Source: Gemmatimonadota bacterium | GTDB lineage: Bacteria; Latescibacterota; UBA2968; UBA8231 | Length of the DNA stretch: 64,000 bases | Direction of reading: 5' to 3' | NCBI GenBank assembly: GCA_018672475.1 | Contig: JABHFS010000120.1 | Location: 83,664-147,663 of the forward strand | Shown: piece by piece, positions 1-64,000 of the stretch | Layout: each line of letters starts with the position of its first letter | Numbering within the stretch: position 1 is the first letter of the stretch | Made by a program: the position numbers and the translations under genes | Notes under the pieces: model-generated | Seen by the model: the letters and a program-made list of their open reading frames with translations, nothing else | Told to the model about the DNA's origin: nothing | Database searches by the model: none

Positions 1-123
1 TGGGACAACTACTTGAGCAATGGCGCCACTAGCAGCCCCCTCCTCAATTAGCGATTCCAAGTAAGTCTTTACCTTGTTCTCGTGCCCTGAATACGTATGC
101 AGAGCATACCAGCGCTGAGCCAT
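1..123 (-). CDS. nusG: Transcription termination/antitermination protein NusG, 5' fragment
   Basis: The reverse strand from the ATG at 123 reads MAQRWYALHTYSGHENKVK, the conserved start of the NusG NGN domain (family knowledge); only 41 codons lie inside the window. NusG binds RNA polymerase and links it to Rho or the ribosome. It follows secE by 95 bp on the same strand, the near-universal secE-nusG order, which supports the identity. It is too short for the ORF track. The start is chosen because homology begins at this Met. Confidence 0.93.
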   Translation of the reverse strand, partial: MAQRWYALHTYSGHENKVKTYLESLIEEGAASGAIAQVVVP

Positions 124-218
124 GGCCCCAATTCCGGTGTTAGCTCCCGTCAAACTCGAACATAAAAAGAAGCGGCGAGTTAAGTACGCCGCCATCTTGC
201 TTTTATGCCCTACGGGAA

Positions 219-407
219 TTACTGCCCTAGAAGAATTCCCCAAATGAAGGAGATAATCAAATCGAACATACCAATGAAGACTGCAAAGACCGCAGAAAAA
301 GCCAACACAACACCTGTAGAACTGATTAGGTCCTCACGCGTTGGCCAACTGACTTTGGTAAACTCAGCCCGCACCTCTTTGACAAAACTAGTAAGTTTAT
401 CCCACAT
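219..407 (-). CDS. secE: Preprotein translocase subunit SecE
   Basis: This 62-aa protein has the short bacterial SecE form: an amphipathic N-terminal helix containing FTKVSWPTREDL, the family hallmark, followed by one membrane segment (about residues 33-57). SecE clamps SecY in the inner-membrane translocon. It sits between tRNA-Trp and nusG, the classical order. Length and motif fit the single-TM SecE of most bacteria. Confidence 0.95.
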   Translation of the reverse strand: MWDKLTSFVKEVRAEFTKVSWPTREDLISSTGVVLAFSAVFAVFIGMFDLIISFIWGILLGQ

Positions 408-430
408 CCCCTTACCCTAATGCAGAAGCC

Positions 431-506
431 TGGCAGGGCAGACAGGACTTGAACCTGCAACCGCCGGTTTTGGAGACCGGAGCTCTACCAATTGAGCTAC
501 TGCCCT
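431..506 (-). tRNA. tRNA-Trp (CCA anticodon)
   Basis: The reverse strand folds as a full cloverleaf: acceptor AGGGCAG/CTGCCCT, D arm with AGCTCAATTGGTAGAGC, anticodon stem CCGGT/ACCGG enclosing loop CTCCAAA (anticodon CCA), and T arm with GGTTCAAGTCC. The 3' CCA is encoded. It lies directly downstream of rpmG and upstream of secE, the standard bacterial position of this tRNA. Confidence 0.97.
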
Positions 507-510
507 ATGC

Positions 511-663
511 CTAGCGGGTTTCCTTGTGCGCCGTGTGCTTATGACAAAAACGACAATACTTTTTGTATTCGACACGGCCAGGTTGGTTCCGCCTGTTTTT
601 GGTTGTTGTATAGTTGCGCCGGCTGCAGATTTCACATTCCAGCGATATTTGATCTCTTGGCAT
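511..663 (-). CDS. rpmG: 50S ribosomal protein L33
   Basis: This 50-codon ORF is below the ORF-track cutoff. It starts at ATG 663 ([20 protein letters not shown]), runs through [19 protein letters not shown] and ends [10 protein letters not shown] before TAG. Two CxxC pairs (ECEIC and YCRFC) make it the zinc-binding C+ type of L33. Its place between tRNA-Thr and tRNA-Trp, just before secE-nusG, is the usual one. Four nucleotides separate its stop from the tRNA-Trp 5' end, so it is co-transcribed and the tRNA is processed out. The identification rests on translation by eye plus synteny. Confidence 0.93.
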
Positions 664-701
664 CGGAACTCGCCGAGTTTAAGTTGGAAGCGCTATAGAA
701 A

Positions 702-777
<76 letters not shown>

Positions 778-808
778 TGCAATTACATGAATTTTTACTT
801 ATTGTATA

Positions 809-885
809 TGGAGCGGGAAACGGGACTCGAACCCGCGACCCCGAGCTTGGAAGGCTCGCGCTCTAGCCAACTGAGCTATTCCCGC
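809..885 (-). tRNA. tRNA-Gly (TCC anticodon)
   Basis: Reverse-strand cloverleaf: acceptor GCGGGAA/TTCCCGC, D arm with GCTCAGTTGGCTAGAGC, anticodon loop CTTCCAA (anticodon TCC), T arm with GGGTTCGAGTCCC, and encoded CCA. It is the first gene of the tRNA-rpmG-secE-nusG transcript. Confidence 0.97.
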
Positions 886-914
886 CCTACGTCAACGGAC
901 CCTACGTCAACGGA
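885..914. repeat. Two perfect tandem copies of a 15-bp unit
   Basis: The unit ccctacgtcaacgga is present twice head-to-tail, abutting the 5' end of tRNA-Gly. On the minus strand each copy contains TTGACG. It lies between the predicted promoter and the mature tRNA, so it would be in the 5' leader removed by RNase P. Function is not evident. Confidence 0.8.
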
Positions 915-944
915 CCAAACACCCCCGTCACCCATAGACTAAAT

Positions 945-973
945 AAAGTAAGACTGCTTTTTCTAACTGTCAA
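945..973 (-). promoter_or_regulatory. Sigma-70-type promoter of the tRNA-Gly/secE-nusG operon
   Basis: The minus strand shows a perfect TTGACA (968-973), a 17-nt spacer and TACTTT (945-950; 3 of 6 to TATAAT). It is about 60 nt upstream of tRNA-Gly. The strong -35 and correct spacing support it; the -10 is weak. Confidence 0.55.
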
Positions 974-1137
974 GAGTGGTTGGAAACTAAGTAGCGACAC
1001 TGCTTAGGAAACATGCGATAAAAGAGTCTTAAGCAATGGTACATCCTAAACTCTCGCATATGAATCCCGCCTTCGCCACTGCCACTCCACTTGCAATAAT
1101 TCCACCACCCAAGGGAGCCTCTTCGAAGCTTTACCGC

Positions 1138-1545
1138 CTATGCACTGCGCCGTGCGGTCTCAACACTTGCTACTTTAGGTAGATAATACTCGCTCATATA
1201 ATGCTTCTTGCAATATCCCCGCGATGAATGTCTTCCATCGCAATCTACCAGCTTGCAACTGGTCCGACCATAAACCCGTTCGCGCTCAGGAGTGAGCCGG
1301 CCATAGCGGCGTACCTGCTGATAGTGGCGAAAGCAATATCCCTTTGCGACCTGCCCTTCGCCGCAAATACCAACCCGACAATCTCCACTGCGCTTGTGAT
1401 ATTCCCGCTCTGGCGTCAGGCGACCATGCCGTCTAACTTGCTGGTAGTGACGCGGACATAATCCAACAGTTCTCGCCTCTGCATCGCAATCTCCAGCTTC
1501 GCAGATCACCTGCCATTTACCTTTAATGATGTTTGGGCTGCCCAT
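1138..1545 (-). CDS. Triple Cys/His-repeat (zinc-finger-like) small protein, unknown function
   Basis: From ATG 1545 (MGSPNIIKGKW) this is a 135-aa protein made of three tandem units of about 41 aa, each C-x4-C-x9-C-x2-H. The first two units continue HYQQVRR(H/Y)GRLTPERE; the third is shorter. The invariant spacing suggests one zinc site per unit. Similar short Cys/His units occur in phage- and HNH-nuclease-associated proteins (family impression only), but no HNH catalytic core is present. The start is chosen over the 213-aa ORF because GGAGA sits 8 nt upstream and the repeats begin just after it; the extension is low complexity with no homology I can see. It is probably a nucleic-acid-binding accessory protein, and the function is unknown. 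Confidence 0.6.
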   Translation of the reverse strand: MGSPNIIKGKWQVICEAGDCDAEARTVGLCPRHYQQVRRHGRLTPEREYHKRSGDCRVGICGEGQVAKGYCFRHYQQVRRYGRLTPERERVYGRTSCKLVDCDGRHSSRGYCKKHYMSEYYLPKVASVETARRSA

Positions 1546-1722
1546 AAGACGAATTCTCCTTGAGATACACATCGATATTATTTCGTCTATATAACAAGCA
1601 ACTATTATGCCACTTAAACTATATTGGCAATGCTGTATTAAAACACCATCGATACAGGTGATAATCACCCAAACTGCGTCAAACCTCAACCACTTGTCGG
1701 ATTTTTTAGACCCACCACTTCT

Positions 1723-1830
1723 CAAATATGAGACGCGCCTGCCATTACACCGCCTACTGGATGTGGCAATTGCAGGCACAGGCTATTCTTACAGCTCCGT
1801 ATCAATTATGATACTCGTATCTCATATTTG
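1723..1830. repeat. Inverted repeat flanking an intergenic segment
   Basis: The 11-bp arms CAAATATGAGA (1723-1733) and TCTCATATTTG (1820-1830) are perfect complements about 86 bp apart. The distal arm overlaps the last codons of the sigma-54 activator. It could be a small non-autonomous element or chance. No T-tract is present, so it is not a convincing terminator. The rest of 1546-1801 shows nothing recognisable. Confidence 0.35.
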
Positions 1831-4216
1831 ATGCTTCGCGATTTAAATCAAATTGCTTTAGACGACGATAAAAAGTCGCGCGACTCATCCCCATTAAATT
1901 TGCCGCTTTTTGTATATCGCCCTCTCCGCCCCTTAATGCCTCTAAGTACAATTGGCGCTGGGCTTCGTCAGCTTGCTGTTGTGCCTGCTCGAAAGTGGTC
2001 ATTGCCCTATCGTTCCCGTCTATATCATTGATAAAGGCGTTCAGGTGTGGGGGTAAATCTTCCACGGTAATGGTCCGCCCTTGAACCAATGCCACTGCAT
2101 GCTCGACCGCATTTTCAAGTTCGCGCACATTTCCAGGCCAGTCGAACTGGCTCATCTTGTTTATGGTCGGCTCGTCGACCCCAACGACAACCTTTCCATT
2201 GCGTTCGGCAAAAATATGCACGAATCGCCGGATAAAGAGCGGAATATCCTCGCGACGTTCATTCAGAGCAGGTATCTCGATTGTAATCACATTAAGACGA
2301 TAGAGCAGATCGCGACGAAAACGTCCTTCCGCTACAGCTTGCGGCAGATCCCTATTCGTCGCTGCAATCAACCGGCAGTTGATGGGAATCGTGCGATCCC
2401 CACCGACTCGCACAATCGCCTTTTCCTGTAACACACGCAGCAATTTAACTTGTACATCTGCCGGCATCTCACCAATCTCATCGAGGAACAGGGTGCCACC
2501 GCTTGCCAGTTCAAACTTGCCCAATCGCCCTTTTTTACTCGCACCCGTAAATGCCCCTTCGACATAACCAAACAACTCGCTTTCGATCAAATCCCGCGGC
2601 AGGGCTGCACAATTGACAGCGAGAAAGGGGCCCTCGCTATAGGCACTCGCACTGTGAACAGCCTGGGCAAAAACCTCCTTGCCAGTTCCCGTCTCACCCT
2701 GGATAAGAATATTGGAGCTAGTACTGGCAGCAATACGGGCCAATTCGACCGTTTTATGCATGATGGCGCTCTGGCCAATAATATCTTCGAAGGAATACGT
2801 GCGCTGGACGCCGATCACCCGATTGACCAGACGGCCGACTTCACCCATTTCGCGAAAGGTCAACACCGCACCGGCAGCACCGGTCGTTCCTTCCATAATC
2901 GGCTGTAGGTTGGCCATCGCCGCCACCTTACCAGATGCCGTATTGAGCGTCACGACCCGATTGCTAAACTGCCCGCCCGTGTCCAACCATTCGCGCAACG
3001 GAGGTTTATCCTCGACCAGTTCGTCAATATGAATTTGGGGCGTCTTTTTGGCTTCTACACCTAATATCCTTAAACCGACAGTGTTGATCTCTTCGACAAA
3101 ACCATCACGATCAACTGCCAATAGTGCATCAGATATTGATTGTAGGAAGGCTTGTGAGCGACTGTAGAGCGCACGTAATTGACTGGCCTGATGTTTCTCT
3201 GTGCGCACTAATTCCTGCAACCGCCCCGTGAGGCGAATATCCTCGATTTCAGCCGCGATCTGACTCGATAAGGCAAAAAGCATATCCAAATCATCAATGC
3301 TAAAAAGACGCCGCTCCGTGCCCAAAGGGACAATCTTGTCGAAAAGCGTTAGCGTCCCAACAACCCGTTCTTCCAACACCAACGGCACGCACGCCAACGA
3401 TGACCCCATCGCCTGCGGATCACGGGACGCCCGGACGTCGTCAATCATGATCGGCTCACCCGATGCCGCCACATATTCGGCGATACGCTGCTCGTAAAGC
3501 AAATCGAAGGAGTTATCCGTTTCAGTCACAACCGTCGCCAATGCCAAGGTACCGTCTTCCACCAATAAACGTACAGCCGACCCTTTCGCCCGGAGAGCCT
3601 CAGCCGCCAAGGAGGCGATCAATTCTAACGACTCATCCAATCCCAAACCCGAGTTCATCGCCTGGCCCAACTCGTTTAAGGCCTGCAGCTCCCCCGTGCG
3701 GCGGTTCATATTCTCAAAAGTTTGTACCGCGCTGACCAACGTCCGGATACTACTACCAACTTCCCCTTCCAGCATCGCGATTTCCCCTGGAACAAAACAG
3801 CGGCCAGGTCTGCTTTGCAGGTTAAATACACCGGATAGATCTTCGCCATGACCAAAGGGGACGGCCACAACGCTATTGTCGGACGGTTCCTCACCGACAA
3901 GGAAAACCGCACGCGGATCCATCGCCATATGGGCGACCTGTATCGTCTTGTTATGAAAAACGGCCAAACCGGAAATACCCTGACCGACCCGCAGACGCCC
4001 CCCCTTCACCGCCCCCTGACCGACACAGGCCTCGAGTAAGAGTTTGTCGGAACGTGGTTCGAGTAGGAAAATCGCACAAAGATCCGCATCAAAGCACTCG
4101 GAAATCAAACCCGCCATCGCGCCCAAGCTCTCCGACAATGACCTGGGTTGGGCTATCAACTCAAGCGCAGCTGCCCAAAATTCAGCTCTTCCATTCAGCA
4201 TATCAGCACTGGCCAT
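1802..4216 (-). CDS. Sigma-54-dependent transcriptional activator (GAF-GAF-PAS-AAA+-HTH)
   Basis: An 804-aa enhancer-binding protein that would remodel RNA polymerase-sigma-54 by ATP hydrolysis. Order: GAF about 20-165, GAF about 185-335, PAS about 350-465, AAA+ about 480-715 with Walker A GETGTGKE, the sigma-54 loop GAFTGA and the sensor region FRRDLLYRLNV, then a Fis-type HTH (IQKAANLMGMSRATFYRRL). There is no receiver domain, so it probably senses a small ligand or redox signal. The ATG at 4216 is preferred over TTG 4228 because GAGA lies 6 nt upstream. It follows greA on the same strand with a terminator between them. Its target is unknown; the only clear sigma-54 promoter I see here precedes dnaK. 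Confidence 0.92.
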   Translation of the reverse strand: MASADMLNGRAEFWAAALELIAQPRSLSESLGAMAGLISECFDADLCAIFLLEPRSDKLLLEACVGQGAVKGGRLRVGQGISGLAVFHNKTIQVAHMAMDPRAVFLVGEEPSDNSVVAVPFGHGEDLSGVFNLQSRPGRCFVPGEIAMLEGEVGSSIRTLVSAVQTFENMNRRTGELQALNELGQAMNSGLGLDESLELIASLAAEALRAKGSAVRLLVEDGTLALATVVTETDNSFDLLYEQRIAEYVAASGEPIMIDDVRASRDPQAMGSSLACVPLVLEERVVGTLTLFDKIVPLGTERRLFSIDDLDMLFALSSQIAAEIEDIRLTGRLQELVRTEKHQASQLRALYSRSQAFLQSISDALLAVDRDGFVEEINTVGLRILGVEAKKTPQIHIDELVEDKPPLREWLDTGGQFSNRVVTLNTASGKVAAMANLQPIMEGTTGAAGAVLTFREMGEVGRLVNRVIGVQRTYSFEDIIGQSAIMHKTVELARIAASTSSNILIQGETGTGKEVFAQAVHSASAYSEGPFLAVNCAALPRDLIESELFGYVEGAFTGASKKGRLGKFELASGGTLFLDEIGEMPADVQVKLLRVLQEKAIVRVGGDRTIPINCRLIAATNRDLPQAVAEGRFRRDLLYRLNVITIEIPALNERREDIPLFIRRFVHIFAERNGKVVVGVDEPTINKMSQFDWPGNVRELENAVEHAVALVQGRTITVEDLPPHLNAFINDIDGNDRAMTTFEQAQQQADEAQRQLYLEALRGGEGDIQKAANLMGMSRATFYRRLKQFDLNREASNMRYEYHN

Positions 4217-4239
4217 ATTCGATCTCAACCGGAAATACG

Positions 4240-4274
4240 AAACTCCCGGAAAGGCTTGGCCTTTCCGGGAGTTT
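4240..4274 (-). terminator. Strong hairpin between greA and the sigma-54 activator gene
   Basis: A perfect 15-bp stem (AAACTCCCGGAAAGG and its complement) closes a 5-nt loop 21 nt after the greA stop. There is no long T-tract on the minus strand, only scattered Ts, so termination may be partial. The activator ATG is only 24 nt further on, so its expression may depend on readthrough or on a promoter overlapping the stem. Confidence 0.7.
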
Positions 4275-4295
4275 CATAGTGAACTGACAAATCTC

Positions 4296-4766
4296 TCAGC
4301 GCGTTATTTTAATTATCTTATAATGCAGTTGGCCGGCGGGTATTTGAATTTCAACCTCTTCCCCCTCTTCGTGCCCCAATAGCCCCTTCCCGATCGGCGA
4401 AACCGTCGAGATCTTCCCCTCTTCAAAATCCGCTTCTTCCGGTGCCACAAGTGTATAGGTGAGCTGGCGTGGATTCTTGAGGTCCTCCAATTCAACCGTA
4501 GCGCCGATATAGACTTTGTCTTCCGGAATCGACTCGTGCTCGAGCAAACGGGCGCGGCTCAGTGTATCTTCGAGTTTGTCGATGCGCCCCTCGATAAAAT
4601 GCAACCTTTCCTTTGCCGCTGCATACTCGGCATTTTCGGACAAATCGCCAAATTCCCGGGCAACCTTTAGGGACTTGCGAACCGTCGGCCGCTCGACCTC
4701 TTTGAGTTCTTTTAGTTCCCCCTGGAGCTTCTCGTAGCCGTCTCTCGAAAGATATACTTCACTCAT
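4296..4766 (-). CDS. greA: Transcription elongation factor GreA
   Basis: 156 aa from ATG 4766. GreA inserts its N-terminal coiled coil into the RNA polymerase secondary channel and stimulates transcript cleavage of backtracked complexes. Visible features are the coiled coil with the conserved tip GDLSENAEYAAAKERL (about residues 40-55), whose acidic residues are catalytic, and the C-terminal FKBP-like domain with SPIGKGLLG. The ORF-track start at TTG 4778 is rejected because GAGG lies 6 nt before the ATG and the family length of about 158 aa fits. Confidence 0.97.
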   Translation of the reverse strand: MSEVYLSRDGYEKLQGELKELKEVERPTVRKSLKVAREFGDLSENAEYAAAKERLHFIEGRIDKLEDTLSRARLLEHESIPEDKVYIGATVELEDLKNPRQLTYTLVAPEEADFEEGKISTVSPIGKGLLGHEEGEEVEIQIPAGQLHYKIIKITR

Positions 4767-4812
4767 TGCCAACCTCAAACGGAGAAGAATAAAGCGCTTA
4801 ACCTACAGAAAA

Positions 4813-4838
4813 AGCGGAAGCGACCAACCGCTTCCGCT
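4813..4838. repeat. Perfect 10-bp hairpin upstream of greA and sbcD
   Basis: AGCGGAAGCG and its exact complement enclose a 6-nt loop in the divergent greA/sbcD intergenic region. On the minus strand it would sit in the greA 5' leader; there is no adjacent T-run. It could be an operator or RNA structure. Confidence 0.45.
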
Positions 4839-4991
4839 ACCTAAACTCTACCTGCAATATACTACACTCAACTATTAGATGCAAGCATAACAACACCTGT
4901 GCAACCCTTTAGTAAATGGGGATTCCCCTAGTTCATCACTATCTTTATATTATAGCGGTCTCCCCCTCTTTAGCCTCTTCTTTCGCGAATT

Positions 4992-6263
4992 ATGGCACTA
5001 AACCTACTCCATTTCGCCGATCTCCATTTAGGCGTCGAAAACTACGGGCGTATAGACCCGGGTACCGGTCTGCATTCTCGAGTCCGGGATTTCGCCGCCA
5101 GTTTGGCAACCGCTTTTGACTTCGCAATCGAGGAAGAAATTGACCTCGTGCTATTCGCAGGTGACATGTACAAAACCTGCGATCCGACACCAACCCATCA
5201 ACGCGAATTCGCCCTGCAACTCCACCGCCTGCAAGAAGCGCGCATCCCGATTGTATTGATCGTGGGCAACCACGATGCCCCGGTCGCCTTCGGCAAAGCA
5301 ACCTCAATCGACATCTTCAGTGACTTGCAACTGGCCGGAACCCATGTAGTCCGCCGTCCGGAGATCCTGCGAGTAGAAACGGCGAATGGTCCAGTGCAAA
5401 TCGCAGGGCTGCCCTGGCCGACACGCAATATACTGCGCACCCATGACGAATACCGCGAACTACCGCAAGAAGAGATCACCGCGGCGATACAGGAAATCTG
5501 CGCTGCCCAGATCGACGAGTTCGCCCGCCAACTCGATCCAGCCGTGCCGGCCGTGCTCGCCGGCCATCTTGCGGCCGCCGACGCCGTATTCTCCGGTTCT
5601 GAACGCACCGCCATCATCGGCCACGACCCCATCCTGTTGACCAGTACACTCGCCAACCCATCCTACGATTACATAGCCCTGGGCCATATCCATAAATACC
5701 AAGACCTCAATAGGGGCCAGGATCCGCCCGTAGTCTATTCGGGTAGCCTGGAACGTATTGACTTCGGTGAGGAGAAGGAAGACAAGGGCTTCTGCCTAGT
5801 TCATATCGAGGACGCCCCAGATATGCCGAGGGGCCGCGCGACGACCTTTGAATTCGTCCCCGTCCCGGCCCGGCGTTTCACGACGATCCGCTTGCAGGTC
5901 GGCGAGGGCGAGGATGCCACCGAACGCATCGTCGCCGCCTGCGCCGATATCGACCTCACCAACGCGGTCGTCCGCGTCCTCTATGACCTGCCCGCAGGCT
6001 ATGCCGTTCCCATCGACTTGCAACAAGTGCGCCAAGCGCTAGCTGCAGCTTATCACATCGCCTCTATCCAACCCCAATTCGCAACGGTCGAACGCCAGCG
6101 ACGAGCGGAGATCACCGAGGACCTCGGACTCGGCGAGGCCCTTGACCGCTATATCGACAATAGCGCAGACTTGCAAGAGCACCGGCAGGAACTCAAGAAT
6201 TATGCGCTGCAACTCGAGCGCGAACTCGACCTCGGCGAGGCGACAGAGGCCAACGACGTATGA
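4992..6263 (+). CDS. sbcD: DNA repair exonuclease SbcD (Mre11 family)
   Basis: A 423-aa metallophosphoesterase that with SbcC forms the SbcCD/Mre11-Rad50 nuclease, which cleaves hairpins and processes blocked DNA ends. Phosphodiesterase motifs are in order: ADLHLG (about 8-13), AGDMYK (about 55), GNHD (about 92) and GHIHK (about 225). The last two carry metal-binding residues. The C-terminal 150 aa match the capping and SbcC-binding region, ending in a helical tail. The stop overlaps the sbcC start by 4 nt (ATGA), so the subunits are translationally coupled. Confidence 0.95.
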   Translation: MALNLLHFADLHLGVENYGRIDPGTGLHSRVRDFAASLATAFDFAIEEEIDLVLFAGDMYKTCDPTPTHQREFALQLHRLQEARIPIVLIVGNHDAPVAFGKATSIDIFSDLQLAGTHVVRRPEILRVETANGPVQIAGLPWPTRNILRTHDEYRELPQEEITAAIQEICAAQIDEFARQLDPAVPAVLAGHLAAADAVFSGSERTAIIGHDPILLTSTLANPSYDYIALGHIHKYQDLNRGQDPPVVYSGSLERIDFGEEKEDKGFCLVHIEDAPDMPRGRATTFEFVPVPARRFTTIRLQVGEGEDATERIVAACADIDLTNAVVRVLYDLPAGYAVPIDLQQVRQALAAAYHIASIQPQFATVERQRRAEITEDLGLGEALDRYIDNSADLQEHRQELKNYALQLERELDLGEATEANDV

Positions 6264-9200
6264 TCCCGCTCACCCTATCCCTGCGCAACTTCCTCAGCTA
6301 TGGAGAAGGAGTCCCCCCGCTCGACTTCACCCAGTTTCGCATCGCCTGCCTAACCGGCGACAATGGCCACGGAAAATCCGCGTTACTCGACGGGATCACC
6401 TATGCGCTCTGGGGCGAAGCGCGCAAACACCAGGGGGAACGCAAAGCCGACGAGGGCCTGTGCCGCATCGGCGCCAGCGAGATGCGGGTCGAATTCGATT
6501 TTTCCCTCGACGACGACCACTACCGGGTCATCCGCAGTTGGCGGCGGACCAAGCGGGGCATCCCGAACCTGGAGCTGCAGATATCGGATGGTGACCTCTT
6601 CCGCACCCTCAGCGAAGGCCAAGGCGTCGTCCGCACCCAGGGACGCATCAACCAGCTACTGGCCATGGACTACAACACTTTCGTCAACTCCGCCTTTATA
6701 GTTCAGGGTAGGGCCGACGAATTCACCCAGAAAAATGCCAGACAGCGCAAAGAAATCCTCGGTCAGATCCTCGGTTTGGGACGCTATGACCAACTGCAAA
6801 GCATGGCCCGTGTCCACTACCAGAAACACAACCAGCAAAGCATCAGCCACCGGAGCCGCCTCGCGGAACTCGACGCCGAATTGGCCGGACGCGACACGTA
6901 CGAAACCGAACTGCGAACAGCGAACGAGCGCTTGCAAACCCTCAACGGCACCCTTGCAGGGCTCGAGAAAACACAGAGCAAACTGGACGAACAACGCTTA
7001 CAACAAGCGCAAGTCCGACAGCAACTGGCCGAAATCGCCCGCGAGAAGGAACGCAGTAGCGAGCGGGCACAGCAAGTTGGCAAGGAACTCGAATACCTGC
7101 GAGACCAGCAACGCAAAGACCGCGAGATACTCGATGCCGCCGATGCCATCGAAAAGGATTTTGCGACGCACAACGCACTCCGCACCCAGGTCGGGCGCCT
7201 CGAACAAAAAGTGCAGGCCCGCGGCCAATTGAACACGCGGCACTCAGAATTACAAGAGTCCATCGGCCGAGCCCGTCGGGACGTGGAGAAAAGGCAGGAG
7301 AAATGGGCAGCCATACTCGTTGAAAGGCAACGACAACTCGATGAGTTAAAGACCCTGTTGGAACAGGAACAAACCATCGTCGTCCGCTACGCGCAATTCA
7401 AGGCAACCAACGAACAGGATCAAGCGCTTGAGCAAGGGCGCATCCGCCACGAAGCCCTGTTACACGAACGCAGCCAGCTCGAGCACGCGATATCTCTTGA
7501 GGAGCAAAACCGCAAGCACCAATTGCAGACACTGACATCGGACTTGGAAAAACTGCGGCGGGCGATACGCGAAGCCGGAGACCTCGAACGCAATAACCTG
7601 CGACTGAAGACGCGCCTAGTCGAATTGGAAGACAAGGTCGCCAAACGAGACGGCCTCAAAGAGGAAGGCAGCACCCTCAATACGCAAATTGCCGAACGCC
7701 GCCAGCAACTGCGCGCGGAGGAAGAAGGCCTGGCCAATGAACGACAGCAGGCCGCCGGACACTTAGACTCGGACGCCGCACAATGCCCTTTATGCGGAAG
7801 CTCACTCGATGAAGAACACCGCGCCCGGGTAGAAAACGAACTTGCCCAACGAGAAGAGAAACACAAGGAGCAGATCACCGAGCTGCAAAAAAACATCGCC
7901 GACCTCGAAGAGCAAGTGCATAAGATGAGGGAGCACTATCAGGCCCTTGAAGAGGAAACGGCCCCCCTGCAACAACTCCACCGGGATCTTGCCGAAGGAG
8001 CCGCCCGACAAAAACAACTGCAAGAACACAGCGTCGAAGAAGAATCGTTGGCAGCGCAAGTTGCGACCATTGAACGCGCGTTCGACGAAGGAACCTACAC
8101 CCTCGCCGAACGCGAACGCCTGCTGAAGTTAGCAGGAGAAATGGCGCAATTAGGCTATAGCGCACAAGAGCATTCTGCCCAGCGCGAAAAACTCGCCGAA
8201 TTGCGCCCCGTAGAGACCGAGCACCCCCGCCTGCAAGACGCGCGCGACCAGGCCGACCGCTTAGCCAGGGAGCAGATCGAAGCCCAGGAGAAACGGGACC
8301 TCGCCGCCAGCTACCTCGCCGAATCTCGTTATGCCCAGGAAGAACAAGAGCAGTTGCGGGATATAGACCGGCAGATCGCCACTCTCGGTTACGACGAAAC
8401 CGAGCACCGGCAACTGCGCCTACAACTCGACGACCTGCTCGACAGCGTGACGAAGTTCGAACGCCTGCAAAATGCCCAGCGCCGCCGGGATTCGATCAAC
8501 GAATCGCTCGCTCGTTATGAAGGCGAAGCCACGACGCTCGCACAGCAACTAAGGGAAACCGAGCAAAGCGAGCAGGAATTGAGTAAACGCGATAGCGAGC
8601 TGGTGGACATCGATAAAAAACTGGAGGAAAACCAGTCCCAACTCGAAAGGCTCCGCAAGGAAAGGGATGAACTACTGCAACAGCAAGGGGCCCTAAAGAC
8701 ACTGTGCGCCCGCGGTGTCGAGTGGGCTCGAGAACGCGATAAACTGCGGGAAGAGCTCAAAGACGTCCAGCAACAGATCTGGATCTATCAACGGCTCGAT
8801 GAGGCCTTCGGTAAAGACGGGATCCAGGCGCTGATCATCGAAAACGCGGTGCCGCAAATCGAGAAAGAGGCCAACGCCATTCTCTCGCAATTGACCGACA
8901 ACCGTATCCAAATCTCCTTTGAGTCGCTGCGCGACCTTAAAAAGGGCGGCACCCGCGAAACCCTTGATGTCAAGATCTCCGACGAGATCGGCGAGCGCTC
9001 CTACCATCTCTACTCGGGTGGCGAAGCATTCCGCACCGATTTCGCCCTGCGCATCGCGCTTTCCAAGGTCCTGGCCATGCGCTCGGGCACCCGCCTTCGC
9101 ACCCTCTTTATCGACGAAGGTTTTGGCACCCAGGACCAACAAGGCCTCGAACAACTCGTCGAGGCGATCCAAATTATCAGCCGCAATTTCGACAAAGTCC

Positions 9201-9307
9201 TCGTCGTCACCCATTTGGAACAGCTAAAAGCCGCCTTTCCGGTACAGATCGAAGTGACCAAGCATCCGGATCTCGGCTCGCGTTTCGAGATTATGCAACA
9301 CGGTTGA
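6260..9307 (+). CDS. sbcC: SMC-type ATPase subunit SbcC (Rad50 family)
   Basis: 1015 aa. The N-terminal half-ATPase carries the Walker A GDNGHGKSALLD (about 33-44). Two long coiled coils (about 190-500 and 540-840, rich in Q, E, R and L) flank the zinc hook CPLCG (about 512), which dimerises the complex. The C-terminal half has the ABC signature region YSGGEAFRTDF and Walker B FIDEGFGTQD. Together with SbcD it forms the ATP-gated nuclease. The architecture is complete with no frameshift. It starts in the 4-nt overlap with sbcD. Confidence 0.96.
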   Translation: MIPLTLSLRNFLSYGEGVPPLDFTQFRIACLTGDNGHGKSALLDGITYALWGEARKHQGERKADEGLCRIGASEMRVEFDFSLDDDHYRVIRSWRRTKRGIPNLELQISDGDLFRTLSEGQGVVRTQGRINQLLAMDYNTFVNSAFIVQGRADEFTQKNARQRKEILGQILGLGRYDQLQSMARVHYQKHNQQSISHRSRLAELDAELAGRDTYETELRTANERLQTLNGTLAGLEKTQSKLDEQRLQQAQVRQQLAEIAREKERSSERAQQVGKELEYLRDQQRKDREILDAADAIEKDFATHNALRTQVGRLEQKVQARGQLNTRHSELQESIGRARRDVEKRQEKWAAILVERQRQLDELKTLLEQEQTIVVRYAQFKATNEQDQALEQGRIRHEALLHERSQLEHAISLEEQNRKHQLQTLTSDLEKLRRAIREAGDLERNNLRLKTRLVELEDKVAKRDGLKEEGSTLNTQIAERRQQLRAEEEGLANERQQAAGHLDSDAAQCPLCGSSLDEEHRARVENELAQREEKHKEQITELQKNIADLEEQVHKMREHYQALEEETAPLQQLHRDLAEGAARQKQLQEHSVEEESLAAQVATIERAFDEGTYTLAERERLLKLAGEMAQLGYSAQEHSAQREKLAELRPVETEHPRLQDARDQADRLAREQIEAQEKRDLAASYLAESRYAQEEQEQLRDIDRQIATLGYDETEHRQLRLQLDDLLDSVTKFERLQNAQRRRDSINESLARYEGEATTLAQQLRETEQSEQELSKRDSELVDIDKKLEENQSQLERLRKERDELLQQQGALKTLCARGVEWARERDKLREELKDVQQQIWIYQRLDEAFGKDGIQALIIENAVPQIEKEANAILSQLTDNRIQISFESLRDLKKGGTRETLDVKISDEIGERSYHLYSGGEAFRTDFALRIALSKVLAMRSGTRLRTLFIDEGFGTQDQQGLEQLVEAIQIISRNFDKVLVVTHLEQLKAAFPVQIEVTKHPDLGSRFEIMQHG

Positions 9308-9421
9308 GGGCAAGTCCCACATACGACGCGCAAATTATATAGGGCGAACGACAAACCATTCCCCGCGAAATACGCACCTCGGCCCCCATGCAAACCATCA
9401 CAGATATTGAGCCCGCTCAAA

Positions 9422-10405
9422 ATGACCTTACCTACTGACAGCATCAACGACGAATACAGAGCCGCCCGCACAGAAGCCGCCCTGCGTGACGCCTCGCATT
9501 GGGGACGCCTATGCATCCGCGGCGCCGACCATCTCGATTTTCTTCATCGCATGACCACGAACAGCTTCAATGGCCTGGAAACGGGCCAGGGGTGTGAAGC
9601 GGTCTTTATCGAACAGCGGGCGCGCATAATCGACTTAGGCGTCTTTTATCGCGGCACCGAGAGCACATTGCTATTACTCAACCCGCAATCTAGAGAAGAG
9701 ATCCCCATCTGGCTGGATCGTTTTATTTTCGCTGAGGCCATCGAATTTGAAGATGTCACGGATAAAACGGCGATGCTGGAGTGCTGTGGACCGCATATGG
9801 CCAAGTTACTGCAACAGACCCTTTCGCTCGATCTCGACCAACACCAAGACGGCCACCTGATCGATGTACCGACAAACGACACATTGTGGTTGGCCCGCAC
9901 CGATTGGGACGGTCATCCCGGTTTGCGCGCAATCGGCCCTCCGGAAACGATTGCCGATATGCGGGAGAAACTCATTGCCGCCGGCGCGCTGCAAATGACG
10001 GAGGCGACTTGGGAAATCCTGCGCATCGAACAGGGCATGCCCGTGATCGGCCGAGAATTAACCGACTCCTACAACCCCTGGGAAGCCGGCTTGGGCCGCG
10101 CGATTCATATGGACAAGGGCTGTTATATCGGCCAGGAAGTCATCGCCCGCCTGGATACCTATGATAAAATAAAACAGCATTTAGTGGGTTTGTTGCTACA
10201 AGAAAATGACCTGCCCACTTCCGGCCAAGCGTTAAACGACGGCCAGCGCGAAGTCGGTCACATCACCTCGACCGTACATTCACCCGCCCTCGGGCCGATC
10301 GCACTAGCCTATGTACGACGGAACGCGTGTGCCCCTGGCACCGTGCTTACATCAAACGGAGCACAGGCCACTGTCGTCTCCCTGCCCTTTGCCCGCGCCT
10401 CATGA
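9422..10405 (+). CDS. ygfZ: Folate-binding protein YgfZ/GcvT-like (Fe-S maintenance)
   Basis: 327 aa from ATG 9422; the track's TTG 9407 is an alternative. YgfZ family proteins resemble the aminomethyltransferase GcvT, bind tetrahydrofolate and support assembly or repair of some Fe-S proteins (family knowledge). The diagnostic motif KGCYIGQEVIARLDTYDK lies at about residues 235-252, with the N-terminal fold around LHRMTTNSFNGL. The last codons overlap the start of the next gene by 4 nt (ATGA), so the two are translationally coupled, an unusual partner for ygfZ. Confidence 0.88.
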   Translation: MTLPTDSINDEYRAARTEAALRDASHWGRLCIRGADHLDFLHRMTTNSFNGLETGQGCEAVFIEQRARIIDLGVFYRGTESTLLLLNPQSREEIPIWLDRFIFAEAIEFEDVTDKTAMLECCGPHMAKLLQQTLSLDLDQHQDGHLIDVPTNDTLWLARTDWDGHPGLRAIGPPETIADMREKLIAAGALQMTEATWEILRIEQGMPVIGRELTDSYNPWEAGLGRAIHMDKGCYIGQEVIARLDTYDKIKQHLVGLLLQENDLPTSGQALNDGQREVGHITSTVHSPALGPIALAYVRRNACAPGTVLTSNGAQATVVSLPFARAS

Positions 10406-11334
10406 ACTCTTCGGCCCCTGCTGGACACCGCAAGGTCATTCTCGTCGGCATCGACTCCATCGCGGCCACCAAAACCGATGCCCAGCGACAGGTCTCCGGT
10501 GAACTCGCCGAACTCTTGCGCGAATTCACCGACTTGGTCGAATTCACCACCGACGCGGTCTACCTCGACGTCACCTACAATAAATTCGACATCCCCTTCG
10601 GGGGCCGGGTGGCCAAGATGATCAAAAGCGAAATCAAGCGTCACATGGGCTTACAGGTCTCGGTCGGCATGGGCCCCAACAAATTCCTCGCCCGCCTAGC
10701 CATGATCCAGGCCCGCCCCAATGGACTCGTTATTATCTTGCCCGAGCAGATAGAATCTTTTCTTGCCGACCTGCCGATCAGCACGCTTCCTGGCGCGGGA
10801 ACAATCACCCGCCAACGCCTTGGCGAGTTAGGTATCGAGCGCATCAGTCAACTTGCCGCCGCGCCCCTGCAGCTTTTAACCGACCGCCTTGGCCAACGCG
10901 GCAAGGACCTCTGGATGCTCTCCCAGGGACGAGACAACGAGCAAGTCACCCCCCTTGGACAATCGAGCCAACTCGTCGAAGAAACTACCTTCGCCGTCAC
11001 AACCTACGAGCGCGAAGAAATACTCGATGCCCTGCGCGAACTCGCCTCAGCCCTCAGCGGGCGCTTGCGGCGCAGATCGCTCATAGGCCGCACGGTACAT
11101 TTACGGGTCGTCTACCCAGACTTCCGTCAGACCGTTCGCATGCAACGCTTGTCAGATTATACCAACCACTTTCAGGTCTTGCTGCAATCCGCAAGCGAAC
11201 TCCTATACCGTACCGAAGCATGCGAAATTGGCGTACGGGCGCTGGAAATCGGCTTAGCTGGATTTGCCGGGGAGGCCGTTGAACAGCTGTACCTATTCTC
11301 CGTCACAGAGCAGGATAAAAGCCAACCGGTCTGA
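10402..11334 (+). CDS. Y-family (DinB-like) polymerase homologue lacking fingers and catalytic residues
   Basis: 310 aa from the ATG at 10402. From about residue 30 it aligns well with DinB/Pol IV: LLREFTDLVE, VYLDVTYNKF, GPNKFLARLAMIQARPNGL, a helix-hairpin-helix (LPISTLPGAGTITRQRLGELGI) and a complete little finger with GRLRRRSLIGRTVHLRVVYPDF. Three things are odd. The first catalytic Asp motif (DMDAFFA) reads GIDSIAA. About 60-65 residues of palm and fingers between it and RQVSGELAELL are absent. SLDEAYLDV has become TTDAVYLDV, losing the catalytic Glu. The ORF is otherwise intact with normal codon use and a 4-nt overlap with ygfZ, so it may be a maintained non-polymerising clamp/DNA-binding protein rather than a fresh pseudogene. 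Confidence 0.8.
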   Translation: MNSSAPAGHRKVILVGIDSIAATKTDAQRQVSGELAELLREFTDLVEFTTDAVYLDVTYNKFDIPFGGRVAKMIKSEIKRHMGLQVSVGMGPNKFLARLAMIQARPNGLVIILPEQIESFLADLPISTLPGAGTITRQRLGELGIERISQLAAAPLQLLTDRLGQRGKDLWMLSQGRDNEQVTPLGQSSQLVEETTFAVTTYEREEILDALRELASALSGRLRRRSLIGRTVHLRVVYPDFRQTVRMQRLSDYTNHFQVLLQSASELLYRTEACEIGVRALEIGLAGFAGEAVEQLYLFSVTEQDKSQPV

Positions 11335-11679
11335 GGATTGCCCGCCATCTCCAATAACGACAGTAAACCGCATCATTGCCCTCCATGCGTGCGCTAATAG
11401 CCTCGGCAATCCCTTTGTATTTGACGAGCACTCCTCCATTACCGACCACACCGATATCCGGCAATTGTAGCCACCGCATTGGGCCCTGCCCAACCGCCGC
11501 CACCCTCGCCTTCAATTACGCCAGGTTTGGCCCCAACGACGCGGGCTGTCCTTGGGGCTGCTTGCCAGTTGGAGCGTGCGTCGCCCTGTTGCGACCCGGC
11601 GACGCGCACGGAAATTCGATCGATCTCGATAGTGGCGTCTCGCCATGGATTTATGCCCTAAACCAGTGCTGGGCCGTAG
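11335..11679. other. Gene-poor, apparently decayed segment
   Basis: No intact gene. On the minus strand two out-of-phase stretches have coding-like composition: one containing ATIEIDRISVRVAG and PGVIEGEGGGGWAGPNAVAT, the next GVVGNGGVLVKYKGIAEAIS. They could be one frameshifted gene remnant whose family I do not recognise. The plus-strand 111-aa ORF across the region looks like a shadow. Confidence 0.35.
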
Positions 11680-12130
11680 TCGATTACTTACAGACTCGGC
11701 AATGCCCTTAAGGCCCAGGGCGAATTCGAAGCCGCGGCGCACCACGATTACGCCGCAAAAACATTAGACCCCGACACCCCAGCGAGCTATGTCAACTTAG
11801 GGATTTTACTGCTGATATCGGAAAGGTATGTGCAAGCGGCTGATTATTTCGAGCAAGCTCTAAGCGCCGACCCAACCCACCCCGGCGCCCATAACAACCT
11901 GGGATTTGCCCTGCGCGCTCTCAGCCGTTCGGAAGAGGCCGAAGATCATTTTCGCCAGGCCTGCGCCCTGCAGCCAGGATTCGCCGAAGCCCACTACACT
12001 CTCGGCCTGTCCCTGCGCACTCTCGGACAAGCGGTCGAAGCCGCAGAACAATTCCGCTATAACGCTGAAGCTTCGACCCACTTTCAACCAGGCGCGACGC
12101 GCGCTGAATGAAATCGCAAGAAAGCGCTAA
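11680..12130 (+). pseudogene. Frameshifted remnant of a TPR protein
   Basis: After an in-frame TAG at 11677, the frame reads about four tetratricopeptide repeats: YRLGNALKAQGEFEAA, then SYVNLGILLLISERYVQAADYFEQAL, HNNLGFALRALSRSEEAEDHF and AHYTLGLSLRTLGQAVEAAEQF. Near 12060 the frame breaks: the original frame runs into RYNAEASTH and stops at 12111, while the +1 frame continues naturally as LKLRPTFNQARRALNEIARK and stops at 12130. There is no plausible start or N-terminus. TPRs mediate protein-protein contacts, and the parent protein is unknown. The track's 93-aa ORF (GTG 11830) is part of this remnant. Confidence 0.7.
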
Positions 12131-13389
12131 GCCGCTTCCTGCGGCAACACCGAGTCGCCGAAAGGCAGTGCCAAGACCGATGCATCAGCCCCGACCGCCT
12201 CGTAAGCTGCAGCCATCGCTTGATCCAAATCCGCAAAGGAGATCAAACCCACATCCCCCAAGGTTTCCGCAGACAGCGCTGAGACAAAATGCACTTGTGC
12301 TTTTTTCAGCACTGAAGCAATCGCGGCCGCCTTGTGCCCTCCCAGGACGAATTCGCGGCTGATGCGTTCGAGAATGCCGTCGGCGGATTCGGCCTCTTGT
12401 AACCAAGAAGCAAAGATTTCGCTGCCTAAACCCTCGCGGCATTCGGCAACCCATACGATAACCCCGCCTTCCCGCACCGCGTGCACAGCATTGTCGAGGG
12501 CCTTCTGCGCCTGGTACATATTGACATCAAGCGGGTAGCCGCCGGCGCTGACCAGTACTATATCCGCCAATTGCTCGATCGGCACGGCACCGCGCTCAGT
12601 GACCAACTCACACCCCTTGCGATGGGCCTGTAGCACATCCCCAGCAAAGACCGCTGCGATATGGTGATGGTCGTCGACGATGGCATTAACAATGAAATCG
12701 ACCCCCAGCATCGCAGCACCCTCTTCGAGATCTTCCCGTACTGGATTGCCCTCAAGGCGCCCAGTTACCGCCCCGGGCTGGGTCATCAGGCCGTGGTTGG
12801 CCGTCACCGTCGCCCTTGAGGCACAACCGGGCAATATAGACTTGGCCCCGCCCGAGAAACCGGCGAAGTAGTGGAATTCAAGATTGCCCAGACAGATGCG
12901 TATGTCGGCCTCGACCAAGGGGCGGAAAATTTCGACCGGCGTGCCGTGCGCCGTGACCCCCAAACGAACGACATCTTCGGGATCGTGGTTGAGCACGCGC
13001 ACCCGATCGTAGACCGCGCCCCCAACCAACTCTCTTAGCTCGGCCTCCGTCTGCGCCCGATGCAAACCCAAAGCAACCACCACTGTCACCGCCAAATCCG
13101 GAATCCCGGCCGCCGCCAGCTCATGCAATATCGGGGGCAACAAGCGGTCGGAGGGACAGGGCCGGGTCATATCGCTGATGACGATGGCGACTTGTTGACC
13201 GACTTGAGCTATTTCTCGCAGGGGCGGAGTGCCGATCGGATAGGCCAGCGCATCCTGCAGCAAAACGCGCTCATCACCGTGGTCATCGCCCCCCTGGTAG
13301 GGCAGGATCACACCGAGCAGACGCTCCTTCGGCACAGCGAACCGCAATTGCCCGTCACCAAAAGGCAGTTTGATCTCGGTATCAGCCAT
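12127..13389 (-). CDS. larA: LarA-type nickel-dependent 2-hydroxyacid (lactate) racemase
   Basis: 420 aa from ATG 13389 (MADTEIKLPFGDGQLRF). LarA family enzymes interconvert D- and L-2-hydroxyacids with the nickel-pincer nucleotide cofactor (family knowledge). Signature stretches are SDMTRPCPS, VALGLHRAQTEAE, NLEFHYFAGFSGGAKSILPG (the Lys pincer-attachment region) and ANHGLM with its conserved His. The 549-aa ORF-track version is rejected because its N-terminus is antisense-like to the upstream gene. It lies 10 nt after the unknown gene and downstream of an FAD/Fe-S oxidase. The cofactor-synthesis genes larB, larC and larE are not in the window. Substrate could be lactate or another 2-hydroxyacid. 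Confidence 0.85.
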   Translation of the reverse strand: MADTEIKLPFGDGQLRFAVPKERLLGVILPYQGGDDHGDERVLLQDALAYPIGTPPLREIAQVGQQVAIVISDMTRPCPSDRLLPPILHELAAAGIPDLAVTVVVALGLHRAQTEAELRELVGGAVYDRVRVLNHDPEDVVRLGVTAHGTPVEIFRPLVEADIRICLGNLEFHYFAGFSGGAKSILPGCASRATVTANHGLMTQPGAVTGRLEGNPVREDLEEGAAMLGVDFIVNAIVDDHHHIAAVFAGDVLQAHRKGCELVTERGAVPIEQLADIVLVSAGGYPLDVNMYQAQKALDNAVHAVREGGVIVWVAECREGLGSEIFASWLQEAESADGILERISREFVLGGHKAAAIASVLKKAQVHFVSALSAETLGDVGLISFADLDQAMAAAYEAVGADASVLALPFGDSVLPQEAA

Positions 13390-13399
13390 ATTCCCCCGC

Positions 13400-13924
13400 T
13401 TAGGCCCGGTGCAACGCGGGTTGATACAAGCCGACGCTATAGAACTCGTAGGAAGCCGCCTTGTCGGGAAAATCCATGACATGAACAGTGAAACGCGACG
13501 GAACGCCGGTGTCGGGCATATGGTCGCGGAAAAAATTGCTATAGGCTTCGGAATAGGCCTTGTAGATGCGCTGCTGCTCCTCCTGAAAAAGTAGCGGCTC
13601 GACCAATGGATTGACATCCTTGGGCTGGGCGCCGAAGGCGTGTACCTCGATAAAATCGATTTTCGATATGGAATCGCAGATCTCCGCCTCCTGCAACCAG
13701 GCTTCCCAACTACGAAATACCAACTCGACCTCGATCGCAGGCTCCATACGCACCAATTCATCACGGTTGAGAACACCCTTGGCCGAGTGGCCGCCGGTTA
13801 GGCCGGCAAAATATATCTTCAAATCACCTTGGTCCAACTGTTCGGTTACTAGGGCCGACAAGGTCGGATGGTCGCCGCCATAATAATAGGTCAACCGACC
13901 GCGTTTCTTGATATTGAATGCCAT
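13400..13924 (-). CDS. Uncharacterised 174-aa protein between oxidase and LarA genes
   Basis: I do not recognise the family. It is a soluble protein without signal peptide or membrane segments, moderately acidic and aromatic-rich (LTYYYGGDHPTL, AYSEAYSNFFRDHMPDTG). It contains AGLTGGHSAKGVLNRDELV near residue 40. The start ATG 13924 has GGAT just upstream. It is spaced 27 nt from the FAD/Fe-S oxidase and 10 nt from larA on the same strand, so it almost certainly belongs to the same transcript and probably to the same hydroxyacid pathway. Confidence 0.7.
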   Translation of the reverse strand: MAFNIKKRGRLTYYYGGDHPTLSALVTEQLDQGDLKIYFAGLTGGHSAKGVLNRDELVRMEPAIEVELVFRSWEAWLQEAEICDSISKIDFIEVHAFGAQPKDVNPLVEPLLFQEEQQRIYKAYSEAYSNFFRDHMPDTGVPSRFTVHVMDFPDKAASYEFYSVGLYQPALHRA

Positions 13925-13951
13925 ATTTATCCTTTCAAATATATTGTTTAT

Positions 13952-16822
13952 TTAAAGAGCTTCTACTAAAATTTCCACCCAGTGCCGAGCTTTGCGCCCT
14001 GTAAAATCGGCAATCTGATGCCGACACGATGTACCTACCGCTGCAATCTCAACATCTTCCGCCGACGCTGCCACCACATCGAGCAGTCTTTCCTGTCCAA
14101 CCTGCTTCGATACCTCAAAATGTTCTTTTTCATAACCAAAACTACCGGCCATACCACAACAGCCGGAGTCAATTTCCTCTACGTGGAAATTTGGCGGTAA
14201 ATTGAGCACCTTTATGGTCGCGGCGGTCCCGGTCAGAGCTTTCTGGTGACAGTGACCGTGCACCAAAATATGACGCGCGGTTCCTGTAAACTTCAGGTCT
14301 AACCGGCCCGCATCGGCTTCGCGGGCCAGGAAATCCTCGAGCATAACGACCTGTTCGGCGACGCATCGGACCTGCGGGTCGTCGACTAGATCCAGATAGT
14401 CGTCGTTTAGGGCCGACACACAACTGGGCTCCAACCCGAGAATCGGTATGCCCTCTTTTGCTAGGGGTGCCAAAGCCACGACATTGCGCTTTGCCATCTC
14501 CCGAGCCTTGTCGAGGAACCCCTTGGAAATCATAGGTCGGCCACAGCAGACTTTGTTTTCTACCAGCACCACCTCATAACCGGCCCGTTCAAGGATAATA
14601 GTCGCCGCCATAGCGATCTTCGGCTCGTTGTATTCGGAAAAGGTATCATTAAAAAGCGCGACCTTCCCCCTCCCCCCCACTTTGACATTACGACGACCGG
14701 CAAACCAACTCGAAAAGGTCTCGCGTGCGAAGGTCGGCAATACGCGACGGCGGTCGATACCCAAAAACTTATCGAGCAACCAGCGATTAAGCCAAGTACC
14801 GCCGAGCCAATTCGACAAAGGCGCGAAAGCCGAGCCCCAGCGGCTGATTCGAGCGATATTGGCAAATATTCGTGAGCGCAGTGGATAACCGTGTTCGCCG
14901 TGATAATGGGCGAGAAACTCGTATTTGAGTTTAGCCATGTCCACGTTTGACGGGCATTCGGCCTTGCAGGCCTTGCACTCGAGACAAAGGTCCATAACCC
15001 GATGAACCTCATGGCTATGCAAGCCATCGGGTAACGTACCGGAAAGCGCAGCACGCAAAGCATTGGCCCGGCCGCGGGTCGTATGTTCCTCATCGAGGGT
15101 CGCCATATAGGAAGGACACATCGTACCGACTAGTTTTTTGCGGCACTGGCCAACCCCCGAGCACAATTCGACGGCCTCTTGAAAACCACCGGCCTCACTA
15201 AAGCTGAAATAAGTTTCCACCTTCTGCGTCTGATACGCCGGACTATAGCGCAGATTCTCGTCCATCCTCGGCGCGCGGACGATCTTGCCTGGATTCATAA
15301 TGGCGTGCGGATCAAAAGCGTCCTTGACCTCCTCGAAGGCCGAGACCAGTTCTGGGCCGAACATTTTGGCGATCCACTCGCTGCGCGCCAGCCCATCACC
15401 GTGTTCACCCGTCATAGCGCCACCGTATTCGCGCACCATATCGCTCATACGCTCTTCGATCTGACGCAGCAAGGCGATCCCGCCCGGGTCCTTGAGGCTG
15501 AAGATCGGCCGAATATGCAAAAGGCCTACGCTGGCGTGGCCATAATACTCCGCCTCAACGCCCAACTCTTCCATCAAGGCGACAACCCGCCGCACATAGG
15601 CCGGTAATTTATCTACCGGCACACAAGTATCCTCCACGCCGGGGTTGGGTTTGGCGTCGCCTTTCATGCCCATCAGCAAACCCAGCCCCGCCTTGCGCAG
15701 CTCCCAAATCTCCTTCTGTGATTTCGCATCGGTGGCCCGTTCATACGCATAGCCCATACCGCGCTCGCGCAATAGCGCCTCCAACTCATTCATTTTCCGG
15801 TCCAGCTCGGGCACTGAATCGGCATAGTATTCGACGACAAGCAAGGCCGCTGGGTCTCCTTGGAGAAAACGCCGGCTCGGCGCGTGTTCGATCGAATCGA
15901 CCGTCTGGTCGAGCAGGATTTTATCTATCAGTTCGCTGGCGACCGGTTCGGTCTGTAATACCGTGAGATTGGCCTCCACCGATTCGACGATATCGCGAAA
16001 ATGCACGGCGACAAGCCCTTTATGCGCAGGCAATTCCACTAGGTTCAACCGCGCCTCTACCACGGTGCACAGCGTGCCTTCGGATCCGACCACTATTTTG
16101 CTCAGATCAAAGGGAGCATCCTTTATAAACTCGTCGAGATTATAACCCGAGACCCGACGCATCACCGCGGGAAAACCAGCGCGGATCTGTTCTTTGCGAT
16201 CGCGGGCGACACGGCGAATCTCGCGATAAATCTGTCCTTCAAGGTCATCTTGTGCGGCACGACGCTGATACTCGTCCTCTGCCACTGCAGCGAAGGTCGC
16301 CGCCGTACCGTCCGCCAGAATGACTTTTAACTCCTGCACATGATCGATGGTCTTGCCATAAACGATGGAATGGGCGCCACAGGAATTATTGCCGATCATC
16401 CCGCCGATATTTGCCCGGCTGCTCGTCGAAACATCCGGCGCAAAAATCAACCTGTGTGGCTGTAAATAGGCGTTGAGTTCATCTAGAACAAGGCCCGGCT
16501 GCACTCGGACCCATCGCTCATCCGCGTCAAATTCGAGGACCTTGTTCATATATTTAGAAAAGTCGAGATGGATTGCAGCTCCAACAGACTGCCCAGCTAA
16601 ACTCGTACCGCCACCGCGCGGTAGAATGGCCATTCCCCGCTCGGCAGCCATTTTGACCGCCACAACCACGTCCGCCTCATCTTTGGGCACCAATAGACCC
16701 AATGGTTCAATCTCGTAAATACTGGCATCCGTACTATAGAGCATGCGCGAAACGTCATCAAAGTGTACTTCTCCTTTGACAGCATATCGCAAAGCCTCTG
16801 CTAGCTCTTCTCTAACTTGCAA
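13952..16822 (-). CDS. FAD-linked oxidase with C-terminal Fe-S domains (D-lactate/2-hydroxyacid dehydrogenase type)
   Basis: 956 aa. The N-terminal FAD-binding_4 domain (about 30-240) contains LPRGGGTSLAGQSVG and GNNSCGAHSIVYGKT. An FAD-oxidase C domain follows (about 250-535; GEHGDGLARSEW). Then come a cysteine cluster about 555-690 (CLECKACKAECPSNVDMAK) and a CCG-type region about 720-950 with VCCGRPMISKG and CCGMAGSFG. This layout resembles GlcD+GlcF or Dld-type oxidases that pass electrons from a 2-hydroxyacid to the quinone pool. Start TTG 16822 is supported by AGAGGA about 8 nt upstream. With LarA downstream it fits racemisation followed by oxidation of lactate-like acids. Confidence 0.88.
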   Translation of the reverse strand: MQVREELAEALRYAVKGEVHFDDVSRMLYSTDASIYEIEPLGLLVPKDEADVVVAVKMAAERGMAILPRGGGTSLAGQSVGAAIHLDFSKYMNKVLEFDADERWVRVQPGLVLDELNAYLQPHRLIFAPDVSTSSRANIGGMIGNNSCGAHSIVYGKTIDHVQELKVILADGTAATFAAVAEDEYQRRAAQDDLEGQIYREIRRVARDRKEQIRAGFPAVMRRVSGYNLDEFIKDAPFDLSKIVVGSEGTLCTVVEARLNLVELPAHKGLVAVHFRDIVESVEANLTVLQTEPVASELIDKILLDQTVDSIEHAPSRRFLQGDPAALLVVEYYADSVPELDRKMNELEALLRERGMGYAYERATDAKSQKEIWELRKAGLGLLMGMKGDAKPNPGVEDTCVPVDKLPAYVRRVVALMEELGVEAEYYGHASVGLLHIRPIFSLKDPGGIALLRQIEERMSDMVREYGGAMTGEHGDGLARSEWIAKMFGPELVSAFEEVKDAFDPHAIMNPGKIVRAPRMDENLRYSPAYQTQKVETYFSFSEAGGFQEAVELCSGVGQCRKKLVGTMCPSYMATLDEEHTTRGRANALRAALSGTLPDGLHSHEVHRVMDLCLECKACKAECPSNVDMAKLKYEFLAHYHGEHGYPLRSRIFANIARISRWGSAFAPLSNWLGGTWLNRWLLDKFLGIDRRRVLPTFARETFSSWFAGRRNVKVGGRGKVALFNDTFSEYNEPKIAMAATIILERAGYEVVLVENKVCCGRPMISKGFLDKAREMAKRNVVALAPLAKEGIPILGLEPSCVSALNDDYLDLVDDPQVRCVAEQVVMLEDFLAREADAGRLDLKFTGTARHILVHGHCHQKALTGTAATIKVLNLPPNFHVEEIDSGCCGMAGSFGYEKEHFEVSKQVGQERLLDVVAASAEDVEIAAVGTSCRHQIADFTGRKARHWVEILVEAL

Positions 16823-17115
16823 GTCTACTATCCTCTTAGGTCTGTTTTGGCAATATTGATCGTTCGAGTAAACAACGTTGGGAAGGGCCCAATAAATCTA
16901 AAAATCCCCCAACTCAACGTCAAATCTCAATCTCCGGACGCTACATCAGTCAGTAGGGGCTATATAGCTCCGACTGACAAAGATCTAAATCGCCGTGAAC
17001 TCCACTGCGAGAATATTTTACCTCCTTTGACTTAGCAAATATCATCGCTTTGCAAGGCCAATCTTTTGTCGCAAAGTGCGTTTCGGAGAAAAACGAGCAA
17101 AACATCAATATATGG
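16823..17115. other. Intergenic region with inverted repeats, no gene seen
   Basis: Divergent spacer between the oxidase (minus) and zapA (plus). It contains an imperfect hairpin at 16949-16978 (GTCAGT and ACTGAC outer arms, GGGGC/GCTCC inner arms) and a second complementary pair, ACGTTG near 16874 with CAACGT near 16915. Both would be in the oxidase 5' leader. An AAAGGAGG on the minus strand near 17023 has no convincing ORF behind it. Confidence 0.4.
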
Positions 17116-17144
17116 TTGACAAACATTTGCACCCCCAATATATT
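17116..17144 (+). promoter_or_regulatory. Strong sigma-70-type promoter upstream of zapA
   Basis: Perfect TTGACA (17116-17121), 17-nt spacer, TATATT (17139-17144; 5 of 6). The predicted start is about 17151, giving a leader of about 90 nt before the zapA ATG. Confidence 0.75.
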
Positions 17145-17176
17145 GTCCCTCGCCACGTGGTTAGTTACGCAAAAGA

Positions 17177-17222
17177 GGGGGCTTCCGGGACAAGGGGAGA
17201 TCGCGGAAGTCCCCACTTTTTT
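17177..17222 (+). terminator. Attenuator-like hairpin with T-tract in the zapA leader
   Basis: GGGGGCTTCCG (17177-17187) pairs with CGGAAGTCCCC (17204-17214) with one G-U, followed by six Ts at 17217-17222, 18 nt before zapA. The transcript's 5' end (GTCCCTC, 17145-17151) can instead pair with GAGGG at 17175-17179 or with GGGAC at 17187-17191, both overlapping the terminator's 5' side. That gives mutually exclusive folds, as in attenuators. It could equally end a short RNA of about 80 nt. Confidence 0.6.
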
Positions 17223-17239
17223 ATATTTATCTGAGGCTT

Positions 17240-17566
17240 ATGTCGCCAGACAAACCTATTACCGTCGAAATCTACAAACAGACCTACCAGCTAGGTGCTA
17301 GCGAGGGGCGCGACGCCGAGTATATTCAGCGTGCCGCAGCCTATCTCGATGAGAAAATGCAGCAAGCCGCAGCTGAAGTCGGCAATAGGGCTCCGCTTGA
17401 TATCGCCATTCTCGCCGCACTTAACATAGCTGAAGAAGTGCTGAGCGCTCGCGAGCAAAAAGAAACACTACTCGACCAAACCGACGCTCATATCGACTCT
17501 TTTACCCAGCTACTATCCAATGCGGATCCCCCTGAAGATCCCCCCCCTAGCAGCAAACGTTTCTAA
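17240..17566 (+). CDS. zapA: Cell division protein ZapA
   Basis: 108 aa. ZapA binds FtsZ and cross-links protofilaments at the division ring. The N-terminal globular domain begins KPITVEIYKQTYQLGA, the family hallmark. It continues EYIQRAAAYLDEKMQ and DIAILAALNIAEEVL, then a helical coiled-coil segment and a short Pro/Ser-rich tail. GAGG lies just before the ATG. It is preceded by a strong promoter and hairpin and ends 3 bp from the convergent SulP gene. Confidence 0.87.
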   Translation: MSPDKPITVEIYKQTYQLGASEGRDAEYIQRAAAYLDEKMQQAAAEVGNRAPLDIAILAALNIAEEVLSAREQKETLLDQTDAHIDSFTQLLSNADPPEDPPPSSKRF

Positions 17567-17569
17567 TCT

Positions 17570-19315
17570 CTATATATAGTACTCAGACCCGCTGGCCTCT
17601 CCCTTTCGCGGGTGCGGGGTATTGAGCGGACAACGCGTTTTGTATGCTGGCTCGAGTCGAGCCCATAAATATTCGAGCGCGTGCTGATTCCAGCGAAAAA
17701 AGTGATCCCTGCCGATATACTCTATTGATCCTGAACGTTCTAAAACGTCGGTAAACTGTCTTTTAGCCCGTGTGAAATAGAGATCGATACCGACTTCGCG
17801 CATCCGCTCCACGACCGCGCGCAACGTCTGTTCTCCGGAGGGGTCAATTCGGTTAATGCCCTCCGCTTCGAGAATCAGATACTTCAACTCCGGCAAGTGG
17901 GCGATCGTTTCGAGTACACTATCCTCAAAATAGCTGCTGGAGCCAAAAAACAACTGACCGTCAAAGCGGATTATCGCGATTTGCTGGTCCTTCTCTAGGC
18001 CTTGAACCTCCACATCCCGCAAGGTGCCATCCAAATGCCGTATGAGATACACGACCCGCGGACGCATCGTCCGATAGAGATTGATCACCAGTGAAACCCC
18101 AACCCCCAACCCTATCCCGACATGCAACGCCGGCGCCAATAACAACGTAGCGACAAAGGTCACGATCCCGACGATGCCATCGAGACGGCTGATGCGCCAA
18201 GCGGTCAACAGTGGGCGGATCTGGACTAGGCCGACAAGCGCCGCCACGATAATAATCGCCAGCGTCGCCTGCGGCAGATAATACAGCAACGGGGTCAACC
18301 ACAGTAAGGTGATTGCCACCATTAGCGAAGTGACGACTGATGAGAAACCGGTACGGGCGCCGCTCTGGTGATTGACGGCCGAACGTGAGAACGACCCTGA
18401 AACCGCATAGCTTTGGAAGAGCCCACCCACCAAATTCGCCAAGCCTTGGCCTATGAGTTCCCGGTTAATATCGAGCCGCTGCCGGGTCTGGGTGGCAATG
18501 GTCTTGGCAATGGCCATCGCCTCCATTAGACCGATCAATGTCAAAGTCAGCGCGCCCAAAAAGAGCTGCGGCATGACCTCAAAGTCAATCGACGGAACCG
18601 TCGGCAGGGGCAAACCGCGCGGCACTTCGCCAACGACGGCCCCGCTAAAGCCTGTCAACCAGGAAACAAGCGTCGTAACGACTACCGTTATTAGCATATG
18701 CGGCAACCCCAAACCCACCCAGCGCAACAGCAACAGCAACCCTCCGGCCAGGGCCGCCATCCCCAGGGTCGGCCAATGCACTGCAACTGTCGCAGCGTCG
18801 ACGACGCCGATGACCGTCAATAAGTGCGAATCGCCGCGTTGAGCTTCAACTCCGAAAATTTTGTGCAATTGGGACGTGGCGATGATAAGGGCTGCAGCAT
18901 TGGTGAATCCGACGATGACCGGCCCCGAAAGCAAATTGACCAGTACCCCCAAGCGCAAAACACCCAAGCCCAGGCGAATCAAGCCCACGAGCAAGGCCAA
19001 AACCAGCGAATAGGCGATAAAGTTTTCACTGCCCGCTGGCGCTAGGACTTGAACGGTTGTCGCACTGATCAAAGAAGCCATCGCCACCGGGCCGGTAGCA
19101 AGTTGCCGAGAGGAGCCAAAGAGTGCGGCAACTGCCGGCGGCAGAAAAGCGGCATAAAGACCATAGACGGCCGGCAGACCCGCCAATTCGGCATAGGCCA
19201 TCGCTTGCGGCACCAGAATCATCGCCACAGTAATACCCGCGACCAAATCGGCGCGCAGCACGCCTTGTTGCCGCAACTCGGGCAACCAACGGATAAATGG
19301 AAATAGTCGATCCAT
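17570..19315 (-). CDS. SulP/SLC26 family anion transporter with STAS domain
   Basis: 581 aa from ATG 19315 (MDRLFPFIRWLPEL); the track's extra 29 residues lack homology. SulP proteins carry sulfate, bicarbonate or other anions across the inner membrane. The signature is ADLVAGITVAMILVPQAMAYAELAGLP with about 11-12 hydrophobic segments to residue 425. A C-terminal STAS domain follows (about 435-555; IIRFDGQLFFGSSSYFED, YLILEAEGINRIDPSGEQTL). Substrate cannot be read from sequence; sulfate is plausible given the siroheme reductase elsewhere in the window. It is divergent from the PhyH gene. Confidence 0.9.
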   Translation of the reverse strand: MDRLFPFIRWLPELRQQGVLRADLVAGITVAMILVPQAMAYAELAGLPAVYGLYAAFLPPAVAALFGSSRQLATGPVAMASLISATTVQVLAPAGSENFIAYSLVLALLVGLIRLGLGVLRLGVLVNLLSGPVIVGFTNAAALIIATSQLHKIFGVEAQRGDSHLLTVIGVVDAATVAVHWPTLGMAALAGGLLLLLRWVGLGLPHMLITVVVTTLVSWLTGFSGAVVGEVPRGLPLPTVPSIDFEVMPQLFLGALTLTLIGLMEAMAIAKTIATQTRQRLDINRELIGQGLANLVGGLFQSYAVSGSFSRSAVNHQSGARTGFSSVVTSLMVAITLLWLTPLLYYLPQATLAIIIVAALVGLVQIRPLLTAWRISRLDGIVGIVTFVATLLLAPALHVGIGLGVGVSLVINLYRTMRPRVVYLIRHLDGTLRDVEVQGLEKDQQIAIIRFDGQLFFGSSSYFEDSVLETIAHLPELKYLILEAEGINRIDPSGEQTLRAVVERMREVGIDLYFTRAKRQFTDVLERSGSIEYIGRDHFFRWNQHALEYLWARLEPAYKTRCPLNTPHPRKGEASGSEYYI

Positions 19316-19345
19316 GGGTATACAAACGACACTTATCGGGGTGAG

Positions 19346-19375
19346 TTGACACACGCGCGTTGAACGAATTACAAT
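19346..19375 (+). promoter_or_regulatory. Sigma-70-type promoter of the PhyH/PDZ-repeat pair
   Basis: TTGACA (19346-19351), 18-nt spacer, TACAAT (19370-19375; 5 of 6). About 47 nt upstream of the PhyH ATG in the divergent region with sulP. Confidence 0.7.
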
Positions 19376-19422
19376 AATACGCACTTCTGACGCTTTAACC
19401 ACCCCCAGGCAGCGGAGAGTTC

Positions 19423-20223
19423 ATGAACCCACAGCAACAGCGAAGATTTTTCGAGGAGCGGGGTTATCTCATCGTACCCGACCTGCTCGACGACGATGAA
19501 ATTGCCGCCAGCCGGGCCGAGATCAAACGTCTCCACCAACTCGCCACCGACTTGCACACCCGCGAGGATCCATTGCGTGGCCATTTTCAGCGCGAACCTT
19601 TCGCCCACAACCACAATCGCGGCGATTTGCCCATCTTGAGAAAAATTGAGAATACGCGAAACTTCTCAGATTTTTTTGCCCGGCTTTCTGCGCATCCGAA
19701 CTTGGTCTCGACCATACAAAATCTGCTCGGGAACGACCTACTGCTCTTTCGTAGCACCCTTATGCTCAAACCCGCCTTACACGGTTCCGCCCATGCGCTA
19801 CACCAGGATTCCGCCTATTGGCCCATGGAACCACCGGCCCTGGCCACCGCCAGCATCGCCCTTGACGACGCCACATCGCAAAATGGCTGCATCAAGGTCA
19901 TTCCCCGCAGCCACCACTGGGGCCTGCAGCAATGGGGCCATATCGCACAAGCCCAGGACGCGCCATTGAGCGATCGCGAAGACCTCGACTTATCCGGCCA
20001 GATCGATGTGGAACTCAAGGCCGGATCGGCTGTGCTCTTCCACAGCCTAATGGTGCACGGATCAGGGCCGAATCAGACCGAACACTCCCGCAATACCGCC
20101 CTCTACGCCTATTTCTCGCCGCACGTGCGCTACGTGCCCGGCAAGGGTGCACCCCGTGAAAAATCCTTTCCGGTAATCGCCGGTTTAAATGATGCCACAG
20201 AGCACACCTTGGTCGCCTCTTGA
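19423..20223 (+). CDS. Phytanoyl-CoA dioxygenase (PhyH) family Fe(II)/2-oxoglutarate oxygenase
   Basis: 266 aa. PhyH-family proteins are cytosolic Fe(II)/2-oxoglutarate hydroxylases with a double-stranded beta-helix. The N-terminal helix FFEERGYLIVPDLLDDDEI is typical. The iron facial triad appears as HQDSAYWP (HxD, about 126-128) plus the distal His in FHSLMVHGSGPN (about 210), with the 2-oxoglutarate Arg probably in HSRNTALYAYF. Substrate is unknown: these enzymes act on varied small molecules. The stop codon overlaps the TTG start of the next gene (TTGA), so the two are translationally coupled. Confidence 0.9.
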   Translation: MNPQQQRRFFEERGYLIVPDLLDDDEIAASRAEIKRLHQLATDLHTREDPLRGHFQREPFAHNHNRGDLPILRKIENTRNFSDFFARLSAHPNLVSTIQNLLGNDLLLFRSTLMLKPALHGSAHALHQDSAYWPMEPPALATASIALDDATSQNGCIKVIPRSHHWGLQQWGHIAQAQDAPLSDREDLDLSGQIDVELKAGSAVLFHSLMVHGSGPNQTEHSRNTALYAYFSPHVRYVPGKGAPREKSFPVIAGLNDATEHTLVAS

Positions 20224-22415
20224 AAAAAGTTCTATTGCTGGCGAGCCTGCTGCTATCAACTCCGGGGCGAAGTCAAGAATACCAGGATCTACCCACCGAT
20301 CTTGCCAGCCATTACGGCGTCCTCGGGTTGCGGCCGGCAAGCATCAGCCCCGACAGCCTCGCTGTCGAGCGCGTCATGCTCTACAGCGAGGCCCACCGCG
20401 CGGGGATACAAAAGGGCGATCGGATTATCGCCATTCCCCCCTATCGCATTCGCAACTCCGATGAATTGAGTCGCTGCATCCAGAGCTATGCCCCCGGCGA
20501 TACGCTCTCAATGGTGCTACGTCGCGACGGCCAAACCCTGGAGCTTTCGTGCAGCGTATCCGACATTAAGCACCTCTACTACCTGATGAATGAACAAGGG
20601 ATCGCTAAACCCATCACAGCTCCCTTGCACATCGCCGGGACCAAAGTGCCCCGCCACGAGAAAGCCGCCCGCGATCTTATCCGCCAACAAGATGCCATCG
20701 CAGGATTTTCAGCGTTGCAAAAAGCATGGGCATTTGATGCGGGACGCTACGGCAGCGACACCCGACTTCAGACCGTTAATATGGTCCTGCACGACCCGCT
20801 AACCGCCGGCCGCACGGCCAGTGCCCTGAGTAAATCGGTGACCGCCGACATGTCGCTGGTCGGGCATCTGCACATCGCCGCACAGTATTTGGATCTCGCG
20901 CTAGCAGCCCCACTCCAGGTATGGGATGACCAAGAGAATTCAGCACCGCACCTGATCCTCGCGTCGCTATTGGCAGCCAAGCAAATGACCGATAGCGCCT
21001 TTGCCAAGCTTACCGATAGCGAGCGCGCCGAGCTTGCCAATGCCATACCCGGGCTACTCAAACGTTTCGGCGAAACCTTCCAGTTGGACTCGGGCGATAG
21101 CACTGAAACCGTCGGCCATATTAACACCCTGCGCCTGGCAAAGAAAGTAGATCTCAATTCCCTGTTTCTCGGCGCCTTGCACTTAGCTCAACTCGCAGAC
21201 GGCGACGCACTCAAAACCATCCGCAGGAAATCGCAACAACTCGACCCCGCCCTAATCGATAGCTTACCTCCCGGTACCCAGGGCAAATTCCTCTACGCCA
21301 AATCCACGCCATTAGGCTGGATACTAGTCGGCGATCGAGGACCCAATTTATACACTGGCCATACCGCGGCGATAATCGACCTCGGTGGCGACGACATCTA
21401 TTTTCATAGCGATCCAGCACCTGCCAATATCGCGATCATTATCGACTACGAGGGCGACGACCGCTATATCGGCGGGCCTATTGCCGCGGGCATCCGCGGC
21501 ATCGGCATGCTGGTCGACCTAAAGGGTAATGATCTGTATAAGGGCGACGATTTGGCGTTGGGCACCGCTTTCTGCGGCATCGGCATGTTATGGGACAGTG
21601 AGGGCGACGACAACTACATAAATGCCCAGGTCGGTCAGGGCGCGGCCTTCTTCGGCGCGGGCTTACTGATCGACAGGAGCGGCAACGACCTTTATTCAGC
21701 GGATCTTTTTGCCCAGGGTTTTGGCGGCATGCGCGGCTTTGGCCTATTGCACGACTTAGCCGGCGACGACCACTATCTAGTCGATCGCGCAGTCCCCTCA
21801 TCCTACGGCACCCCCAATACCTATGCCGGCTGGGCCCAGGGCATCGGCTGCGGCTTTAGGGGATACGGGGCGGGCGGGATTGGCCTACTCTTGGATGGCG
21901 ATGGCGACGACGACTACCAAGGTGGAGACTTTGCCCAGGGCGTGGGTTATTTCTTTGGCATGGGCGTGCTGGCAGACCTACGGGGTGATGACCAATATCG
22001 AGGCAGTCGCTATGCGCAGGGGGCCGCGGCCCACCAGGCCGTCGGTGCATTGATCGAAACCGGGGGTAACGATCGCTATGAAACAAAAATAGCGGCATCC
22101 CAGGGTGCTGGCTGGGATGCCGCTATTGGCTATCTGGCCGATCTGTCAGGCAACGACCACTACGTGGCGTTGCACTTGAGCCAAGGGGCGGCGGCGATGA
22201 ACGGCCTCGGTTTACTCTTCGATGGCAATGGCCGAGACCGCTACGAGACGCAAACCGGCCAAGGTCAAGGCAGTTCGGCAACCTATTGGGGCGGGCGCAA
22301 CGCGCCCAATCTGGGCTTGCTGATTGATCTTGGCGGTGACAAAGACACCTACAGTATCAGAAAGAACCAGGCCGACGCCCACGATGCGGGAATCGGCCTT
22401 TTCAGTGATCGCTAA
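20220..22415 (+). CDS. Secreted PDZ protein with about 12 tandem Asp-rich repeats, unknown function
   Basis: 731 aa. It has a signal peptide (MKKVLLLASLLLSTPGRSQ) and a PDZ-like domain about 30-110 (GVLGLRPASISP, HRAGIQKGDRIIAI). A helical middle region spans about 110-365. From about 380 to the end run roughly 12 repeats of 26-35 aa with consensus G-x-G-x-L-x-D-x-x-G-[DN]-D-x-Y followed by an AQG-type turn (GVLADLRGDDQYRGSRYAQG is one unit). The regular GDDxY spacing suggests a beta-solenoid, perhaps calcium-binding, in the periplasm or on the surface. I cannot name the family. Start TTG 20220 overlaps the PhyH stop, which couples a secreted protein to a cytosolic oxygenase. Confidence 0.78.
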   Translation: MKKVLLLASLLLSTPGRSQEYQDLPTDLASHYGVLGLRPASISPDSLAVERVMLYSEAHRAGIQKGDRIIAIPPYRIRNSDELSRCIQSYAPGDTLSMVLRRDGQTLELSCSVSDIKHLYYLMNEQGIAKPITAPLHIAGTKVPRHEKAARDLIRQQDAIAGFSALQKAWAFDAGRYGSDTRLQTVNMVLHDPLTAGRTASALSKSVTADMSLVGHLHIAAQYLDLALAAPLQVWDDQENSAPHLILASLLAAKQMTDSAFAKLTDSERAELANAIPGLLKRFGETFQLDSGDSTETVGHINTLRLAKKVDLNSLFLGALHLAQLADGDALKTIRRKSQQLDPALIDSLPPGTQGKFLYAKSTPLGWILVGDRGPNLYTGHTAAIIDLGGDDIYFHSDPAPANIAIIIDYEGDDRYIGGPIAAGIRGIGMLVDLKGNDLYKGDDLALGTAFCGIGMLWDSEGDDNYINAQVGQGAAFFGAGLLIDRSGNDLYSADLFAQGFGGMRGFGLLHDLAGDDHYLVDRAVPSSYGTPNTYAGWAQGIGCGFRGYGAGGIGLLLDGDGDDDYQGGDFAQGVGYFFGMGVLADLRGDDQYRGSRYAQGAAAHQAVGALIETGGNDRYETKIAASQGAGWDAAIGYLADLSGNDHYVALHLSQGAAAMNGLGLLFDGNGRDRYETQTGQGQGSSATYWGGRNAPNLGLLIDLGGDKDTYSIRKNQADAHDAGIGLFSDR

Positions 22416-22419
22416 AAAA

Positions 22420-22941
22420 TTAGATTGGCCTGAGGATCAGCGACATCTCACGACCCTCCATCTTCGGCTCTTGATCGACAACGGAGACATCTGTGAGCTT
22501 CTCGGCTAAACCACGCAAAAGCTCGCGCCCCCGCTCTTGGTAGGCCATCTGCCGTCCGCGAAAACGCACGCTGACTTTGACGCGATTGCCCTTTTCGATA
22601 AACTCGCGAATATGGGCCATCCGGTATTCGAGATCGTGCTCAGAGATATTGGCCCCGGCGATGCGGATGCCCTTCATCTGCACGTTGTGCTGTTTCTTGC
22701 GCGCTTCTTTAGCCTTTTTTTCCTGGTCGTAACGATATTTTCCGTAGTCGATAATACGGCAAACCGGGGGGCGCGCTTCGGCCGCGACCTCAACCAAATC
22801 GAGTTCAGCTTCTTCGGCCATGGACAAGGCCTGTGCTGTTTCGACGACACCGACTTGTTCTCCGTCGGGGCCAATTAGGCGCACCTGGGGCACGCGAATG
22901 TCGCCATTGACCCGGGTGACACTCTTTCTCTTTGTTGCGAT
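22420..22941 (-). CDS. infC: Translation initiation factor IF-3 with ATC start codon
   Basis: 173 aa. IF-3 binds the 30S subunit, checks start-codon/initiator pairing and prevents premature 50S joining. The N-domain has RVPQVRLIGPDGEQVG and PPVCRIIDYGKYRY; the C-domain has EHDLEYRMAHIREFIEKGNRVKV. The ORF track starts at GTG 22893, which would delete the conserved N-terminal segment (VTRVNGDIRVPQVRL). Reading upstream, the only well-placed initiation site is ATC at 22941, 8 nt after GGAGG. Non-canonical AUU/AUC starts are known in infC of other bacteria, where they allow autoregulation. rpmI and rplT are absent downstream, which is unusual. Confidence 0.93.
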   Translation of the reverse strand: MATKRKSVTRVNGDIRVPQVRLIGPDGEQVGVVETAQALSMAEEAELDLVEVAAEARPPVCRIIDYGKYRYDQEKKAKEARKKQHNVQMKGIRIAGANISEHDLEYRMAHIREFIEKGNRVKVSVRFRGRQMAYQERGRELLRGLAEKLTDVSVVDQEPKMEGREMSLILRPI

Positions 22942-22964
22942 AGCTTTAACCTCCGTAGAGCGTG

Positions 22965-22989
22965 AATAAAAACGCGGGTAGCCCCCGCG
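22965..22989 (-). terminator. Attenuator-type hairpin in the infC leader
   Basis: On the minus strand CGCGGG pairs with CCCGCG around a 5-nt loop and is followed by TTTTTATT. It sits only 24 nt upstream of the infC start and directly after the predicted transcription start, with no upstream gene on this strand to terminate. It is therefore best read as leader attenuation of infC. Confidence 0.65.
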
Positions 22990-23001
22990 GGTTATTTAGT
23001 T

Positions 23002-23029
23002 AATATAAGATCCAACTACATTCTGTCTA
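23002..23029 (-). promoter_or_regulatory. Sigma-70-type promoter of infC
   Basis: Minus strand TAGACA (23024-23029; 5 of 6), 16-nt spacer, TATATT (23002-23007; 5 of 6). The predicted start falls just before the leader hairpin. Confidence 0.65.
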
Positions 23030-23195
23030 TCGACTCTATTTCGGATGCACTTTAGCGCGATTCCACAAACAAGGTCGCTTCACTAAATCTTAAACCCCAG
23101 TCCGGATTAAGACAAGGGTTGATTTGCCGCCATCCCTTTGGCATCAACAGCCTTATTGATTATTTTTATCGTCCCTCTACACAAAAAGGAGAACA

Positions 23196-24197
23196 ATGAC
23201 GCGCACATATGACGTTTACGGAGTCGGCCACGCCCTCGTCGATATCCAGTACCGGGTGCAACCCGACTTCCTCGCCACCAACCAAGTCGAAAAAGGCGTA
23301 ATGACCCTCGTCGATGAAGATCGCCAAGCGCACCTCGCCAAAGCCATTACCGACACCCCGGTCGCCTCGGCCTCCGGCGGTTCAGCCGCCAATACCATGA
23401 TCGGCGTCGCCCGTTTCGGCGGGCAGGCCTATTACGCCTGCCTGATCGGCCGCGATACCTGGGGCGACTTTTACCAGCGCGACCTCGAAGCCGCCGGCGT
23501 CGTTGCGAACCCGGCCAACCGCAGCGAGGGCACGACCGGCCAATGCCTGGTATTTATCACTCCAGACGCCGATCGCACACTCAATACCTTTCTCGGCATC
23601 AGCAGCGCCATCGGTCCGGCGCAACTGCAAGAAGATATCATTGCCGACGCCCACTATGTTTATCTCGAAGGGTATCTGTTCAGTTCGGACGATGGTTTCG
23701 CCGCCGCGATGCAAGCGCAGGAAATGGCCCAGCGAAACGATACAAAAGTCTCGCTAACGCTGAGCGACCCCTTCATGGTTAGTACCTTTAAGGAGCGCTT
23801 CGATTCCTTGATGCACAATGGCGTGGACCTGCTTTTCTGCAACGAGGAAGAAGCGATCGCTTGCACCGGGGCAGCCGATCGGGAGGCCGCTGCCAAGACA
23901 TTGGGTTCACAGGTCAATATGGCCTATATAACCTGCGGTCCCGACGGGGCGTTAGTATATGCCGACGGCCAGCGCCATATGGTCCCCGGCGTACAAGTAG
24001 AAGCCGTGGATACCACGGGAGCCGGCGATCTCTTCGCAGGTGGCGCGCTCTTCGGGCTGACCCACGGCTATACTCCCGTTGATGCGGCTCGCCTCGGCTC
24101 CTACGCCGCAGCGCAGGTTGTCGCCCGCTTCGGCCCTCGCCTTGAAGAATCTCTCGCCAATCAGGTCGACCAGATTTTGGCCCACTTCTCTGCTTAG
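23196..24197 (+). CDS. PfkB-family (adenosine/ribokinase-like) sugar kinase
   Basis: 333 aa. PfkB enzymes phosphorylate sugars or nucleosides using ATP. Motifs: N-terminal GVGHALVDIQYRV, the substrate-site loop ASGGSAANTMIG (about 60-71) and the C-terminal anion-hole/catalytic signature DTTGAGDLFAGG (about 270) with the base Asp. The overall layout, including CNEEEAIACTG, resembles bacterial adenosine-kinase-like members. The substrate is not certain. AAAAGGAG precedes the ATG. A 2-hydroxyacid dehydrogenase follows 13 nt later, suggesting a shared catabolic or detoxification role. Confidence 0.87.
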   Translation: MTRTYDVYGVGHALVDIQYRVQPDFLATNQVEKGVMTLVDEDRQAHLAKAITDTPVASASGGSAANTMIGVARFGGQAYYACLIGRDTWGDFYQRDLEAAGVVANPANRSEGTTGQCLVFITPDADRTLNTFLGISSAIGPAQLQEDIIADAHYVYLEGYLFSSDDGFAAAMQAQEMAQRNDTKVSLTLSDPFMVSTFKERFDSLMHNGVDLLFCNEEEAIACTGAADREAAAKTLGSQVNMAYITCGPDGALVYADGQRHMVPGVQVEAVDTTGAGDLFAGGALFGLTHGYTPVDAARLGSYAAAQVVARFGPRLEESLANQVDQILAHFSA

Positions 24198-24210
24198 CAC
24201 GGAGGTTGAT

Positions 24211-25167
24211 GTGAAAATCCTGATCCAGTATCCATTCAGCGACGAGCAGCACGAGCAATTTTGCCAGTTAGCGCGCGAAAACGGCGATCATCAAGTCCTT
24301 ATCGCCGCCGACGAAGCCGCAGCGATCCCCCTGGCAGACGGGGTTGAAGTGATTATGGGGTACTTCCCTCCCGCCGTCTGCGCCGCCGCCACCGACTTGC
24401 GTTGGATTCAGTCGTTTAGCGCCGGTATGGACAAATTCCTCTTCCCCGAGATTATCGAGCGCGACAAAGTCGCCATATCCAATGTCGCCGGACTCTACGC
24501 CCCACAAGGCGGGGAGCACGCCTGGGCGCTGCTGTTGGCCCTGGCGCGCGGCATCGACCAAGCCATTCGCCAAAACGACCAACGCAAATGGGCGGCCGGC
24601 TCCATGGTCGAGCTAACGGGGTTAACCCTTGGCGTCGTCGGCATGGGAGGGTTTGGCCTAGAAATGGTCAAGCGGGCGGCCGGCTACGATATGCAGATCA
24701 TCGCCGTAGACCCCGTGCGCCGGGATCCGCCGCCTGGCGTATCCGAACTGGTGGACAATAGTCAGGAGAATCTACACAGCTTATTACGCCGGTCTGATGT
24801 GGTGATGCTCGCTTGCCCGAAAACAAAGGAGACTTATCACTTGATTGGCAGCGAAGAGTTCGCATTGATGCGGGAAAACGCCTACCTCATCAATGTGACC
24901 CGGGGAGGCATCATCGACGAAGAAGCCCTGTGCCAAGCACTACGCGAAGGGCAAATCGCCGGAGCAGGTCTCGATGTCACTGAGATAGAACCTTTACCGG
25001 CCGATTCCCCACTGTGGGATGCGCGCAATATAATTCTCACTCCGCACAGGGCCGGGGCGTCTCAACATCGGCCACGCAAAGTGTTCGAATTTTTCCTCGC
25101 CCAGTTGGGGCGCTACCTCAAGGGCGAAGCCGTGCTAAATATCGTCAATAAAAGAAAAGGTTATTAG
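24211..25167 (+). CDS. D-2-hydroxyacid dehydrogenase (NAD-dependent)
   Basis: 318 aa from GTG 24211, which has GGAGG 5 nt upstream; the ORF-track start at 24079 runs through the previous gene. The Rossmann domain begins LTLGVVGMGGFGLEMVKRAAG (about 135). Catalytic residues fit the family: Arg in NVTRGGIIDEEAL, Glu in LDVTEIEPLP and His in LTPHRAGAS. It would reduce 2-keto acids or oxidise D-2-hydroxyacids such as glycerate. It follows the PfkB kinase and ends at a strong bidirectional terminator. Confidence 0.88.
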   Translation: MKILIQYPFSDEQHEQFCQLARENGDHQVLIAADEAAAIPLADGVEVIMGYFPPAVCAAATDLRWIQSFSAGMDKFLFPEIIERDKVAISNVAGLYAPQGGEHAWALLLALARGIDQAIRQNDQRKWAAGSMVELTGLTLGVVGMGGFGLEMVKRAAGYDMQIIAVDPVRRDPPPGVSELVDNSQENLHSLLRRSDVVMLACPKTKETYHLIGSEEFALMRENAYLINVTRGGIIDEEALCQALREGQIAGAGLDVTEIEPLPADSPLWDARNIILTPHRAGASQHRPRKVFEFFLAQLGRYLKGEAVLNIVNKRKGY

Positions 25168-25197
25168 CCGTTCTTTTTACACATTACAAATACCCGC

Positions 25198-25247
25198 GTA
25201 CAAAAAATGCGCCGACTATCGCACGACAGTCGGCGCATTTTTTGTAC
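25198..25247. terminator. Bidirectional terminator
   Basis: A perfect 20-bp inverted repeat (arms starting GTACAAAAAATGCGCCGACT) with a 10-nt loop lies between converging genes. Each arm supplies a T-run for the opposite strand. Confidence 0.88.
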
Positions 25248-25377
25248 GCTGCCTATGAACGAATCGAAGTGCAATAGCTAACTTAGCACTATTCTGTAGA
25301 TCCGCGCCCCGCCGCGATCGTTACCCAACACCCGCATCCAACCACTTCTTCCCAGACACCACTTTGTAAAGCCACCT

Positions 25378-26184
25378 TTAATAACCCAATCGACGCAAAT
25401 AGTCGCGCATGCCTGCGCTGCGCTCGGCCTCGCTTACCGCATCTTCCCCCTCGTATGCGGGTTCCCCCGGACACGCCGTCACCCAACGGGTAAAATTGCG
25501 GTCTTCGAGCGTTTTTAGCACAGCGGTAAAATCGAGACATTCGGCCTCACCGACCGAAACCCACTTCGGATTGTATTGGCCCGGGTCGCGCACCGTGCAA
25601 GAGGCGTAATCCTGCAGATGCACATAATTGAGTTGGTCCCAGAAATCGACCAGCGACTGCACCGGGTCGTAGTCCCACAGTTCGGCGTGCGATACATCAA
25701 TACAGAGCTTGGCCTTGTCCAGCAAACTCATATAGAGCGTCCAATCCGCCGCCGAGTCGACCAATAGATTAGTGTGGATATGATAGCTGAGCTCCAACCC
25801 GTATTGGGCCGCGTATTCGGCCCACTGCTCCGCGCCTTCGGCCGCCCGTTCGATATCAGCCCGCTCCGTCGCCCGCCCTTCGGGTTTGCGCCCACTCATA
25901 AACATAAAGCAGTCGACTCCCATCTCGGCAGCATAGTCCATTCGTCTTTTATTGCGTTCGACATGTTCCCAGTCTCGGTCTTCCGGCGAACCGCTAGCGG
26001 TAAAAACACACAGCGGCATCTCCGCATCCTCGCACACCTGTTTTAGCCGCTTTGGCGGCCCGAGCCAATCCAGCGGCAGACGCCCCTCCCAGCCATCCCA
26101 ACCGGCCTTTTTTAACGCCGGTAAGGCCTTCGATAGATCCGGTTGCCGCCAACGCAGTGTCGCATATCCCATTTTGAGTGCCAT
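25378..26184 (-). CDS. Sugar phosphate isomerase/epimerase (AP-endonuclease-2-like TIM barrel)
   Basis: 268 aa. Xylose-isomerase-like TIM-barrel proteins of this type isomerise or epimerise sugars using a divalent metal. Visible landmarks are LPALKKAGWDGWEGRLPLDW near the start, ELSYHIHTNLLVDS (metal-ligand region), LCIDVSHAELWDYDP and YVHLQDYASCTVRDP. AGGAGG stands before ATG 26184. It is monocistronic, sharing the upstream region with the divergent MFS-HEAT gene, which may carry a related substrate. The exact reaction is not deducible. Confidence 0.83.
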   Translation of the reverse strand: MALKMGYATLRWRQPDLSKALPALKKAGWDGWEGRLPLDWLGPPKRLKQVCEDAEMPLCVFTASGSPEDRDWEHVERNKRRMDYAAEMGVDCFMFMSGRKPEGRATERADIERAAEGAEQWAEYAAQYGLELSYHIHTNLLVDSAADWTLYMSLLDKAKLCIDVSHAELWDYDPVQSLVDFWDQLNYVHLQDYASCTVRDPGQYNPKWVSVGEAECLDFTAVLKTLEDRNFTRWVTACPGEPAYEGEDAVSEAERSAGMRDYLRRLGY

Positions 26185-26287
26185 AGTCTACCTCCTCTTT
26201 CTGGCCTACAACTAAAGCAAAAGCCAATATCACAGGCAAGTTCGGTTGACCGATCTCTATACTGCCGCGATATTTTGCTGTTGGCTT

Positions 26288-28603
26288 ATGTCATCTGCTA
26301 CGGAAAAAAAAACCAGTCTCTCGCGCGGGCAAACCCACCGAGCCCTGAACTCCTTTGTCGCCGCCAGCGGCCTCTGGGGTGCATGGGGACAGGCCTGTGG
26401 GTTGGGCACGGCGGCCTTTACCGGCTTCGCATTGCACCTCGGCGCCGACGACTCCTTTATCGCCCTTTTCACCTCGGCCGCGTATTTCCTGGCGCTGACC
26501 CAGCTCTTAGCACCGTTGTTGAGTGCGCGAATCCGCAACAAGAAACACTTCGTTATCGGCGCTGGTTGCGTCGAAATCGTCTTTCGCGGCCTACCGCTGA
26601 CCATTCCCTTTTTAGTGCCCGAACAATATCGCTTGATAAGCCTGGTCGCGATGGTCTGCCTAAGTTTATTCAGCGGCTACTCCATCTCGCCATTCTACAA
26701 CACCTGGATCGCCAACGCGGTGCCAGAAAACACCCGTGCCCGCTTTGCCAGCCGCCAGACCATCGTCAGCACCGTAGTGGCCATGGTCGCCGGTTTCGCC
26801 ATCGGCCAATTCCTCGATTTGTTCCCCGATGGCAGCAAAGAAGAGGGCTTCGTCTGGGTTTTTGCTGTCGGCTCCTTCTTTGGCCTACTCGGCTATATCA
26901 ACCTCTTCCGCGCCCCGTACCCGAAACAAGAAACCTCCGCTGACAGCCAAGCTCCGGGACTGCGCGATCTATTGCAACCCTTACACGACCCGCACTTCCG
27001 TCGCGCGGCCCTCTTTTACGGGTCTTGGACCTTCAGCCTCGGCCTCGCCGGACCGCTCTATAGCGTTTTCATGCTCGATCGCCTGGCGATCTCCTATACC
27101 GAAATATCGATCTTCAACGCCCTCTTTATGCTGGCCAGTATCGCCGGCTATCGCATCTGGGCCGGACTAATAGACCGCTTCGGTTCTAAACCGGTGCTAC
27201 AAATCTTGATGGTCCCCGCGAGCTTCCTGCCCTTCGTCTGGGCTTTCAACCAACCGGAATCCTATTATCTGGTGCCCGTCGCCCTGGTGCTCAGCGGCAT
27301 TATTTTTTCGGGTATCGGGGTCAGCATCAACCCCCTGCTCTTCGCGCTATTGCCCACAGGTGAAAAACGCACGATCTATCTGGCCACGTGGTCTGTTTCA
27401 GTCAACTTAATGGGCGCCCTCGGCCCACTGATCGGCAGCATATTGGTATTCCAATTGCAAGACCTGCGCTTTAGTTTGCTGGGTATTCCCATGGGCAACC
27501 TACAGGTCCTCTTCGCCTTGAGCGCCTTAACCCGCCTAGTCCCCTTGCTTATTCTGAGAAAGATCAACGACGCCAAGGGCAACACCTCCCGCAGCCTATT
27601 GTCCAGGATGCTGCGCGGCAATGTACTCAGCTATGCTTACAACGCCACGATCTACAGCCTTGCTACCGCCGAATCCACGCGTGCACGCGCCGCCGAGGCC
27701 CTTGGACGCTCCGGTAACCCGCTGGCGATCGAGCAATTGGTACAAGCGCTTACCGACGCTAGTCCAAGAGTCCGCCGCAGCGCCGCCCGAGCCCTCGGCG
27801 AGAGCGGCGCCGAAAGCGCGGCAGAACCCCTTGTCCGCGAGTTGCTCGATGGAGCTTCGGATATCCGCAGCGAAGCGGCAGAGGCACTTGGCCGCCTCGG
27901 GCAACCCACCAGCATAGATCCCTTGGTCGACGCCCTTGACGATGCCGATTCCCAGGTCCGCATCAGCGCTATCCGCGGCCTGGCCAGCATTCGCGGCGAA
28001 GAGGTTCACGAATTGCTGTTCTGGCACTTCGGCAGCGACTTCGACCCACTGACCTTCCCAACGCTGGTCGACGTACTCGGCGAACGGCAGGACCGCCGCA
28101 TCGTTAAACCCGCGTTGCGGCGCCTGGTCGACTTCCCCTCGCCCGCCGTGCGCCTGCAACTACTCAACGGAGTCTGTCGGGCACTGGGCACCGGAGACCA
28201 GTTCTATCGCCTGCTTTCGCGAGACGACAACGACCGGGTCGCGACTATTACTCGTCTACTCAAAAGAGCGACGACCGTATTGGTGTCAGCCCGTTGCATA
28301 GAGCAAGCCCATCACCCCCGCTTAGGAGAACTTTGCAGCCGGTTAGTGTTGGCCTATGAGGAGGATAAGGCGGAAGAAATGGTCGAGACCATGAAGCAAA
28401 TTGTAATCACCGTGCGCGATGGCCTCTCCGGCAGCGGCGAGCAAGCGTATGAAGTGCTCTCGATCTATGTCGTACTGATCGCGATCAACAATTTCATCAA
28501 CAATCCCACTAGAAGTGATTCACCCATCGCACAAGAGATCTTTCTCGTCGTCTGTCTCCAACGCATGGCAGGGCTAATCGGCGAGATCGATAAACGGGCA
28601 TAA
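26288..28603 (+). CDS. MFS transporter fused to C-terminal HEAT repeats
   Basis: 771 aa from ATG 26288; the TTG at 26246 is an alternative. Residues about 15-430 form a 12-segment major facilitator domain (GFALHLGADDSFIALF, RARFASRQTIVSTVVAM, ISIFNALFMLASIAGYRIWAGLIDRFGSK). From about 440 the protein turns soluble, with at least three HEAT/PBS-lyase-type repeats of 31 aa (ARAAEALGRSGNPLAIEQLVQAL, VRRSAARALGESG, RSEAAEALGRLGQPTS) and further helical repeats to the end. The fusion suggests a cytosolic scaffold or regulator attached to the carrier. The substrate is unknown. Confidence 0.85.
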   Translation: MSSATEKKTSLSRGQTHRALNSFVAASGLWGAWGQACGLGTAAFTGFALHLGADDSFIALFTSAAYFLALTQLLAPLLSARIRNKKHFVIGAGCVEIVFRGLPLTIPFLVPEQYRLISLVAMVCLSLFSGYSISPFYNTWIANAVPENTRARFASRQTIVSTVVAMVAGFAIGQFLDLFPDGSKEEGFVWVFAVGSFFGLLGYINLFRAPYPKQETSADSQAPGLRDLLQPLHDPHFRRAALFYGSWTFSLGLAGPLYSVFMLDRLAISYTEISIFNALFMLASIAGYRIWAGLIDRFGSKPVLQILMVPASFLPFVWAFNQPESYYLVPVALVLSGIIFSGIGVSINPLLFALLPTGEKRTIYLATWSVSVNLMGALGPLIGSILVFQLQDLRFSLLGIPMGNLQVLFALSALTRLVPLLILRKINDAKGNTSRSLLSRMLRGNVLSYAYNATIYSLATAESTRARAAEALGRSGNPLAIEQLVQALTDASPRVRRSAARALGESGAESAAEPLVRELLDGASDIRSEAAEALGRLGQPTSIDPLVDALDDADSQVRISAIRGLASIRGEEVHELLFWHFGSDFDPLTFPTLVDVLGERQDRRIVKPALRRLVDFPSPAVRLQLLNGVCRALGTGDQFYRLLSRDDNDRVATITRLLKRATTVLVSARCIEQAHHPRLGELCSRLVLAYEEDKAEEMVETMKQIVITVRDGLSGSGEQAYEVLSIYVVLIAINNFINNPTRSDSPIAQEIFLVVCLQRMAGLIGEIDKRA

Positions 28604-28618
28604 GCCGAACGAAATTGG

Positions 28619-29326
28619 TCAGCGGTGCATCCAGCGAATCCGCGCCAGGTCCTTAAAATTCTTGATCGTCCCGGTTACCGGATTAAAACGACTGTCCGGA
28701 TCAAAGGTCCATTTCACCGGAATCTTGTCGATCTTATAACCCTGTTTATTCGCCAGCATCAAGATCTCCACATCGAACATAAAACCATCGACCTTTTGTC
28801 GGGCGAAGAGATCGCGCACCACTTCCACCTGGAAGAATTTAAAACCGCACTGCGTATCACCAAAGCCCTGCAAACCCATCAACATCCGCAACAGAGAGCG
28901 AAAAACCTTAGAGCCCCATTCGCGATACGCCTTGCGTGCGACAACGAATTCGGTAGCCCCCAACGTCCGATCGCCAATCACCCCATCCCGCCCCTTTTCT
29001 AACAAGGGCATCACATCGTCTAACCCGGCGATATCGGTTTTGTAGTCTCCGTCCATAAAGCCGATATACTTGCCTTGGGCTTCTTGGATGCCGTGACGCA
29101 CCGAAAACCCCTTACCGCGATTGCGACCATTTTGCACGCAACGGACCTCGGGATGGTCCTGTGCATATTCCTCAATGCAGGCCACCGTGCGATCGGCACT
29201 GCCGTCGTCGACGGCTAACAACTCATAGGACCAAGACCGCTGTTGGAGAAATTCAAGAGTTTTCCCCAGCGTGGTTAAGATCCTCTTCTCCTCATTATAT
29301 GCGGGTATTACGATGCTCAGATCCAT
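28619..29326 (-). CDS. Family 2 glycosyltransferase (dolichyl-phosphate mannosyl/glucosyltransferase-like)
   Basis: 235 aa. The GT-A fold N-terminus is MDLSIVIPAYNEEKRI with LLAVDDGSADRT and the DxD-like GFMDGDYKTDIAGLD. GDTQCGFKFFQVEVVRDLF and DVEILMLANKQGYKIDKIPVKW are typical of the polyprenyl-phosphate-sugar synthase (DPM1/ALG5) subgroup. It probably transfers a sugar from a nucleotide sugar to undecaprenyl phosphate at the inner membrane face. There is no C-terminal membrane segment. It is convergent with the MFS-HEAT gene and monocistronic. Confidence 0.88.
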   Translation of the reverse strand: MDLSIVIPAYNEEKRILTTLGKTLEFLQQRSWSYELLAVDDGSADRTVACIEEYAQDHPEVRCVQNGRNRGKGFSVRHGIQEAQGKYIGFMDGDYKTDIAGLDDVMPLLEKGRDGVIGDRTLGATEFVVARKAYREWGSKVFRSLLRMLMGLQGFGDTQCGFKFFQVEVVRDLFARQKVDGFMFDVEILMLANKQGYKIDKIPVKWTFDPDSRFNPVTGTIKNFKDLARIRWMHR

Positions 29327-29404
29327 AGTATGATTGCCTCAAGTCCAAATATGTCATAGGCTTGCGACCAGGTCAAACACGATAGCTTACACGACTCGCT
29401 TCGC

Positions 29405-29433
29405 TTGACATCGCAAACCACCACTGCTATACT
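29405..29433 (+). promoter_or_regulatory. Sigma-70-type promoter of the HIT gene
   Basis: TTGACA (29405-29410), 17-nt spacer, TATACT (29428-29433; 5 of 6), about 78 nt upstream of the HIT ATG. Confidence 0.7.
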
Positions 29434-29510
29434 TCGCCTTGCTAGCCAACTTAAACGGTCACCACCACAATTCCATTCACCTCGCCGAGCTGTTATTCAG
29501 AGACTGATCT

Positions 29511-29858
29511 ATGAACGAAAATACGATCTTCGACAAGATCATACGCCGCGAAATTCCCGCTGATATCGTCTTCGAAGACGATATATGTCTGGCGTTCCGC
29601 GATATACAACCGCAAGCGCCAATCCATATTCTCGTCATTCCCAAAAGAGTGATTGCCGGAGTGCAATACGCGACGCATGACGATATGGATTTGCTTGGAC
29701 ACTTACTGATCGCGGCGAAGCAGATAGCCGAAGAACAAGGCATCTCCGCCGACGGATACCGGTTGGCCATAAACGCCGGCGACCATGGCGGCCAGACCGT
29801 CGAACATCTGCATATACATCTGCTCGGCGGACGCCCGATGCAATGGCCACCCGGCTGA
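29511..29858 (+). CDS. HIT-family nucleotide hydrolase (HinT type)
   Basis: 115 aa, full length for HinT. These cytosolic enzymes hydrolyse purine nucleoside phosphoramidates and aminoacyl-adenylates. Signatures: FDKIIRREIPADIVFEDD at the N-terminus, QAPIHILVIPKRVI in the middle and the catalytic triad motif EHLHIHLLGGR (HxHxH) near the C-terminus. It is monocistronic, ending at a bidirectional terminator shared with rplC. Confidence 0.95.
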   Translation: MNENTIFDKIIRREIPADIVFEDDICLAFRDIQPQAPIHILVIPKRVIAGVQYATHDDMDLLGHLLIAAKQIAEEQGISADGYRLAINAGDHGGQTVEHLHIHLLGGRPMQWPPG

Positions 29859-29867
29859 ACACAAAAA

Positions 29868-29894
29868 AGGCGGCTTCACAAAAGGAAGCCGCCT
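29868..29894. terminator. Bidirectional terminator between the HIT gene and rplC
   Basis: AGGCGGCTTC/GAAGCCGCCT 10-bp stem with a 7-nt loop. Ts follow on the plus strand (CAATTTTGTTTT) and six on the minus strand. Confidence 0.85.
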
Positions 29895-29917
29895 CAATTT
29901 TGTTTTATGTCGTGTGC

Positions 29918-30535
29918 TTAGGTGCTCTGAATCAAAATAAAACCATTGTCACCGCCGGGCACTGCACCCTTGAGAAACAGCAAATTGCGGTCGGAGTCGA
30001 TGCGCTCAACCGTCAACCCCTTGGTCGTAACGCGTTTGTTGCCCATCTGACCGGGCATCTTCTTACCCTTCCAGACTTTACCAGGCGTGGTGCCCTGACC
30101 GACGGAACCGCCATGACGTTGTACGCCAGGTGTGCCGTGGGTCGCGTTTTTACCGCGAAAATGATAGCGCTTGACGACACCGGCGAACCCCTTACCCTTG
30201 GACTTACCGGTCACTCGAACATTGTTGCCGATTTCAAACTGGCTCACGTCCAAAACCTGGCCAATCTCGAACTCACCGTCCTGGCCGCGAAACTCGCGCA
30301 GAACGCGGTGAGGAGTAATGCCTGCTTTAGCCAGATGGCCCAACTGCGGCTTGTTCAATTTGCGTTCGGGAATCTCGTCAAAAGCCAACTGCAAACCCGT
30401 GTAGCCATTACTCTGATCGGTTCGCACCGCGACGACGGGGCAAGGCCCAGCCGCGACAATAGTCACCGGTACGAGCTCTTCTTTATCGTTGTATAACTGG
30501 GTCATCCCCAGTTTCTTCCCTATCAGGGCCCCCAT
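29918..30535 (-). CDS. rplC: 50S ribosomal protein L3, outside its usual operon
   Basis: 205 aa. L3 is an early-assembling protein near the peptidyl transferase centre. Signatures are IGKKLGMTQLYND, VTGKSKGKGFAGVVKRYHF and the loop THGTPGVQRHGGSVGQ/TTPGKVWKGKKMPGQMGNKRVT. GGAG precedes the ATG. Normally rplC lies in the S10 operon between rpsJ and rplD; here it stands alone, with its own promoter and terminator, between HIT and GT9 genes. The sequence looks complete and functional. Confidence 0.96.
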   Translation of the reverse strand: MGALIGKKLGMTQLYNDKEELVPVTIVAAGPCPVVAVRTDQSNGYTGLQLAFDEIPERKLNKPQLGHLAKAGITPHRVLREFRGQDGEFEIGQVLDVSQFEIGNNVRVTGKSKGKGFAGVVKRYHFRGKNATHGTPGVQRHGGSVGQGTTPGKVWKGKKMPGQMGNKRVTTKGLTVERIDSDRNLLFLKGAVPGGDNGFILIQST

Positions 30536-30587
30536 AAGGCCAGCTCCTTCAAATAATTGTCAGTCAGTCGGTCAAAATAGAACTTTA

Positions 30588-30616
30588 AAATTAGGCTAAA
30601 AAACCCAGGGTGGCAA
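30588..30616 (-). promoter_or_regulatory. Candidate promoter of rplC
   Basis: Minus strand TTGCCA (30611-30616), 17-nt spacer, TAATTT (30588-30593), leaving a leader of about 45 nt before rplC. The -10 is weak. Confidence 0.5.
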
Positions 30617-30641
30617 GCCCCTGCATAGGGAGAACATCATA

Positions 30642-31538
30642 TTGGCTAATATCACGCTTATCCGCGGTGGTGCAATCGGCGATTTCGTGCTGACTCTGCC
30701 CGCCATCAACTCACTACACAAAGCATTCCTGAACAATGATTTACACTTAATAGGAAAGCCTGCAACCTTAAGGTTAAAACAAGCTCAAAATATCCTAAAT
30801 CAAGACGATCCGCGCTTGATACCCTTGCACAGAAAGGGTCCGATTCCACAAGAGACCCTCGCACTCTTTGCGCAAACCGAACGAGTCCTTGCCTATGCCG
30901 TAGATTCAGATCAGCAACTCAAGCGTCAATTGACGCAAATCGTACAAGGCCCAGTATTGTTTTGCGATCCACGCCCATTTAACCTGCACCAGCATATCAT
31001 CGATCACCTATTGAGCCCTCTACAAACATGGGACATACCCGTCGAAGACTCTACTCCACGCATCACCCTAACCCCAAGAGACCACGAATATGTCGACGCC
31101 CTACCCCGCTCACCGCAAGTTATTGTTCACATCGGCAGCAGTTCACCAAGTAAATGCTGGCCGGAATCATATTTCCGTATCTTAGTTGCAACATTGCGCA
31201 AAAAGGGCTGGGACACGGCGATATTATGCGGGCCAATTGAAATCGAACGCGGGTTCGTCGACGACAGTCTGCAACCGCCCGACCTGCGCGCACTAGCCGG
31301 ACTGCTCTCCCGTGCATCACTTTTTATTGGCAACGATTCAGGTCCGGGGCATATCGCCGCCGCCGTCGGCACTGCCACCTTATCGCTCTTTGGACCAACC
31401 GATCCGCAGACCTGGGCGCCGCGCAACAAACGAGGTAACGTGTTGCAGGCGCCAATGGGAGACATTGAGAACATCGCGCCCGCGCTCGTCATCGAAACCG
31501 CGTTGAACATGCTCGAAAGCACAGATAATGACGGATGA
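30642..31538 (+). CDS. Family 9 glycosyltransferase (heptosyltransferase-like)
   Basis: 298 aa. GT9 enzymes add heptose to lipopolysaccharide inner core from ADP-heptose at the cytoplasmic face. GT-B fold features are ITLIRGGAIGDFVLTLPAI at the N-terminus and, in the donor domain, VIVHIGSSSPSKCWP, LCGPIEIERGF and the signature FIGNDSGPGHIAAAVGTATLSLFGPTDP. The start is TTG 30642 with GGGAGA upstream. It is slightly short, and acceptor specificity is unknown. It overlaps pcm by 11 nt. Its presence supports a lipopolysaccharide-bearing outer membrane. Confidence 0.87.
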   Translation: MANITLIRGGAIGDFVLTLPAINSLHKAFLNNDLHLIGKPATLRLKQAQNILNQDDPRLIPLHRKGPIPQETLALFAQTERVLAYAVDSDQQLKRQLTQIVQGPVLFCDPRPFNLHQHIIDHLLSPLQTWDIPVEDSTPRITLTPRDHEYVDALPRSPQVIVHIGSSSPSKCWPESYFRILVATLRKKGWDTAILCGPIEIERGFVDDSLQPPDLRALAGLLSRASLFIGNDSGPGHIAAAVGTATLSLFGPTDPQTWAPRNKRGNVLQAPMGDIENIAPALVIETALNMLESTDNDG

Positions 31539-32151
31539 ATTCGCCGCCAAACGGCAAGCCATGGTTAATGAGCAACTTGCACGGCGCGGCATTGACAACC
31601 AGCGCGTGCTCGATGCCTTTGCCCGTATCGAAAGGCACCGCTATGTCCCCGCGGAACTGCACCAACTCGCCTATGAGGATTATCCATTGGCCATCGGTTC
31701 GGCGCAAACCATCTCACAGCCCTATGTCGTCGCCTATATGCTCGCCGCATTGGCCCTGCAAGGCACAGAACGCGTATTGGAGATCGGCACCGGTTCTGGC
31801 TACCAGACCGCCCTACTGGCCGAATTGGTGGCCGAAGTCTACAGTATTGAGTTTTTTCCGGAATTAGCCGAGCGCGCCGATCGCTTGCTCGAAGAGAACA
31901 GCAACCAGCGCGTCACCATCCGCGTCGGCGACGGGCGAGCGGGTTGGGCGAGTGCCGCACCTTTCGATGCGGTGGTCTGTTCCGCGGCTCCCGCCGCGAT
32001 CCCTCCCCCCCTACTCGAGCAATTAGCCCCAGGTGGCCGCCTCATAGTGCCCTTGGGAGTAGAGCACCAGTACCTTGTCCTCGTGCGACGCGTCGAAACA
32101 GGCTTCAGCCAACGGCAGCTTTTGCCCGTGCGCTTCGTCCCCTTGTTATAG
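31528..32151 (+). CDS. pcm: Protein-L-isoaspartate O-methyltransferase
   Basis: 207 aa, SAM-dependent repair of isoaspartyl residues in damaged proteins. It has the family N-terminus (MVNEQLARRGI, VLDAFARIERHRYVP, YEDYPLAIGSAQTISQPYVVA), the SAM motif VLEIGTGSGYQTALLAEL and a C-terminal LEQLAPGGRLIVPLG. It overlaps the GT9 gene by 11 nt and converges on rlpA. Confidence 0.95.
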   Translation: MTDEFAAKRQAMVNEQLARRGIDNQRVLDAFARIERHRYVPAELHQLAYEDYPLAIGSAQTISQPYVVAYMLAALALQGTERVLEIGTGSGYQTALLAELVAEVYSIEFFPELAERADRLLEENSNQRVTIRVGDGRAGWASAAPFDAVVCSAAPAAIPPPLLEQLAPGGRLIVPLGVEHQYLVLVRRVETGFSQRQLLPVRFVPLL

Positions 32152-32156
32152 CGGAT

Positions 32157-32654
32157 TTACTCCACGGGTTTGGTGATTTCGATCATCACCTTAGCGGTTC
32201 CCTGCTTGACCATTTCCAACTCCAACGCCGCCGCGAAAGAAAGATCGAGAATCCGCCCTTCGATAAAGGGTCCGCGATCATTGACCTTGACCTCGACCCA
32301 GCGTCCGTTTTGCAGGTTCGTCACCTTGACATGCGTGCCCAGGGGCAATACGCGGTGGGCGGCGGTGAGTTTATACATATTAAACACCTCGCCATTAGCC
32401 GTCAGGCGCCCGTGAAACTTCTTACCATAATAGGATGAGACACCGACTTGATAGGCTTTATCGGTATTTATTTTATCGAGATCGATTGGGTGGGCGGCCG
32501 GACCGGGGGCAACAACCTGGGGAGGGGGTTTATTCGACGGCCTAGGACTGACCTGCGCGCCGCCACTGCGATAGACGGGTTTACTTACACAACCGGCAGT
32601 CAAGCCCAGGCAAAGGGCCACGCATAGCCATCTGCATTTGCGCGCCGGCAGCAT
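32157..32654 (-). CDS. rlpA: RlpA-family septal/rare lipoprotein
   Basis: 165 aa. A lipoprotein signal (CVALCLGLTAGC, lipid Cys about 22) is followed by a Pro-rich linker and a double-psi beta-barrel domain about 75-165: VGVSSYYGKKFHGRLTANGE, LPLGTHVKVTNLQNG, VKVNDRGPFIEGRILDLSFAA. RlpA proteins are lytic transglycosylases acting on denuded peptidoglycan. The C-terminal SPOR domain of some homologues is absent. It is monocistronic and confirms a lipoprotein-anchoring envelope. Confidence 0.9.
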   Translation of the reverse strand: MLPARKCRWLCVALCLGLTAGCVSKPVYRSGGAQVSPRPSNKPPPQVVAPGPAAHPIDLDKINTDKAYQVGVSSYYGKKFHGRLTANGEVFNMYKLTAAHRVLPLGTHVKVTNLQNGRWVEVKVNDRGPFIEGRILDLSFAAALELEMVKQGTAKVMIEITKPVE

Positions 32655-32749
32655 CTTTGTACCCCATTCTCTTAGAGAGTCTCTAAAAAATCGTTCCGCA
32701 CCCCTTTGCCTGGAATATAAAGTAGCGATGCAGATTTTTTTAGATCCAC

Positions 32750-33661
32750 CTAGGTTTGCAGGCTGCCGACGAGCGAGGCAAGCTGATCAATGCCGTGCTC
32801 GTCACAATGGGCCTGGATGCCATCTACGACTTCGACGCCGGCGTTAGGATTGACAAAATTAGCCGTGCCGACCTGCACGGCGGAAGCACCCGCGATAATG
32901 AATTCGAGCGCATCGCGGGCCGTGGCGATCCCGCCAATGCCCATAATCGGCACCGAAACCGCCTGCGCAACCTTCCAAACCATCGCCAAGGCGACGGGTT
33001 TGACGGCCGGACCGGATAAACCACCGGTGATATTGCCCAAAATCGGCCGTTGACTGTTTACATCGATGGCCATGCCGACAAGCGTATTGATCAAAGACAC
33101 CGCATCCGCTCCGGCATCGACTACGGCCCTGGCGATCTCGGTGATATCGGTGACATTTGGCGTCAGTTTGGCAATAATCGGCCGACGGCTATTGCGCTTG
33201 ACCGCAGCGATCACCGCCGCCGCCGTCTCCGGCCGGGTGGCAAAATTATCGCCGCCCGCTTCGACATTGGGACAGGATATATTGACTTCGAGCGCGGCGA
33301 TGCCTGGCAATTCTTCTAAGCGCGCCGCCGTCAAGGCAAACTCATCGACGGAAAATCCAGCGATATTGACCACGACTTGCGTTTGCAAACCCGCGAGAAA
33401 AGCCCACTTCTCACCGACAAAGTCCTCAAGACCGGGGTTTTGCAAGCCGATGGCATTGAGCATCCCGCCCGCCGTTTCAATAATGCGCTGTGGTGGGTTG
33501 CCGCCGCGGGGCTCGGGCGTGATGGTCTTCGTCACCAAACCGCCGAGGCGCGAAAAATCTGTCAGCGGCAAAAGTTCCTGGCCATAATTGCAGGTGCCCG
33601 AAGCCAACAGCACGGGATTTTGCAACGGCACTCCAGCGAAATCCACTTTCAAATCGGCCAT
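32750..33661 (-). CDS. pyrD: Dihydroorotate dehydrogenase B, catalytic subunit
   Basis: 303 aa from ATG 33661. Oxidises dihydroorotate to orotate with FMN; the class 1B enzyme works with PyrK. Motifs: NPVLLASGTCNYG, ETAGGMLNAIGLQNPG, VNISCPNVEAGG with the class-1 catalytic Cys, IAKLTPNVTD, GGLSGPAVKPVALAMVW and PIMGIGGIATARDALEFI. The ATG shares its A with the pyrK TGA, so PyrK and PyrD are translationally coupled. The longer 320-aa ORF-track start lies inside pyrK. Confidence 0.95.
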   Translation of the reverse strand: MADLKVDFAGVPLQNPVLLASGTCNYGQELLPLTDFSRLGGLVTKTITPEPRGGNPPQRIIETAGGMLNAIGLQNPGLEDFVGEKWAFLAGLQTQVVVNIAGFSVDEFALTAARLEELPGIAALEVNISCPNVEAGGDNFATRPETAAAVIAAVKRNSRRPIIAKLTPNVTDITEIARAVVDAGADAVSLINTLVGMAIDVNSQRPILGNITGGLSGPAVKPVALAMVWKVAQAVSVPIMGIGGIATARDALEFIIAGASAVQVGTANFVNPNAGVEVVDGIQAHCDEHGIDQLASLVGSLQT

Positions 33662-34470
33662 CAGTCCTCCCATTTCACACGTCGGGCATCGAATACCGGA
33701 CCATCGACACAAATGCGGCCATAGCGCGTATAATCAGACCCGGCCGCTCCCTGCTCATCCGGTTGCAACTCAACTGCACACCCCACACAGATGCCAATAC
33801 CGCAAGCCATGTATTCCTCAAGAGAGACCTGACACGGAACCGCAGATTCACGACACAGCGCGGCCACAGCCCGCATCATCCCGTGCGGTCCACAACAATA
33901 AACTGCATGAGGGGCATCCCCTGCCAACTCCTCCTGCAATAAGTCGGTGACCAACCCCGCCTGGCCGAGACTACCGTCATCGCTTGCCCGCCTCACCACC
34001 GACGCGGCGGGCGCGAGCAATTCGTCGGGCAAATGTTTGCCCTTATTGCGCGCTCCGACCAAAAGCGTCACCGGATAATTCTGTCGCTGCAGCACCGATC
34101 CCCAATAGAGCATCGGCGGCACGCCAATTCCGCCGCCGACCAGACAAGTCCTCGCACCGGCAGGCGGCGGTGCGAATCCATTGCCCAAAGGACCAAGACA
34201 CGCCATTGAGACACCTCGTCCGATCCGGCTCAACACCTCGCTCTTAGGCCCCAGATTCTCGTAGAGTACCTCAATCCAACCGGCGTCTAAGTCGATCGCA
34301 CAAACGCTCAAGGGAATTCTCAATAGAGGGGCACCGCCCGTGCTGACCTGTATATTAACGAACTGCCCGGGTTTAGCCCGAGCGGCGATATATGGCGCTT
34401 GCAAGCGCGCCATATAAAATTCCTCGGCCACTTCGTCGTTGGCCAAAACCTCCACCTGCTCGTCAATCAT
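33661..34470 (-). CDS. pyrK: Dihydroorotate dehydrogenase B, electron-transfer subunit
   Basis: 269 aa. Carries electrons from PyrD to NAD through FAD and a 2Fe-2S cluster. The ferredoxin-reductase-like FAD domain includes GQFVNIQV and LLRIPLSVC. The NAD-binding region is ARTCLVGGGIGVPPMLYW. The C-terminal cluster motif is MACGIGICVGC with a later Cys in GRICVDGPVFDA. It overlaps the upstream lipoprotein gene by 4 nt and pyrD by 1 nt. Confidence 0.94.
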   Translation of the reverse strand: MIDEQVEVLANDEVAEEFYMARLQAPYIAARAKPGQFVNIQVSTGGAPLLRIPLSVCAIDLDAGWIEVLYENLGPKSEVLSRIGRGVSMACLGPLGNGFAPPPAGARTCLVGGGIGVPPMLYWGSVLQRQNYPVTLLVGARNKGKHLPDELLAPAASVVRRASDDGSLGQAGLVTDLLQEELAGDAPHAVYCCGPHGMMRAVAALCRESAVPCQVSLEEYMACGIGICVGCAVELQPDEQGAAGSDYTRYGRICVDGPVFDARRVKWED

Positions 34471-37355
34471 ATGCCTTCGCCCTCCTCGACGACCGCCGCG
34501 CCGGCTGCATCACCATCAATACGCGAACTATCCGCCGGAGCAAAATCGGCCCTACCCTCTGCATCGCCGATGCCGCCGCCATCTATCAGAGCACCCTCTA
34601 GGGACGCGCCATCAGTAGCATCGGCGATACTGGACGTTTCGCCAGCCGCCATATCTATTCCACCATTCACTTCTGCCTCGCTGTCCACACGCGGTGCACG
34701 CGCGCTGTCCTCCCCCGACTGAGGACCAAAGGGCACCGTCAACTCGACCCACGCTTTGATTTCAACGCCATTATTACGGACTGCCGGATAAAAGACATAG
34801 TCATAAGCTGCTACGACCGCGTTGGAGGCAAAAGGCTCTTCTCCGCGAAAGACCTCCACCGACTCGGGCCGCCCTTCGCGATCGATCAAAACATCGAGCA
34901 GTACCTCGGTCGAATCAAACCCACCGACGGGATAGACCGGCCTCACTAGTTCCCGCACCAATGGCCAATCGCTCAGCGGCATATCCTTTTCCTGCCACTC
35001 GATCTTATCCTCGGGCATCATCAGGGCCAAACCCTCCAATTGCTCGAGGTCGAGATCCTCCTGATCCTCCGCCGCGTAGAAGTCCGGAAACTCCTCCTGC
35101 AAAAAACGGATCTGCGGGCTGCCCCGATCCCGGCGCACAACTTCGCGCAAATAGTGGTTGGCCGAATCCTCTTCAGCCGCAACGGTAAATACCTTCCATA
35201 ATCGGTAGTAGAGGCTCAGATTGGCCTTGTCAAAGGCCAACGCCTGGCGATAAAATTCAATCGCGTCGTCGGAATACCCTTCTTCCCAGGCGATATTCCC
35301 CAATTGGTATAGCGAGCGTGGGTTGTTGAACTGTTCATCGATACTCTGTTCATAAAAATCCCGGGCCATTTTTATATCGCCGCGCCGCTGGGCGCGCTGG
35401 GCAAAACCGAGATGCTTGCGTGCAAGCGAGACCGAATCGAGCGTATCGGGTTCCAGCGCCAACAATTCGATCCGTTCCCCTGGACCAAACTGTCCGCCGA
35501 CAGACTTCAGGCTGCGTTCGAGTTTCGCAATCAGTCCTTCCTCGCGGACCCTCTTCCGCTCTATGGCAAGTTTACCGAACTCGGTTTCGGCGTACTCCTC
35601 TCCTAAGAGCCGGTAACGCCTTTCGGCCTCCAGTGTATCCCCAACGATATTTTCATATGAAGTCGCCGCCAGAAAAGCCGCCCTTGCCCCCGCCACCGTG
35701 CCTGAAAACGCCTGGCTCAAACTGTCCAGCAGCGGCGCATAAGCATAGATATTCTCCGGTTCATGCAGACGCAAACGCTCGATGCGCTCAAACTCCGTCG
35801 CCGCCAACTCTTCGGCCGTAACCCGAGCTTCTTCCCCCAATAGATACCTGGCTTCATTAGCCTGCGCCGAAGCGGGAAAGTCTTCGATCAATCGCGCCAA
35901 ATAGGGACCAGCCGCGCTTTCATCGTTGCCTATCTCGCGGTAGATCCAGGCAATACTGAAAACGGCACGGGGCAATTGATCGCTCTCGGGAAAGCGGCGA
36001 ATGACTTCCTGGTAATAGGCGATGGCCGAATCGGCTTGACCAATATCGTCGCGATAGATCTCACAGGCGCTAAATAAGTCGTCCAGCACCTCGATATTGC
36101 GTGCGACTACGATCTCGTCCTTCGTCGTAGAATCGACTTCGGCGGGCACCCACCCCTCACTCCACACAAGCGGCCCCTGTATGGCCCCCAGCGAATCGGC
36201 ATAGAGCGAATCGGCCCGATGGACCCGAGCCTGCAACTGCTGCAACCGCCCCAAATAGGTCAACATCTCCTGCGCCAATAACACGCCCTGTGAACCGGGG
36301 CTCTCGCTATTGGTCTCTTGGAAATACTCGCGGGCTAACTCGGTGTCGCCGTATTCTTGCAGATGCAACAAACCCGTGCGATAAAGGGCCATTGCCGAGG
36401 AAGGTGTCGTGGGAAAATCATCGCGAACCTGGCCATATTCGTCGAGCGCTTGTTCGAGCAGACGGCGCTCCTCGTAGGACTCGCCGATCAAAAGGCGGGT
36501 GCGCCCCTCAAAATTGCGAAAGCGGCCCTCTTTGAGCAGTTCGACATAGGTCTCGAGCGCCTCTTCTTCTTCGCCCAATGCATAGAGCGCGCGCCCGCTG
36601 TTCAACCTGGCCCGGTATTCCTGGTCCGGATTCGGATCGGCCTGCAAGACATTGCGAAAGGACTGCAAAGCGTCGCCAAGCCGGGCCTCGTCTTGCAAGG
36701 CCATCTGCGCCTCGGCTAAACGCAGCCACAACTGCGCACGGTCACCGCTTGCGGGAAAGGCCTCCAGTACCGTGCGAAACTCTTGGATCGCGGCGACATA
36801 GTCTTCGCGTTCGAAAGCCATCTCACCCAACCGCAACCCGGCCCGCACCGCGATTTCCTCCTCGGCCTCCTCAACGAGCGTTCGGTAGAGTTTTTGCGCC
36901 TGATTATAGATCCGCTGCGCTTCGAGACCTTGCGCACGCCAATAACGGGCCTCGTCGAAAAATTCACTGGCGGGGAAATTTGTTTCCAGATCGCGGAAGG
37001 ATTGCACGGAACGCAGATATTCTCCCCGCCAATAAAACGACTTCCCCATCAGGAACATCGCGTCGTCGACCAAGTCACTCTCTTTGTATTTTTCCAGGAC
37101 CTTAGAAGCCTTGCGAGCAGCCTTGTCGTAGAACTGGTCGGCTTGATTCGAACGCTGACGCTGCAATTCGGGCCCTGCGCCGTCGAACGCCCACCCAGCA
37201 TAGGCCTCTTCGTGTTTTACACGTTCTTTTTCGGCTTTGCGGTAGAATTTTTTGGCGTTGTAGAAGGTGTTGAAATAAACACAGGCCGAAAGCGACAGAC
37301 AACAGACCAGCAGTATTGGCACGAAGGCCCCGATACGGCGTATAAACGCAAGCAT
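34467..37355 (-). CDS. Large TPR lipoprotein with C-terminal TonB-like domain
   Basis: 962 aa from ATG 37355 (GTG 37358 is also possible). The signal ends in a lipobox (CLSLSAC, Cys about 25) followed by YFNTFYNAKKFYRKAEKE, a signature I associate with TPR lipoproteins of FCB-group bacteria. About 15 TPR-like units run from 35 to 745 (YNQAQKLYRTLV, DYVAAIQEFRTVLEAFP, SAIAYYQEVIRRFPESDQL, SDDAIEFYRQALAFDK). A TonB-C-like domain sits about 820-895 (PVYPVGGFDSTEVLLDVLIDREGRPESVEVF), then an acidic low-complexity tail. It probably acts as a periplasmic envelope scaffold. Its place is odd: 13 nt after carB and overlapping pyrK by 4 nt. Confidence 0.85.
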   Translation of the reverse strand: MLAFIRRIGAFVPILLVCCLSLSACVYFNTFYNAKKFYRKAEKERVKHEEAYAGWAFDGAGPELQRQRSNQADQFYDKAARKASKVLEKYKESDLVDDAMFLMGKSFYWRGEYLRSVQSFRDLETNFPASEFFDEARYWRAQGLEAQRIYNQAQKLYRTLVEEAEEEIAVRAGLRLGEMAFEREDYVAAIQEFRTVLEAFPASGDRAQLWLRLAEAQMALQDEARLGDALQSFRNVLQADPNPDQEYRARLNSGRALYALGEEEEALETYVELLKEGRFRNFEGRTRLLIGESYEERRLLEQALDEYGQVRDDFPTTPSSAMALYRTGLLHLQEYGDTELAREYFQETNSESPGSQGVLLAQEMLTYLGRLQQLQARVHRADSLYADSLGAIQGPLVWSEGWVPAEVDSTTKDEIVVARNIEVLDDLFSACEIYRDDIGQADSAIAYYQEVIRRFPESDQLPRAVFSIAWIYREIGNDESAAGPYLARLIEDFPASAQANEARYLLGEEARVTAEELAATEFERIERLRLHEPENIYAYAPLLDSLSQAFSGTVAGARAAFLAATSYENIVGDTLEAERRYRLLGEEYAETEFGKLAIERKRVREEGLIAKLERSLKSVGGQFGPGERIELLALEPDTLDSVSLARKHLGFAQRAQRRGDIKMARDFYEQSIDEQFNNPRSLYQLGNIAWEEGYSDDAIEFYRQALAFDKANLSLYYRLWKVFTVAAEEDSANHYLREVVRRDRGSPQIRFLQEEFPDFYAAEDQEDLDLEQLEGLALMMPEDKIEWQEKDMPLSDWPLVRELVRPVYPVGGFDSTEVLLDVLIDREGRPESVEVFRGEEPFASNAVVAAYDYVFYPAVRNNGVEIKAWVELTVPFGPQSGEDSARAPRVDSEAEVNGGIDMAAGETSSIADATDGASLEGALIDGGGIGDAEGRADFAPADSSRIDGDAAGAAVVEEGEGI

Positions 37356-37371
37356 CACCAGCCGATCGCCC

Positions 37372-40300
37372 CTAAGCCCGATGGTAATCTTGCAGCGCTT
37401 GCACGCTCAGATCAGCGCGCTGCAAAGCCTCGATACCCGCCACAGCGGCCCTCGCACCGGCCATTGTCGTGGTATAGGGCACATTGTTCATAACCGCCGC
37501 GCGGCGCACGACGAAATCATCGTATTGCGAGCTTTCGTCAAGGGGGGTGTTGATGACTAAACCGACCTGCCTGCTGCGAATCGCGTCCTCGATATGCGGC
37601 CGCCCCTCGTGCACCTTGAGCACGCTCTCGGCCTCAATGTCGTGGCGGCTGAGAATATCGCGGGTGCCTTTGGTAGCGACGAGCTCGAATCCGGCTTCGC
37701 ACAACCTGCGGGCGACCGGCACGACTTCCTCCTTGTCGCAATCGGCGACGCTAATAAAGATCCGGCCGCTCGCCGGCAATACAGAGCCCGCCCCCATCTG
37801 CGCCTTGAGGAAAGCCGTACCAAAATCAGGGCCAATCCCCATCACTTCACCGGTCGATTTCATTTCAGGACCCAGCAGGCTGTCGGCTCCGGGGAATTTC
37901 ATAAAGGGCAGGACCGCTTCCTTGACCGAGACATGATTCGGAACAATCTCTTCGGTGAAATCCTGTTCCCGCAAGCTTTTGCCGACCATGACCCGGGCGG
38001 CGATCTTCGCCAATGGCCGACCAATCGCCTTGCTGACGAAAGGCACCGTGCGCGAGGCCCGTGGATTGACCTCGATTACATAGACCTCGTCCTGGTATAT
38101 AGCGTATTGCACATTCATCAAACCGACCACGTCGAGCCCTCGCGCCAATGCATGCGTATAACGGCGCATCGTCTCGATATGCTCAGCGGGAGTGTCGAAA
38201 GGAGGTAGGGCACAGGCACTGTCACCGGAGTGCACCCCGGCGTGCTCGATGTGTTGCATGATGCCACCGACAACGACATCGACCCCATCCGCCACCGCGT
38301 CGACATCGAATTCCTCAGCTCTCTGTAAATAGCGATCGATCAGTACTGGCCGTTCGGGCGAGACATCTATCGCCTCGTTCATATACTTTTCTAAACTACC
38401 GGCATCGTAGACGATAACCATCGCCCGCCCGCCTAATACGTAGGAAGGCCTCACTATGACAGGATAGCCAATCCGCTCCGCCACTTCACTAGCCTCGGCA
38501 AAACTAGACGCCAAACCGTTCTCTGGCTGGCGGATATCCAGTTCGCGCAGCAAGTTGCCGAAGCGCTCGCGATCTTCGGCCAAATCGATGCTGCTGGGTG
38601 AAGTGCCGACGATGGGCACTCCTTCCCGTTCAAGTTCCGCCGCCAGATTCAACGGAGTCTGCCCCCCGAACTGCACAATGACCCCGTCGGGTTGCTCACG
38701 GTCGACGATATGCAGCACGTCTTCCACCGTCAATGGCTCAAAATAAAGTTTGTCCGCCGTATCGTAATCGGTGCTGACCGTCTCTGGATTAGAGTTGACC
38801 ATAATCGTTTCATAACCGTCCTCGCGCAGCGCGAAACAGGCGTGAACGCAGCAATAATCGAACTCGATCCCCTGGCCGATGCGGTTGGGGCCGCCGCCGA
38901 GGATAATGATCTTCTTGCGATCCGACCGCACAGACTCGTCTTCGCGATCATATGTTGAGTAGTGGTACGGGGTGTGCGCTTCGAACTCCGCGGCGCAGGT
39001 ATCCACCGTCTTGTAGACCGGACGGATACCCAATTCGCGGCGGCGGTCGCGTACGCTCACTTCGTCGCACTCGCTGAGATGAGCCAACTGACGATCGCTA
39101 AACCCCCACTCTTTGGCTTGGCGCAACAGCGCTGGGTTTTCGCGCGCGTCCTCTTTTTTTAGCCGCCATTCGAGTTCGGACAGTTGATAGAGCTGGTCGA
39201 GAAACCACGGGTCGATGCCGGTAAGATTATATATTTGCTCGTGGGTATAGCCCTTGTCGATCGCCAGTTTGATATAGGAAATTCGCTGTGAATTGGGACG
39301 ACTCAACTTCTCGCGCAGTTCCTTGTCAGAAACCTTGGCCGGATCCGGGCCTTTGCCGTCGGCGCCGAAACCAGCCCGCCCCGTCTCTAGCGAGCGCAAC
39401 CCCTTCTGCAGCGATTCCTTGAAGGTCCGGCCAATCGCCATCGTCTCCCCCACCGAACGCATCTGAGTATCGAGCACGTCCGGCGTGCTGGGAAATTTCT
39501 CAAAGGTGAAACGCGGAATCTTGGTCACCACATAGTCGATCGTCGGCTCAAAAGAAGCCGGAGTCTCGCGAGTGATATCATTGCGGAGCTCGTCGAGGGT
39601 ATAACCGACGGCCAGCTTGGCGGCGATTTTAGCGATAGGGAAACCCGTGGCCTTCGAAGCCAACGCCGACGAACGCGAAACCCGTGGGTTCATCTCGATA
39701 ACCGTCATCCGGCCGTCTCGCGGATTGAGCGCAAACTGAATATTGGACCCGCCGGTTTCGACCCCGATCTCGCGGATGACGCGAATCGCCGCGTCGCGCA
39801 TAATCTGATATTCGACGTCCGATAGCGTCTGCGCCGGTGCGACGGTCAAACTGTCGCCGGTATGGACCCCCATCGGATCGAAGTTCTCAATCGAACAGAT
39901 AATGACCACATTGTCGTTGCGGTCGCGCATAACCTCCAGTTCGTATTCCTTCCAACCGATGACCGATTCCTCGATCAGCACCTCGTCAATCGGGCTCAGG
40001 TCGAGCCCATGGCTTATAATGCGCTCGAACTCTTCGGCATTATAAGCAATCCCCCCACCGGACCCCCCCATCGTGAATGAAGGACGAACAATCGTCGGAT
40101 AGCCCAATTCGGCCTGATGCTGCTGAGCCTCTTCCAACGTGTGGATAAAAAAGCCATGCGTCATATCGAGCCCCGCCCGATCCATCGCCGCCTTAAAGAG
40201 CTCGCGATTCTCCGCCATTTTGATCGCGTTCAACTGGGCGCCGATCAATTCAACACCGTGCTCGGCTAGGACCCCGTTTTCCGCCAATGCCACCGCCACG

Positions 40301-40590
40301 TTAAGCGCGGTTTGTCCGCCGAGCGTCGGCAAAAGTGCCTGTGGTTTCTCTGCGGCGATAATCCGGGCGCAAATATCGGGAGTGATCGGTTCGATATAGG
40401 TCCGATCCGCCGTCTCGGGATCCGTCATGATCGTCGCGGGATTGCTATTGACCAGAATGATCTCGTATCCCTCTTCCCGCAGCGCTTTGCAAGCCTGGGT
40501 ACCGGAATAGTCAAACTCACAGGCCTGGCCGATCACAATTGGCCCGGATCCGATGAGCATTATTTTTTGTATGTCAGTGCGTTTGGGCAT
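37372..40590 (-). CDS. carB: Carbamoyl-phosphate synthase large subunit
   Basis: 1072 aa, full length. Makes carbamoyl phosphate for pyrimidine and arginine synthesis from ammonia, bicarbonate and two ATP. The duplicated ATP-grasp halves are evident: [21 protein letters not shown] at the start and [19 protein letters not shown] near 560, with [15 protein letters not shown] and [15 protein letters not shown]. The C-terminal MGS-like regulatory domain (about 940-1072) contains [18 protein letters not shown]. The glutaminase subunit carA is not adjacent. It heads the carB-lipoprotein-pyrK-pyrD cluster and follows a leader hairpin. Confidence 0.97.
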
Positions 40591-40631
40591 GAAGGGACTT
40601 TCAGAGACTCAAAGGGCGCGTATCGCGCGTA

Positions 40632-40659
40632 CAAAAATAGAGATGCGCACGCGCATCTC
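40632..40659 (-). terminator. Hairpin and T-tract between the small membrane gene and carB
   Basis: Minus strand GAGATGCG/CGCATCTC 8-bp stem with a 4-nt loop, followed by TATTTTTGT. It lies 76 nt after the upstream stop and 42 nt before carB, so it either ends the upstream gene or attenuates carB. Confidence 0.65.
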
Positions 40660-40734
40660 AGGCTTGGCAAAATGTAGGAAATTTAGGACGGAATGGAAAG
40701 GGAAGAGCGTTTTGCGACTGCGATCGCCTGCCCA

Positions 40735-41253
40735 TCAGGGATTCTGGATGAATCCCAAATAGATGAGCAACATGATAAGCACAACCGTCGTGCCATAACC
40801 CAACTTTAGCAGCAATTGTCTATGGTGTTCCCAATTATAGCTCTGCTTGAGCTTAAACTTGGGACGAACGATTTCCTTTATCTCGCCCTGAAAACGCTGT
40901 TCGTCAATTAGGCGAACCAATTGCGGGTCATAGTCGGCGATAGCCTTTAAAATCATGCGCTTGCGACGGGCGATTTTCTCGGCGAAGGCTTCTTGCGCGT
41001 CTTTTATTTTTCCACCAGCCTCGTCAAAGGACGCCTCCTCATCGGAGTGATCAGCGATGAGAATACAGGTCTTTTCCCGGGCCAGGTCCTCTGCCAAACC
41101 GCTGATGGCTTCGCGGTTTTTTACATTGGCCTCAATAATAGCATAGCAGGTGTCTATAAAGCGCCTAAAATCCTCACGGATCTCGGCCTCGGAAAGGCCG
41201 AGTAAATAGGACTCTTCAATGATTTCTTCAATGGCGTCTTTGACGTTAGCCAT
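40735..41253 (-). CDS. Uncharacterised tail-anchored membrane protein
   Basis: 172 aa from ATG 41253; the track's TTG 41274 is possible but lies in an inverted repeat. Family unknown. The N-terminal 145 residues are helical, charged and soluble (DAIEEIIEESYLLGLSEAEIREDF, EKIARRKRMILKAIADYD). The last 25 form one membrane helix (LGYGTTVVLIMLLIYLGFI), so it looks C-terminally anchored with the body in the cytoplasm. The promoter region holds a strong inverted repeat. It is not clearly related to neighbouring carB. Confidence 0.65.
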   Translation of the reverse strand: MANVKDAIEEIIEESYLLGLSEAEIREDFRRFIDTCYAIIEANVKNREAISGLAEDLAREKTCILIADHSDEEASFDEAGGKIKDAQEAFAEKIARRKRMILKAIADYDPQLVRLIDEQRFQGEIKEIVRPKFKLKQSYNWEHHRQLLLKLGYGTTVVLIMLLIYLGFIQNP

Positions 41254-41270
41254 AATTTGCGATTCTATGG

Positions 41271-41310
41271 TCAATATCGGTTGTTACGGTATAGTTACAA
41301 CCGATATTGA
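41271..41310. promoter_or_regulatory. 14-bp inverted repeat, candidate operator
   Basis: TCAATATCGGTTGT and its exact complement are separated by 12 nt, directly upstream of the small membrane gene (17 nt from its ATG). The arm length and perfection suggest a dimeric regulator site or an RNA hairpin covering the start region. No T-tract is present. Confidence 0.55.
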
Positions 41311-41378
41311 CAGTGATAATTAGATCCTAAATTCGCTTAACTAAAACCTTTATATGTTACAGCACTGACCAGGGGATG

Positions 41379-42956
41379 TCAAGTAGAACGCGCCGCGTCC
41401 TCTGAGGTCTCAACAAGCGTCCGAGGCACTTCGGCAGCAATATCCCCCGCCCGCATTCCCCATTCACCCAAACGGTCGCGTGCTCGGTCGCCAGCACGGC
41501 CGTGAATATAAACGCCTTGACAAGCCGCGACCTCGGCCTCGACACCCTGCCCCATCAAACCAGCGATTATCCCGGTCAGCACATCGCCCGACCCTGCGGT
41601 AGCCATGCCCGGATTTCCACTGGAATTTACTGCTACCCGCCCATCTTTAAAAGCCACTACCGTCGGCGCCCCCTTGAGGACCAACGTCAACTTGTACGCT
41701 TCCGCGAAATCGCGGGCAACCGCGAGCGGGGCTTCCGCAATCTGCTCTTTATCTAAACCACTCAACCTGGCGAATTCGCCAATATGCGGTGTGAGGACAA
41801 TCGGTACCGGTCGCCCTTTCAACAGTTCAGTGCATCCAGCAAAAGCATTGAGCCCATCCGCATCCAACACCAGCGGGATTTCAATCTCGGCGACTACCCG
41901 CCGCACGAGTTCCATCGTCTCCCGATACCCCCCCAAACCCGGCCCCATCGCGCAAATATCGGCTCGTCGCAACATATCCCGCACATCGCCTAAAGCCCTC
42001 AGCGACAAACAGCGTTTTTTACGCACTTCCGGCAACGGCCGAGTCATCACTTCCGACAATTTAACTTCGAGAATATCGTTGAGGCTTTGCGGTATCCCAA
42101 GGCTTACGCGACCTCCACCGCTTCTAAGAGCGGCTTCCGCCGTCAAAGCCGCTGCCCCCGTCATACCGACCGAACCGGCAACGACCGCCACCGACCCACA
42201 ACGGCCTTTGTGCGCGTCTCCACTACGCCGCGGCAATAGCGAGCCCAGATTCTCAGCGTCCAATAACCAGGCCGTATTCGGTGTATTCCTTACTATGTGT
42301 TCTGGAAAGCCGATATCGGCCAAGTGCAACGTTCCACAATAGGATCGACCGGGGTAAAAAACTTGGCCTACCTTGGCCACGCCAAAGGTCACCGTCAACG
42401 CCGCTTGCACGCAAGCCCCTTGGACCCTGCCTGTATCGGCCTCCACTCCCGAAGGCAAATCGACGGCGACTACAGGCCTTTGCCCCTCGACTACCCGAGC
42501 GATAATCCGAGAAATTTCCAGCCGAGGCGCATCGCGCAAACCCGTGCCCAATAGCGCGTCGACTACCAGGTCGGCTTCGCTAATAGCCGCATCCAGTGGG
42601 GTCAAATCGGCCGCCGGTATTTCGACCGTCCCGCCTGCACGCTCATAACGCTGCAAATGTTCTTCCGCGTCACCTTGAACCACCTGTCGATCGACCGCCA
42701 GAAATACCCGCGTCGTGACACCACCCGCCCGCAATAGACGAGCGACGACAAAACCGTCGCCGCCATTATTGCCCTTGCCGCATAGAACCACTGCGCGCAA
42801 ACCCACCAGGCCATCCCAGCGCGCGGCGATGGCCGCGACGACTTCAGCCCCCGCTCGCTCCATCAACTCGACACCGGGGATCCCCGCCTCAGCGATCGTG
42901 CGGCGATCGAGTTCGGCCATCTCGCGACCCGTGAGCAATTTAGCCAGTTGCAGCAC
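41379..42956 (-). CDS. nnrDE: Bifunctional NAD(P)H-hydrate epimerase/ADP-dependent dehydratase
   Basis: 525 aa. Repairs hydrated NADH/NADPH: the N-terminal YjeF_N epimerase (about 1-215) has AGIPGVELMERAG and VVLCGKGNNGGDGFVVARLL; the C-terminal ribokinase-like dehydratase (about 225-515) has GRCGSVAVVAGSVGMTGAAALTAEAAL, VLDADGLNAFAG, VLTPHIGEFARL and NPGMATAGSGDVLTGIIAGL with the catalytic Asp. Start GTG 42956 follows the upstream stop directly. It is the last of a five-gene run containing a nucleotidyltransferase/CinA fusion, a plausible functional partner. Confidence 0.95.
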   Translation of the reverse strand: MLQLAKLLTGREMAELDRRTIAEAGIPGVELMERAGAEVVAAIAARWDGLVGLRAVVLCGKGNNGGDGFVVARLLRAGGVTTRVFLAVDRQVVQGDAEEHLQRYERAGGTVEIPAADLTPLDAAISEADLVVDALLGTGLRDAPRLEISRIIARVVEGQRPVVAVDLPSGVEADTGRVQGACVQAALTVTFGVAKVGQVFYPGRSYCGTLHLADIGFPEHIVRNTPNTAWLLDAENLGSLLPRRSGDAHKGRCGSVAVVAGSVGMTGAAALTAEAALRSGGGRVSLGIPQSLNDILEVKLSEVMTRPLPEVRKKRCLSLRALGDVRDMLRRADICAMGPGLGGYRETMELVRRVVAEIEIPLVLDADGLNAFAGCTELLKGRPVPIVLTPHIGEFARLSGLDKEQIAEAPLAVARDFAEAYKLTLVLKGAPTVVAFKDGRVAVNSSGNPGMATAGSGDVLTGIIAGLMGQGVEAEVAACQGVYIHGRAGDRARDRLGEWGMRAGDIAAEVPRTLVETSEDAARST

Positions 42957-43697
42957 TCAAACCTCCCAGGGGCGGATCAGTTCACGCAGGCCACGGGGCA
43001 CCTCGACGGGTAGAGCCTCACCGGTATATTTGGGCAAAAGCGCACGTAGAACCATGCTCATCAAAAGGGCCCAAGCCGTCATCACGCCGCAAAACAAACC
43101 CAACCCCGAAGCCAGACCGACCGCAAGAAAAAAAATCGCGCCCAGCAACAAAGTGAGAGACCATTTGAGATTATCTACCGCGAGTAACAGGCTCTGCCGC
43201 AGCGTAGCCCAAACCGACCCTTCTTGTGTGACCAACACGGGAAAGAGATAGAGAGCCATAATCCCTGCCAGCAGCAGCAACCAAATCATCAAGCCGCTCA
43301 ATAGAGCGCCCAACCAGCCACCCAACTGTTGGTAGAAAAACATATTGACCAGTATTAGACCCGTAGCGACGATCAGCGATCCGCCCAACGCCGTTGCACG
43401 CCAAAACAAACGACGTCCAGTAAGTAAAATTTCCCGCATATTAAATTCATCGCCGCGCGCCCAATAAGCACAGACAATAAAAAGCAGAACCGTGGCCGGA
43501 GAGCCAAAAAGCAGCACACCGGCTAAGACGACTGCACAGGGCAAGAAAAGACCGCCGAGCGAAAAACCAAAGCGCAAGAGCATATAAGCCGCCCCAATCC
43601 AGGGTAGGCTCAATAGACTCCACAGCAAGTTATAGGCGACAATCCCACCCAGGTGATCGTACGCCGTCCAAAAATAACGCCGTAAAATATCGCTCAC
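42957..43697 (-). CDS. YesL/DUF624-like integral membrane protein
   Basis: 246 aa with five to six hydrophobic segments (VAYNLLWSLLSLPWIGAAYML, CAVVLAGVLLFGSPATVLLFIV, GSLIVATGLILVNMF, LSGLMIWLLLLAGIMALYLFPVL, WSLTLLLGAIFFLAVGLASGLGL). The pattern, including FPVLVTQEGSVWATLRQSLLLAVDNLKWSL, resembles the DUF624/YesL group of unknown function. Start GTG 43697 overlaps the M20 peptidase stop by 4 nt, and the next gene begins immediately after it, so it is firmly in the operon. Confidence 0.7.
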   Translation of the reverse strand: MSDILRRYFWTAYDHLGGIVAYNLLWSLLSLPWIGAAYMLLRFGFSLGGLFLPCAVVLAGVLLFGSPATVLLFIVCAYWARGDEFNMREILLTGRRLFWRATALGGSLIVATGLILVNMFFYQQLGGWLGALLSGLMIWLLLLAGIMALYLFPVLVTQEGSVWATLRQSLLLAVDNLKWSLTLLLGAIFFLAVGLASGLGLFCGVMTAWALLMSMVLRALLPKYTGEALPVEVPRGLRELIRPWEV

Positions 43698-44941
43698 AGC
43701 ACCTCGAAACCCCGTTGCATAAACTCGGCATAGGTGCGGGCGGTCAATACCAGATCGCGCACCCGTACCCGCTCATCAACCCCATGTGCATGTTCCCCCT
43801 TAACCCCATAGCCAATTCCGGGCAATCCGCCTTCGACGACAAAGTAGTGCAAATCGGTAAATCCGGACGTCACCTTGAAACCAGCTGCACGGCGCCGCAC
43901 CGCCTGCACCGCCCGCGCAAAAGCCTCTGGCAATCCATCTTCGACATCGACGACGCAAGGCTCGATCTGCAAAGGTGACTCTACGCGATAGGACAGTAGG
44001 GCCTGCTGATCCGCCGCCTGGCTGACCGCTCGCCGCAGTTCGCGTTCGACTGCTGCGAGTTTCTCACCGGGGACCAAGCGGCGATCAATAGAAAAACGTG
44101 CGCACTCGGCGACGGTGTTGACCTTATCACCCTGTCCGCCTGAGAACGTGCCGCCAATATTAATCGTGGGATTGCGGGGTTGGCCGTCAAAATCGACAAA
44201 GCTTCGGCGGGCCTCCTGCAATTTGCGTTTGTAGTCCTGCAGTTTATTCACCACACCGGCCAACGCCTCAAAGGCATTGACTCCCTGTTCCGGCCTAGAA
44301 GCGTGCGCCGCCTTACCGGTTAATTCAACCTCCAACCACAGCACGCCATTATGACCACAGCCCACTTGGGTACCGGCCGCCCCTTCGCAGACGACCGCAA
44401 AATCGGCATTGAGCAAACCTTGGCCGACGACCCAACCAGCGCCCAATTCGCCGCCCGTCTCTTCGTCAGCGGTAAAAGAGCATTCGATATTGAACGCCGG
44501 CTCGACACCCGAGGCCTGCAGCGCCTCCACCGCCATCAACAAGGCCGCAATTGAGCCCTTCATATCCCCCGAGCCCCGTCCGTAGACCGCACCGGCAGCA
44601 ATGCCCGGTTCGAACGGATCGCCAAATTTCCACTGCCCCGAACAGGGGACCACATCATAGTGGGCGTTGAAATGCACGGTCCGCTCCCGTCCGACATCCC
44701 AACGAGCGATCAAATTATAGCGGGGATACTCGCTCGAACCAATTATCCGTCGCACTTCACCGTCGGGAACGCGATGGACCTTGCTGCGCATACCAAGCCC
44801 TTGACAGCGGACCGAGAGATGTTCGACCATCGCGCGATAGTCCAGCCCCGGCGGATTAACCGTGCCAATCCTGACCATATCCTGCAAATTGCGCACCAAC
44901 TGGCTTTCACGGTCCTCGATATAGCGATGTACTGAACTCAT
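43694..44941 (-). CDS. M20-family metallopeptidase (ArgE/DapE/ACY1-like)
   Basis: 415 aa. Zinc-dependent deacylase or dipeptidase fold. Metal and catalytic motifs: HFNAHYDVVPC (His and Asp), GRGSGDMKGSIAALLMAVEAL (bridging Asp), TADEETGGELGAGW (catalytic Glu) and VCEGAAG. Dimerisation domain about 195-310 (LTGKAAHASRPEQGVNAFEAL). Which N-acyl amino acid or peptide it cleaves cannot be told. It overlaps both neighbours by 4 nt. Confidence 0.9.
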   Translation of the reverse strand: MSSVHRYIEDRESQLVRNLQDMVRIGTVNPPGLDYRAMVEHLSVRCQGLGMRSKVHRVPDGEVRRIIGSSEYPRYNLIARWDVGRERTVHFNAHYDVVPCSGQWKFGDPFEPGIAAGAVYGRGSGDMKGSIAALLMAVEALQASGVEPAFNIECSFTADEETGGELGAGWVVGQGLLNADFAVVCEGAAGTQVGCGHNGVLWLEVELTGKAAHASRPEQGVNAFEALAGVVNKLQDYKRKLQEARRSFVDFDGQPRNPTINIGGTFSGGQGDKVNTVAECARFSIDRRLVPGEKLAAVERELRRAVSQAADQQALLSYRVESPLQIEPCVVDVEDGLPEAFARAVQAVRRRAAGFKVTSGFTDLHYFVVEGGLPGIGYGVKGEHAHGVDERVRVRDLVLTARTYAEFMQRGFEVL

Positions 44942-46095
44942 CTGGCTCCTTTATTCGCCCTTGAGCGCAATTCGGTAGAGCTGATATCCACGCGAAAATC
45001 CTCTTCTGGAATCGCAGCGAAAAGCGCCGCGAACCCGGCGGGTACATCTATATCAGCCAATGCCAGATACTTCCCCTCTTGCAGGCGCCCCGCGACCCAA
45101 AAGCAATGCTCTCCCGCTCTGAATTCTTCCAGTGCCGTGACCATACCCTGCTCGCCCCCTTCGTAATATTTACCCTGTAAAAGCCTTGTCGCCGTATCGT
45201 AACCGATCGCGAAATGACACCCACTAAAGAGCCGGGCCTTTTGCAGGAAAGTCGGCGCCCTAGTCATGATGACAGAAAAGCGTCCACGCATTGCCGCGAG
45301 ACGGCCTTCGATATCTACTCTCTGTAAGGACGGCTTATCGACATTTTCAACGGAGAGTTCCAAACTCGGCCGACGCCCACTTAATCGTCCCGCAGCAACG
45401 GCGAGGCGTTCGTGCCCTTCGTGCAAGGGATTAAAGGACCCAGGAAAGAGCAAGCGACTACCGCGCTCTACTTCGGATGCCCATACCCCATCAAGCCCGA
45501 ATTCGACAAGTTCTATATCGCCCGTCACCAACAGCCCCAATGGGTCCTGCAATGACAGGGTATGCCGAGAGCATTTGACGTAATCGGGCAGGGGCGACGA
45601 AATGGCCTCTGCACCGCAAGCTTCGGCCAAGACGGCCAAGACGAAACGACTGAGCCCCTCTTCTTGCGCCAAGCGATCGGCAGCCCCTTTCTCAAAATGC
45701 AAATCGAATAATCTATATTCTTGTGGCAGACGCAATGCGATATAAGCCCGGTCCTCTCCCCTCCGCGACCGACTCGTCGCCAAAGCCGCCGTTACACCCA
45801 CCCCGACGATTCCCTCCTCCACCCCGGTAAATCTCCGGGCCCTGACAAAAGCCCTGTCCGCCATATCCCGTGCCGTTTGCGCGGTCACCCGATGGGGACC
45901 AGCCGACCCCAAATAAGCCGCCAAGGCCTCTTCTCGATAAGGCACTTGCACTTCTATCACCGAAGCCGATGCCCCGGGATGGTTGAGCAACCAACTCACC
46001 AGTTCGCCCCCGCCGCCCGTAGCAGCCAGGGCCAATTGGCCACCACCTTGCAATAGGGATTCGACCTGCTGCCAAATATCTCGATCGACACGCAA
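44938..46095 (-). CDS. CinA-like/nucleotidyltransferase fusion protein
   Basis: 385 aa. Residues about 1-160 resemble the CinA/PncC nucleotide-amidase domain (LALAATGGGGELVSWLLNHPGAS, GVGVTAALATSRSRRGEDRAYIAL), but the usual ESCTGG nucleophile segment reads AATGGGG. Residues about 215-380 are a NadD-type adenylyltransferase with LLFPGSFNPLHEGHERL (GxFxPxHxGH) and VDISSTELRSRA (ISSTxxR). It could adenylate nicotinamide mononucleotides or a related substrate. Start TTG 46095 is the first possible codon after an in-frame stop, and its ribosome-binding site is weak. The last gene of this operon is nnrDE, supporting a role in pyridine-nucleotide metabolism. Confidence 0.8.
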   Translation of the reverse strand: MRVDRDIWQQVESLLQGGGQLALAATGGGGELVSWLLNHPGASASVIEVQVPYREEALAAYLGSAGPHRVTAQTARDMADRAFVRARRFTGVEEGIVGVGVTAALATSRSRRGEDRAYIALRLPQEYRLFDLHFEKGAADRLAQEEGLSRFVLAVLAEACGAEAISSPLPDYVKCSRHTLSLQDPLGLLVTGDIELVEFGLDGVWASEVERGSRLLFPGSFNPLHEGHERLAVAAGRLSGRRPSLELSVENVDKPSLQRVDIEGRLAAMRGRFSVIMTRAPTFLQKARLFSGCHFAIGYDTATRLLQGKYYEGGEQGMVTALEEFRAGEHCFWVAGRLQEGKYLALADIDVPAGFAALFAAIPEEDFRVDISSTELRSRANKGAR

Positions 46096-46100
46096 TTATT

Positions 46101-47516
46101 TTAACCCGCGAAAAAATCGATAGCGCTACGGATACCCCACCCCATCAAGAAGAGCCCGCTGAGCACATTGAGACACACTAACGGCCAGCCCATCCGCAAA
46201 GGCTTTGGCAAGAAACGGCGATCGGTCCAGACCATCAGCAGACACCAGAGACCACAAGTGAGCACCCCGCCAAAAATCGCCGCCGGAGTTACGATCGTCA
46301 CTGGGTTTCCACCCATCCACATAATCGCTACGCCGCCTATTCCGCAATAGCCCACGACCCAAGGCCGCAAACTATCCACAGACGCCTCACGCACCCGGCG
46401 AACGATCGGCCGGAAACATTCGTGGGTCGTGCGGGCATAGAGTTCGTAAGCCGCCAGAATCGTGCCGAAGAACGCGGTAAATACGCCAAACTGATATAAG
46501 TAGACCAACGCCGGATGCATGCGAACGAGAAAATCAGCCTGCACCGAAAGCAATTGCATACCCTCCGGCACTATATGTTGAGGCCGCAGTACCGCCGCGC
46601 CCAAAATCACAAAAGCCATCGTAAAGATGACCACGCAGGCGAAGGAGACCGAAGAATCGATCATTGGTGCGCGCAACCAAGCTTTTCCCAGATTGACATT
46701 AGCTGTATCGGCTGCAATCTCAACCCCGTCAGCCGTATCTTCCACCTTACGTCCCATCAACCCCCAAGCCTTTTCCCGCAGCATGCCGATATAACCGAAA
46801 TAATCCTGCGTGCCACCACCGATCGCCCCCAAATAAACGCCCATTTCGACAATCGCCGACCGCGCCGCCACCGCTGGGTATTTACTCACTAGCCAGGGTT
46901 CGTATGCTGGTATCTTCGGCACGATTGTGCCCATAAGGACCGCTAGCCAATCCGGTTGTGACGCCGCCGCCGCGGTCAGGATCGAAAGCAATAATACACT
47001 GACTACGATCGTTTGAAATTTCTCCAATGACCCATAGCTCTGAATCATGGTAATCGCGATAGCCAAGACTACAAAAGCCGTTCCCCAAACTCGGGCGTCA
47101 CCCCATATATCGAGCCCCTCGAAACCCAGGATCCAAACCGTTAGTCCCCCGAGCATTTTGGGCAACCCAGACAGCCAAAGCGGAAAACAGAGCACCGTCA
47201 TAATTGCCAAGAGCCATACCGCCCACCCCTGCGGTCCGGGCAAATATTTCCAGCGCTCGATCGGATGCTCACCGGTCAGTGTGATATAACGCGCCGCAGT
47301 GTAGACCTGCACGAATTTCATCAGCCCCCCACCGACAAAACACCACAGCATCGCATAACCGAACACCGCCCCGCCGCGCGAGGCAAAAACCGTTTCGCCG
47401 CTGCCGATCGTCACTGAGGCAATAATCGCACCAGGCCCAAAAATACGCAGTATGGCACCAAAACCGCGCGCCTTTAGCTCGTCGCTGAGTTCGGGATAGC
47501 GCATCGCTTCGCTCAT
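46101..47516 (-). CDS. Nramp-related transporter lacking the metal-binding motifs
   Basis: 471 aa with about 11-12 membrane segments. The N-terminus (FGPGAIIASVTIGSGETVFASRGGAVFGYAMLW) aligns with Nramp TM1, but the metal-coordinating DPGN is replaced by GSGE. The TM6 MPH motif appears as a GGGT stretch in LGAIGGGTQDYFGY. It is therefore probably a divergent Nramp-superfamily carrier, perhaps for a different cation or an organic solute. GGAG precedes ATG 47516. It is 5 nt upstream of the CinA/nucleotidyltransferase fusion and heads the five-gene run. Confidence 0.78.
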   Translation of the reverse strand: MSEAMRYPELSDELKARGFGAILRIFGPGAIIASVTIGSGETVFASRGGAVFGYAMLWCFVGGGLMKFVQVYTAARYITLTGEHPIERWKYLPGPQGWAVWLLAIMTVLCFPLWLSGLPKMLGGLTVWILGFEGLDIWGDARVWGTAFVVLAIAITMIQSYGSLEKFQTIVVSVLLLSILTAAAASQPDWLAVLMGTIVPKIPAYEPWLVSKYPAVAARSAIVEMGVYLGAIGGGTQDYFGYIGMLREKAWGLMGRKVEDTADGVEIAADTANVNLGKAWLRAPMIDSSVSFACVVIFTMAFVILGAAVLRPQHIVPEGMQLLSVQADFLVRMHPALVYLYQFGVFTAFFGTILAAYELYARTTHECFRPIVRRVREASVDSLRPWVVGYCGIGGVAIMWMGGNPVTIVTPAAIFGGVLTCGLWCLLMVWTDRRFLPKPLRMGWPLVCLNVLSGLFLMGWGIRSAIDFFAG

Positions 47517-47583
47517 GAAAATAGCTCCTTATTCTCGCGTTGATTGCCCGTATGATATCGCTCAACCTACTGCTTGTCAAATA

Positions 47584-47596
47584 GTTGTGACACAAC
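47584..47596. promoter_or_regulatory. Short palindrome between divergent Nramp-like gene and galU
   Basis: GTTGTGACACAAC is a perfect 6-bp inverted repeat around one central base in a 113-bp divergent promoter region. Possible operator; short enough to be chance. Confidence 0.35.
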
Positions 47597-47629
47597 CATA
47601 TTCTACGTTTTCACCACCGGGAGAGTTAA

Positions 47630-48544
47630 ATGAGCATCAGCAAGGCCATCGCGCCGGTAGCCGGCTTGGGCACCCGGCTGCTGCCCACGACCAAAGTCCT
47701 GCCCAAAGAAATGCTGCCGGTCGGCAGGCTACCCGTCATCCACCACGTCGTCGAAGAATTGATCGCCGCCGGCATTCGCCAAATCCTCTTTGTCACCGCA
47801 GGCAATAAGGGCGCAATCGAGGACCATTTTGACGAGGGGTCCGAACTGATGCGCCGCCTCGAAGCAGAACAGCACGAATTGCTGGAGACCTGTCGTTTCC
47901 AATACCGCGACAGGGGCGTTGAGTTTTTCTCCGTGCGCCAACGCATCGCCCCCGGGCAAAACAAACCCGCCGGCACCGGCGATGCCGTCGCCGCGGGCGA
48001 AGCCTTCGTCGGCGACGAGCCCTTTGTGGTAGCCTTCGGCGACAGTATCGTGCGCACCCGCGCGGGCAAGCCCCTGCTGCAAAGAATGATCGCATCGCAT
48101 CGCGAGCACAACTCCGCCTGCACCATTGGCGCCTATCCAGTGTCCGACGAACTCGTCCACCACTATGGCATTCTGATACCCGAAACAAGCAATACGACCG
48201 ACAGCAAGCTGACCGGCATCCTCGAAAAACCACGTCCCGAACAGACGACAAGCCGCCTAGCCATCAGCGCCCGCTATATCTTTTCTCCCGACATTTTCAA
48301 CCGCATCCGCACTACCTCCCCTTCTTCCAGCGGAGAAATCTATCTTACCGACGCGATCGAAGCCTTGATCTCAGCAGGAGAAATGGTGCGCGCGGTCTGT
48401 TTAAGCAAAGACGAAAAACGCTGCGACATCGGCAATCATCTGGCTTATTTTCAGACCTTTGTAGACTACGCGCTCGACGATCCAGAATGGGGGGAGCAAA
48501 TCCGCACCTACATGCAGCAAAAGCTAACCGAGAACCGATCTTGA
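47630..48544 (+). CDS. galU: UTP-glucose-1-phosphate uridylyltransferase
   Basis: 304 aa. Makes UDP-glucose for envelope polysaccharides and trehalose-type sugars. Motifs: KAIAPVAGLGTRLLPTTKVLPKEMLPV (nucleotide-binding signature and catalytic Lys), LPVIHHVVEELIAAGI, GTGDAVAAGEAFVGDEPFVVAFGDSI and GILEKPRPEQT. GGAG before the ATG. Its stop overlaps the -35 of the next promoter. Confidence 0.95.
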   Translation: MSISKAIAPVAGLGTRLLPTTKVLPKEMLPVGRLPVIHHVVEELIAAGIRQILFVTAGNKGAIEDHFDEGSELMRRLEAEQHELLETCRFQYRDRGVEFFSVRQRIAPGQNKPAGTGDAVAAGEAFVGDEPFVVAFGDSIVRTRAGKPLLQRMIASHREHNSACTIGAYPVSDELVHHYGILIPETSNTTDSKLTGILEKPRPEQTTSRLAISARYIFSPDIFNRIRTTSPSSSGEIYLTDAIEALISAGEMVRAVCLSKDEKRCDIGNHLAYFQTFVDYALDDPEWGEQIRTYMQQKLTENRS

Positions 48545-48568
48545 CAACCTCTTACAAATCCCTATCTT
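48541..48568 (+). promoter_or_regulatory. Candidate promoter of the siroheme reductase gene
   Basis: TTGACA overlapping the galU stop, 16-nt spacer, TATCTT. The same arrangement recurs upstream of the ferredoxin gene. Confidence 0.55.
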
Positions 48569-48634
48569 AGGTGCCAATTCAGACTAAGCCAATATAATAG
48601 TTCTCCCAACAACCACCTAGAGGCGGTTCAATAC

Positions 48635-50881
<2,247 letters not shown>

Positions 50882-50883
50882 AA

Positions 50884-51471
50884 ATGGGACTTATGCAAGA
50901 ATTACAGCGCATCAATATCAAAATGTACCTCGAAGACCCCGAGGCCCTCTCTGCCGAGGAGGCTTTCCGGGTATTCAATAGCTGGATCCCGACCACTCCC
51001 GACGAGGTCCTTATCGACGTCGCCGATTACAGCCACGTGCCCGAAGGACCGGTGACCTTGCTCGTCGGACATGAGGCCAACTACAGCCTCGATAACGACC
51101 ATGCGGAACCCGGGTTGCTCTACTCGCGTAAACGACCGGCCGAAGGCGACCTATCTGCCCGCCTCTCAAGCGCACTACAAGCCGTAATTAAAGCCTGTCA
51201 GCGCCTTGAATCCGAGCCAAGCCTCGACGGCAAAGTCAAGTTTCGCGGCGGCGATATCCTGCTCGTAGCCAACGACCGCCTCAACGCGACCAATGACGAA
51301 GAGGGCGAAAACGCCTTACGGGCAGAACTTGAGCCCGTGCTCGCCAAGCTCTTCGCCGGCGCTTCCTTTGCGATAGAACGCGATACAACCTCGCAATTGC
51401 GGCTCAACCTGAGGGTACGGTGCGATACCAACGCCAACGCTGCGACACTGCTGAGCAATCTCGCAGCTTGA
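50884..51471 (+). CDS. Uncharacterised partner of the siroheme reductase
   Basis: 195 aa, family not recognised. Soluble, acidic, no signal or membrane segment; begins MGLMQELQRINIKMYLEDP and contains HVPEGPVTLLVGHEANYSLDN and LLYSRKRPAEGDLSARL. It lies 2 nt after the reductase and just before the ferredoxin, so it likely helps assemble, regulate or feed electrons to the reductase. No cysteine cluster is apparent. Confidence 0.75.
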   Translation: MGLMQELQRINIKMYLEDPEALSAEEAFRVFNSWIPTTPDEVLIDVADYSHVPEGPVTLLVGHEANYSLDNDHAEPGLLYSRKRPAEGDLSARLSSALQAVIKACQRLESEPSLDGKVKFRGGDILLVANDRLNATNDEEGENALRAELEPVLAKLFAGASFAIERDTTSQLRLNLRVRCDTNANAATLLSNLAA

Positions 51472-51495
51472 CAAGCTCAAGGTGCCCCCTATCTT
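51468..51495 (+). promoter_or_regulatory. Candidate promoter of the ferredoxin gene
   Basis: TTGACA overlapping the upstream stop, 16-nt spacer, TATCTT; 52 nt before the ferredoxin ATG. It matches the pattern before the siroheme reductase. Confidence 0.55.
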
Positions 51496-51546
51496 TTCGA
51501 TAATTAATAACTACACCTATAAACAGCGACTTATCAGGAGAAATCC

Positions 51547-51861
51547 ATGGCCTATTATATTACCGAAACCTGCATCGACGTAAAAGACAAGGCCTGCGTT
51601 GAGGTTTGCCCCGTTGATTGCATCCATCCCATCGACGGCGAAGGCGAACCCATGCTCTACATCGACCCCGATGAGTGCATTGACTGTGGCGCCTGCGAGC
51701 CTGAATGCCCGGTTGAGGCCATCTTCGCCGAAGAAGACATGCCCGAAGATCAGGGCCGTTTTGTCGATATCAACACCAAGTATTTCGAATTGCGCGATAA
51801 TGGCGAAGAATGGACGCAATGGAAACAAGAGCACTCCGCCGACTTTGAAAAGAAAAGCTGA
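51547..51861 (+). CDS. fdxA: 7Fe (3Fe-4S + 4Fe-4S) ferredoxin
   Basis: 104 aa. First cluster region CIDVKDKACVEVCPVDCI and second CIDCGACEPECPVEAI are the FdxA-type arrangement, followed by a C-terminal extension of about 45 aa. It is probably the electron donor to the siroheme reductase immediately upstream. AGGAG precedes the ATG. It ends at a strong terminator. Confidence 0.93.
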   Translation: MAYYITETCIDVKDKACVEVCPVDCIHPIDGEGEPMLYIDPDECIDCGACEPECPVEAIFAEEDMPEDQGRFVDINTKYFELRDNGEEWTQWKQEHSADFEKKS

Positions 51862-51887
51862 GTAATCGCTCAAGACTGGCTTACAGG

Positions 51888-51919
51888 CCGGGATACCCCC
51901 AGGGGTATCCCGGTTTTTT
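51888..51919 (+). terminator. Intrinsic terminator after the ferredoxin gene
   Basis: CCGGGATACCCC/GGGGTATCCCGG 12-bp stem with a 2-nt loop followed by six Ts. Confidence 0.9.
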
Positions 51920-51991
51920 CACGCTTGACGATTCCTAGATCAAACCGCTTATTTTTTTCTCCCTTACGAAGCTTTATTGGAGATGTTATAT

Positions 51992-53026
51992 ATGGCGAGA
52001 ACTAACGCAAAGAAAAAACCAAGTAAGAAAAAAGCCCGGGGCAAAAAAGTTAAAGCCGCCACGCTCAGGGTAGATGCCGACAAACTCTGGTTCATGTACC
52101 GCAAAATGTCGGAAATTCGCCTCTTTGAGGAACGCGTCTGGGATGTGTATACCCGCGGCCTGATGCCCGGGTTAGCGCACCTATATATCGGCGAAGAAGC
52201 CGTAGCGGTCGGAACCTGCACCGCCCTGCGAGACGACGACTATATTACCAGCACCCACCGCGGGCACGGTCACTGTTTGGCCAAGGGCGGAAAGCTCGAC
52301 CGCATGATGGCCGAGATCATGGGCAAAGAAGCCGGCTATTGCCGCGGCAAGGGCGGCTCGATGCATATCGCCGACATGTCGGTCGGCATATTGGGAGCCA
52401 ATGGCATTGTCGGCGGCGGGTTCGGCATCTGCACCGGTGCCGGTCTCTCGGCCAAACTGCGCGGCACCGACCAGGTTGGCGTCTGCTTCTTCGGCGACGG
52501 CGCCTCCAACCAGGGCATTATGCTCGAAACCATCAATATGGCCGCGGTGTGGAACCTGCCGGTCATCTACGTTTGCGAAAACAACCAATATGGTGAACAT
52601 ACGCCCTACCAAGACGTAACCGGCGTCGAAGATATCGCCGATCGCGCCAAGGGCATGGGCCTAGAAGGTGTTATCGCCGACGGCACGGATGTCCTGGAGA
52701 TGTACGACGCAGTTTCCGCCGCCGTCGCCAAGGCGCGCAAGGGAGACGGCCCAACGCTGATCGAGGCCAAAACCTATCGGCACCATGGGCATCACGTCGG
52801 CGATGCGCAAACCTACCGCACCCGCGACGAAGTCAGTTGGTGGGCCGACAATAAGGATCCTATCCGCCTGCTCGGTAAGTATATGATCGCCAACAAAGTC
52901 GCCAAACAAGCCGAACTCGACACGCTCTACGAGCAGGTCGACGAAGAAGTCCTAGCGGCAATCGAATTCGGCAAAGACGCTCCTTTCCCCCCACCAGAAC
53001 AAGCGTTTGAGGATATATATGCCTGA
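51992..53026 (+). CDS. TPP-dependent 2-oxoacid/acetoin dehydrogenase E1, alpha subunit
   Basis: 344 aa from ATG 51992 (GGAG upstream; TTG 51977 rejected). It decarboxylates a 2-oxo acid or acetoin with thiamine diphosphate. TPP motif GDGASNQGIMLETINMAAVWNLPVIYVCENN spans about 165-195; STHRGHGHCLAKGG and RGKGGSMHI are typical of pyruvate/acetoin E1 alpha. The first 30 residues are an unusual Lys/Arg-rich tail (KKKPSKKKARGKKVKAA). It overlaps the beta subunit by 8 nt. No E2 or E3 gene is nearby. Confidence 0.9.
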   Translation: MARTNAKKKPSKKKARGKKVKAATLRVDADKLWFMYRKMSEIRLFEERVWDVYTRGLMPGLAHLYIGEEAVAVGTCTALRDDDYITSTHRGHGHCLAKGGKLDRMMAEIMGKEAGYCRGKGGSMHIADMSVGILGANGIVGGGFGICTGAGLSAKLRGTDQVGVCFFGDGASNQGIMLETINMAAVWNLPVIYVCENNQYGEHTPYQDVTGVEDIADRAKGMGLEGVIADGTDVLEMYDAVSAAVAKARKGDGPTLIEAKTYRHHGHHVGDAQTYRTRDEVSWWADNKDPIRLLGKYMIANKVAKQAELDTLYEQVDEEVLAAIEFGKDAPFPPPEQAFEDIYA

Positions 53027-54002
53027 TCGGGAAATGTTGTTTAGAGAAGCTATTAGCCTAGCCACCGCCGAAGAAATGCGCCGCGACGATACAATCTTCG
53101 TCATGGGCGAGGATGTCGGCGCTTCCGGCGGCATCTTCAAATGCTGCGAGGGCCTGTTCGATGAATTCGGCAGCGAACGCGTCATAGACACCCCCATCGC
53201 CGAAGCCGGTTATATCGGACTCGGCGTCGGAGCGGCCATGACGGGCATGCGCCCCTTGGCCGAGTTGATGTTCGGGGATTTCTCCCTGTTGACCATGGAC
53301 CAAATCGTCAACCAGGCCGCTAAAATTCGTTATATGTCCGGCGGCCAGTGCAAAGTGCCGCTGACGATCCGCCTGTCTATGGGCGCCGGCCGCTCTTCGG
53401 CCGCACAGCATTCCCAGAGCTTGCACGCACTTTTCGCTCATATTCCCGGGCTTAAAGTTGCCTTGCCCTCGACACCGCGCGATGCCAAGGGCTTGCTCAA
53501 GACCGCGCTTCGCGACGACAATCCGGTATTGTTCTTCGAAGATAAAATGATGTACAACGATTCCGGGGCCGTACCTGAAGAGGATGATTTTCTAATTCCC
53601 TTCGGCGAAGCCGAAATAAAGCGCCCCGGCGACGACCTGACCATTGTCGCCACATCGAGTATGGTCATCGCAGCGCTCGAAGCCGCCGAGCAACTCGCAG
53701 CCCAGGGGTTGGAAGCCGAAGTAATCGACCCGCGGACCTTGGTGCCATTAGACAAGGAAACACTGCTCGCTTCTGTCCGAAAAACCGGCTACGCCTTAGT
53801 GGTTGACGAGGGTGTCGAGCGCTATGGCGCCAGCGCCGAACTGGCGGCAATCCTCAATGCCGAGGCCTTTGATTACCTCGACGCGCCCGTGCTGCGCATC
53901 GGTGCCGCCGATGTACCCATCCCCTTCAGCCCGCCACTCGAACTGCGCACCATCCCCAACGTAGAGCAGATCGTCGAGACCGTGCTGTCGCAGCGGCGTT
54001 AG
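53019..54002 (+). CDS. TPP-dependent 2-oxoacid/acetoin dehydrogenase E1, beta subunit
   Basis: 327 aa from ATG 53019, with GAGG upstream, overlapping the alpha stop by 8 nt. Transketolase-like pyrimidine-binding half: MGEDVGASGGIFK, IDTPIAEAGYIGLGVGAAMTGMRPLAELMFGDF, and C-terminal EVIDPRTLVPLDKETLLASVRKTG. It forms an alpha2-beta2 E1 with the upstream product. An SDR gene follows 2 nt later, suggesting that the product or substrate is a ketone/diol or an acyl chain. Confidence 0.92.
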   Translation: MPDREMLFREAISLATAEEMRRDDTIFVMGEDVGASGGIFKCCEGLFDEFGSERVIDTPIAEAGYIGLGVGAAMTGMRPLAELMFGDFSLLTMDQIVNQAAKIRYMSGGQCKVPLTIRLSMGAGRSSAAQHSQSLHALFAHIPGLKVALPSTPRDAKGLLKTALRDDNPVLFFEDKMMYNDSGAVPEEDDFLIPFGEAEIKRPGDDLTIVATSSMVIAALEAAEQLAAQGLEAEVIDPRTLVPLDKETLLASVRKTGYALVVDEGVERYGASAELAAILNAEAFDYLDAPVLRIGAADVPIPFSPPLELRTIPNVEQIVETVLSQRR

Positions 54003-54004
54003 GC

Positions 54005-54910
54005 ATGGTGCGCCCGGTCTGCCTAGTTACAGGGTCTTCAAGCGGTATCGGCGCCGCCATCGTTGACCAGTTCGCCGCGCGTGGCTACGACGTCGTCGTA
54101 CACTACAACTCCGGCGCTGATCGCGCCGAAGAGATCGCAGCCACACTGCGCGAAAAACACGATTGTGAGGCCTTGGTTCTCGGCGCCGACCTCTCGCAAC
54201 CGGACGCCCCCTTCGAACTGGTCGACCGAACCTTCGCCCACTATGGCCGTTTGCATGTGGTCGTCAGCAATAGCGGCGTGGCCAACTACGTCCAGGACGA
54301 AAAAGGCCAGCTCGCCCGCTACCGCTTTAGCGAAACCCCCATTGAGCACCTCGACAAAGAGATGGATCGCGTTCTCAGCCTCAACCTTATGGGAGCTTAT
54401 CGCCTGGCCCAACGTGCACTCGGCACCATGACCGAAATCGCCAAAAAAGAGACCGAGCCCGCCCACCGCAGCATTCTCTTTATTACCTCGATCTCTGATA
54501 TCGCCCCCGAGAGCACGCGCATCCCCTATGGGGTGAGCAAGGCTGGCCTCAACCACGCCGTCCTAGGTGCCGCCTTCGACGGAGGCCCTTACAATATCAC
54601 AGTAAACGCCCTGCGCCCTGGAGTCATAGATACCCCCCTTACCGCCCGCCCTTCCGGCGTGGAGGACCCAGCCACGGGCCGCGAATTCACCGTAGCGGAA
54701 ACCTATGGTCTAATGGCGGAAGGCGGCGCGCAACCCATTCGCCGCATCGGCGAGCCTGAGGATATCGCCTTCGCCGCCTACGCCTTTACGCAAATTCCAT
54801 ATATGACCGGCCAATTCGTCGCCGTAGACGGCGGTTTTACTTTGCCCGGCAATTTCCCAAATCGCGAGCTTTTTTTGCAGGAAGGACTGCGCAAGCGACA
54901 ACAGCAATAA
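54005..54910 (+). CDS. Short-chain dehydrogenase/reductase (FabG-like)
   Basis: 301 aa, classical SDR. NAD(P)-binding CLVTGSSSGIGAAIV, structural NSGV, catalytic Ser in ITSISDI and YGVSK (Tyr and Lys), then VNALRPGVIDTPL and a C-terminal TGQFVAVDGGF. It is about 40-50 residues longer than typical FabG, mostly before the catalytic Ser and at the tail. As third gene of the E1 operon it may reduce the carbonyl product. Substrate unknown. Confidence 0.88.
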   Translation: MVRPVCLVTGSSSGIGAAIVDQFAARGYDVVVHYNSGADRAEEIAATLREKHDCEALVLGADLSQPDAPFELVDRTFAHYGRLHVVVSNSGVANYVQDEKGQLARYRFSETPIEHLDKEMDRVLSLNLMGAYRLAQRALGTMTEIAKKETEPAHRSILFITSISDIAPESTRIPYGVSKAGLNHAVLGAAFDGGPYNITVNALRPGVIDTPLTARPSGVEDPATGREFTVAETYGLMAEGGAQPIRRIGEPEDIAFAAYAFTQIPYMTGQFVAVDGGFTLPGNFPNRELFLQEGLRKRQQQ

Positions 54911-54926
54911 GCACCGCAAGAACACA

Positions 54927-54965
54927 AATAGCCCGCACTTTTCATCAGTGCGGGCTATTTTTTTT
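54927..54965 (+). terminator. Intrinsic terminator after the E1/SDR operon
   Basis: AATAGCCCGCACT/AGTGCGGGCTATT 13-bp stem, 7-nt loop, then a run of eight Ts. It also serves the convergent ABC gene weakly. Confidence 0.92.
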
Positions 54966-54981
54966 GGTATTTAAGCTCGTT

Positions 54982-55734
54982 TTAGTGTTCGCTGATACTC
55001 CCAATCTGAATCTCGATATCATCGCGATTGGCGACCTTCTCCATTTGCCCATCGCGAATCCAAGCCATTCGATCAGCCGCGGTGAGCATCTTATCATCAT
55101 GAGTCACCGTGATAATTGTCGTGCCCATTTCCTCTTGCAAGCTCTTCATATAATCGATGATCTCTTGACCGGTATTGCTATCGAGGTTACCCGTCGGCTC
55201 GTCAGCGAGAATAATCCGCGGCTTATTTACAAAGGCCCGTGCGATGGCCACGCGCTGCTGTTGGCCCCCCGAAAGTTCTGAAGGGATATGATGGGCTCGC
55301 TCGTCCAACCCGACGATTCTCAGACATTCCATCGCCCTTTCTTCACCTTCTTCAGTCGTCATCCCGGCGAATACCGTGGGCAAGGATACGTTCATCAATG
55401 CACTCATCACCGGTAAGAGATTATACGTCTGAAAAATATAACCCAACTCAAAACACCGCACAGCGGCCAATTGCGGTGGACTAAGTGCAGCCAAATTAAT
55501 CCCCTCAATCAACACCTCACCACCCGTTGGGGACTGTAGCGCGCCAATCATATTGAAAAGCGTGCTCTTACCCGAGCCCGAAGGCCCCATGATGGCAAAA
55601 AACTCATTCTCGTATACTTGCACGCTCAAACCGCGCAACGCATAAACATGCGTCGATTCGTCGCGATTCTTGGCATTGTACACCATTTCCACGTCTTGCA
55701 CGTCGACGATTACACTGCGGCTACTTTCTGACAT
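54982..55734 (-). CDS. ABC transporter ATP-binding protein (LolD/MacB-like)
   Basis: 250 aa. Walker [11 protein letters not shown]-loop [16 protein letters not shown], signature [15 protein letters not shown], Walker [13 protein letters not shown] and switch His in TVTHDD. The sequence style ([22 protein letters not shown]) is that of the lipoprotein-export/MacB/FtsE group. No FtsX/MacB-type permease is adjacent, so its membrane partner is encoded elsewhere. Confidence 0.92.
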
Positions 55735-55948
55735 AAGCCCCTGTGCTCCTTAACCTGTTCTCTGCTTTATAAATACACTAGTATTTTAAAATTGAGTGGT
55801 TCCAATCTAAGATCGGAAATCCCGCAAGTCAAATACGCACGAGCGATTTTACACCTTTTCAAGGCCTCGTTTAAAAATAAATTAGCAATAAAGTCGCAAA
55901 AATCTAAATAACCGTGTTAAGGCGCCGATAATACTAACAAGAAATCAC
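55735..55948. other. AT-rich divergent intergenic region
   Basis: AT-rich stretch between the ABC gene (minus) and the MerR/receiver gene (plus). Apart from the promoter at 55949-55978 I see no gene, strong hairpin or repeat. Confidence 0.5.
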
Positions 55949-55978
55949 TTGACGCTATACGCTACTATTTAGTATAAT
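55949..55978 (+). promoter_or_regulatory. Sigma-70-type promoter of the MerR-HTH/receiver gene
   Basis: TTGACG (5 of 6), 18-nt spacer, perfect TATAAT, about 70 nt upstream of the ATG. Confidence 0.72.
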
Positions 55979-56047
55979 ATTTTCACATACTACAGAGTTG
56001 GGTTTCTACAAGCCCAAAATCTGGCAACCTAAGGCCAGGAGTGCATC

Positions 56048-56734
56048 ATGCAGGACAGGCAAGAACTTATTGATATTCAAGCAGTTGCTGATAGTTTTGG
56101 CAAATCTGTCGAATCGATTCGCAAGTACAAAAATTTTGGTATTATCCGAGTTTCAGATAAACGCGGCAATAAGGACCTTTTTGACCGAGAGGAAATTATG
56201 TCGATCCGCGATCGGCTGCGTGAATTGCGTCTCAAAGGTCTTTCACTAGCGCAAATAGCCGACGAATTGGATATAGCGCGGGACGAACACTTGAGTTTGC
56301 CCAGCCCCCCGACGTCCATGTCCGGACAAACACCACATCACGAACCAGGCCGCCCCCTAAAGATTCTCGTCGTCGACGACGAAGACGAGGTTAGAGCCGG
56401 TTTGCGTGAATTTTTGGAGGGGATGGACTATGCGATTTGCGAGGCGGCCGACGGCGCAGAGGCCTTAGCCAAGACCTTTACCGAAAAACCTCATATGATC
56501 CTCTTGGATCTGCGGCTGCCTAAAGTCGACGGTTATCAGGTTTGCCAAACCCTGAAAGGCAACCCCATTACCTCCGGAATACCGATCATTATGTTGACCG
56601 CGCTCAACGCTACTCCTAATAAAATCAAGGGCATCGAGTTTGGCGCCGACGACTACGTCGACAAGCCCTTTGATCTCGACGAGTTAGCTGCGCGTATCAA
56701 GATGGTCACGCGGCGGATGGGCGTCGAGGCCTGA
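56048..56734 (+). CDS. Regulator with N-terminal MerR-type HTH and C-terminal receiver domain
   Basis: 228 aa. Residues about 8-75 form a MerR-like winged helix (LIDIQAVADSFGKSVESIRKYKNFGII, DLFDREEIMSIRDRLRELRLKGLSLAQIADEL). A short linker leads to a CheY-type receiver about 110-228: ILVVDDEDEVRAG, phosphorylatable Asp in MILLDLRLPKVDG, Thr in IIMLTALNA and Lys in DYVDKPFDLDEL. The order, DNA-binding domain first, is the reverse of usual response regulators. AGGAG before the ATG. No kinase is adjacent, so its histidine kinase partner is unknown. Confidence 0.85.
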   Translation: MQDRQELIDIQAVADSFGKSVESIRKYKNFGIIRVSDKRGNKDLFDREEIMSIRDRLRELRLKGLSLAQIADELDIARDEHLSLPSPPTSMSGQTPHHEPGRPLKILVVDDEDEVRAGLREFLEGMDYAICEAADGAEALAKTFTEKPHMILLDLRLPKVDGYQVCQTLKGNPITSGIPIIMLTALNATPNKIKGIEFGADDYVDKPFDLDELAARIKMVTRRMGVEA

Positions 56735-56938
56735 GGGCGCGCCCTTAGGCAAATCGACAAACTGCTCCAGATGGCCGCACTGCAGACAGGCATAAACCGA
56801 TGCCGTAAGCAGTTGCGGCCTCTGTCGTTCTGCCTCGGCCGCATACAGCCGGTACGTGTCGGCCGGCACCGGGAACACCTCCTGAAAGTCCTCGCTCCCG
56901 CACTGCGAGCAATTAATAACGAAATCAGCCTCCAACAC
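56684..56938 (-). CDS. Small zinc-ribbon protein
   Basis: 84 aa with two CxxC knuckles (NCSQCGSEDF at 9-12 and YACLQCGHLEQF at about 50-53), a typical zinc ribbon. It begins at GTG 56938 directly after the uvrB stop, so it is co-transcribed with uvrB. Its last 17 codons overlap the 3' end of the MerR/receiver gene in antisense. Function unknown; perhaps a nucleic-acid- or protein-binding accessory. Confidence 0.65.
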   Translation of the reverse strand: MLEADFVINCSQCGSEDFQEVFPVPADTYRLYAAEAERQRPQLLTASVYACLQCGHLEQFVDLPKGAPSGLDAHPPRDHLDTRS

Positions 56939-58933
56939 TTAACCCACCTGACGCTCTTTTAGCTGGGTTATTTCATCGCGCAAATGCGCGGCTTTTTCAA
57001 ATTCGAGATTAACCGCTGCCGCCTTCATCTGTTTTTCCAATTCGGCCAGTAATTCCTTATCGTTTTCCCTTCCTTCGTAACTCACATTCGGTTCGGCAAC
57101 CAAAGCGGGCGTGGCTCCCCGAACATTCTCGAGCACCGAAGAGGCCTGCATTATCTCTTCCCGAGAGCGGTAGATCGTCTTGGGCACGATACCGTGCTCA
57201 TCATTAAAGGCCTGCTGCCTCACCCGCCGGCGATTGGTTTCGTCCATAGCCTTCTGCATCGAGTTGGTGACTTTATTCGCGTAGAAAATCACCATGCCGG
57301 CCACGTTGCGCGCCGCGCGACCGACCGTCTGTATCAACGCCACCTCAGAACGCAAGAAACCCTCCTTGTCCGCATCGAGAACGGCCACCAACGAAACCTC
57401 AGGCAAGTCAAGCCCCTCGCGCAATAAATTGATCCCGACCAGCACATCAAATTCGCCCAATCGTAGGTCGCGAATAATCTCAACCCGGTCCAAGGTCTCG
57501 ATATCCGAGTGAAGATAGCGAACGCGAATCTCTACTTGATCTAAATAGTCGGTGAGATTCTCGGCCATGCGCTTAGTCAACGTTGTCACCAAAACCCGTT
57601 CTTTTCGCTCGGCGCGCAGACGAATCTCGTCGATTAAGTCATCAATATGCCCTTCCAACGGCCGCACCTCGATCGAAGGATCAACAAGGCCTGTAGGGCG
57701 AATAACCTGCTCGACGATCACCCCATCCGATTGTTTCAACTCGTATTCGGAAGGGGTTGCCGAAACAAAAATAGCCCAACCCATCCTTTCTTCGAATTCC
57801 TTGAAGACCAACGGCCGATTGTCGTAGGCCGAGGGCAGGCGGAAACCATGTTCGATCAGGTTTTCCTTGCGCGAGCGGTCGCCGCGATACATGCCCCTGA
57901 CTTGCGGGACGGTCACATGGGACTCATCGACAAAGAGCAAGTAGTCTTCGGGAAAGTAGTCGAGCAACACATAGGGTGCCGTACCGGGCTCGCGACCGTC
58001 CATATAGCGCGAGTAGTTCTCGATGCCTGGGCAGAAACCGACTTCACGTATCAGCTCCACATCGTATTTGGTGCGAGTCTCCAGTCGATGCGCCTCTACA
58101 AGCCGATCCTCCGTGCGCATATCGAGCAGATGGCCCTCCAATTCGGTGAGAATCTCGTCACAGGCCCCAAGAACCTTGTCTTCATCGGTCACGTAGGCCT
58201 TGGCCGGAAAAATACTGATCTGCTCCCTAGGCTCTATAACCTCACCGGTAAGCGAGTCGATGATATGGATGCTTTCAATCTCGTCGCCAAACATTTCAAT
58301 ACGCACCCCCCGATCCTCTGAACCCGGGATAATTTCTACAATATCTCCCCGCACGCGAAAACAACCGCGCTGCAATTCGATATCGTTGCGGCGATAATAA
58401 TTATCTATGAGAGCCCGCAGAACTTCGTCTCGTTCGATTTGCTCGCCGCGACGTACTGTAATCTTGTGATCATCATACTCGCGCGGCGAACCAACGCCGT
58501 AGATACACGATACCGTGGAGATGATAATAACATCGCGCCGCTGTAAAAGAGAGCTGAAAGCCTTGAGGCGAAGGCGGTCAATCTCTTCGTTGATCTCGGC
58601 CTCCTTCTCTATATAAGTGTCCGTACTCGGCTTATAGGCCTCGGGTTGATAATAATCGTAATAGCTGACAAAATACTCGACGGCGTTGTCTGGGAAAAAA
58701 CCCCTAAACTCACCATAGAGCTGAGCGGCGAGCGTTTTATTATGGGATATAATTAAAGCCGGCATCTGCAATTCTTGAATGACATTTGCCATCGTGAATG
58801 TTTTGCCGCTGCCCGTAACGCCCAATAGGGTCTGATGGCGATCCTGCCGACGAACACCTTCAACCAACTCGGCTATCGCCCGTGGTTGATCCCCACCAGG
58901 TTGGTATTCAGAAACTAACTTAAACTCATCCAT
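56939..58933 (-). CDS. uvrB: UvrABC system protein B
   Basis: 664 aa. Damage-verification helicase of nucleotide excision repair. Walker [18 protein letters not shown], the beta-hairpin [28 protein letters not shown] that clamps DNA, Walker [11 protein letters not shown], helicase motif [33 protein letters not shown] and a C-terminal UVR motif ([24 protein letters not shown]). GGAG before the ATG. A zinc-ribbon gene follows immediately. Confidence 0.97.
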
Positions 58934-58967
58934 AACATCTCCTCACTCTCACGCTATATATCTGGCA

Positions 58968-58996
58968 AATCTAGCCGTCTCATTCAACCTTGTCAA
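58968..58996 (-). promoter_or_regulatory. Sigma-70-type promoter of uvrB
   Basis: Minus strand TTGACA (58991-58996), 17-nt spacer, TAGATT (58968-58973; 4 of 6), 35-63 nt before the uvrB ATG. I saw no LexA-like box by eye. Confidence 0.6.
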
Positions 58997-59020
58997 CGAT
59001 GCAGGAATATTGGCCGACAA

Positions 59021-59054
59021 TGTCACAATGTCACAATTATATGAACACATGACA
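59021..59054. promoter_or_regulatory. Candidate upstream activator site for dnaK
   Basis: Two tandem TGTCACAA octamers (59021-59036) and a TGACA at 59050-59054 complementary to TGTCA. Located about 108-141 nt before the predicted sigma-54 start, the distance expected for an enhancer-binding protein. Confidence 0.4.
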
Positions 59055-59135
59055 TATCCCCATTCAAAACCTCATCCTGCTTAAATTCACAATAAATCAT
59101 TTATTTTCAATATATTACATTTCACCTATTCCACC

Positions 59136-59151
59136 TGGCACATACCTTGCT
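59136..59151 (+). promoter_or_regulatory. Sigma-54 (-24/-12) promoter of dnaK
   Basis: TGGCACATACCTTGCT matches the RpoN consensus TGGCACG-N4-TTGCW: GG at 59137-59138 and GC at 59149-59150 with the required 10 nt between them. The predicted start near 59162 leaves a 40-nt leader to dnaK. No CIRCE inverted repeat is visible. Confidence 0.7.
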
Positions 59152-59201
59152 ATGCAAAGCAACGTAAACCCTAACTTTAATAATGATCAGAGAGGAAAAT
59201 C

Positions 59202-61124
59202 ATGGGTAAAGTCATCGGCATCGACCTAGGCACCACCAATTCGTGCGTAGCGGTTATCGAGGGACAAGATTCGGTCGTCATCGCCAATTCGGAAGGGGGC
59301 CGCACCACCCCCTCAATGGTGGCCTTCACCAAAGACGACGAGCGCCTCGTCGGCCAGACAGCCAAACGGCAAGCAGTAACCAACCCGCGCAATACGCTGT
59401 ATTCCATCAAGCGCTTTATGGGACGACGCTTCGACGAAATCGGCGATGAAAATAGCGAAGTGCCCTACGAGTTGGGCAAGGGCGCTCGCGACCTAGTCGT
59501 CGCCAAGATCGACGACAAAGAATATACCCCACCCGAAATCTCGGCGATTATTCTGCAGAAAATGAAACAGACCGCTGAGGATTACCTAGGCGAGGAAGTA
59601 AAACAGGCCGTAGTTACCGTCCCCGCTTATTTTAACGACTCACAACGACAAGCCACCAAGGACGCAGGAACGATCGCTGGCTTGGAAGTCCTGCGGATCG
59701 TCAACGAACCGACAGCCGCCGCCCTCGCCTACGGCCTAGACAAAGTCGGCAGCAACGAGAAGATCGCAGTTTACGACTTGGGAGGCGGCACCTTCGACAT
59801 TTCGATTCTCGAGCTAGGCGACGGCGTCTTCGAGGTCAAATCGACCAATGGCGACACCCACCTGGGCGGCGACGACTTCGACCAAGTGATCATCAACTGG
59901 CTCGCCGGCGAATTCGAACAGGCCGAGGGCATCGACCTGCGCAAGGACCCGATGGCGCTGCAAAGGCTCAAAGAAGCCGGAGAGAAAGCCAAAATTGAGC
60001 TCTCCTCGGCGACGACGACCGAGATCAACCTGCCCTTTGTCACCGCCGACCAAACAGGTCCCAAGCATTTGCAGACAACGTTGTCCCGCGCGCAATTCGA
60101 GCGCCTGACCGAATCGTTAGTCGAACGCACCAAGGCCCCGTGCCTGCAGGCGCTCAAGGACGCCGAGTTGCCCCCCAGCGAGATCGACCAGGTGATTCTG
60201 GTCGGGGGCTCAACCAGAATCCCGAAGATCCAGGAGTCGGTCCAGGAACTCTTTGGCAAAGAGCCGCATCGGGGCGTCAACCCCGACGAAGTGGTGGCCA
60301 TGGGCGCAGCAATTCAGGCCGGCGTCTTGGCCGGTGAGGTCGACGACGTATTGCTACTCGACGTCACCCCGCTGTCTCTGGGTATCGAGACGATGGGCAG
60401 CGTTATGACCAAATTGATCGAGCGCAATACGACAATCCCGACCAAGAAGAGCCAGATCTTCTCCACCGCCTCCGAAAATCAGCCTTCGGTTGAAGTGCAC
60501 GTGCTGCAAGGCGAGCGCGAGTTCGCCAACGATAACCGCACCCTTGGCCGTTTCCACCTCGACGGCATCCCCCCAGCCCCAAGAGGCATGCCCCAGGTGG
60601 AGGTGACCTTCGACATCGATGCCAATGGCATTCTCAATGTCTCGGCCAAGGACAAGGGCAGCAATAAAGAGCAATCGATCCGCATCGAATCGTCCTCGGG
60701 CTTGAGCCAAGAGGAGATCGACAAGATGCAACACGACGCCGAGACGCACGCCGAAGAGGATAAGCAGCGGCGCGAAGCCGTTGACCGCCGCAACGAAGCG
60801 GATCAATTGGTCTACGCGACGGAAAAATCACTCGAAGAACACGGCGACAAAATCGGCGAGGAAGACAAGAAGGCCATCGAGGACACTCTAGCCGAAACGA
60901 AGAAGACGCTTGAGGGCGAAGACGACGAGGCCATCAAAACCTCAATGGAAGCGTTGCAACAGGCCTCCCACAAACTGGCCGAGGAAATGTATAAGGACGC
61001 CCAGGCACAACAAGGGGCCGAAGGCGGGCCAGCACCCGAAGGTGACGCCGGCCAACCACAAGGCAGTGCCGACGAGGGTGCCGTCGACGCCGATTTCGAA
61101 GTGGTCGACGACAAGAAAAAATAA
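59202..61124 (+). CDS. dnaK: Chaperone DnaK (Hsp70)
   Basis: 640 aa, full length. N-terminal ATPase: [63 protein letters not shown]. Substrate-binding domain about 390-505 ([31 protein letters not shown]). Helical lid and an acidic disordered tail ending [12 protein letters not shown]. Partner genes grpE and dnaJ are not adjacent. GAGGA before the ATG. It is driven by an apparent sigma-54 promoter, which is unusual for dnaK. Confidence 0.98.
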
Positions 61125-61145
61125 AGCCCTACCAGACAAGAACAG

Positions 61146-61183
61146 AAAAAGGGGTGCGGCGAGAAATCGCCGCACCCCTTTTT
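61146..61183. terminator. Bidirectional terminator after dnaK
   Basis: A 17-bp perfect stem (AAAAAGGGGTGCGGCGA and complement) with a GAAA loop and T-runs on both strands lies between dnaK and the convergent alcohol dehydrogenase. Confidence 0.93.
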
Positions 61184-61199
61184 TATGTCATAATGGCAT

Positions 61200-62234
61200 T
61201 CACCCCTGTGGCATGAACATCAGCTTAATGCCCTCCTGCCCTTCGGCCATATCGAAGGCGCGCTGCCATTCGCCCAAAGCAAAATGATGGGTAATCAGCT
61301 TGTCGCTAGGAATAAAGCCGCCCTCCATCAGCCGCAGTGCCCGTTTCCAGGCCGGGCGCCGTTGCCCGATGCCGCCGGAAACCTGCAGCTCGTTGTAGGC
61401 AATTTTCTCGAAATCGATCTCCACCGGTGCCCCCGGAAGCCCCATCTGCGAATAGCGCCCCCGTTTGCGCACCAAATCCAGAGCCAAGCGCATCGCCGGC
61501 GCCACCCCGGCACACTCTACCACGACATCGGCCCCATAACCGCCCGTCAACTCGCGCACGCGTTGAATCGGATCGCATGCCTCAATATCGATCACGTGCT
61601 GGACGCCCAACTCCTCGGCGAGCTTCAACCGCTCCGCGTCGCGCGAAGTACCACAGAGTACCACCGTGCCGCCCTCAGCGAGAGCGACCAACGCCGAAAA
61701 CAAACCCACCGGCCCCGGACCGGTGATCGCGACAAAATCGCCGGCTGTCACGCCGGCCTGTTCGATGACCGAGTGCACACAGCAGGCCAATAATTCAGTC
61801 AGTGCCCCCGCCTCAAAATCGACCGACTCGGGCAACTTGTGTACAAATGTCGCGTTGCAGTAAGGGGCGAAACAGCCATTGTGCCAATAGCCCATAACCT
61901 TGCGTTCAGGGCACAGATTGTAGTGCTCGCTCAAACAATAATCACAACGCCCACAGATATAGACACTCGGCTCGCCGGTCACCCGGTCGCCGACCTGTAT
62001 ATCCGACCCAACTTCGGCCCCCTTCTCGACGACCACGCCACTGAACTCATGCCCCATGACGACCGGTGTCTGTATATTGTAATTGATGGTATCGCGATAT
62101 ACGTGCAGGTCCGACCCGCAGATTCCAGCCGCCTTGACCTCAACCTTAACCTGGGCGGGACCGGGCGGCTCCTCGGCCAGGTCCCGCAACTCGACGAAAC
62201 CATCACCACGCTCGTATTTGATTACCCCTTGCAT
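61200..62234 (-). CDS. Zinc-dependent medium-chain dehydrogenase (sorbitol/threonine dehydrogenase-like)
   Basis: 344 aa. Catalytic zinc: Cys in AAGICGSDLHVYRD and GHEFSG (His-Glu). Structural zinc: CGRCDYCLSEHYNLC with four cysteines. Rossmann fold: FVAITGPGPVGLFSALVAL. It oxidises a polyol or amino alcohol with NAD(P); exact substrate unknown. GGAG before ATG 62234. It starts 4 nt after the upstream lipoprotein gene, an unexpected operon partner. Confidence 0.9.
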   Translation of the reverse strand: MQGVIKYERGDGFVELRDLAEEPPGPAQVKVEVKAAGICGSDLHVYRDTINYNIQTPVVMGHEFSGVVVEKGAEVGSDIQVGDRVTGEPSVYICGRCDYCLSEHYNLCPERKVMGYWHNGCFAPYCNATFVHKLPESVDFEAGALTELLACCVHSVIEQAGVTAGDFVAITGPGPVGLFSALVALAEGGTVVLCGTSRDAERLKLAEELGVQHVIDIEACDPIQRVRELTGGYGADVVVECAGVAPAMRLALDLVRKRGRYSQMGLPGAPVEIDFEKIAYNELQVSGGIGQRRPAWKRALRLMEGGFIPSDKLITHHFALGEWQRAFDMAEGQEGIKLMFMPQG

Positions 62235-62238
62235 CTTG

Positions 62239-63264
62239 TTATTCTCCTTCTGTCTCGACCAACTTTAGCCGGTCCCCTGGTTTAATCGGGCCCGTCTCGC
62301 TCAGCACCCGCAGACTCGATAACCGGGCACCGACGACCTCGGCGACCTCGACCACGGCAACAGACTGTAGTGGATCGAGCCCTTCAGCCTGCGCCCGATC
62401 CGAACCGGGATACACCGCAAAGCGAAACCTAGGGCGCAAACCGTGTTCACTGCCAAGGTTGGTGTAGATATCATCGCCATAGACCGATATAATCTCAGGT
62501 GAAACACCGACCAACTCAATTCCACCCGGCTTCAAAACAGCGGCGACCTTCTGCACCAGATCGTCTATTGCCTCAACGGTCGTCTTGCCTATCAGCGTTT
62601 GGCGAAACCCTTCGGAGCCGAACTCGAGATCCTTCAATCCAGCGAATTGCGCATCCTGCTCACGCGGCTTACCCAATATGTCCAACCCCAAATCCCGGTC
62701 GTTGAGTTCCCTCAGGGTTTCAACTACCCCCATTTCGTCCCCTTCTACGACCCGCAAAACTCGAACCTGCATCTGGGCAACCGCGGTATATGACTTGTAG
62801 CCGCCAACCAATGGATCCCCCACTGACAAGCGGCGCATATCGTAATCCTGTAACAACCCCAATAACACGACATCCGCCCCCAATTGCCGAGCAATCTGCA
62901 ATGCTTTAGTTTCGGTTTCAGCGCCGTATTCCAATGTCAATTCGGCTACGGCGATAAAGGGAACTACCCGCCATTCGGGAATGGCCTCAAGCTCGATACT
63001 GAGCATATTGGCCAGTTCGTATTCGACATTCCATACACCTTCGCGAAAACCCGATTCGTCGGCAAAGGGAACCACCAATACAAAGTCGGGACGGGGTCCA
63101 GCCTGAGCCTGTAAACGGCTGCGCGCTTCCAGATAACTCTTTAAGGCGCTTGGTGTTTCAATCAGGGGTTCCTGTTCCCGCCACGCCCCCGACACAGCCC
63201 CTTCAGGCGAAGTCAGCGGCGCACAGCTACACCACAGCAGTAAAGCAATAGCCAATCTCAGCAT
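62239..63264 (-). CDS. CsgG/LpoB-like lipoprotein
   Basis: 341 aa from ATG 63264 (MLRLAIALLLWCSCAPLTS). This start gives a signal with a lipobox-like LWCSC; the longer ORF-track start hides the signal. The body begins FVLVVPFADESGFREGVWNVEYELANMLSIEL and continues VVPFIAVAELTLEYG and LGADVVLLGLLQDY, the pattern of CsgG/FlgT-type ABD domains. A C-terminal beta-rich part has SPEIISVYGDDIYTNLGSEHGL and GPIKPGDRLKLVE. Probably a periplasmic or outer-membrane assembly lipoprotein, role unknown. Confidence 0.72.
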   Translation of the reverse strand: MLRLAIALLLWCSCAPLTSPEGAVSGAWREQEPLIETPSALKSYLEARSRLQAQAGPRPDFVLVVPFADESGFREGVWNVEYELANMLSIELEAIPEWRVVPFIAVAELTLEYGAETETKALQIARQLGADVVLLGLLQDYDMRRLSVGDPLVGGYKSYTAVAQMQVRVLRVVEGDEMGVVETLRELNDRDLGLDILGKPREQDAQFAGLKDLEFGSEGFRQTLIGKTTVEAIDDLVQKVAAVLKPGGIELVGVSPEIISVYGDDIYTNLGSEHGLRPRFRFAVYPGSDRAQAEGLDPLQSVAVVEVAEVVGARLSSLRVLSETGPIKPGDRLKLVETEGE

Positions 63265-63497
63265 AAACCGTGTCTTGGAAAAAGTTGCGTTCGCTATTTT
63301 AAGCGTTTCAACGCTCCGATCAGGCATAAAAAGGACATTGACCAACTTTGTGTCAACTATCTGAAATTCTTGACTTTTCGCCTTTCATTCGCAACCCAGA
63401 GACGACGGGCACAGCTCCACTTACCCAACGGTGTAAATATGTTCCGCCGCATAGTGTAACATCTGCGACTAGGCCTTACTCTTAGAACACGGCCTAG

Positions 63498-63798
63498 TCA
63501 ATTGGCGTGATCGACCATATCGTGCGGAGGACAGATGGCCTCTGGCAAATCGTCGATTACAAAACAGGGGCCATCCCCGACAAAGCCGAGACCGCAGAAC
63601 GCCATCGGCTGCAACTGGAAATCTATAACCTCTACCTCGCAAAGCTCTTTCCAGACTAGGGGACCTACCCGACGGTACTCTATTTCACAGACCTCGACGA
63701 TATCCATTCTTTTAATTTTACCCCTACCGAGCAAGTTGCAACGCGCGAACGCGTCGATGACCTCGTCGCGCGACTCATCCTGACAAAACCTCACCCCG
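63498..63798 (+). pseudogene. Remnant of a PD-(D/E)XK nuclease domain (AddA/RecB-like)
   Basis: After an in-frame TAG at 63495, the frame reads GVIDHIVRRTDGLWQIVDYKTG (typical of the RecB-family nuclease with its DYK motif) then HRLQLEIYNLYLAKLFPD. It is cut by TAG at 63657 and resumes in the same frame as GTYPTVLYFTDLDDIHSFNF to about 63780, where it runs into the aminotransferase 3' end in antisense. The helicase portion is entirely missing. It looks like the decayed 3' end of a UvrD/AddA-type helicase-nuclease gene. Confidence 0.7.
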
Positions 63799-64000
63799 AA
63801 CTTGCGCCGCAATATCTATCCCCACCCGCTCGCCCCATGCCGCGATCAATTTTGCAAAGAGCCCCCCCGGCAACCCGTCGCCGATCGGCAGACCGTTTAT
63901 TCGGGTCACCGGCGCCATGCAATAGGGCGTCGTGGTCAAAAAAGCCTCATCGGCGTTGACCACGTCGTAGACCTGGAAGTCGCGTTCGATAAAGGGGATC
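63775..64000 (-). CDS. Class IV aminotransferase (branched-chain/D-amino-acid type), 3' fragment
   Basis: The visible C-terminal 74 codons, entering from the window edge, read FIERDFQVYDVVNADEAFLT then TTPYCMAPVTRINGLPIGDG and LPGGLFAKLIAAWGERVGIDIA. This is the PLP-fold end of BCAT/D-alanine-aminotransferase/4-amino-4-deoxychorismate lyase enzymes (the AxEAFLT..PVTxI pattern). The lysine-bearing N-terminal part lies beyond position 64000, so the subfamily cannot be chosen. Confidence 0.82.
   Translation of the reverse strand, partial: IPFIERDFQVYDVVNADEAFLTTTPYCMAPVTRINGLPIGDGLPGGLFAKLIAAWGERVGIDIAAQVRGEVLSG

Follow-up and report, generated by a model that had tools for sequence, protein, structure and literature searches.

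A widespread bacterial protein family with a predicted beta-solenoid, attached PDZ or HEAT modules and a lineage-specific PhyH neighbour

Genes and features of the locus

The window analysed here is a stretch of 64,000 nucleotides from a Gemmatimonadota bacterium (Latescibacterota in the GTDB lineage; assembly GCA_018672475.1, contig JABHFS010000120.1). Within it, a gene for a PhyH-family oxygenase is followed on the same strand by a gene for a long repeat protein, and the two are flanked by genes for a sulfate permease and a translation initiation factor. The features are as follows.

17570..19402, minus strand: SulP sulfate permease, a conserved neighbour upstream of PhyH whether or not the repeat gene is present (PF00916; synteny)
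19423..20223, plus strand: PhyH-family 2OG-Fe(II) oxygenase, 266 aa, cytosolic, without signal peptide (Pfam PF05721; human PHYH alignment)
20220..20223, plus strand: TTGA, shared by the TGA stop of PhyH and the TTG at which the repeat gene starts (sequence; same in 4/4 pair-bearing genomes)
20220..22415, plus strand: probably exported protein with PDZ domain, helical domain and 12-coil beta-solenoid, 731 aa (open reading frame; AlphaFold2; dN/dS)
20220..20276, plus strand: signal-like N-terminus, aa 1-19, MKKVLLLASLLLSTPGRSQE (sequence; hydrophobic N-terminal stretch in the family)
20319..20555, plus strand: PDZ domain of HtrA/Deg-like type, aa 34-112 (PF13180; Foldseek to Deg PDZ domains)
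20652..21239, plus strand: helical domain, aa 145-340, conserved together with the solenoid family-wide (AlphaFold2 helices; alignments)
21288..22385, plus strand: predicted 12-coil beta-solenoid, aa 357-722 (AlphaFold2 of the solenoid alone; unit conservation)
21858..21860, plus strand: R547, identical in 64/64 aligned members (alignment)
21948..21950, plus strand: Y577, identical in 64/64 aligned members (alignment)
22032..22034, plus strand: H605, identical in 64/64 aligned members (alignment)
22116..22118, plus strand: D633, identical in 64/64 aligned members (alignment)
22420..22893, minus strand: translation initiation factor IF-3, conserved on the downstream side, where it marks an empty site in genomes without the repeat gene (PF00707, PF05198; synteny)

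The upstream gene clearly belongs to the phytanoyl-CoA dioxygenase family. Its product scores 130.7 bits against the Pfam profile PF05721, whose cut-off is 22 (E 1.2e-37), and matches human PHYH (2a1x) with an E value of 4e-20, with the HxD...H...R stretches aligned. In this family HxD...H forms the iron triad and the Arg binds 2OG; the LHQD and HGSGPNQTEHSR stretches of the window protein align to those of 2a1x, showing that the triad and the 2OG-binding Arg are both present. An initial sequence-only reading of the locus had described these two open reading frames and their TTGA overlap, and our analysis recovered all of them, the overlap lying at 20220-20223.

The downstream gene is under purifying selection, with dN/dS values of 0.18 and 0.24 in comparisons with two orthologs from the same genus. 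That its product carries a signal peptide, a PDZ-like domain and about 12 regular Asp-rich repeats had also been proposed from the letters of the window, and each of these features was upheld. The N-terminus is signal-like, and a hydrophobic N-terminal stretch is found in 56 of 64 family members, a clear one being missing in the other eight, some of whose starts are uncertain; judged by this hydrophobicity, the protein is probably exported. The PDZ domain scores just above the Pfam cut-off for PF13180 (28.8 bits against 27) and is matched by Deg PDZ domains in structure searches. We counted 12 units of the D-x-x-G-x-D-x-Y type, anchored at D387, D409, D433, D459, D485, D512, D559, D586, E613, D641, D668 and D703. 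The exact motif G[DNR]DxY occurs in 11 of them, the twelfth reading DLGGDKDTY, and composition shuffles of the 387-aa tail averaged 0.1 such matches and never exceeded 2. The units recur about every 26 aa (range 22-28), and units 6 and 11 are each followed by an insertion. Between the PDZ domain and the repeats, the helical domain contains a conserved region around P193 and L194 in both family alignments (A1 and A2).

Fold, distribution and attachments of the repeat family

An AlphaFold2 model of the full repeat protein, built with 64 sequences, reached a mean pLDDT of 94.0 and a pTM of 0.93 and placed the PDZ domain at residues 34-112, helices at 145-340 and the solenoid at 357-722. Foldseek with this model returned DegQ, DegS and HtrA PDZ domains (E 8e-6) and, among the matches listed, only PDZ matches; the solenoid was therefore modelled separately, with a pLDDT of 94.6 and a pTM of 0.93. 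Both models bear out the beta-solenoid that had been suggested from the repeats. Against the PDB, the solenoid gave no Foldseek match at E 0.001 (best E 1.7, probability 0.05), and nothing significant was found among viral structures. Profile searches for a known annotated domain, which had been put forward as a check on the repeats, were also negative: the repeat region had no match in Pfam or NCBIfam, and the sequence profile of the solenoid had none below E 1 among PDB chains. We conclude that the coil fold is confidently predicted and has no close solved relative in the PDB and viral structures searched.

Known systems resemble parts of this protein. It shares its PDZ type with the periplasmic HtrA/Deg proteases and is, like them, probably extracytoplasmic, but it has a helical domain and a solenoid in place of a serine protease domain; no trypsin-like protease domain was found in Pfam and NCBIfam searches, and only the PDZ region aligns to HtrA models. 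The RTX calcium-binding beta-rolls (PF00353) are likewise solenoids in a probably extracytoplasmic setting, and the G-[DN]-D-x-Y turn is similar to GxDxU, one half of their nonapeptide. Unlike RTX proteins, with their 9-residue repeats, the repeat protein has coils of about 26 residues, an N-terminal signal-like sequence, a fixed set of 12 units with a non-repeating candidate site, and PDZ or HEAT partners. The repeats were rejected as RTX on the grounds of this period and of the lack of a PF00353 match at E values up to 1 in Pfam. By analogy with the RTX half-motif, the chances that the DxxG[DN]DxY turns bind Ca2+ seem to us evenly balanced.

Scanning about 85,000 species genomes with alignment A1, we recovered relatives of the repeat protein at no fewer than 492 loci. 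The 80 loci kept from these represent about 20 named phyla, with many in Planctomycetota, and the carriers include Amphritea balenae, Rhodopirellula rubra and the anammox bacteria Brocadia and Kuenenia. Within the host phylum, a family member is present in 27 of 64 genomes. An origin of the gene from a phage or plasmid was rejected, since searches of viral contigs, phages and plasmids found no relative. We found no description of it in the open-licence full-text literature. The repeat family is unnamed and widespread across about 20 bacterial phyla, with a main domain outside the Pfam and NCBIfam models: hundreds of species carry a protein whose principal domain has neither such a model nor a significantly similar solved structure. 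Paralogs of the family cluster in some relatives. Three lie on one contig (L034, 1-12490) near FG-GAP/ASPIC-UnbV and type I phosphodiesterase-family proteins, and two stand in tandem on another (L041, 7060-11483), the second starting where the first ends.

The family core consists of the helical domain and the repeat domain. Of 56 members, 29 have a detected PDZ domain and 3 an Exo_endo_phos domain; 7 of 80 carry HEAT repeats as a C-terminal fusion. A HEAT protein is also the next gene downstream on the same strand at 10 of 76 loci, several of these proteins having a signal-like start; by comparison, there were none among 307 upstream genes and two among 256 genes at positions +2 to +6. Those HEAT-linked members that are present in the tree form one supported clade (99/94), so the association may have a single origin, and it is probably one association that has since been fused or split. 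Other neighbours vary by lineage (MocA-type oxidoreductase, UxuA, M28 peptidase, ExbB and unnamed clusters), and as HEAT alone recurs, function could not be read from operon context. The window itself encodes an unusual fusion of an MFS transporter with C-terminal HEAT/PBS-lyase-type repeats (26246-28603, 785 aa), with homologs at the same position in the genomes of two relatives, one of the same genus (G005) and one of another (G016). As a membrane transporter four genes away, it was treated as a coincidence and discarded as a HEAT partner of the repeat protein.

Invariant residues on coils 6 to 9 and their possible role

Apart from the unit motif and glycines, only M1, P193, Q540, R547, Y577, H605 and D633 are at least 93% conserved in well-filled columns. 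Q540 is identical in 61 of 64 aligned sequences and the last four residues in all of them. In the more divergent alignment (A1, n=18), R547 and H605 are identical in 18 of 18 sequences and Y577 and D633 in 17 of 18. Since the pattern that collected the relatives spanned repeat unit 1 only, the invariance of these four residues was not directly selected for. The 12-unit register is fixed as well: units align one to one across classes and phyla, including the insertion after unit 6, and the window protein and 63 relatives all combine 12 DxxGxDxY units in register with invariant R547, Y577, H605 and D633.

Y577, H605 and D633 sit 4-5 residues past the QG of consecutive units, and R547 sits 7 residues past the QG of the preceding one. 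All four are polar and non-repeating and lie on coils 6-9, and the equivalent positions on other coils vary. From the register and the DSSP assignment we deduce that, in the model, they share one coil corner on neighbouring coils, an arrangement that would suit a groove for ligand binding or catalysis. It is likely that they form one functional site, running in a line along the solenoid, which would bind or chemically act on an extracytoplasmic ligand. Whether it is catalytic is a more doubtful matter, and we lean slightly towards a site that only binds; Foldseek returned no enzyme with a matching R/Y/H/D site. The four near-invariant residues offer a direct mutational handle on function in a culturable host.

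We considered it unlikely that the solenoid has a passive role in structure or adhesion at the surface, comparable to antifreeze or adhesin beta-helices, with the invariant residues only stabilizing the coils at the insertion. The beta-solenoid fold and the Asp- and Gly-rich turns are compatible with such a role, and the highest TM-score among the weak PDB matches belongs to the Ca2+-dependent antifreeze beta-helix of Marinomonas primoryensis (3p4g; TMt 0.43), itself a solenoid with Gly-Asn-Asp-type turns. This match is, however, not significant (E 6.7), the repeat lengths differ, and we know of no invariant polar site in 3p4g. Repeat arrays that serve only as scaffolds tend to vary in copy number, whereas here 12 units are held in register across phyla. 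Polar, non-repeating residues that are invariant while their counterparts elsewhere vary also argue against a purely stabilizing role.

Somewhat less likely still is an exported carbohydrate-active enzyme, a parallel beta-helix lyase or hydrolase acting on polysaccharide or peptidoglycan. Enzymes of this kind act with a few residues projecting from adjacent coils, and the layout of the candidate site matches such an arrangement; weak Foldseek matches do include colanidase tailspikes. Those matches are nonetheless insignificant (E 2.6, probability 0.03), the Pfam search revealed no such family, and sugar-related genes are not consistent neighbours.

The reading that we prefer is instead that of a probably exported protein whose helical domain leads into a 12-coil beta-solenoid and which often carries a PDZ domain at its N-terminus. 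The DxxG[DN]DxY turn of each coil would probably stabilize the solenoid, perhaps through Ca2+ held between coils in an RTX-like manner, and the PDZ domain, or the HEAT-repeat protein in other lineages, may dock a partner or substrate. In its strongest form, this reading would make the family a phylum-spanning group of previously undescribed exported enzymes or ligand receptors, with a novel kind of Ca2+-stabilized solenoid of fixed length, an Arg-Tyr-His-Asp site distributed across adjacent coils and PDZ or HEAT docking, which we put forward only tentatively.

The PhyH gene as a neighbour of the repeat gene

The sequence-only reading had taken the cytosolic oxygenase and the exported repeat protein to be an unusual unit that may define a pathway, a claim that the wider survey did not sustain. 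Neighbourhoods were read in 21 of the 27 repeat-bearing genomes of the host phylum (the window's and 20 others), and the pair, in the order SulP-PhyH-repeat-IF-3, was found in four. Among 11 genomes of the same genus, three including the window's have the repeat gene, each time behind PhyH. The other eight have a PhyH ortholog of about 73% identity beside SulP with no repeat gene there, and none was found elsewhere in these genomes. The fourth occurrence of the pair is in a genome of another genus (g7, G016). The survey of co-occurrence thus added three genomes to the window's, but across the broad scan, in which some contigs were short, a nearby PhyH was detected at only 1 of 80 loci, and this one is the same record as G016. 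Elsewhere in the phylum, five genomes of genus g5 have the repeat gene without a PhyH ortholog at E 1e-50, and in genera g3 and g6 the PhyH ortholog and the repeat gene lie at separate loci.

In the genomes surveyed, the pair is therefore limited to two genera of one family, and each gene persists alone. The simplest reading is that the adjacency is ancestral in the window's genus and g7, the repeat gene having been lost in part of the former. In seven of the eight same-genus genomes without the repeat gene, IF-3 directly follows PhyH after a short gap, the eighth (G003) being rearranged downstream. In those seven, a short terminator-like inverted repeat stands between PhyH and IF-3, giving a clean empty site.

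All four pair-bearing genomes share the TTGA overlap, and no obvious Shine-Dalgarno sequence lies 5' of the TTG, which together make coupled translation plausible. Retention of this junction in two genera, at repeat-protein identities of 46-94% to the window's, would favour a true two-gene unit in which the cytosolic 2OG oxygenase produces or alters a metabolite handled by the exported protein, yet this is very improbable in view of the eight same-genus genomes that keep PhyH alone, the g5, g3 and g6 genomes, the single broad-scan locus already counted among the four, and the abundance of PhyH genes in the window's genome. That genome, with an assembly of 6.6 Mb, contains at least 150 PhyH genes above the cut-off, a density of no less than one in about 44 kb, which makes a PhyH gene an unremarkable neighbour. 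On synteny and distribution we rejected a conserved unit, and an obligate one is largely refuted. We conclude that PhyH is a local, dispensable neighbour of the repeat gene and not its partner, neither gene needing the other.

That the family is real and its pairing with PhyH non-obligate we hold with high confidence. With moderate confidence, we favour the account as a whole: a widespread, probably exported family with a predicted 12-coil solenoid and a putative R/Y/H/D site, beside which PhyH is a lineage-specific operon neighbour, possibly coupled in translation through the stop/start overlap and engaged in separate chemistry. The locus thus leads to a family of predicted beta-solenoids, to which PDZ and HEAT modules are attached, and not to a PhyH pathway; correcting the link avoids a false pathway assignment in genomes rich in PhyH. 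The paralog expansion in the window's genome is extreme, the gene at 19423-20223 being one copy among those at least 150. PhyH-domain genes have been reported as highly abundant in Poribacteria (PMC3909097).
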